IMG/VR virus record: IMGVR_UViG_3300045806_000074
Location: 1-25,116 of that record
Length of the DNA stretch: 25,116 nucleotides
Strand: one strand, 5' to 3'
From: a virus
A model generated the notes under the pieces. The model had not been told where the DNA came from. It saw nothing but the letters and a program-made list of their open reading frames with translations, and made no database searches. A program made the translations under genes and the position numbers. Position 1 is the first letter of the stretch. The number at the start of each line of letters is the position of its first letter. Below are positions 1 through 25,116 of this stretch, in pieces.

Positions 1-2
1 GC

Positions 3-158
3 GCGGAGTGCGTCGTCGCCTCCCGAGAGCGACGGCGCGCTCGCGCCGCCGCGCGACGTGACGAGGGTCTGCCGTCAAGCGAGGAGGGCCTCCGCGCACA
101 TCGCGCCCGCCTCGCAGCCCTACCCCCGCCCCCACCCGACGAGGAGACACCCTTCTGA
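3..158 (+). CDS. C-terminal fragment of an unknown upstream gene
   Basis: The frame starting at base 3 is open from the window edge to a TGA at 156-158, and that stop overlaps the ATG of the nuclease gene as TGATG. This is the same coupling seen throughout the window, which is the main reason to believe the frame. The visible tail of about 51 residues is charged (Arg/Glu/Ala-rich) and ends in a proline run followed by DEETPF. I recognise no domain and cannot assign a function. It is probably another member of the replication cassette. The GAGGAG at 141-146 inside its last codons would serve as ribosome binding site for the next gene. The weakness is that open frames are common by chance at this GC content. 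Confidence 0.5.
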   Translation, partial: AECVVASRERRRARAAARRDEGLPSSEEGLRAHRARLAALPPPPPDEETPF

Positions 159-523
159 TGGCCACGCGCACGCGACCCGCAGCACCCCGCAAGCCACGCC
201 AGCACATCGAGCGAGACTACCAGGAGGCCGTTGCTGACGCGCTCCGTGTCCACGGCGCCCTCGTCAGCCGGAACAACGTGGGCGTCGCCACGTGGCGGAA
301 CGGCGCGCGCACGCGGTATGGGCTCGGCCTCGGCTCCGGAGACCTCGTGGTGTGCGCGAGGGGGCGCTACATCGAGATCGAATGCAAAGCGAATGGCGCG
401 CAGAGCGAGGCGCAGGTCTGCCGCGCGCGCGCCGTCGAGCAGGCGGGGGGGACGTACCTGCTCGTGAGGGCGGGGGTGGACTCGGTCGAGGACGTGGTGC
501 GACGCGTCATGGTGGGCACGTGA
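158..523 (+). CDS. VRR-NUC domain nuclease (phage Holliday-junction-resolvase type)
   Basis: This 121-residue protein has the size and motif order of stand-alone phage VRR-NUC nucleases of the PD-(D/E)xK superfamily. Visible motifs are G59-S60-G61-D62 followed by a hydrophobic strand, the metal-binding E75-C-K77 in YIEIECK, and S83-E-A-Q86, matching the family's 'speQ' helix. Family members cut branched DNA such as Holliday junctions and usually sit in phage replication or recombination modules. The first 18 residues are basic and probably disordered. The ATG is preceded by GAGGAG at 141-146, and the stop overlaps the GTG of the primase gene as GTGA, so the two are translationally coupled. 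The family call is firm. The exact DNA substrate is inferred from relatives. Confidence 0.85.
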   Translation: MATRTRPAAPRKPRQHIERDYQEAVADALRVHGALVSRNNVGVATWRNGARTRYGLGLGSGDLVVCARGRYIEIECKANGAQSEAQVCRARAVEQAGGTYLLVRAGVDSVEDVVRRVMVGT

Positions 524-1449
524 CGCTCCGGGGCCAGCACCAGCGACACACGCCCGCAGCGCGGCACGAACTTGACCGGGCGGCGCGGGCCGAGCCGCTC
601 TCGTACGCGCTCGCGGCGGCGCGGATCGGCTGGTGGACGTTCCCGCTCGCCGCGGGGCAGAAGACCCCCGAAGGGTCCCTCGTGCCGCACGGCGTCAAGG
701 ATGCGAGTCGGGACGAGGCCCAGCTTCGTGCGTGGTGGGCGAGCCGGCCGGAGCTTGGGATCGGGCTCGCGTGCGGGCCGAGCGGGCTGCTCGTGCTGGA
801 CGTCGACCCGCGCAACGGTGGGGACGTGGTCCTCGAAGAGTTCGTGCGCGCGCACGGCGCGCTTCCGCACACGCCCACGGCCGAGACGGGCGGCGGGGGC
901 GCGCACTTCGTCTTCCGTGCCCCCGTGGACCCCGTGACGGGCGAGGTGCTGCGGCTGCGGGCCAAGTTGGCGCCCGGGCTCGACCTGAAGGGGGACGGCG
1001 GGTACATCGTGGTGGCTCCCTCGGTGCACCCGTCGGGCCAGCGGTACCGGTGGCACCCGCGGGCCCGCCCCAGTGAGACGCCGCTCGCGGATCTTCCCGG
1101 GTGGGCGCTTGAGATGGCTCGCCACGTCGCTGCCGCGGCGACCATTCCGCCACACCTGCCGCGCGAGAACGCCTCATCGGTCGACCGGGCGAGCCGGTAC
1201 CTCGCGCGCCTCGACCCGAGCATCAGCGGATCGGGCGGGCATGACGCACTGTGGCGTGCGGCGCTGGCGATGGTCCGCGGGTTCTGTCTGAGCGAGGCCG
1301 ACGCCCTCGCGCTCCTGGCGGGCGAGTTCAACCCGCGGTGTCAGCCGGCGTGGTCCCTTGCCGCGTTGCGTCACAAGGTCGAGGGGGCAGCGCGGGACGC
1401 GCGGAGCGAGTACGGGTGGTTGCTCGACCGGGAGAGGCCTCGACGATGA
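520..1449 (+). CDS. Primase-polymerase (bifunctional DNA primase/polymerase, PrimPol/AEP-like N-terminus)
   Basis: This protein of about 309 residues starts at GTG 520, which overlaps the nuclease stop. Longer in-frame starts near 292 would run back over the nuclease gene in another frame. The N-terminal half matches archaeo-eukaryotic-type PrimPol domains of mobile elements. D94-V-D96-P is the acidic metal-binding pair, the glycine loop ending in A128-H129-F corresponds to the family's GGxH motif, and a later LDLKGDGGYIVVAPS stretch forms the core strand. The C-terminal third is helical and resembles the PriCT-type segment that often links to a helicase (LWRAALAMVRG, then a conserved-looking AGEFNPRC). 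It would prime, and possibly extend, DNA at the phage origin in concert with the following helicase, whose ATG overlaps this stop (ATGA). Confidence 0.82.
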   Translation: MTLRGQHQRHTPAARHELDRAARAEPLSYALAAARIGWWTFPLAAGQKTPEGSLVPHGVKDASRDEAQLRAWWASRPELGIGLACGPSGLLVLDVDPRNGGDVVLEEFVRAHGALPHTPTAETGGGGAHFVFRAPVDPVTGEVLRLRAKLAPGLDLKGDGGYIVVAPSVHPSGQRYRWHPRARPSETPLADLPGWALEMARHVAAAATIPPHLPRENASSVDRASRYLARLDPSISGSGGHDALWRAALAMVRGFCLSEADALALLAGEFNPRCQPAWSLAALRHKVEGAARDARSEYGWLLDRERPRR

Positions 1450-2873
1450 CGACGCGCGGCGATTTGCAGCGAGAGCTTGCGGAGACCGAGGGCGAGCCGA
1501 GCGACGAGCACGCGAGCATCGCCGCCGGCGAGATCCCGGACCGGCACGGGCGCGTGACGTCGGTGGACAACGCGTGGCGGCACCACCTCGTGACGAGGGA
1601 GACGAAGCAGGGGGTGGTGACGAGCCCGATCGCCGCGAACGTGTCGACGTACCTCCGCCACCACCCACGGTGGCGGGACGTGGTGGCGTACGACGAGTTC
1701 CGGGAGACGGTCATCACCACGCGGCCGCCGCCGTGGGACTCCGAGGACGCCCCGACGAGTGTGGAGCCGGGCGTCTGGGGGGACGCGGACACGGGGCGGC
1801 TCCGTGCCTGGCTCGCGCGGACGGACGGTCTCGAGTTCCCCCTCGCCGAGGTCGACCAGGGGCTCGCCCTCGCCGCCGACACGCGCCGAGTTCATCCCGT
1901 GCGCGAGTACCTCGACGGGCTCGTGTGGGACGGCGTCGAACGGCTCCCGTCCTGGCTCGTGACGTACTGCGGCGCGAACGACTCCCTCTACGAGCGCGGG
2001 GTCGGCGTACGGTGGCCCATCAGCGCGGTCGCGAGGATCTTCGCCCCCGGCTGCCAGGTCGATTGCGTGCTCGTCCTCGAGGGGCAGACGGGCGCGGGCA
2101 AAACGAGCGCGTTCCGTGAACTCGTGCCGGTGTCCGAGTGGTACTCGGACACCCCCCTCGACCTGGCGAACAAAGACGCCCTCGACAACCTGCGCGCGGT
2201 CTGGATTTACGGGCTCGACGAACTCGACTCTCTCCGCAAGGGCGAGGTCACGAAGGTCAAGAACTTCATCACGAGCCGCCGGGATCACTACCGGCCCCCG
2301 TACGCACACCGGGCGCGTGACTTCCTGCGTCAAAACGTGTTCGGCGGGACCACGAACGAGGACGAGTACCTCATCGACCGGACCGGGAACCGCCGATTCT
2401 GGCCGGTGCGCGTGGCCCCCTCCGTCGACTGGCAGGGCATCGCGCGCGACCGGGACCAGCTCTGGGCGGAGGCGGTGCACCGGTACCGCGCGGGGGAGCC
2501 GTGGCACGTCGACACGGCGGGCCTCCGGACGCTCTGCGAGGCCCAGCAAACGGAGCGCGTGCAGCAGGACCCGTGGGTCGAAATGATCGCCGCGTGGCTC
2601 CGGGCGCCCGTCACCCGCGAGACGGTGACCGATGGCGGCTACACCCGGACCGTCATCACCCCCCTCGAACTCCAGGACGGCGTCACGACGGGGGACGTCC
2701 TCGAGAACTGCCTCCACGTGCGACGAGCGGACATCGAGGTGCGCCAGTCGATGCGCACGGCGCGCTGCCTGCGAGAGCTCGGGTACGTCGTGCGCCGCCA
2801 CCACCGATCGGACGGCGACCGCGCCCGCCGCTACGTCCCCGCTCCCGCGCCGCCCCCGGACGACCTCGGTTAG
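1446..2873 (+). CDS. VapE-type (virulence-associated E) SF3-like replicative helicase
   Basis: This 475-residue protein starts at ATG 1446, overlapping the primase stop as ATGA. The ATPase core has Walker A G213-QTGAGKTS221 and a Walker-B-like strand WIYGLDEL with D258-E259. Next come VKNFITSRRDHYRPPY, FGGTTNEDEYLIDRTGNRRFWPV and a C-terminal winged-helix-like region. This order is diagnostic of the VapE/D5 helicases found in phages, phage satellites and plasmids. The N-terminal 190 residues are typical of the family, including YLDGLVWDGVERL. It presumably unwinds DNA at the origin, with the PrimPol protein acting as primase. It is the last gene of the cassette and is followed 22 bases later by a strong hairpin. 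The family is certain. The role at an adjacent origin is inferred. Confidence 0.93.
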   Translation: MTTRGDLQRELAETEGEPSDEHASIAAGEIPDRHGRVTSVDNAWRHHLVTRETKQGVVTSPIAANVSTYLRHHPRWRDVVAYDEFRETVITTRPPPWDSEDAPTSVEPGVWGDADTGRLRAWLARTDGLEFPLAEVDQGLALAADTRRVHPVREYLDGLVWDGVERLPSWLVTYCGANDSLYERGVGVRWPISAVARIFAPGCQVDCVLVLEGQTGAGKTSAFRELVPVSEWYSDTPLDLANKDALDNLRAVWIYGLDELDSLRKGEVTKVKNFITSRRDHYRPPYAHRARDFLRQNVFGGTTNEDEYLIDRTGNRRFWPVRVAPSVDWQGIARDRDQLWAEAVHRYRAGEPWHVDTAGLRTLCEAQQTERVQQDPWVEMIAAWLRAPVTRETVTDGGYTRTVITPLELQDGVTTGDVLENCLHVRRADIEVRQSMRTARCLRELGYVVRRHHRSDGDRARRYVPAPAPPPDDLG

Positions 2874-2881
2874 CCGAGCCT

Positions 2882-2997
2882 GCGCGAGCCACACCACGGC
2901 CCGGTCTCCTTCGATGGGGGCCGGGCCGTTCCTGTTCCTGGGGACCGCCCAGCGCGAGCCCCCTGGCGCGAGCCCCGCCCGGCACCCCGGCGCGAGC
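2882..2997 (+). repeat. Four direct copies of GCGCGAGC (iteron-like)
   Basis: Identical octamers start at 2882, 2952, 2966 and 2990, and three of the four continue with another C. Even in this GC-rich DNA, four same-strand copies in about 115 bases is more than expected by chance. They lie just after the helicase gene and just before the large inverted repeat. Initiator-binding iterons are one explanation. The spacing is irregular (70, 14 and 24 bases), so this is only suggestive. Confidence 0.45.
2896..2929 (+). terminator. Rho-independent-type terminator after the helicase gene
   Basis: Bases 2896-2909 pair with 2916-2929 over 14 bp: nine Watson-Crick pairs (ACGGCCCGG with CCGGGCCGT), then five more pairs including two G-T wobbles. 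The loop is TTCGAT. The 3' side continues TTCCTGTTCCT, which is pyrimidine-rich but not a perfect T run, as is common in very GC-rich genomes. It lies 22 bases after the helicase stop and would end the replication operon. Confidence 0.72.
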
Positions 2998-2998
2998 G

Positions 2999-3133
2999 TC
3001 TGGCCCACCCGGCCCAACCTCGATCAGGGGTCCCGACCAGACCTTCGCGCGCGCGCGTGTATAGCGTAGGTAGTCCCCTCCCATTCTCCTATACGTACGG
3101 GAGCACGTTTGAGGTTGGGCCAGTTGGGCCAGA
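2999..3133. repeat. Large imperfect inverted repeat (arms 2999-3021 and 3111-3133)
   Basis: The arms match in 21 of 23 positions when one is reverse-complemented, with 89 bases between them. The right arm is a tandem of two identical 9-mers, GTTGGGCCA at 3114-3122 and 3123-3131. The left arm carries the same pair on the minus strand with small changes (GTTGGGCCG then GGTGGGCCA). The enclosed spacer has the most AT-containing patches nearby (GTATAG near 3058 and CTATACGTAC near 3089). The layout suits paired protein-binding sites, for instance a replication origin or a divergent operator. It could also form a cruciform. Confidence 0.7.
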
Positions 3134-3186
3134 GCTGGGCTTTGTACAGCGTGGGCGGAGTTTTGTTAGGAAGTGTGTGCGGGTAT

Positions 3187-3210
3187 CCCACCCGTCCCCA
3201 CCCCACCCCC
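3187..3210 (-). other. G-quadruplex-forming motif on the minus strand
   Basis: The + strand reads as five C-runs of 3-5 bases separated by one or two bases. The minus strand therefore has five G-runs with loops of 1-2 nt, which fits the canonical intramolecular quadruplex pattern. A second C-rich block follows around 3222-3256. The whole 3187-3300 stretch has a strong C-over-G strand bias, unlike the flanking genes. Confidence 0.55.
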
Positions 3211-3422
3211 TTCGTGATATGACCCCACCCCTCTCACGCTCCACCCCACCCCGCCCACGATCGCACATCCCCTCTCACTCACCCCTGGCCGCCCCTTGGA
3301 CGCGTCCGCACGCTGGCAGCGTGGGTCACACGGAGCGAGCGCCATCCCCTCGCCTACGGGCCGCCTCGTGGCAGCGCTGGCCCGTGGCTAGGTCGATCGG
3401 TGGGGCGTAGTGGTGGGCACCC

Positions 3423-3452
3423 TTGACGCGTCGGGTCGGCCTGGTGTACACC
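3423..3452 (+). promoter_or_regulatory. Candidate promoter with palindromic operator upstream of the small RHH gene
   Basis: TTGACG at 3423-3428 could be a -35 box, followed after 16 bases by TGTACA at 3445-3450 as a weak -10. Two palindromes overlap these boxes: GACGCGTC at 3425-3432, also present at 3299-3306, and GGTGTACACC at 3443-3452. If transcription starts about 7 bases after the -10, the message would begin within a few bases of the ATG at 3460. Symmetric sites over both boxes are what an autoregulating ribbon-helix-helix dimer would bind. No experimental support is possible from sequence alone. Confidence 0.42.
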
Positions 3453-3459
3453 GTGCGCT

Positions 3460-3579
3460 ATGGGACGACTTGGGCATCGGCTGGCGGTACGGGTGACGGC
3501 GGAGGAACTCGTGCGCGTGCGCGAGGAGGCGCGGGCGGAGGGGAGGACGGTGGGGGGGTGGGTGCGGACAGAATATTGA
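3460..3579 (+). CDS. Minimal ribbon-helix-helix (Arc/CopG-type) DNA-binding protein, 39 aa
   Basis: This very short gene encodes a basic strand (HRLAVRVT), then helix AEELVRVREEARAEG, a turn at RTV, and a second helix GGWVRTEY. That is the minimal ribbon-helix-helix fold, and the pattern 'xxAVRVTxEEL...A...G.(S/T)V..WVR' is typical of the family. RHH proteins bind DNA as dimers through the paired N-terminal strands and often repress their own promoter. No upstream in-frame start exists before a stop at 3424 and no Shine-Dalgarno is visible, so translation may be leaderless. It sits alone between the replication and structural operons, a logical place for a transcriptional switch. There is no toxin partner beside it, which argues against a toxin-antitoxin pair. 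Its shortness is the main doubt. Confidence 0.6.
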   Translation: MGRLGHRLAVRVTAEELVRVREEARAEGRTVGGWVRTEY

Positions 3580-3581
3580 CG

Positions 3582-3617
3582 CACGGCGTCTAGCCGTGTC
3601 AGGGTGGGTCACAGGAG
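3582..3617 (+). promoter_or_regulatory. Hairpin plus repeated leader before the structural operon
   Basis: CACGGC-GTCTA-GCCGTG (3582-3598) forms a perfect 6-bp stem with a 5-base loop directly after the RHH stop. Downstream, 3600-3617 reads CAGGGTGGGTCACAGGAG and supplies the AGGAGA ribosome binding site for the next gene. An almost identical segment lies at 3317-3335 (CAGCGTGGGTCACACGGAG), also joined to a small hairpin. This could be an attenuator or operator pair, or a duplicated leader. There is no T run, so it is a poor terminator. Confidence 0.4.
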
Positions 3618-3628
3618 ACCCCCCCCAC

Positions 3629-4288
3629 ATGAGCAAAGACGCAGCGACCGGTTCCGTCACCCTCACCGCAGAGCAGTTCGAGGCGCTTCTCGCAGCGACC
3701 CGGCCCGCTCCGTCCCAGTCGAGCGATCTCGTGCAGCTCCTGGAGGCGATGCAGCGACGGAACCCTTCCGCGCTCGACATGACCGGGATGGCGCCCGAGC
3801 GGCAACTTGCTCTCGTGAGCCCGCCCGCCGGGACGCGGTACCGCGACGTCCCCGGGATCGGCGCAGAGGGCTCGACGTTCCTCCTGCGCGTCCAGGAAGT
3901 GCCCGGGTTCCCGCACGGCAAGGTCGTCGGGCTCGCCGAGTACAAGTGGCCCAAGGGGATGCTCACGTACCAGCGGGACGGCGGGAAAGTGCCGGACGAC
4001 ATGCAAATTGAGTTCTCGCCGTCCGGCAAGCTCGCCCTCGCCATGACCGTCGCGGCCGGTGAAGAATACCTTCCGAACGACGCTGTTACCGAGCAGTACC
4101 GCGACTGGAGAAACAACACGTTCTGGGGCGCCGACAAAGTCATGATCGGCAAGCCGCTGTCCCCGCACATGTGCGACCACGACCCCGAGCGTGGAGGCAA
4201 AGGACTCGCGACGGAGTGGAGGCCCGCGCAGGCCCCCGTCGAGCGCGGGCTCCTCCCCGTCCAGGTGCACGAAGCGGTCGCGCGCTGA
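3629..4288 (+). CDS. Unknown phage protein opening the structural operon
   Basis: This 219-residue protein starts at ATG 3629 with AGGAGA at 3613-3618. A GTG at 3596 is in frame but would add residues encoded by the leader. The N-terminus (residues 5-60) is helical and Gln/Ala-rich with VTLTAEQFEALL and DLVQLLEAMQRR. The middle is a soluble alpha/beta-looking region with GFPHGKVVGLAEYKWPKGMLTYQRDGGKVPDD. The C-terminus carries a Cys-His-Asp patch (HMCDHDPERGGKG). I do not recognise the family. It occupies the slot where a terminase often precedes the portal gene, but it has no Walker A, nuclease triad or helix-turn-helix, so I do not call it terminase. It ends 8 bases before the portal ATG. 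A head-associated or scaffolding-accessory role is a guess. Confidence 0.75.
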   Translation: MSKDAATGSVTLTAEQFEALLAATRPAPSQSSDLVQLLEAMQRRNPSALDMTGMAPERQLALVSPPAGTRYRDVPGIGAEGSTFLLRVQEVPGFPHGKVVGLAEYKWPKGMLTYQRDGGKVPDDMQIEFSPSGKLALAMTVAAGEEYLPNDAVTEQYRDWRNNTFWGADKVMIGKPLSPHMCDHDPERGGKGLATEWRPAQAPVERGLLPVQVHEAVAR

Positions 4289-4296
4289 CGTACCGC

Positions 4297-5799
4297 ATGG
4301 CCCGCGAACCTGATCCCGGCTACGGACCGCCGCCCGGCGACCCTTCGGGGCCTGCTCGTGGGGGAGGCGTTCCCTTCGACGTGCTCGCGCGAGCGAAGCG
4401 CGAGGTGGCTGGGCTCGAGTTCGGGACGAGTGACCCGGCGTTTCTACGGACCCTCGACGCGACGGACGGCAGCACGCGCGCGCGGGCCGCGCTCGTGTAC
4501 AAAGACGTACCCCTCGTCACGATCCAGAACACGTGGTCGATCGACCAGATGCGCGGAGCCATCTACGCGCATATTATGGGCCAGTTCTACTCGTCCGGGA
4601 TGTTGTGCGAGAGCATCCTCGGCGATGACCGCGTCACCGCCACGCTCAACGCGCGCGCCTCGGCGCTCTTCGGTCGAGAGGCGCGCTTCAAGCCTGCGAA
4701 CGACAGCGCGGCGGCGCGCGAAGTTTGCGATGTGTGGCGCGATTGGTGGCCTCGGTTCTCCGGGACCGCCGGAGTTCGCCAACTCCACGACTACGGGACC
4801 ATGATGGGTTTCTCGCACGGGCAACTGTGCTGGGACACGCACCAGAGGGGGCTGGGCTACGCGCCCACGCTTCACCCGTGGCACCCCGTCTTTGAGTACT
4901 GGGACTGGGACAAGCGATGCTACATGGCGATCGGGTCCGAGGGCGTTGTCCCGATCATCCCCGGCAACGGGAAGTGGCTCGAGTTCTCCCCGTGGGGATA
5001 TCGCGGTTGGATGCGCGGCGCGCTCAGGCCCGTGACGGAACCGTGGGCGCTCCGGCACTTCGGGTTCCGAGACATGGCGCGCTTTGGCGAAGTCCACGGC
5101 AACCCGACGCGCGTGGGACGGGTCCCCATCGTGGGCGACCCCGTCGAGCGCATGGCGTTTCAGTCCGCGCTGGCGTCGCTCGGAGCCGACGCGGCCCTCA
5201 TCGTTCCCGGCGGCGTCGACCCGAAAGACGGCCAGGGGTACGGCTACGAGCTCGTCGAGGCCACCTCGCAAGCATGGCAGGTCCACCCGGCGCAGATCGA
5301 CCGATGTGACATGGCGATCGTCCTCGCGATCCTGATGGTCAACCTAACGACCGAGGTCAAGGGCGGGTCGTACGCCGCGGCGAGCGTGGCGCAGGACAAG
5401 GAACTCGGCGGAACTCAGTTCGACAATCAGAACTGGAAGTCGACGCTCTACTCGCAAGTCGCTCGTCCGTTCGCGTTCCTCAATTTCGGAGACGCCGACC
5501 TCGCGCCGTGGACGTGGTACGACATCGCCGCGAACAAGGAACTTGAGGACCGATCGAAGCGGTTCTACTCGTTCGGTCAGGGCGTCGAGGTCCTTCGGCG
5601 AGGGGGCGTCGAGTTCACGGACGCGTCCGAGGTCCACGCGTGGGCCGTCGACCACCTGGGCCTCACGGGGCTCCCGAAGTTCAAGATCGTAGAGCCCGTG
5701 AAGTCCACGCCCGCAAAGGCGGACGAGGGCGGATCGGGCGGAGGAGACGCGGGCACGCCAGGCATGCCACCCGCGCCCAAGATGCCGGAGGCACCATGA
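4297..5799 (+). CDS. Portal protein, Mu gp29-like (DUF935 type)
   Basis: This 500-residue protein is close to the usual length of the Mu gp29/DUF935 portal family, which forms the dodecameric ring at the capsid vertex through which DNA enters. Residues about 75-130 hold the characteristic region LVTIQNTWSIDQMRGAIY, then repeated Ala/Arg helices after GDDRVTATLNARASALFG. Later come MMGFSHGQLCWD, a Trp/Tyr-rich wing (HPWHPVFEYWDWD), and the HFGFRDMARFGE and LAILMVNLTTEVKGGSYAA segments. The C-terminus is a Gly/Pro/Lys tail from about residue 470. Start ATG 4297 follows the previous stop by 8 bases. Earlier in-frame codons lie inside the preceding gene and give an Arg-rich shadow sequence. The stop overlaps the protease ATG as ATGA. 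No terminase large subunit precedes it, which is unusual for this order. Confidence 0.85.
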   Translation: MAREPDPGYGPPPGDPSGPARGGGVPFDVLARAKREVAGLEFGTSDPAFLRTLDATDGSTRARAALVYKDVPLVTIQNTWSIDQMRGAIYAHIMGQFYSSGMLCESILGDDRVTATLNARASALFGREARFKPANDSAAAREVCDVWRDWWPRFSGTAGVRQLHDYGTMMGFSHGQLCWDTHQRGLGYAPTLHPWHPVFEYWDWDKRCYMAIGSEGVVPIIPGNGKWLEFSPWGYRGWMRGALRPVTEPWALRHFGFRDMARFGEVHGNPTRVGRVPIVGDPVERMAFQSALASLGADAALIVPGGVDPKDGQGYGYELVEATSQAWQVHPAQIDRCDMAIVLAILMVNLTTEVKGGSYAAASVAQDKELGGTQFDNQNWKSTLYSQVARPFAFLNFGDADLAPWTWYDIAANKELEDRSKRFYSFGQGVEVLRRGGVEFTDASEVHAWAVDHLGLTGLPKFKIVEPVKSTPAKADEGGSGGGDAGTPGMPPAPKMPEAP

Positions 5800-7622
5800 A
5801 CGTTCGACCGGTAGCGCGCTTCGTCCGTGCGGGGGAAATGCTCGCGCTCGACCCCGGCACCATCCGGCAGGGGCCGCAGGGATTCTTCTGGATGTTCGGG
5901 GGCGGACCCGTCCCGAGCGAGCGTCTCGGGGAGGTCGCCGTAGTACACGTCCGCGGGGCGCTCGATCATCACGCGGACTCGTATGACGACAACTACGAAA
6001 CGATCCTAAAGCGGTTGCGCGAGGCGTCTACCGGCGAGGACGTTGTTACGCGGCACGCAATCGATCAGAAGAGGCACAAGTACGAGCACGGCCTAGACGA
6101 CGACTTTGAGCCGCTCCCTGACGTCGAGGCGACCAAGCCGTCGAGCGTCCTCCTCTGCATCGACTCCCCCGGCGGCGTCGTGTCGGGCCTCAACGAGTGC
6201 GTCTACGCCATGCGGCGAATGCAGCGAGAGACGGGCGTACCGATCGACGCGTACGTCAACGAACTAGCAGCCTCGGCCGCGTTCGCGTTGTGCTGCGGCT
6301 GCCGGAACGTCTACGCCCCCCCCGCGGCCATCATCGGGTCGATCGGCGTGATCTCCACGATGGTGAGCCAGGCGCGAGCCAACGAGCGTGACGGCATAGA
6401 CGTTGTGCTCATCACCTCCGGCGCCCGCAAGGCGGACGGGCACGTGCACGCCGAGATCACGGACGGAGCCATCGCGTCCGAGCGTGGGCGCGTCGACAAA
6501 CTGGCCCGAACGTTCTTCCGTATCGCAGCGAAAGCGCGCGGGCTTTCGGTCGCGAAAGTCAAGAGTCTACAGGCCGCGATCTACCTGGCGAACGACGCGC
6601 AGAAGATCGGACTCGTGGACGAGGTGGTGAGCTTCGATGAGGCGATCTCCGGGCTGCAACCCGACGACACCACAACGGACACACAATGGCAGAACGCTGG
6701 CGGCAACGAGACCGACAGGCGCGCCAACAATCAACATCCGAAACCACGCGCGCAAGCAAATCGGCTTGACGCGAACAGTCATAACCGATCAACGTTGAGC
6801 CATGAATCCGGTGGCAACCACGGAGCCCAAATGCTGAAGATCCGAGCCCTCATCAAGAAGACCGAGGCGGCCATCTCCAAGGAGACGGACCCGAAGAAGC
6901 TCCTCGCGCTTGCAGCCGATCTCAAGGCGTACAAGAAGACCGAGAAGCACGTCGAGCACACGTCGAGCGAGGAGGGCGAGGACGCCCCCGACAACGACGG
7001 CGACGGCGACGACGACGGCGACGAGTCCTCGGAGGAAGAGGGCGAGGAGGAAGAGGCGTCGTCCTCGAAGGGCAAGGCGAAGGCCCCGCCGGGCGGCGAG
7101 GAGGATGGCGAGGAGGAAGAGGAGAAGGCCACGGCCGCCGCCGCTCTCCGCACCATCGAAGCCGCAACGGGCCGCAAGGGCTCTGCCGCGATCGGTGCCG
7201 CCCTCGCGCGCTTCGCCATCTCGGATCGGACGGCGGCGGACGTGAAGGCGATGAAGGCCGAGGCGAATGCAGCCAAGCGATCCGCGCTCGTGGCTCGCGC
7301 GTCCCGCTACATCGCCCCCCACCTCGTGAAGGCCACGACGAGCGCCATGACCCTCGCGGGTCTCCAGGCGTACGTTGAGGAGGCCGAGAAGGGGGAGCCG
7401 ATGGTCATCACGGCCGAGGGCGATCTCCTCAAGCCGCGCACGGGCACCCCGGGCACGGAGGCGAGCCTGCCGAAGGAGGTTATCGCGATGATCGACGAGG
7501 CCGTTGCCGCGTGCGGTCTCATCGACCCCAAGGCGCACCGCGAAAAGCTCGTGACCGCAGCGCTGGAGAACCACACGAAGCAGCTCGCCAAGGCACCGCG
7601 CCCGGGCGACGGAGGGTACTGA
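5796..7622 (+). CDS. Head maturation protease (peptidase S49) fused to an acidic scaffold-like domain
   Basis: This 608-residue protein starts at ATG 5796, overlapping the portal stop. Residues about 40-300 form an S49 (SppA/lambda gpC-like) peptidase: IDSPGG near 124-129, nucleophile S160 in ELAASAAF, IGSIGVI, and the candidate general base K212 in GARKADG. The 52-residue Ser-Lys spacing equals that reported for lambda gpC (S166/K218). After a polar linker (about 292-345) comes M346, the start of a Lys/Ala helical, very acidic region (Glu/Asp/Ser runs about 390-445) and a helical C-terminus, resembling a scaffold. In lambda, the scaffold Nu3 is likewise the in-frame C-terminal part of the protease gene. 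The enzyme would act inside the procapsid on scaffold and portal before DNA packaging. Confidence 0.88.
   Translation: MNVRPVARFVRAGEMLALDPGTIRQGPQGFFWMFGGGPVPSERLGEVAVVHVRGALDHHADSYDDNYETILKRLREASTGEDVVTRHAIDQKRHKYEHGLDDDFEPLPDVEATKPSSVLLCIDSPGGVVSGLNECVYAMRRMQRETGVPIDAYVNELAASAAFALCCGCRNVYAPPAAIIGSIGVISTMVSQARANERDGIDVVLITSGARKADGHVHAEITDGAIASERGRVDKLARTFFRIAAKARGLSVAKVKSLQAAIYLANDAQKIGLVDEVVSFDEAISGLQPDDTTTDTQWQNAGGNETDRRANNQHPKPRAQANRLDANSHNRSTLSHESGGNHGAQMLKIRALIKKTEAAISKETDPKKLLALAADLKAYKKTEKHVEHTSSEEGEDAPDNDGDGDDDGDESSEEEGEEEEASSSKGKAKAPPGGEEDGEEEEEKATAAAALRTIEAATGRKGSAAIGAALARFAISDRTAADVKAMKAEANAAKRSALVARASRYIAPHLVKATTSAMTLAGLQAYVEEAEKGEPMVITAEGDLLKPRTGTPGTEASLPKEVIAMIDEAVAACGLIDPKAHREKLVTAALENHTKQLAKAPRPGDGGY
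6831..7622 (+). CDS. Possible independently translated scaffold protein (internal start in the protease gene)
   Basis: An in-frame ATG at 6831 follows ACGGAG (6820-6825) and begins MLKIRALIKKTEAA, which looks like a normal protein N-terminus. The product would be 263 residues: a basic helical start, an acidic Glu/Asp/Ser stretch, and an Ala-rich helical end with ALRTIEAATGRKGSAAIG. This matches the lambda C/Nu3 arrangement, where the scaffold is made separately in large amounts from a start inside the protease gene. The 54 codons just before it (6669-6830) end in A or T in 22 cases, far more than in the surrounding reading frame. This looks like a former intergenic region that has become a linker. 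Whether the internal start is used is not proven. Confidence 0.5.
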   Translation: MLKIRALIKKTEAAISKETDPKKLLALAADLKAYKKTEKHVEHTSSEEGEDAPDNDGDGDDDGDESSEEEGEEEEASSSKGKAKAPPGGEEDGEEEEEKATAAAALRTIEAATGRKGSAAIGAALARFAISDRTAADVKAMKAEANAAKRSALVARASRYIAPHLVKATTSAMTLAGLQAYVEEAEKGEPMVITAEGDLLKPRTGTPGTEASLPKEVIAMIDEAVAACGLIDPKAHREKLVTAALENHTKQLAKAPRPGDGGY

Positions 7623-7623
7623 C

Positions 7624-8154
7624 ATGGCCGGCGTAACGACAGACATCAAGTCCTGGCCCGTCGGCACGGAGCAGTCGCTCACGTCCTACGGAGTCGGGTC
7701 GAATCAGCAGCTCTACGAGGGCGCGGTCGCTCTCATCTCGGGGTCGGGCTCGGTCACTACCGGCTACGTCAAGAACGCGGCGGTCGCTGGAGCGGCCGAC
7801 CTCGTGGCCGGCATCGTCGACCGTCCCGCAGGCGGAACGCAGGTCGAGGTCGGTGCCGGCGTGCTCGGCGGGTCTACGGACGGAGCCGTGTGGATCAACG
7901 TTCGATGCGGATCGTTCATGATCCAGAGCGGGACCGGCGCGGACCTCCTGAGCGCCACCACGAACGGCAAGACCGTCTACTACGGCGGCGAGAACGCGAA
8001 CGGCCCGATCGCCTGCGCCACGTCGGGCGGCGCGACGCGACCCGCCCTCGGCATTCAGCTCGCGCAGGACCCCGGCATCGCGGGCGGAGGGTACGCCCCC
8101 GGCCCGAACTACTGGCCGATTAAGCTCAACACGATTGGAGGGACGCTGACATGA
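7624..8154 (+). CDS. Probable capsid decoration/cement protein
   Basis: This 176-residue beta-rich, Gly/Ala-rich protein lies between the scaffold and the major capsid gene, the position of head-decoration proteins in lambda-like and Mu-like phages (DUF2190 or gpD-like). Several features resemble capsid-stabilising proteins: ALISGSGSVTTGYVKNAAVAGAADLVAGIV, a GAVWINVRCGSFMI strand, and a late RPALGIQLAQDPG. I see no diagnostic motif. GGAGG at 7611-7615 gives a good ribosome binding site for ATG 7624, and the stop overlaps the capsid gene ATG (ATGA). The context is strong and the family assignment moderate. A small head-tail or fibre accessory protein is the alternative. Confidence 0.65.
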   Translation: MAGVTTDIKSWPVGTEQSLTSYGVGSNQQLYEGAVALISGSGSVTTGYVKNAAVAGAADLVAGIVDRPAGGTQVEVGAGVLGGSTDGAVWINVRCGSFMIQSGTGADLLSATTNGKTVYYGGENANGPIACATSGGATRPALGIQLAQDPGIAGGGYAPGPNYWPIKLNTIGGTLT

Positions 8155-9206
8155 CTCCGGCGAACTATGCAGCGTTTATCACGACGGTCGACACGTCGAT
8201 CGGCGCCATCTACGAGGAAATGGATCCTACCCTCACGTGGAAGGAGTACGCCAAGATCGACGTCATGTCCGGAGGGTCCCAGAAGACCTACGGCTGGACG
8301 GGCCGCGCTCCTCGCCCTCGCCCGTGGCTCGGCTCGCGTCAGCCCTACCAGACCGCCGCGCAGACCTACACCCTAAGCCCGATTCCGTACGAGTCGACGC
8401 TGTTCCAGGACAGGTTTCAGCTCGACGACAGCGACCCCAACCAGATGTCGATCTTCTGGCGCCAGCTTCCGGAGCTCGCGCGGGCGTTCAAACGCCAGCC
8501 GGAGTACGAGTGCCGAGACCTGCTCGAGAACGTCGGCATGCAGACCGGCGTCCGGCAGCTCGGCCTTGACACGCTCCCGTTTTTCTCGACCGCCCACCCG
8601 ATCGACTTTTTCAACCCGACGACGAACCTCGGCGGGGCCGCGCTCTTCGGCTCGACGGCACCGGGCGGAACGGGCACCTACTGCAACGATTTCATCGGGT
8701 CCCAGACCATCGCCGGCACAGTCATCGGCGGCGCGCTCAGTACCACGAGCTTCACGACACTCCGCGCGTACGGGATGATGATCCCCGGCGAGGATGGCGA
8801 GCAGCTTGGCGTGCAGTTCGACACACTGATGGTCCCCACGACCCTCCAGGACGAGGCCGCCTTCATCGTCAAGGCGACCTCGCTGGCGAGTCCGACGTGG
8901 GGCGGATTCTCTCCACTCACGGGCCAGGTCGGCGCGGCCGACAACGTACTCGCGAAGGTGGGTATCCGGATCGTCGTCAACCGGGCGCTCAAGAAGACGC
9001 AGAGGTTCTATTTCTTCGACGGATCGCACTCGGTCAAGCCGCTCGTCTGGCTCGTCCGCGAGGCCCCAAAGACGGTGCCGCGGATCCAGGAGAACGATCC
9101 GATCGTGTTCGACTCGCACCGCTACACGTGGGGCGGCTGGGACCGTGTCGCGCCGGGCTGGGGGTACTCGTACCTCATGCTCCGCTCCGGCCCGGTCGGC
9201 GGCTGA
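8151..9206 (+). CDS. Major capsid protein, Mu gpT-like
   Basis: This 351-residue protein would form the icosahedral shell with the HK97 fold. Its length and gene order (protease/scaffold, decoration protein, capsid, gp36-like connector) match the Mu gpT family, whose members run from about 300 residues upward. Visible features include an N-terminal helix MTPANYAAFITTVDTSIGAIYEE, then a Trp/Gly-rich arm (KTYGWTGRAPRPRPWLG). A long helix follows (FWRQLPELARAFKRQPEYECRDLLE), then the FFSTAHPIDFF segment typical of gpT-like proteins (LF-x-x-x-HP). The C-terminus is beta-rich and ends in a Trp/Tyr-rich stretch. GGAGGG at 8137-8142 is a strong ribosome binding site, in keeping with high expression. 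The fold is inferred from family and context. Confidence 0.85.
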   Translation: MTPANYAAFITTVDTSIGAIYEEMDPTLTWKEYAKIDVMSGGSQKTYGWTGRAPRPRPWLGSRQPYQTAAQTYTLSPIPYESTLFQDRFQLDDSDPNQMSIFWRQLPELARAFKRQPEYECRDLLENVGMQTGVRQLGLDTLPFFSTAHPIDFFNPTTNLGGAALFGSTAPGGTGTYCNDFIGSQTIAGTVIGGALSTTSFTTLRAYGMMIPGEDGEQLGVQFDTLMVPTTLQDEAAFIVKATSLASPTWGGFSPLTGQVGAADNVLAKVGIRIVVNRALKKTQRFYFFDGSHSVKPLVWLVREAPKTVPRIQENDPIVFDSHRYTWGGWDRVAPGWGYSYLMLRSGPVGG

Positions 9207-9209
9207 GTC

Positions 9210-9692
9210 ATGCCTGGGTCGGGGGGAGCCCCGTACGTCGCCACGTCGCAGCTTGGCCAGTACGGCCCGGCTGCGACGCTGGCGCTCGTTCCCCCCGCCG
9301 TACAGACGCAGGCCTGTATCGACGCGACCGCGCGCGCTGATTCCTACATGAACGACCGGTACGTGATGCCGCTCCTCGGCACCATCGACCCGTCGATCGT
9401 TCAGATGACCGCCTACATCGCCTGGTATCTGATGATGGATCAGATCGGGTGGGCGCCGCAGGCGGGCTCGGACGCCAACATCAAGACGCGGTACTACGAG
9501 GCGATCGGCTACCCCGATCGCCCGGGCTCGGGCTGGTTTCCCGGGGTCGCACGGCAGGCCATTCACCCCGCCGTCACGCCCTCTGTACCGGATGGGCAGG
9601 GGACCGGGAACAGCGGCCCGGTCGTGACGTCCCAGCCGGTTCGCGGATGGCAGCAAGTGCGCAACGGCAAGTCGGTCGTCGGAGGGTTCTGA
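9210..9692 (+). CDS. Head-tail connector protein, Mu gp36-like (DUF1320)
   Basis: This 160-residue protein follows the capsid gene by three bases, where Mu-like phages encode gp36. The family pattern is seen in residues 30-80: an Ala-rich helix ACIDATARADSYMNDRYVMPLLG, then helix QMTAYIAWYLMMDQIG, then NIKTRYYEAIGY. These form the small helical bundle of neck or completion proteins that bind under the portal and help stop DNA leakage. The C-terminal 55 residues are Gly/Pro/Ser-rich and probably flexible. The start has no strong Shine-Dalgarno, so translational coupling to the capsid gene is likely. Confidence 0.78.
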   Translation: MPGSGGAPYVATSQLGQYGPAATLALVPPAVQTQACIDATARADSYMNDRYVMPLLGTIDPSIVQMTAYIAWYLMMDQIGWAPQAGSDANIKTRYYEAIGYPDRPGSGWFPGVARQAIHPAVTPSVPDGQGTGNSGPVVTSQPVRGWQQVRNGKSVVGGF

Positions 9693-9695
9693 GCG

Positions 9696-9965
9696 ATGGC
9701 GAGCATTCTTTCCCAGACGTACGACGACGTGGTGGCCGTCACCCCGAGCGACACCGTTCCCGACCCCGCTGGCCCGTTCTCCGGGCTCATGGTCACCGCC
9801 GCCGGCGCCCTCAAGATCCACACGGCGCGCGGCAGCGTTACGACGTTCGCGGGCACGTCTGTAGGGCAGCAGATCTTCGTGCCGATCGATCGAGTCTACC
9901 TCACGGGCACGAGCGCCACCGTGGTCGGACTCGTGTCGTCGGCCGGCGTTCCGGTGTTCAAGTGA
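9696..9965 (+). CDS. Small beta-rich virion protein resembling the 'spike base' RCAP_Rcc01079 family
   Basis: This 89-residue protein has the pattern of a small family found in phages and gene transfer agents: VAVTPSDTVPDPAGPFSGLMVTAAGALKIHTARGSVTTFAGTSVGQQIFVPIDRVYLTGTSATVVGLV. The short strands alternate with turns, and the 'VTPSDT' opening and 'TGTSAT' close are characteristic as I recall them. In gene transfer agents the relative sits at the base of head spikes. In tailed phages it is usually an uncharacterised minor virion protein. GGAGGG at 9681-9686 precedes ATG 9696, and the stop overlaps GTG 9962 of the next gene. A head-surface or neck role fits its place between connector and tail-completion genes. 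Identification is from pattern only. Confidence 0.62.
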   Translation: MASILSQTYDDVVAVTPSDTVPDPAGPFSGLMVTAAGALKIHTARGSVTTFAGTSVGQQIFVPIDRVYLTGTSATVVGLVSSAGVPVFK

Positions 9966-10393
9966 GCTGGGACGACGCGCAGCTTCGGGCGTGGGCAGAG
10001 CGGATCAGCGCTCTCGCCCAGACGCCCACGCGCGCGTCGGAGCTCGCGGCTACCGCCCTCGCCGAGGTTGTCGAAGGGGAGTTCGCGACGGGCACGGACC
10101 CGTACGGCCGGGAGTGGCGCGCGCTCGCGCCGTCGACCCTCGCGGCCGGTCGGCACCCGCCACCCCTCACCGACACGGGCGCGATGCGCGAGAGCGTGTC
10201 GATCGAAGCGGTCGGCGGAGGACTCATCGTGGGCAGCATCGCCCACCCCGCGCAGCCCCACCAGACCGGCTGGGACGGCCCGCAGGGGTCCGGTCCCGCG
10301 CGCCCCCTCATCCCGACCGGCTCGCTCTCTCCGAGCTGGGCGAACGCCATCCGTGAGGCAGCGGCGCAGGCCGTCGCGGAGGCTTCGCGATGA
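9962..10393 (+). CDS. Phage virion morphogenesis / tail completion protein (Mu gpG, P2 gpS type)
   Basis: This 143-residue protein starts at GTG 9962 (GTGA overlap with the previous stop). The family signature is clear: a basic/Ala-rich N-terminal helix, then DPYGREWRALAPSTLAAGR, PPLTDTGAMRESVSIEAVGGGLIVGS and HPAQPHQTGWDG. It corresponds to 'Y-G-x-x-W-x-x-L-x-x-S-T', 'L-x-x-T-G-x-(M/L)-x-x-S' and the C-terminal 'H-Q-x-G' of virion morphogenesis proteins. The protein acts at the tail end that joins the head, helping complete the connector. Earlier in-frame starts back to 9449 run over two other genes and can be discounted. The next gene overlaps the stop (ATGA). Confidence 0.82.
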   Translation: MSWDDAQLRAWAERISALAQTPTRASELAATALAEVVEGEFATGTDPYGREWRALAPSTLAAGRHPPPLTDTGAMRESVSIEAVGGGLIVGSIAHPAQPHQTGWDGPQGSGPARPLIPTGSLSPSWANAIREAAAQAVAEASR

Positions 10394-11241
10394 TCGGCGC
10401 TCTCGTCGGGGCGATCTCGCTCTACCTGACCACGACCCTCGTCGGCGCGGGCCAGGTCGCGGGCACGTTCCCCGTCTCGGGGGCGACCACGACGAGCCCG
10501 ATCGCGCTCACGTCGACCGCCCACGGCGTCCCCCTCGGGCGCGTCGTGCACGGCGTCGTGGCGGGCGTAGGCGGCATCTCCGGGGCCTCGGGGACCTTCA
10601 TCCTCACGCCGACCGACGCGAACACGTTCACGCTCTCCTCGTACGACGCGCAAGGCAACACGGTCGCGAGCGTGGGGACGGGCGCCTACACGAGCGGAGG
10701 AACAATCTCCTACGCGTTCCCCGACTGGCAGATCCTCCTCGGTCGGCAGATGCTGGCGCTCGGTAGCGCGGTCGCGTCGCCTCGGATCGTCTTCATCCCT
10801 ACGGGCGGACGAGCGTGGGGACTCGAGCCCTACGGCGGCAGCTCGCTCGCCCCCTCCGCCGAAGTCACGGCCGAGCAGCTCGAGCCGCAACTCGCGACGA
10901 GCTACCCGACGTTCGAGATCTACGTCACGGGCGCCGCCAACCCGCCATCGCCCTCGTTCGGCGACTTCGACGCGACGCAGGCCGTGGTCGACGCCCTGTA
11001 CGGGGCGCTCTACGACACGATCGGCCCCGCGCGCGCTCGCATCCTGCGCGACGGGTGGCCCTCGCAGTCTGCCAGTGCCGGCACGCAGACGCAGCGCGGA
11101 CAGCAGTGGATGGGCGTCCTCGAAGTTCAGCACCCGGTGACCAAGTTCCCCCTCCTTTCCGCGACCGTCACGTCGATCCAGTACACCGTCGAGACGTCAA
11201 GCGTCGCGTCGGGCGACGTCGTCACGTTCCACATTCCCTAA
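10390..11241 (+). CDS. Neck / tail-terminator candidate with an inserted beta module
   Basis: This 283-residue protein sits between the virion morphogenesis protein and the sheath, where Mu-like phages place gp37-type tail terminators. Removing residues about 28-108 leaves a compact protein: MIGALVGAISLYL, then FPDWQILLGRQMLALGSAVASPRIVFIPTGG and a C-terminal alpha/beta part (DFDATQAVVDALYGALYDTIG ... WMGVLEVQHPVTKFPLL). The segment 28-108 is an AHG-type beta module (STAHGVPLGRVV ... SGTFILTPTDANTFTL ... YTSGGTISY). This module is often labelled 'E1 FCCH-like' in phages and also occurs in the baseplate J protein here. The insert looks like a decoration on a terminator-like core. The terminator role is inferred from position. 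Start ATG 10390 overlaps the previous stop. Confidence 0.7.
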   Translation: MIGALVGAISLYLTTTLVGAGQVAGTFPVSGATTTSPIALTSTAHGVPLGRVVHGVVAGVGGISGASGTFILTPTDANTFTLSSYDAQGNTVASVGTGAYTSGGTISYAFPDWQILLGRQMLALGSAVASPRIVFIPTGGRAWGLEPYGGSSLAPSAEVTAEQLEPQLATSYPTFEIYVTGAANPPSPSFGDFDATQAVVDALYGALYDTIGPARARILRDGWPSQSASAGTQTQRGQQWMGVLEVQHPVTKFPLLSATVTSIQYTVETSSVASGDVVTFHIP

Positions 11242-11250
11242 GAGGCCACC

Positions 11251-12795
11251 ATGCCCGCAATCCCGAACATCAGCGTCGTCGTCCAGGACCAGGGCAACAC
11301 CGTTGCGCTCTCGGTCGCACAGCAGAACGTGCAGGCCAAGTATGGTGTCGCGATCGGCGGTACGGTCAACAAGCCCGTCGCGACGTCGAGCCCGACCGCG
11401 CTCCAGGCGGCCCTCATCGGCGGCCCGCTCGTCGAGGCTGCCGGGCTCGTGTGCGCCGCCGGGAACGTGGTTGTCGCCGTCCCTTGCTCGCTCGTGACGA
11501 AGGGCACCGCCAACGCGGTGCAGGCATCCGTGCCGAACGGCTCGACCACGACCATCACCACCGTCGTCGATTCGACCTACGGAGCTTGGGACAGCTATTT
11601 CGTGATCCTCAAGTGCGTCACGTCGGGAACGATAGGAACGGCCGGCATCCAGTTCGTGACCTCGCTCGACGCGGGACGTAACTGGTCGAACGTGTTCAGC
11701 CTCGGGACGGCTGTCACGTCCGATCTCGGGCAGCCCCTCAACACGGTGGCGGTCGGTGGCACGGGGCTTCGTATCGCGTTCGGCGCGGGCACGATGAAGG
11801 CGGGCGACTCGTGGCAGTTTGCGACCGTTGGACCCCAGTCGAACGGGGCGGGGTACGCGGCGGCCATCGCGGCGTTCCAGGCGAGCCAGTACGGGGTCGC
11901 GGGCGTCGGGTCCTCGCACGTCGTGGGCGACCTCATGCACGGCGGATCGACCGTCGCGGACGTCGTGACCATCTCGAATCAAGTGCAGGCCGGCGTAGCG
12001 CTCTACGAGTTCCAGGGCGTCATCGTCGACCTGCGCGACGCGCTCACTCCGACGGCGTGGGGCGGGTCAGGAGAGACAGAGGCGGTGTGGATCTCCGCCC
12101 TCCAGACCGCAACGGCGGGCCTCTCCAACTACCCGCGAATCTGCGGAGGGTCCGGGTACTACAACACGCCCAGCCCCTACGCGAACTCGGCGGGCGGAAT
12201 CCCCGCGTACCGTCGATGTGGGACGTGGTCGCAGGCCGTACGGCGTACGCAAATCGACGTATCGACGCGCGCGGGCGAGGTGGACCTCGGCGCCTACTCG
12301 TCAATCCTCGTGAACCCCGCTTCCGACCCCACGGACGGCTTCATCTACCACGACGAGCGCGTCACGCCCGGCCTCAACGCGAGCAACATCGCGTCGCTCA
12401 TGACGTTGCCGAAAAAGGGGGCCGGGTTCTTCCAGTGTCAGGAGCCGATGTTCTCGACCCCCGGCTCGCAGATCACCGAACTGGCGATCCGAAACGTGGT
12501 CGACGTGGCTTGCAGCGTCGGGTACGCGACCGGCATCGGCTACGTCTCGAAGAAGCTCGTCGTCCAGCAGAACGGCACCCTCGACCCGATCCAGCTCAAC
12601 ATCATTCAGGGCGCCATCAACAAGGCCCTCAACGAGACCATGGTGCAGACCAATCTCGTCTCCGCCGTCAACGTCATCGTGAGCCCGACGCAGAACGTTC
12701 TCTCGACCGGCGTCGTTCCGATACAGATCATCGTGACCCCGGAGCCTTTCGCAAATTCGATCACCGAGACCATCTCGCTCAACACCGGAGGTTGA
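11251..12795 (+). CDS. Contractile tail sheath protein
   Basis: This 514-residue protein is followed by the tube, chaperone and tape-measure genes, the standard place of a sheath. The N-terminus PNISVVVQDQGNTV and the early Ala/Leu region are followed, at about residues 90-195, by a Thr/Gly-rich beta insertion (YGAWDSYFVILKCVTSGTIG ... VGGTGLRIAFGAGTMKAGDSWQFATVGP). This insertion resembles the surface domain of many sheath proteins. The conserved C-terminal core includes RRTQIDVSTRAGEVDLGAYSSILV, TEL-IRNVVDVACSVGYATG and a closing strand pair NVLSTGVVPIQIIVTPEPFANSI. Sheath subunits stack around the tube and contract on adsorption. GAGG at 11242-11245 precedes ATG 11251. This gene makes the virus a myovirus. 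Confidence 0.85.
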   Translation: MPAIPNISVVVQDQGNTVALSVAQQNVQAKYGVAIGGTVNKPVATSSPTALQAALIGGPLVEAAGLVCAAGNVVVAVPCSLVTKGTANAVQASVPNGSTTTITTVVDSTYGAWDSYFVILKCVTSGTIGTAGIQFVTSLDAGRNWSNVFSLGTAVTSDLGQPLNTVAVGGTGLRIAFGAGTMKAGDSWQFATVGPQSNGAGYAAAIAAFQASQYGVAGVGSSHVVGDLMHGGSTVADVVTISNQVQAGVALYEFQGVIVDLRDALTPTAWGGSGETEAVWISALQTATAGLSNYPRICGGSGYYNTPSPYANSAGGIPAYRRCGTWSQAVRRTQIDVSTRAGEVDLGAYSSILVNPASDPTDGFIYHDERVTPGLNASNIASLMTLPKKGAGFFQCQEPMFSTPGSQITELAIRNVVDVACSVGYATGIGYVSKKLVVQQNGTLDPIQLNIIQGAINKALNETMVQTNLVSAVNVIVSPTQNVLSTGVVPIQIIVTPEPFANSITETISLNTGG

Positions 12796-12798
12796 CCC

Positions 12799-13278
12799 GT
12801 GACCCAGCCAGTTCCGCTACAGGTACCGATCACCAACGGCGCGGTTCGCTCGTTCGGTCACGTCCGCATGAACATCGGCGGACTCGACTTCACGGGAGGA
12901 TTCGTGTCGATCAAGTACGGCCGCACACGCAAGCGCGACATGGCCCGAAGCAACTCGCCCGACCCGGTGGGCAAGACCCTCGGCGACAACGAGTACCAGG
13001 CGACGGTCGAGGTTTTTTTTGACTGGTACATGCGCCTCCTGCTCACGCTCCAGAACATTCTCCCGGGCTACGGGGACACCCCATTCACGATCTTCACTTC
13101 GTACGTCGGCGTGAACCTCGCACCGTACACGGACACGATCCTGAACTGCACGTTTGACTCGACCGACGTCGACAACGCGACGGGCACGAAGCCGCTTACG
13201 CGCAAGATCGACCTCAACCCCACGAAGATCCTCTTCAACGGAATCGATGATCTCGCCGCTCCGCTCGTCATCTACTGA
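12799..13278 (+). CDS. Tail tube protein candidate
   Basis: This 159-residue protein starts at GTG 12799 with GGAGG at 12787-12791. It sits between sheath and tail chaperone, the usual site of the inner tube gene (Mu gpM, P2 FII). Its size and beta-rich character fit: FGHVRMNIGGLDFTGGFVSIKYGRTRKRDMARS, then EYQATVEVFFDWYMRLLLTLQNIL and a C-terminal PLTRKIDLNPTKILFNGID strand typical of tube proteins. The mature tube is a stack of hexamers through which DNA passes. The codons for E-V-F-F at 13010-13020 contain a run of eight T, very unusual in this gene, where Phe is otherwise written TTC. The call is by position and composition. I see no unique motif. Confidence 0.75.
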   Translation: MTQPVPLQVPITNGAVRSFGHVRMNIGGLDFTGGFVSIKYGRTRKRDMARSNSPDPVGKTLGDNEYQATVEVFFDWYMRLLLTLQNILPGYGDTPFTIFTSYVGVNLAPYTDTILNCTFDSTDVDNATGTKPLTRKIDLNPTKILFNGIDDLAAPLVIY

Positions 13279-13285
13279 GGCGCCC

Positions 13286-13684
13286 ATGCACCTGTCCGAT
13301 CAAGAAATCGAAGCGATCCGGTCCCGCGTCGGCAAGGTCGCCATCGTCGAGTACAACGGCCACCAGATCGTGTTCCGCCGGCCCACGCGCGACGAAATGC
13401 ACGGCCATCGTGCGCGCCAGGACGACCCGCGCGAGAAGCCGGGGTCTCTCGACCTCCTGGCCCAGGTGCTCCTCGCCGCCTTCGATGGCGAGACGGACAC
13501 AGCCAAGGCGAGGCCCGCGTTCTCCGGATTCCTCGACGAGCACCCCGCGTTCACGAGCAACCAGGACAAGTTTTTGCCCGCGGTGGCGATCCTCTGCGGC
13601 ATGGTCGAGGACGAGGTCGCGAAGGCCTTGGGAAAAGGCGTGAGCGTCAGGAGTTCGCCCCCTCCGAGTACGCCGACGGCCTGA
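13286..13684 (+). CDS. Tail assembly chaperone, short form (lambda gpG-like)
   Basis: This 132-residue protein lies between the tube and tape-measure genes, the position of the tail assembly chaperone in almost all long-tailed phages. The start MHLSDQEIEAIRSRVGKVAIVEYNGHQIVFRRPTRDEM resembles chaperones of this class. The chaperone coats the tape measure during tail assembly and is absent from the finished virion. At codons 115-117 the message carries G-GGA-AAA, and the last 15 residues after it (GVSVRSSPPPSTPTA) are low-complexity. This is what one expects of a zero-frame tail after a frameshift site. ATG 13286 follows the tube stop by seven bases. Confidence 0.83.
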   Translation: MHLSDQEIEAIRSRVGKVAIVEYNGHQIVFRRPTRDEMHGHRARQDDPREKPGSLDLLAQVLLAAFDGETDTAKARPAFSGFLDEHPAFTSNQDKFLPAVAILCGMVEDEVAKALGKGVSVRSSPPPSTPTA

Positions 13685-13806
13685 CGGAGTGGGCGAGGGC
13701 CGTCGTCTCGGGTGAGCCCCTGTCAGCCGAGGGTCGCGCGGCGGCGGAGTGGGTGGCCGAGACGTTGATCGGGTTGCGCGTTCTCCTGGAGGCCCTGCGG
13801 AAGTGA
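13286..13806 (+). CDS. Tail assembly chaperone, -1 frameshift fusion (lambda gpGT-like)
   Basis: Reading 117 codons to 13636 and then slipping back one base gives an extension of 56 residues, RRERQEFAPSEYADGLTEWA ... ETLIGLRVLLEALRK. It ends at TGA 13804-13806, which overlaps the tape-measure GTG as GTGA. The total is 173 residues. The extension is a helical, Glu/Trp/Leu-containing sequence that looks far more protein-like than the zero-frame tail. It fills the gap of about 118 bases that would otherwise be non-coding between chaperone and tape measure. In lambda, the ratio of G to GT set by frameshifting is essential for tail assembly. The T part binds the tube protein and the G part binds the tape measure. 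Confidence 0.82.
13630..13686 (+). promoter_or_regulatory. Programmed -1 ribosomal frameshift signal
   Basis: The heptamer GGGAAAA at 13630-13636 is in the right frame (G GGA AAA) for simultaneous P- and A-site slippage. After an 8-base spacer, CGTCAGG (13645-13651) pairs perfectly with CCTGACG (13680-13686), giving a 7-bp stem whose loop of 28 bases may fold further. Heptamer, spacing and downstream stem together are the classic stimulatory arrangement. Confidence 0.8.
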
Positions 13807-15686
13807 GCGACACCGATCTAAAGTTCAGCGTGACGCTCGAGGACGCCGTTTCGGCGCCCGCAGGTCGAGCCACGGACGCCGTCCAGCGTGCGGGTCAGGC
13901 CATGGCTCGCATGCACGACGCGGCGCTCAAGATGAACGCCCAGATCGGCGAGTCCGAGCAGCGCAAGGTCGCCGCGCAGGACAAGGCCGCCCAGGCCATG
14001 GGTCGCATGCACGACGCGGCGCTCAAGATGAACGCCCAGATCGGCGAGTCCGAGCAGCGCAAGGTCGCCGCGCAGGACAAGGCCGCCCAGGCCATGGGTC
14101 GCATGCACGACGCGGCGCTCAAGATGAACGCGGCGTTCGACGCGCAGGCGGCATCGACGGGGCACGCGGCCGAGGGTCACAAGTCGCTCGCCGCGGGGCT
14201 GATCCGCATCGTCGAGCCCGCCGAGGTCGTCAAAGGGGCCTTTGAGGGGGTCGCGTCGGGACTCCGAGAAATGGGATCCGCTCTCGCGGCTGGGGAGCTT
14301 CGAGGTGTCGTGAGCGGGGCAGCAGAGTCCCTTGCGGGGATGGCAAGCGCGCTCGACCTCGTCGCGCCCGGGCTTGGGCAAGTCGCGGCGGCGGCCATCC
14401 GCGCGGGGGGAGCGTTTGCGGCCATGACCGTGAGCGTGGCCCAGGGCGCCGTCGAAATGGCGCTTGAGGTCAACGCCGTCAACGAGAAGCTTGAGGCCAC
14501 GTTTCAGGCCCTCGGCCACGGACCCGAGGCGGGCAAGGCTACCATGGCCATGCTCGACGACATGGCCGCGAAGCTTCCGCAGTCAAGAACGCAGCTCGCG
14601 GAGTGGACGCGGCAGTTCGAGGCCATGGGCGTGACCGACCTCGGCGAGCTGCGTGCGCAAGTCCGCGCCGTGGCCAGCGCGCAGGCCATCGGGGGAAGCG
14701 AAGGGGCGACCGCGTACGAGGGCCTGACGCGCAAGGTCCGCGGGGCCATCGACTCCCACGAGGGGCTGCTCAAGGTCGATCGCCGGCTGATCAACACGCT
14801 TCACGAGCTTGGCGCGGGCGACATGCTGGTGGGCGGGCGCAAGCTCGTCCAGGGGATGACGATCGACGCGCAGGCGTTCGGTAACGCGCTCGAGGGGTCG
14901 CTTAACGAGAAGGGCAAGGGGCCGCTCGAGGCGATGGGCTCCGAGCTCGGGACGCTCAAGACGAAGGCCAGCGAGATCTTCGGGCACCTCTTCGACGGCA
15001 TCGACACGAGCCCGCTTACGGACGCCATCTCGAACGTCATCCACCTCGGCGACCTCGGCACTCCCACGGGCAAGAACCTGTCGACGGGGATCAAGGCCGG
15101 CGTGAACGCGATGATCGCCGGGCTGACGGAGCTCGTGGTCGAGGGCGAAGTCGCCTTCCTTACGCTGGAGCTCTACGCCCTCAAGTGGGGACCCCCGCTC
15201 AAGAAGGTGGCCGGCTGGATCTGGGACATCGCGGACGCGGTGCTGGAGGCGACCGGGTACCTGACCGGCATCTCGCCCGTCATCGACGCGATCGGCACAG
15301 CAGCGTCCTCGGTCACGGGCGGGGGCAAGAGGTCGAGCAACGGGGGCGGCTCCGACTGGGACGTCCCGACCTCGCCTGCGCACGCGACCGGTGGGCTCGT
15401 CGGACGGCCCGCGCCCGGCGAGTTCTGGGCGAGTGTTGCGCCGGGCGAAATGATCCTACCCGCCCCCCAGGCTCGTCAGATGTCTCGCGAAGGGCTCAGC
15501 CCGTCCGCTCGCGCGGGCATGATGAGCGCGGCGCAGGACGCGCCCGGCAAGCCCCCGAGCGGGGCGCAGGTGGGCAGCATCACCGTAAACGTACACGCGG
15601 CGGGAGGGGTCACGGATGCCCACACGCTGTCCGTCGTCGGCATCTCTACCGCGCTCGAGCGCATCCGGCTCGCGGGGGGTCGCTGA
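13803..15686 (+). CDS. Tape measure protein
   Basis: This 627-residue protein starts at GTG 13803, overlapping the chaperone fusion stop. It begins with an Ala/Gln/Met helical coiled-coil-like region (residues about 20-130) made largely of a 32-residue tandem repeat. A central Ala/Gly-rich hydrophobic part follows (VVSGAAESLAGMASALDLVAPGLGQVAAAAIRAGG), then a helical domain with LRAQVRAVASAQAIGGSEGATAYEGLTRK. The C-terminal HATGGLVGRPAPGEFWASVAPGEMILP is a motif common near the end of tape measure proteins. The protein sets tail length and is ejected with DNA. At roughly 0.15 nm per residue the tail would be near 90-95 nm. It is short for the class, but gene order and motif make the call safe. 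Confidence 0.88.
   Translation: MSDTDLKFSVTLEDAVSAPAGRATDAVQRAGQAMARMHDAALKMNAQIGESEQRKVAAQDKAAQAMGRMHDAALKMNAQIGESEQRKVAAQDKAAQAMGRMHDAALKMNAAFDAQAASTGHAAEGHKSLAAGLIRIVEPAEVVKGAFEGVASGLREMGSALAAGELRGVVSGAAESLAGMASALDLVAPGLGQVAAAAIRAGGAFAAMTVSVAQGAVEMALEVNAVNEKLEATFQALGHGPEAGKATMAMLDDMAAKLPQSRTQLAEWTRQFEAMGVTDLGELRAQVRAVASAQAIGGSEGATAYEGLTRKVRGAIDSHEGLLKVDRRLINTLHELGAGDMLVGGRKLVQGMTIDAQAFGNALEGSLNEKGKGPLEAMGSELGTLKTKASEIFGHLFDGIDTSPLTDAISNVIHLGDLGTPTGKNLSTGIKAGVNAMIAGLTELVVEGEVAFLTLELYALKWGPPLKKVAGWIWDIADAVLEATGYLTGISPVIDAIGTAASSVTGGGKRSSNGGGSDWDVPTSPAHATGGLVGRPAPGEFWASVAPGEMILPAPQARQMSREGLSPSARAGMMSAAQDAPGKPPSGAQVGSITVNVHAAGGVTDAHTLSVVGISTALERIRLAGGR
13902..14131 (+). repeat. 96-bp tandem repeat (about 2.4 copies) inside the tape measure gene
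   Basis: Units begin at 13902, 13998 and 14094 with a period of exactly 96 bases (32 codons). The first two full units are identical except for GCT versus GGT near the start (Ala/Gly), and the third matches for about 38 bases before diverging. The near-absence of silent changes points to a recent duplication. The period is a multiple of three, so the frame is kept. Confidence 0.92.
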
Positions 15687-16309
15687 TGGCCGGCCCGTCG
15701 CCCACCGTCAAGCCGTCGCTTTCGAGCGTCACGATCTCACCGTCGAACACGTCGCGCAACTCGTGGACGAGCGCGCGTCTCGCCGGGGCCACGACGCCAG
15801 GAACCGTCCCAGTCGGCGGCATGCACGGGTTCAAGCGAAAGACGGGATGGGACAAGAAGGCCGGCAAGGGGACCGCGGGGGCCACGCTCACGCTGACCAC
15901 GATACCGCCCGTCATGGGGACCGTCACCCTACAGCTTACGACCGACGCCGACTTTGACGCGTGGGACGCATTTGCCGAGCAGGTATTGAGCGTGTCGCCC
16001 GCAGAGCAGGCCGCCAACGGGATGTCCTGGTACTACCCGGGCCACTCGTCGATCGGGCTCACGACGGTTGTCGTCGCCGAGTACAGCGGGATCGAGTACC
16101 AGGGCCACGGGATGTACCATGCGTCGTTCGAGCTGATCGAGTGGAGTCCGCCCCCGGCCATTTCCATCGTCAAGACGGTGGCGTCGACCGAGCCTGACCA
16201 GAGCGAGACGACGGTGCCGAAGGCTGAAGACCCGCGCATCACGGCAGCGAAAGCGGCCGTCGCGGCGCAAACGGCGGCGAACCTGAACCCAACCGGAGGC
16301 GGAGGATGA
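15686..16309 (+). CDS. Unknown distal tail / baseplate protein
   Basis: This 207-residue protein has its ATG overlapping the tape-measure stop as TGATG. It lies between the tape measure and the hub gene, the slot used by distal tail or tail-initiator proteins (Mu gpN in Mu). Residues 1-40 are Ser/Thr/Pro-rich. Residues 45-150 look like a compact beta-sandwich: HGFKRKTGWDKKAGKG, ATLTLTTIPPVMGTVTLQLTTDADFDAWDAFAEQVL, SWYYPGHSSIGLTTVVVAEYSGIEYQGHGMYHASFELIEW. A charged Ala/Lys helix closes the protein. I recognise no named family, so the role is positional. No lytic-transglycosylase or LysM signature is visible. The next gene overlaps its stop (ATGA). Confidence 0.72.
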   Translation: MAGPSPTVKPSLSSVTISPSNTSRNSWTSARLAGATTPGTVPVGGMHGFKRKTGWDKKAGKGTAGATLTLTTIPPVMGTVTLQLTTDADFDAWDAFAEQVLSVSPAEQAANGMSWYYPGHSSIGLTTVVVAEYSGIEYQGHGMYHASFELIEWSPPPAISIVKTVASTEPDQSETTVPKAEDPRITAAKAAVAAQTAANLNPTGGGG

Positions 16310-17448
16310 CGCTCTTTTCCTCCGTGAACGGGATCCGGGTCGTGTCCGGAGAGCTATCGATCCCGCTCGTTGGCATGTGGACCGCCGACCTCCAGCTCGC
16401 CACCTCGGACGCGGTGACGGGTTCGGCCACGGTCGTCGTCGGCAACCTGACGCTCATGGGATCGGTGTACCGATCGGACACGTACGGCGGGCAGACACGC
16501 TGCCGTCTCATCGCGGGGGCGGGGGGATGGCGATCGCCGGTCGGTCGTCAGGGGTACGGGTCCCCGAGCGGCGTCAACCTGTCATCCGTCCTATCCGATG
16601 TCGCGAGCGCGGCGGGAGAGACGATGGGGCCTCTCCCGTCGGGAAGCGTGGGGCCCTTCTACACGCGCGCCGCGACGATCGCGTCCGACGTGCTGTGGCA
16701 GCTCGTCGCCGCGCAGGCGATCCCGTCCTGGTACGTCGATCCGACCGGCACAACGAGGGTCGCCGCGTGGCCGTCGTCGCCCGTACAGACTCCGTGGGAG
16801 CTCGTCGATCAGAAGCCGGACGAGGGCGTATGCTCGATCGCGACCGAGGACTATGCCGCGTGGATGCCGGGGGTCACGTTCTCGAACCCGCTCCTCTCGA
16901 CTCCGCAGACATGCGCGGGCGTGACGTTCCTCTGGACTCCTGATGGGCAGTTCCGACTTGACGTACTCACCGGGACCGCAGGCGATCGGCTCCTCGGCGA
17001 CCTGGAGGCCATCATCGACCGCCAGGTTGCGCCCACGCGATGGTACGGGCGTTACGAGTACACGATCGAGAACCCTACGACCTCGACCGTGGACGCGACT
17101 CCCGTCGACCCGTCGATCGGCCTGCCCGATCTGCAAGGCGTTCCGCTTGTGGGGTCGAGCGTGGCCACGTACGCGCCCCCATCGGGCTCGACGTGTCACG
17201 TGCAATTCCTGAACGGAGATCCGTCGCGTCCCGTGTGCGTGTGGACCGTCATGACGCCCACGATGGCGAGCATCCTCGGCGGCAGCAATCCCGTTGCGCG
17301 ACTCGGCGATCAGGTGCAGTCGTTCCTCCCCCCCGCGCTCCCCTTCGTGGGCGTGAGTGCGGCCGGTCCCGTCACCGGAACGATCACGGTGACGGCCCCC
17401 GTCGATGGGGTCATCACGCAAGGCTCCCAGCAGGTGACAAGTGCATGA
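16306..17448 (+). CDS. Baseplate hub protein with a spike-like C-terminus (gpD/gp44-like plus gpV-like)
   Basis: This 380-residue protein starts at ATG 16306. Residues about 1-270 have the layout of hub proteins (Mu gp44, P2 gpD, T4 gp27): an N-terminal beta part, LSSVLSDVASAAG, then WQLVAAQAIPSWYVDPTGTTRVAAWP, and later YGRYEYTIENPT. From about residue 285, YAPPSGSTCHVQFLNGDPSRPVCVWTV resembles the OB-fold of gpV/gp45-type spikes ('V-x-F-x-x-G-D-x-x-x-P-V'). The end, VARLGDQVQSFLPP ... GTITVTAPVDGVITQGSQQV, resembles the short beta-helix stalk. Hub and spike are separate genes in Mu and P2 but joined in VgrG proteins and here. It would form the trimeric centre of the baseplate that punctures the outer layer. 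The fusion is inferred from pattern. Confidence 0.7.
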   Translation: MTLFSSVNGIRVVSGELSIPLVGMWTADLQLATSDAVTGSATVVVGNLTLMGSVYRSDTYGGQTRCRLIAGAGGWRSPVGRQGYGSPSGVNLSSVLSDVASAAGETMGPLPSGSVGPFYTRAATIASDVLWQLVAAQAIPSWYVDPTGTTRVAAWPSSPVQTPWELVDQKPDEGVCSIATEDYAAWMPGVTFSNPLLSTPQTCAGVTFLWTPDGQFRLDVLTGTAGDRLLGDLEAIIDRQVAPTRWYGRYEYTIENPTTSTVDATPVDPSIGLPDLQGVPLVGSSVATYAPPSGSTCHVQFLNGDPSRPVCVWTVMTPTMASILGGSNPVARLGDQVQSFLPPALPFVGVSAAGPVTGTITVTAPVDGVITQGSQQVTSA

Positions 17449-18494
17449 GCGCCCTCGTCTACGCCGGAAGCCTGCCGATCCCCGGCATCTGCCCGCAGCT
17501 CCAGCTTGCGATCGGACTTCCGGCAATCCAGCTATCCGCGAGCTTGTCGGGCGCGCTTTCGCTGCAAGCCTCGCTTACGGCGACGCCGCCCACGGCGAGC
17601 GCGTACTTGGCCGCGCTGTCGACGACGGAAGGGCAACTATCCCTCGCGGCGGCCCTATCGCTACCCGCGGTGGCGTTCGATCTCTCCGTGTCGACGGGGC
17701 TCGAAGCTTCGTTCGCTGCGTCGCTCGCGCTCGTTGCGTCCTTCGAGCTCGGCCTGTCGCTGTCCGCGTTCCTGTCCGCGTCGGTCGGGATCTACGCGTT
17801 CACGTACGAGGGGTCGGGGACGGGGCTTGGCGCGGCCTTGACGACCGCGCTCGCGACATCGTGGGTGGACGGGTCGCCGACGTCGGTCTCGTGCACGGCG
17901 TTTGTCCTCGGCGCGACGAGCACGGCGTCAGGGGTGAACGTAGCCGCGTTCCTGAGCGGGCTCTCGTTTGGGTCGGGACTCACGGTATCGCCGAAGCTTG
18001 CCAGTATCGCCGACCTTTCCCCATTGACTGCGGGCGCGTCGACCCAGGCACAGGCGAGCATCGCGGCGAAGGCGGCAGCGCAAGCGCGGGTCTCCGCGTC
18101 GCTCCGCGCGCGCGGCTCTGTCTCGCTCCCGTCTCCGCAGGCGACCCTCACGGCGCTCGCGACGTACCAGGCGAACCTCGTGGCCTCGCTCTCGCTGGCC
18201 CCGCCGTCCGTGGCCGTGGCCGTGAGTGCGGCAGCAAAGATCGCGGCGAACGTCTCAGCGACCTCTGGACTGATGGCCGCCCTCGGTGCGTGCATGGGGC
18301 GGTTCGACGAAACGCTCTTCGCGTACGCGTACACGGGCACGGGGACGGGGCTTGGCGCGGCCTTGACGACGGCGCTGGCCACGACGTGGGGCGATGGCCT
18401 CACGCCCTCGTCCGGCCCCTGCACGGCGGTCGTGCTGGCGGCCACGGACACGTTCAGCGTCGGCGTACTCGGCGCGTTTTTCGGAGGGGTGTGA
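17445..18494 (+). CDS. Ala/Ser/Leu-rich tail protein with a duplicated module
   Basis: This 349-residue protein starts at ATG 17445 (ATGA overlap). Residues 25-110 are a low-complexity run of Ala, Ser and Leu with periodic LSASLSGALSLQASL-type helices. A module of about 57 residues appears twice, at 116-172 and 292-349. Each copy contains Y-A-x-x-Y followed by GTGLGAALTTALAT, then W-x-DG, a Cys, and a closing hydrophobic AxxLG-type segment. At DNA level 30 bases are identical (17816-17845 and 18341-18370). Between the copies lies another Ala-rich coiled region with AQASIAAKAAAQARVSASLRARG. I do not know the family. Its place between hub/spike and the gp25-like wedge suggests a baseplate or tail-tip component. 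The Ala/Ser-rich helices could be an elongated or membrane-active part, but that is a guess. Confidence 0.72.
   Translation: MSALVYAGSLPIPGICPQLQLAIGLPAIQLSASLSGALSLQASLTATPPTASAYLAALSTTEGQLSLAAALSLPAVAFDLSVSTGLEASFAASLALVASFELGLSLSAFLSASVGIYAFTYEGSGTGLGAALTTALATSWVDGSPTSVSCTAFVLGATSTASGVNVAAFLSGLSFGSGLTVSPKLASIADLSPLTAGASTQAQASIAAKAAAQARVSASLRARGSVSLPSPQATLTALATYQANLVASLSLAPPSVAVAVSAAAKIAANVSATSGLMAALGACMGRFDETLFAYAYTGTGTGLGAALTTALATTWGDGLTPSSGPCTAVVLAATDTFSVGVLGAFFGGV
17816..18370 (+). repeat. Direct repeat pair of 30 bp in the Ala/Ser-rich gene
   Basis: The 30 bases at 17816-17845 and 18341-18370 are identical and encode the GTGLGAALTTAL core of both modules. Around them the protein is similar but the DNA differs. 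The pair therefore reflects an internal module duplication with local homogenisation or constraint. Confidence 0.85.
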
Positions 18495-18495
18495 C

Positions 18496-18894
18496 ATGAC
18501 GCAGCCGGCGAACCTGGGAACATGCTGGGGGACCCCGAACGGTCAAGATCTGTCATCGCCGTCGTACATGGCGACGGGCGCACAGTGCGTCGCTGAGGCC
18601 ATCGCGCGCCGATGGTCGACGACGATGGGGCGGCTCCCGGACGATCCGAACTACGGCTATAATCTTACCGATCTTATCGGGCAGAAGCTCTCCCCGACCG
18701 ACGCGGCGCACGCACAGCAGCAGGCGGCGGCCGAGGCGCTGAAGGACGAGCGCGTGAAGTCCTGCACCGTCACGCTCACGTTCACGAACGGTGCACTAAG
18801 TGTGTCCGCGGTGGGCGCAACGTCCGCCGGCCCGTTCAAACTCGTGGCGAGCGTGTCTGCCGTCGGCGTACAACTGCTCTTGGTGAGCCCTTGA
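18496..18894 (+). CDS. Baseplate wedge protein, gp25/gpW-like (Mu gp46 position)
   Basis: This 132-residue protein starts at ATG 18496, one base after the previous stop. It carries the pattern of lysozyme-like baseplate wedge proteins: an early Ala/Arg helix (AECVAEAIARRWST-like), then GRLPDDPNYGYNLTDLIGQKLSPTDAA ('x-P-x-Y-G-x-x-L-x-x-L'). A helix with HAQQQAAAEALKDERV follows, then a strand pair KSCTVTLTFTNGALSVSAVG. This fold joins the hub to the wedges and starts sheath assembly. It comes directly before the J-like gene, as in Mu and P2. The GTG near its end lies in another frame and does not extend the next gene. Confidence 0.8.
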   Translation: MTQPANLGTCWGTPNGQDLSSPSYMATGAQCVAEAIARRWSTTMGRLPDDPNYGYNLTDLIGQKLSPTDAAHAQQQAAAEALKDERVKSCTVTLTFTNGALSVSAVGATSAGPFKLVASVSAVGVQLLLVSP

Positions 18895-20747
18895 CCTTCC
18901 CCACCCTGAGCGCCGCGCAGCTTTTCACGCCCACCCCGAGCGGGATCGGCGCGTACGGGAACGTGCCGGCCATCCCCGCCACCGGGACGTGGTTCGGGCA
19001 GATGCTCACCGTCGCTACGCGCGTCGGCCTCCCCACGACGTCATGGCAGCCGGGCGCGCCGGAGCGGACGATCTTCGCGGTCGAGGCGGTTACGTTCGCG
19101 AGTTCTGACGTGAACGCATCGATCATCGCGCAGGCAGGATTTCTACAGTCCGCCGCGTCGGGCTCGGTCACCGTCGTCAACAACGACGGGTCGACGACCA
19201 CGATTCCGGTCACCCCCGACCCGAGCAACGCATCCCAGAACCCGACGGGATCGCTCGGCTGGCTCGACCTTCTTGTGCAGTCGACGTACGGCGTCCAGCG
19301 GCTCCCGGCGACCTACTGTTCCGGCCCACTTGCCATCGCAAACACGAAGGCGACCGCAGTGGGCCCTTACATCGGCGGCGCCTACCACGTGGCGAACGCG
19401 GCGACGGGCTCGACGTACAGTAACCCGGCGTCGCTGACCATTCCGTCGAGCATCATCGGCGGATCGGGCGGCACCGTGTCAGCGATCGCGACGGGCACGG
19501 CGACGACGATCCTAACGACGGCCGCGCCCCACGGGCTCGCGGTCAACCAGGTCGCGTACGTGAGCGTGCCCACGTCCGCGGGCGTGTCCGGGCTCGCGGG
19601 CATCTTCGCCGTCGTCATCGCAGTCACGCCGTCGACCCTACAGATCGCGGCGGCGTCGTCGGGGACGTACACGAGCGGAGGGACGATCTACTCCTGCACC
19701 ATCGCGACCATGCAGGCCGATGTTGCGGGCATCGCCAGCAACGCGAGCCCGGGCGCCGTGAACGTCGCGGTAACGCAGAACGCGGGCGTCTACGTCTCGA
19801 ACGTGAGCGGCTGGGCGGGCTCGAACTGGGAGAGCAACACGGCGCTCGTGGCCCGCACCCTGCTCTCCCTCGCGAGCCGCAGCCCGAACGGGCCCGCGCA
19901 GGCGTACACGTACTACGCGCAGAGCGCGGCCACGCTCCTTTCCGCGAAGTCTCCGCCGTACACGCTGACCAACGGCCCCGTCGTCGCCAACGCGTTCGGC
20001 AACCCCGCGACCGGGATCGTGACGGTCGTGTGCGCGTCCTCGACGCCGGCCTCGACCACGCTGGGCGGCGCGGTCACTCCGGGGTGCGCCCAGCTCCACG
20101 TCACGGGCGCGACCGCAGCCAACCCGTGCGTCATCACGACGGCCAGTCCGCACGGGATCCCGGTCGGCTCGACCATGACCGTCACCATCTCCGGGCTGCT
20201 TGGGCTCGCCGGGGTCAACGGCACGTGGCTCGCCACCTACGTGAGCGCGACGACGTTCTCGATCCCGGTGAACACGTCGAGCGCTGGCGCGTGGTCTGGC
20301 GGGGGCCAGGTCGAGGGCGGCGACCTCGGACAGATCGACGCGCTCCTCCAGGCGAACGTCACTCCCGACAACACGACCGCACTCGCCGTCAGCGCCCTCG
20401 CACTGCCCATCACCATCACGGCCACGGTCACGGTCCCCCAGGCGTACGTCGCGAGCTACCGCATCGCGGCCCTCGCCCAACTCGCGACGCAGATCGCGAT
20501 CTACCCCCTCGGCGGCTACGCGGCCTCGACGCCACCGTACTCCGTCCCGTGGACGGACATCCTGTCTGCACTCGAGGAAGCCGGCGTCGTCACCATCGGG
20601 GGCGCCTCCTACGTCGAGGGCGTGTCGGCGCTCAGCGTGTCGGGCAACGGGTCGACGATCCTGTCGAGCGGACTCGGGATCGCGTTCCCATCGAATTTGT
20701 ACCAGGCGATCCTATCCACCGTCTCACTCTCCGTGTTGGGCGTTTGA
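18891..20747 (+). CDS. Baseplate J-like protein (Mu gp47 / P2 gpJ) with two inserted beta modules
   Basis: This 618-residue protein starts at TTG 18891, overlapping the previous stop (TTGA). No ATG or GTG is available nearby in frame. J proteins are the wedge components that connect the hub to the fibres and are usually 300-400 residues. The excess here comes from two AHG-type beta modules at about residues 196-266 (TAAPHGLAVNQVAYV ... SGGTIYS) and 403-476 (TASPHGIPVGSTMTV ... SGGGQVEG). Core sequence includes WFGQMLTVATRVGLPTTSW near the start, GWAGSNWESNTALVARTLLSLASRSPNGP in the middle, and a C-terminal end with TVPQAYVASYRIAALAQLATQI and YPLGGYAASTPPYSVPWTDILSALEEAGVV typical of J. The next gene overlaps the stop (TGATG). 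Confidence 0.83.
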   Translation: MTFPTLSAAQLFTPTPSGIGAYGNVPAIPATGTWFGQMLTVATRVGLPTTSWQPGAPERTIFAVEAVTFASSDVNASIIAQAGFLQSAASGSVTVVNNDGSTTTIPVTPDPSNASQNPTGSLGWLDLLVQSTYGVQRLPATYCSGPLAIANTKATAVGPYIGGAYHVANAATGSTYSNPASLTIPSSIIGGSGGTVSAIATGTATTILTTAAPHGLAVNQVAYVSVPTSAGVSGLAGIFAVVIAVTPSTLQIAAASSGTYTSGGTIYSCTIATMQADVAGIASNASPGAVNVAVTQNAGVYVSNVSGWAGSNWESNTALVARTLLSLASRSPNGPAQAYTYYAQSAATLLSAKSPPYTLTNGPVVANAFGNPATGIVTVVCASSTPASTTLGGAVTPGCAQLHVTGATAANPCVITTASPHGIPVGSTMTVTISGLLGLAGVNGTWLATYVSATTFSIPVNTSSAGAWSGGGQVEGGDLGQIDALLQANVTPDNTTALAVSALALPITITATVTVPQAYVASYRIAALAQLATQIAIYPLGGYAASTPPYSVPWTDILSALEEAGVVTIGGASYVEGVSALSVSGNGSTILSSGLGIAFPSNLYQAILSTVSLSVLGV

Positions 20748-22078
20748 TGGCGGCGCCCTACGCGTTCCGCGACACGTGGTACACGATCGCCCCCGAGTGG
20801 CTCACTACGGGGACGGCGGAAGAGTACATCTACACGCTGCAACTGTGCAGCGACGCGATGGTCGACACGCTCCAGCAGGGCGCACTCTTGCGGTTCCCGG
20901 GACTCGGGGACGTGTCGCAGGTGCCGTACCTCGCACACGATCGGCAACTCACGCAGGGGCCTAACGAGAGCAGTGCGGCTTTTCTCGCACGCATCACGCA
21001 AGCCTTCAACGCGTGGGGGGGCGCGGGGTCGCGCGTGAGCGTCTTGCAGCAGCTAGGCTACTACCTCCAAGGGACGCAGACAGGGGTACCGACGGGTAAC
21101 CCGTGGATGGCCATCGTCGGCGGCTCGTACCCGACAATCGCGACGTGGGACACGGTGCGGATCGGTGACGCTCTTGGCTCTGCTCCCTCGCACTACAACG
21201 TGGCGCCATCGAACATGAATTGGGACGGATCGTCGAAGCCGTGGCGCGTGTGGCTCATTCTTTACCAGGCCCTCGTCGCGATCGCGGGGCTGTCAGGGTC
21301 GAGCGCCGCCACGGGGGTCACTACGGCGAGCGCTTGCTACTCGACCACGCCCGGCGTCATGGGTTCTGGGGCGACGGCGGGCGTGTGGATTCCGGCAACG
21401 AGCGGGACGCCGTTCAACTCGCCGTGGCTCACCCTCACCGGACTCTCCGGGCTCACGGCCGCGCAGGTGGGCCACTGGATCACGATGAGTGGGTCCGTGC
21501 ACGCCGGGAACAACGGGACGTTCCCGATCGTGCAGGTGCTCTCGGCGACCTCATGCATCATCGCAAACCCGAGTAACATCGCGCTCGATCCGGGGCCGAT
21601 CGCGTGGTCGATCGCCGCCTACCCGTGGATCGGCCCCGGCATGCCGTGGGGCTCGTCGGGCATGGTGCTCGGGCAGGGCGAGCTTGTGACGCCTCCGCTC
21701 GACACGGGAACGCGACTTGGCGGCGTATGGCAGTCGACGACGCCGCCGTCAGCCAACCAAGTCACGTCGTCTTCGTGGGGGCTCAGTTGCCCGAGCACGA
21801 CCATCGACGCCGTGCGCACCATCGTCCAGGCGTGGAAGAGCGCAGGATCGTGGTACCACGACATCGTGGTGGCGTTCGACGGGGGGACGGGCACGGTAGG
21901 CACGTCGTGGTCGCCCTACAGCAGCGTGAGCCCGGCCGGCGATCGCGCTTCGCCCGGATCGCTCGTGTCTGGCGTGTGGCTGCCGGTGGGGCAACTTGCG
22001 GGCACATTGTCGGCCTGGGATGCCTACTGCCGAGGAACCGGATCGTATAGCGCTTGCTCCGTGCCCAACGTAACGTGA
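20747..22078 (+). CDS. Baseplate / tail protein in the gpI (Mu gp48) position
   Basis: This 443-residue protein has its ATG overlapping the J-gene stop as TGATG. The first 115 residues look like a wedge-fibre connector: RDTWYTIAPEWLTTGTAEEYIYTLQLCSDAMVDTLQQGALLRFPG, then DRQLTQGPNESSAAFLARITQAFNAWGGAGSRVSVLQQLGYYL. This resembles the '(D/G)R-x-I-x-x-G-x-x-E-S ... R-L' helical start of tail proteins that follow J. The rest is Trp/Gly/Ser-rich beta structure. It includes a module at about residues 221-290 (LTLTGLSGLTAAQVGHWITMSG ... NNGTFPIVQV) related to the modules of the J gene. P2 gpI is far smaller (about 176 residues), so the C-terminal half is an expansion. It probably links the wedge to the fibres. 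Family assignment is by position and N-terminal pattern. Confidence 0.68.
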   Translation: MAAPYAFRDTWYTIAPEWLTTGTAEEYIYTLQLCSDAMVDTLQQGALLRFPGLGDVSQVPYLAHDRQLTQGPNESSAAFLARITQAFNAWGGAGSRVSVLQQLGYYLQGTQTGVPTGNPWMAIVGGSYPTIATWDTVRIGDALGSAPSHYNVAPSNMNWDGSSKPWRVWLILYQALVAIAGLSGSSAATGVTTASACYSTTPGVMGSGATAGVWIPATSGTPFNSPWLTLTGLSGLTAAQVGHWITMSGSVHAGNNGTFPIVQVLSATSCIIANPSNIALDPGPIAWSIAAYPWIGPGMPWGSSGMVLGQGELVTPPLDTGTRLGGVWQSTTPPSANQVTSSSWGLSCPSTTIDAVRTIVQAWKSAGSWYHDIVVAFDGGTGTVGTSWSPYSSVSPAGDRASPGSLVSGVWLPVGQLAGTLSAWDAYCRGTGSYSACSVPNVT

Positions 22079-22087
22079 GGTGATCCG

Positions 22088-23392
22088 ATGACGACAGGAC
22101 TCGTTCTTTCCGGCAGCGCAGTCAACGTTACGTCGCCTCTCGCGTCCTCTGTCACGGGGCTCGCCAACAACGGTGCCGGGCTCGTCCGCGTCACGACCTT
22201 CGCGCCTCACCTTTACGCGCAAGGGGACGTCGTCTTCATCAACTGCGGATCGACGCTGACCGGGTTGTTCCCCATCAACGTCATCACATCCAACACGTTC
22301 GACTTGCAGGGCTCGACGTTCACCTCGACCGCGACCGGCGCAGCCACGGACATGAGCCTTACGCCGCAGATCATGTGCCCTGTCGACGGAATGCCGATGA
22401 GCGCACAGCTATCGGGTCTCCTCTCCTCGCTCCAGGGGATCATGGATCGCACGCAGTACCTCACGTTCCTGCTCAACAGCGGGATCCAGAGCGGGAGCGC
22501 GGCGTTCACGTCGAGCGGCGCGTGGACGTGTCCAGTCTCGGTTAGGTGGGCGCTCGCAGTCGTGGTCGGCGGGGGCGGCGGGGGCGGGGGCGGGATGGTC
22601 GGTACCCCGACCACAGCGAATCAGACGTGCGGGGGCGGGGGCGGCGGCGCGGCGGACCTCGCAATCGTTCCCCTCTCGGTCACCCCCGGCACGACGTACA
22701 CGGTCACCGTTGGCGCGGGCGGTACAGCGGGCGTAGCCGGCACGGGGCTCGGCGCATCGCTCCCGACCGCAGGAGGCCGCGGCGGGGACTCCGTGTTCTC
22801 GTCCGTCATCTCGCGCGGCGCCGTGGGAGGCGGAGCGCAGACCAACGCGCTCACGCCCTACGCGACGGCTGGGTCGGTATTGGCTGTGCTTGGGGGGGCT
22901 GAAGGCTACCACGCCACGCAGGCGCAGCCGGCCGGCAACGGGCCGTGGCTCGCGAACGCGGCAGGCACAACGCAGCTACCGATCTTCCCACAGGGCTCGT
23001 GCCAGGGCGGGCACTCGTTCGCCGAGGGTGCCGCGACGTACCCCGCGTGGCCTGGCGCGGCAGGGGTCGGTAACTCGTCCCCGGGCGGGGCGGCAGGCGC
23101 GGTCGGGGCGAACTCGGGATTGTACATCGGAGGCGCGGGCGGAGGGGGCGGCGCGGGCGGCCCGGGCGGAACTGGGAGCGGAGGCGGAGGCGCGGGCGGA
23201 GCCGGCGGTAACGCGAACTCGGGCGGCGTCGGCGTCGTCGGCGGGAACGGAACGAACGGCGCGGCGTTCTCCGGGTCGGGTGGCGGTGGTGGCGGTGCGG
23301 GCGGGTCGGGCACGTCGAGCGGTCACGGCGGGGCAGGGGGCGCGGGCGGGTCGGGCGTTGTGGCGCTCTTCTGGATTCAGGGGGCCGCATGA
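22088..23392 (+). CDS. Glycine-rich tail fibre / adhesin-like protein
   Basis: This 434-residue protein has a strong GAGGTGAT ribosome binding site (22077-22084) that overlaps the preceding stop. The first 90 residues carry another compact beta module (LVRVTTFAPHLYAQGDVVFINCG ... SNTFDLQGS). A short helical linker follows (GLLSSLQGIMDRTQYLTFLL). From about residue 140, the sequence FTSSGAWTCPVSVRWALAVVVGGGGGG begins a glycine-rich receptor-binding domain. It contains many GG-rich loops and ends GAGGSGVVALFW, the usual end of this domain family. Related domains in phage adhesins form polyglycine-II-type sandwiches whose loops bind the host surface. It probably determines host recognition. The DNA of 23110-23360 is correspondingly low in complexity. 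Confidence 0.75.
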   Translation: MTTGLVLSGSAVNVTSPLASSVTGLANNGAGLVRVTTFAPHLYAQGDVVFINCGSTLTGLFPINVITSNTFDLQGSTFTSTATGAATDMSLTPQIMCPVDGMPMSAQLSGLLSSLQGIMDRTQYLTFLLNSGIQSGSAAFTSSGAWTCPVSVRWALAVVVGGGGGGGGGMVGTPTTANQTCGGGGGGAADLAIVPLSVTPGTTYTVTVGAGGTAGVAGTGLGASLPTAGGRGGDSVFSSVISRGAVGGGAQTNALTPYATAGSVLAVLGGAEGYHATQAQPAGNGPWLANAAGTTQLPIFPQGSCQGGHSFAEGAATYPAWPGAAGVGNSSPGGAAGAVGANSGLYIGGAGGGGGAGGPGGTGSGGGGAGGAGGNANSGGVGVVGGNGTNGAAFSGSGGGGGGAGGSGTSSGHGGAGGAGGSGVVALFWIQGAA

Positions 23393-23919
23393 GCCGACTC
23401 GACGTACTGCTCAAAGGCATCTACCAGATCCTGATCGGAGGCTCTCCACTGCCGCGCGAGCCTGGACTCGATCTCGTCGCGGGATCGAACGTCACAATCA
23501 CGAGCGTTGACGACCCCACAAACGGAATCTCGCACGTCACGATCGCGAGCTCCGGTGGCTCCAGCTCCACCCCTACCCCTATCCTCTACCTCACCGCCGC
23601 CGCGACGGTCACCATCTCCGGGGCCGTCCAGGTGGTCGGCGTCGACACGAGCGCGGCCGGCACCTACGCCGTCACGCTCCCGGCGATGACCGATGGCCAG
23701 GTGGTGCAGATCGACGACCATAACGGGACCTGGGTCGTGAGCGGCGCACCGACGATCGTCCCTCCCACGAGCGTTTGGATCGAGAACCCGCAAGGGTCCG
23801 CGGTCGTGCTGGGGCCGTCCGCGCTGACGCTCCCTGCCGTGGCCGGAGTCCCGCGCAGCTCGTACCGGTTCACCTACTACGCCAACGCCACGACGCACCC
23901 GACCCTCAAGGTGAGCTAA
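23389..23919 (+). CDS. Small beta-rich tail-tip or fibre-associated protein of unknown family
   Basis: This 176-residue protein starts at ATG 23389, overlapping the fibre stop as ATGA. A short amphipathic N-terminus (MSRLDVLLKGIYQILIGG) is followed by LDLVAGSNVTITSVDDPTNGISHVTIASSGG, a pattern of short strands often seen at the attachment end of phage fibre proteins. The second half continues as strands with Val/Thr/Ala (VTISGAVQVVGVDTSAAGTYAVTLPAMTDGQVVQIDD) and ends LRFTYY-like strands. No catalytic motif is visible. A trimerising fibre segment or a fibre accessory is likely from context. I do not recognise a named family. Confidence 0.65.
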   Translation: MSRLDVLLKGIYQILIGGSPLPREPGLDLVAGSNVTITSVDDPTNGISHVTIASSGGSSSTPTPILYLTAAATVTISGAVQVVGVDTSAAGTYAVTLPAMTDGQVVQIDDHNGTWVVSGAPTIVPPTSVWIENPQGSAVVLGPSALTLPAVAGVPRSSYRFTYYANATTHPTLKVS

Positions 23920-23920
23920 C

Positions 23921-25116
23921 ATGCGCCTCCCCCTCTATCTCTTCCCCCTGCTGGCGCTCGTCGCCTGCACCACGACAGTCTTCGAGCCCGACGCGACCGC
24001 GCGCGCGCTGGGCTCGCTGGGCGTCGAGACGATCCAGCACCGACTTGGCAGCGCGGGCCCGATCAGCCTCCCCGCCTCGTTCCTCACGGCGGGCGGGGAC
24101 CTCGCGACGGGGGGCGTCGTCGCGCAGGCCCAGTTCGGCGCGATATCGTTCTCCTCGACCGGGCAGGTCGCGTGCTCGACCGGCATGACGAACTGCCAGT
24201 TCAAGCAGGCGACGAAGGCGTCCGACACGGCGACGAACGCGATGAGCATCCAGGCTCAGGGCGCATTCGCGGGCGCGACGGTCAACCCCAACGGGGGCGG
24301 GGTAACGATCCAGTCTGGGGCTGGCGCCACAACGAACGGCAGCCCGGGCGCGATCGCGCTGAACATTCCTGCCCCAACCGGTACCGGGGTCGAGGGGGCC
24401 GCCCTGTTCGAGCGCGGAGGGACGCTGGTAGGGGCGATCGGCGCCTACCCGACCAATCCTGCCTATGGCGCGCTGTGGCTCGGCGGGACCAAGGGGGCAA
24501 CGAACTGGGCGCAGATCGGCGACGGGGTAACGTTCACTCAGCTCAACTCGCCGACCACGTCCAGTACCACGTACTTCTCCGCCGGCGGCACGACAGAGGC
24601 GATTCTCTCCGCGAGCGGCCTGACGCTCGGGGCCTCTGCGGCGCTTGGCGGCGGCGTAGGTGGGACGATCGGAATCACGAGCGGCACGACTGGGGTCACC
24701 GGGGGCGTATCCACCGGATCGATCATCCAGAGCTACAACAACAACCTGAGCCTGTGGGCGCCCGCTGCGACGAACGCCGCAGGGGGCGTCGTGCTCAACC
24801 TCGGAGCGACGGGCACCGGGACCGAGCCTGCGCTGGAGATCACCAACGGCGGTTCGCCGGTCATGTGGCTCCAGCGACAGGGGGCTGGCATCGGAGCGAT
24901 CTACCTCTACGGTGGGGCCACACCGACCGCGAGCAACATGAGCATCGTGGCCGGCTCCGGGTACACGTACCTGAACGCGGCGTCGAATGTTGGCCAGCTA
25001 CTCGGCAACGCGACGTACCTCACCTACGGGGGGAGCGGCTATTACAACCTCTTCAGCTCGACCGGGAGCGCGTACGGAGGCTCCAACACGCTCAACCTGA
25101 ACGCGGGGACCGAGAT
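23921..25116 (+). CDS. Putative phage-encoded lipoprotein with long fibre-like beta domain (3' end outside the window)
   Basis: An ATG at 23921, one base after the previous stop, opens a frame that stays open to the window end (398 codons so far). Residues 1-16 look like a lipoprotein signal: MRLPLYLFPLLALVAC, with lipobox L13-V-A-C16. Lipoprotein signal peptidase would cut before C16. The mature part is Gly/Thr/Ser/Asn-rich beta sequence resembling tail-fibre shaft. It has segments such as ATNAMSIQAQGAFAG, EGAALFERGG-type strands, SASGLTLGASAALGGG, and PALEITNGGSPVMWLQRQG. The Cys after the signal is followed by Thr-Thr-Thr, and two more Cys lie near residues 87 and 94. Structural tail proteins do not normally carry such signals. 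A surface lipoprotein (superinfection exclusion or host-surface modification) or a fibre with an accidental signal are both possible. Confidence 0.68.
   Translation, partial: MRLPLYLFPLLALVACTTTVFEPDATARALGSLGVETIQHRLGSAGPISLPASFLTAGGDLATGGVVAQAQFGAISFSSTGQVACSTGMTNCQFKQATKASDTATNAMSIQAQGAFAGATVNPNGGGVTIQSGAGATTNGSPGAIALNIPAPTGTGVEGAALFERGGTLVGAIGAYPTNPAYGALWLGGTKGATNWAQIGDGVTFTQLNSPTTSSTTYFSAGGTTEAILSASGLTLGASAALGGGVGGTIGITSGTTGVTGGVSTGSIIQSYNNNLSLWAPAATNAAGGVVLNLGATGTGTEPALEITNGGSPVMWLQRQGAGIGAIYLYGGATPTASNMSIVAGSGYTYLNAASNVGQLLGNATYLTYGGSGYYNLFSSTGSAYGGSNTLNLNAGTE

Follow-up and report, generated by a model that had tools for sequence, protein, structure and literature searches.

A fibre-like protein with a lipoprotein signal, encoded in a phage tail cluster and probably displayed on the host

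The last gene of the window, the full 25,116-base virus record, lies in a tail cluster and joins a lipoprotein-type signal to a long, repetitive, fibre-like body, and the same arrangement recurs in a second phage. Judging by its N-terminal sequence, the product is very likely a genuine lipoprotein, and we think it likely that it works on the host envelope and not in the virion; the fibre-like protein is probably put on display by the phage on its host, not carried on the phage tail. We give about even weight to the fuller proposal that the product is made late, is fibre-like and anchored by lipid in the envelope, and interferes with adsorption. Adsorption interference as its function, which we draw from analogy with smaller phage lipoproteins, we hold tentatively, at slightly under even weight.

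The gene, its start and its signal sequence

The first-pass annotation had described an open reading frame of at least 398 codons at position 23,921 with an LVAC lipobox at residues 13-16, and both observations hold. The frame opens with ATG and runs without a stop to the contig end, and residues 13-16 of its product read L-V-A-C, in the correct geometry for a lipobox and with the start fixed by a Shine-Dalgarno sequence. Because the window is the entire record, the remaining 3′ part of the gene is absent from this genome.

23921..25114, + strand: gene for the predicted fibre-like lipoprotein, 398 codons, 3′ truncated by the contig end (complete relative, 627 aa)
23921..23968, + strand: signal peptidase II-type signal MRLPLYLFPLLALVAC, assigned by the lipobox rule, with predicted lipidated Cys16 and Thr at +2
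23908..23915, + strand: Shine-Dalgarno sequence AAGGTGAG, within the 3′ end of the upstream gene
23969..24055, + strand: linker after the predicted lipid-anchor Cys, unalignable with the relative

The 16 N-terminal residues have the form of a textbook signal-peptidase-II signal, with MR as the n-region and LPLYLFPLLALV as the h-region ahead of the lipobox. The upstream gene stops with TAA at 23917-23919, leaving one base before the ATG. We rejected a wrong start as the source of the signal, because the Shine-Dalgarno sequence, whose 3′ end lies five bases ahead of the ATG, forms a duplex of −6.9 kcal/mol with the anti-Shine-Dalgarno sequence and the next in-frame start comes only at codon 89.

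Signals were scored with a lipobox rule that takes a Cys at positions 14-36, A, G or S at −1 and an aliphatic residue or Phe, Met or Ala at −3, together with K or R in the n-region and an uncharged, hydrophobic h-region. With this rule, which was devised after the N-termini of both the window protein and its relative had been seen, ORF 23921 was the only one of the 161 window ORFs of at least 60 aa to pass at its first start, and the background rate among internal starts was 0.9% for the window and 0.5% for the related phage. The rule picked exactly Rz1 and Bor in lambda, exactly Llp in the T5 late region and one antisense ORF in P2; no tail-fibre gene of these three phages passed. In Myxococcus phage Mx8 it picked one antisense ORF as well as p58 and p59 (L013:33297-33722 and 33787-34251, − strand), which directly adjoin virion structural genes and are not annotated as lipoproteins in the Mx8 record.

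A relative in a second phage

The first-pass annotation had raised the question of whether homologues sit in phage fibre loci. Among 2.9 million viral contigs (IMG/VR) we found one relative, a complete gene of 627 aa in a 70.9-kb phage, and its locus is likewise a tail cluster with gp25-like and baseplate J genes. The two phages have nearly nothing else in common (blastn and tblastx, 21 kb compared). The N-terminus of the relative, MTNLRLIAFALLCTVLPAC, is also a lipoprotein-type signal with a lipobox, in which Pro at −2 is an unusual residue. The pairing of such a signal with a fibre-like protein in a tail cluster is thus found in both phages, although the N-termini themselves cannot be aligned.

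Along the gene, similarity to the relative is sharply mosaic. DNA identity is about 96% over residues 56-125 and 261-398 (dS 0.04-0.05). Divergence is strong over residues 126-235, where dS rises to about 1.3, and the first ~45 codons are either saturated or beyond alignment. Two blocks are shared with the other phage.

24087..24296, + strand: block with 97.6% DNA identity, recent exchange
24627..25116, + strand: block with 91% DNA identity (96% over residues 261-398), containing the second copy of the tandem module

From the near-identical body blocks and unalignable N-termini, we conclude that fibre parts were recently exchanged and the N-termini were not. It is unlikely that two unrelated N-termini would both pass a rule met by fewer than 1% of background starts by chance, and this speaks for selection on the signal; it is very probably real and selected, the members known being two and the test resting on their two N-termini.

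IMG/VR searches with peptides taken from the gene and its orthologue, from the upstream gene and from the baseplate genes returned only this relative, and a genome-collection scan, phage records (tblastn) and plasmids yielded no further relatives of the gene; weak matches in the phage-record searches (tblastn), at E 1 or worse, were dismissed as chance. A profile search covering about 800 genomes from two phyla found no homologue, a weak negative as it had no positive control. The idea that the gene was recruited from a host adhesin is therefore not supported, since neither the genome-collection scan nor the profile searches found a cellular homologue. A scan for close relatives of the window phage by major capsid yielded just one fragment, of 13.5 kb, which stops short of the tail-fibre region, and a search of genomes with the terminase of Mx8, aimed at myxobacterial genomes, returned mostly Desulfobacterota.

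Protein body and genomic neighbourhood

A Gly/Thr/Ser-rich body resembling a fibre shaft had been noticed at the outset, and composition and repeats agree with that description, but structure prediction gave no fold. The window protein contains 17.8% G, 14.3% A, 12.8% T and 8.5% S, with D, E, K and R together at about 5%, and a module built around the TGTGxE motif occurs in it twice in tandem. The alignment of the copies is modest in both proteins, scoring 89 in the window protein, where 300 shuffles reached at most 80, and 97 in the relative, where shuffles reached at most 94. AlphaFold2 reached a pLDDT of 33 for the 627-aa relative with a two-row alignment. The relative ends in a further C-terminal region of about 130 aa; its last 131 residues alone were predicted at pLDDT 49, and Foldseek of this prediction against the PDB gave nothing below E 0.7. 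The lipoprotein matched no Pfam, PHROG, NCBIfam or PADLOC family, and no solved structure matched it convincingly; neither member has a match in Pfam, PHROG or NCBIfam, tail-fibre families included. "Fibre-like" therefore refers here to sequence and not to fold. A generic tail-fibre motif matched Xanthomonas and Streptomyces phages and was dropped, as the window protein is not demonstrably homologous.

The gene adjoins a tail connector-like gene in both phages, within a context formed in each by gp25-like wedge and baseplate J genes.

23389..23919, + strand: upstream 176-aa gene, C-terminal 107 aa with 42% identity to the gene preceding the orthologue
22088..23392, + strand: Gly-rich tail protein (PF21722; PHROG 863, tail)
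18891..20747, + strand: baseplate J-like protein, context
18394..18894, + strand: baseplate wedge (gp25-like) protein, context

The corresponding upstream gene of the relative (268 aa, L002:9057-9863) weakly matches PHROG 967, baseplate wedge tail fibre connector. It differs from the 176-aa protein in its N-terminal part, and the C-terminal domain common to both phages indicates a two-gene module beside tail genes. The gene had been placed at the end of the tail-fibre cluster; the tail-cluster context stands, but the end is really that of the contig, for in the relative further tail genes, coding for a gpI-like and a 1238-aa tailspike-like protein (both named by eye), lie about 3 kb beyond it. 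Ahead of these, 3′ of the relative's gene, come proteins with hydrophobic segments, a papain-like peptidase and an 88-aa lipoprotein-like gene, and the hydrophobic-segment proteins and this second, small lipoprotein-like gene are as in a lysis or exclusion region.

The 88-aa gene (L002:14224-14490, + strand; MNRRHFYACLVALSAACST) has four further Cys and sits between a small membrane-protein-like ORF and the peptidase, a papain-family cysteine peptidase in the tail/lysis region (L002:13256-14149, + strand; PF00112, E 1e-7); in size the 88-aa product would suit a lipoprotein of the Llp/Cor or spanin type. Elsewhere the same phage encodes a small lipoprotein-like ORF close to the contig end (MRATIVLLAFAACGGSVDAGDAGDAGDAG; L010, G001 69962-70189, − strand) and a pair of SGGxDS-motif proteins that look QueC-like by eye (G001 59711-60433 and 61266-61964, − strand; L009/L010), possibly of deazapurine metabolism or DNA modification.

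The N-terminus of the window protein, signal and linker, has no likeness to any other protein of either phage, and we thus see no shared virion-attachment domain. In neither record did we find a paralogous virion fibre that the lipoprotein might mimic, which leaves the idea of mimicry of the phage's own fibre without support.

Proposed function and alternatives

We propose that the protein would be exported through the inner membrane, cleaved by signal peptidase II before Cys16 and lipidated, and would stay tethered by its lipid in the outer membrane or at the surface, with a flexible linker, then the repetitive fibre-like body and, as in the complete relative, the further C-terminal region. 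Made late, together with the tail and lysis genes, it would act on the envelope of the infected cell and keep further virions off the receptor of the dying cell and its debris, the outcome being superinfection or adsorption exclusion. Receptor blocking had been one suggestion of the first-pass annotation, and what speaks for it is analogy: known exclusion lipoprotein genes adjoin receptor-binding genes, with T5 llp on the downstream side of the receptor-binding gene pb5 and those of other coliphages downstream of gpJ (PMC9586334). The superinfection-exclusion lipoprotein Rtp45 is a protein of about 6 kDa (PMC12685063).

Like T5 Llp, the Cor family and Rtp45, whose genes lie beside tail or receptor-binding genes, the window protein is phage-encoded, has a signal-peptidase-II signal and is specified next to a tail connector-like gene. 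Those proteins, however, are small, periplasmic and receptor-acting, whereas the window protein has at least 398 aa (627 in the relative) and a fibre-like body. T5 Llp is a 77-aa precursor, and the small mature protein of the Llp/Cor type (about 60-100 aa) has no counterpart here; no sequence similarity to Llp, Cor or Rtp45 was detected. By position and signal the gene may work like Llp-type exclusion factors, but its size and sequence exclude it from those families. TP-J34 Ltp is likewise a phage-encoded, membrane-tethered superinfection-exclusion lipoprotein, but it has 142 aa, belongs to a lysogeny module in a phage of a Gram-positive host and blocks DNA injection. Lambda Lom offers a parallel in position, its gene lying directly 3′ of the tail-tip gene J, but Lom is an integral outer-membrane protein and not a lipoprotein fibre.

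We ranked three alternatives in the order adhesin, virion fibre and lysis accessory. The protein could be a surface adhesin or decoration that the phage makes for its host (lysogenic or pseudolysogenic conversion), aiding attachment or aggregation and not blocking phages. A large repetitive body on a lipid anchor is an adhesin-like layout, and surface lipoproteins that mediate cell-cell contact exist, such as TasL in Vibrio (PMC9040878); however, the gene lies in a tail/lysis cluster in both phages, we noticed no integrase or lysogeny gene close to it and no adhesin family matched, so we regard this reading as improbable. Next comes a normal tail fibre of the virion with an N-terminus that resembles a lipoprotein signal by chance. 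Position in the tail cluster, fibre-like repeats, a mosaic exchange such as host-range genes typically show and a connector-like upstream gene whose C-terminal domain is common to both phages would all suit it, and side tail fibres (lambda Stf, P2 gpH) resemble it in the tail-cluster position, the modular exchange and, judged by composition and the tandem module, a repetitive shaft-like sequence. Such fibres, however, have no lipoprotein signal and bear an N-terminal virion-attachment domain; the window protein, though tail-cluster encoded like them, shows no such domain, nor do the two phages share a virion-attachment N-terminus. The lipobox rule passes none of the fibres tested from lambda, T5 or P2, but it passes both unalignable N-termini, against 0.5-0.9% of background starts, and a virion fibre with a misleading N-terminus appears quite unlikely.

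The neighbourhood of the relative, where the gene precedes hydrophobic-segment proteins and a small lipoprotein-like gene, would also accommodate a role in lysis, as an accessory lipoprotein that is encoded with lysis genes and either resembles an outer-membrane spanin or disrupts the envelope. Outer-membrane spanins (Rz1-like) are short, Pro-rich and nested with or next to an i-spanin, however, and the window protein is much too large and too Gly/Thr/Ser-rich, is not nested with an i-spanin and matches no lysis family, which makes this reading very unlikely.

To our knowledge, phage exclusion lipoproteins are small. What is already known is the small exclusion lipoprotein beside receptor-binding genes, and what would be new is a phage surface lipoprotein, as predicted here, of fibre size. 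We suggest, as a possibility short of an even chance, that there is a class of exclusion or display factors that combine a lipoprotein anchor with a tail-fibre-like body, in which the membrane-tethered fibre occupies or masks a receptor and the fibre part is swapped between unrelated phages like a host-range gene. A fibre-sized exclusion lipoprotein beside tail genes, its parts swapped between phages that are otherwise unrelated, would allow a tail protein to be tested directly together with its matching surface lipoprotein and, if true, would mean that phages reuse an adhesion-protein architecture on the infected cell.
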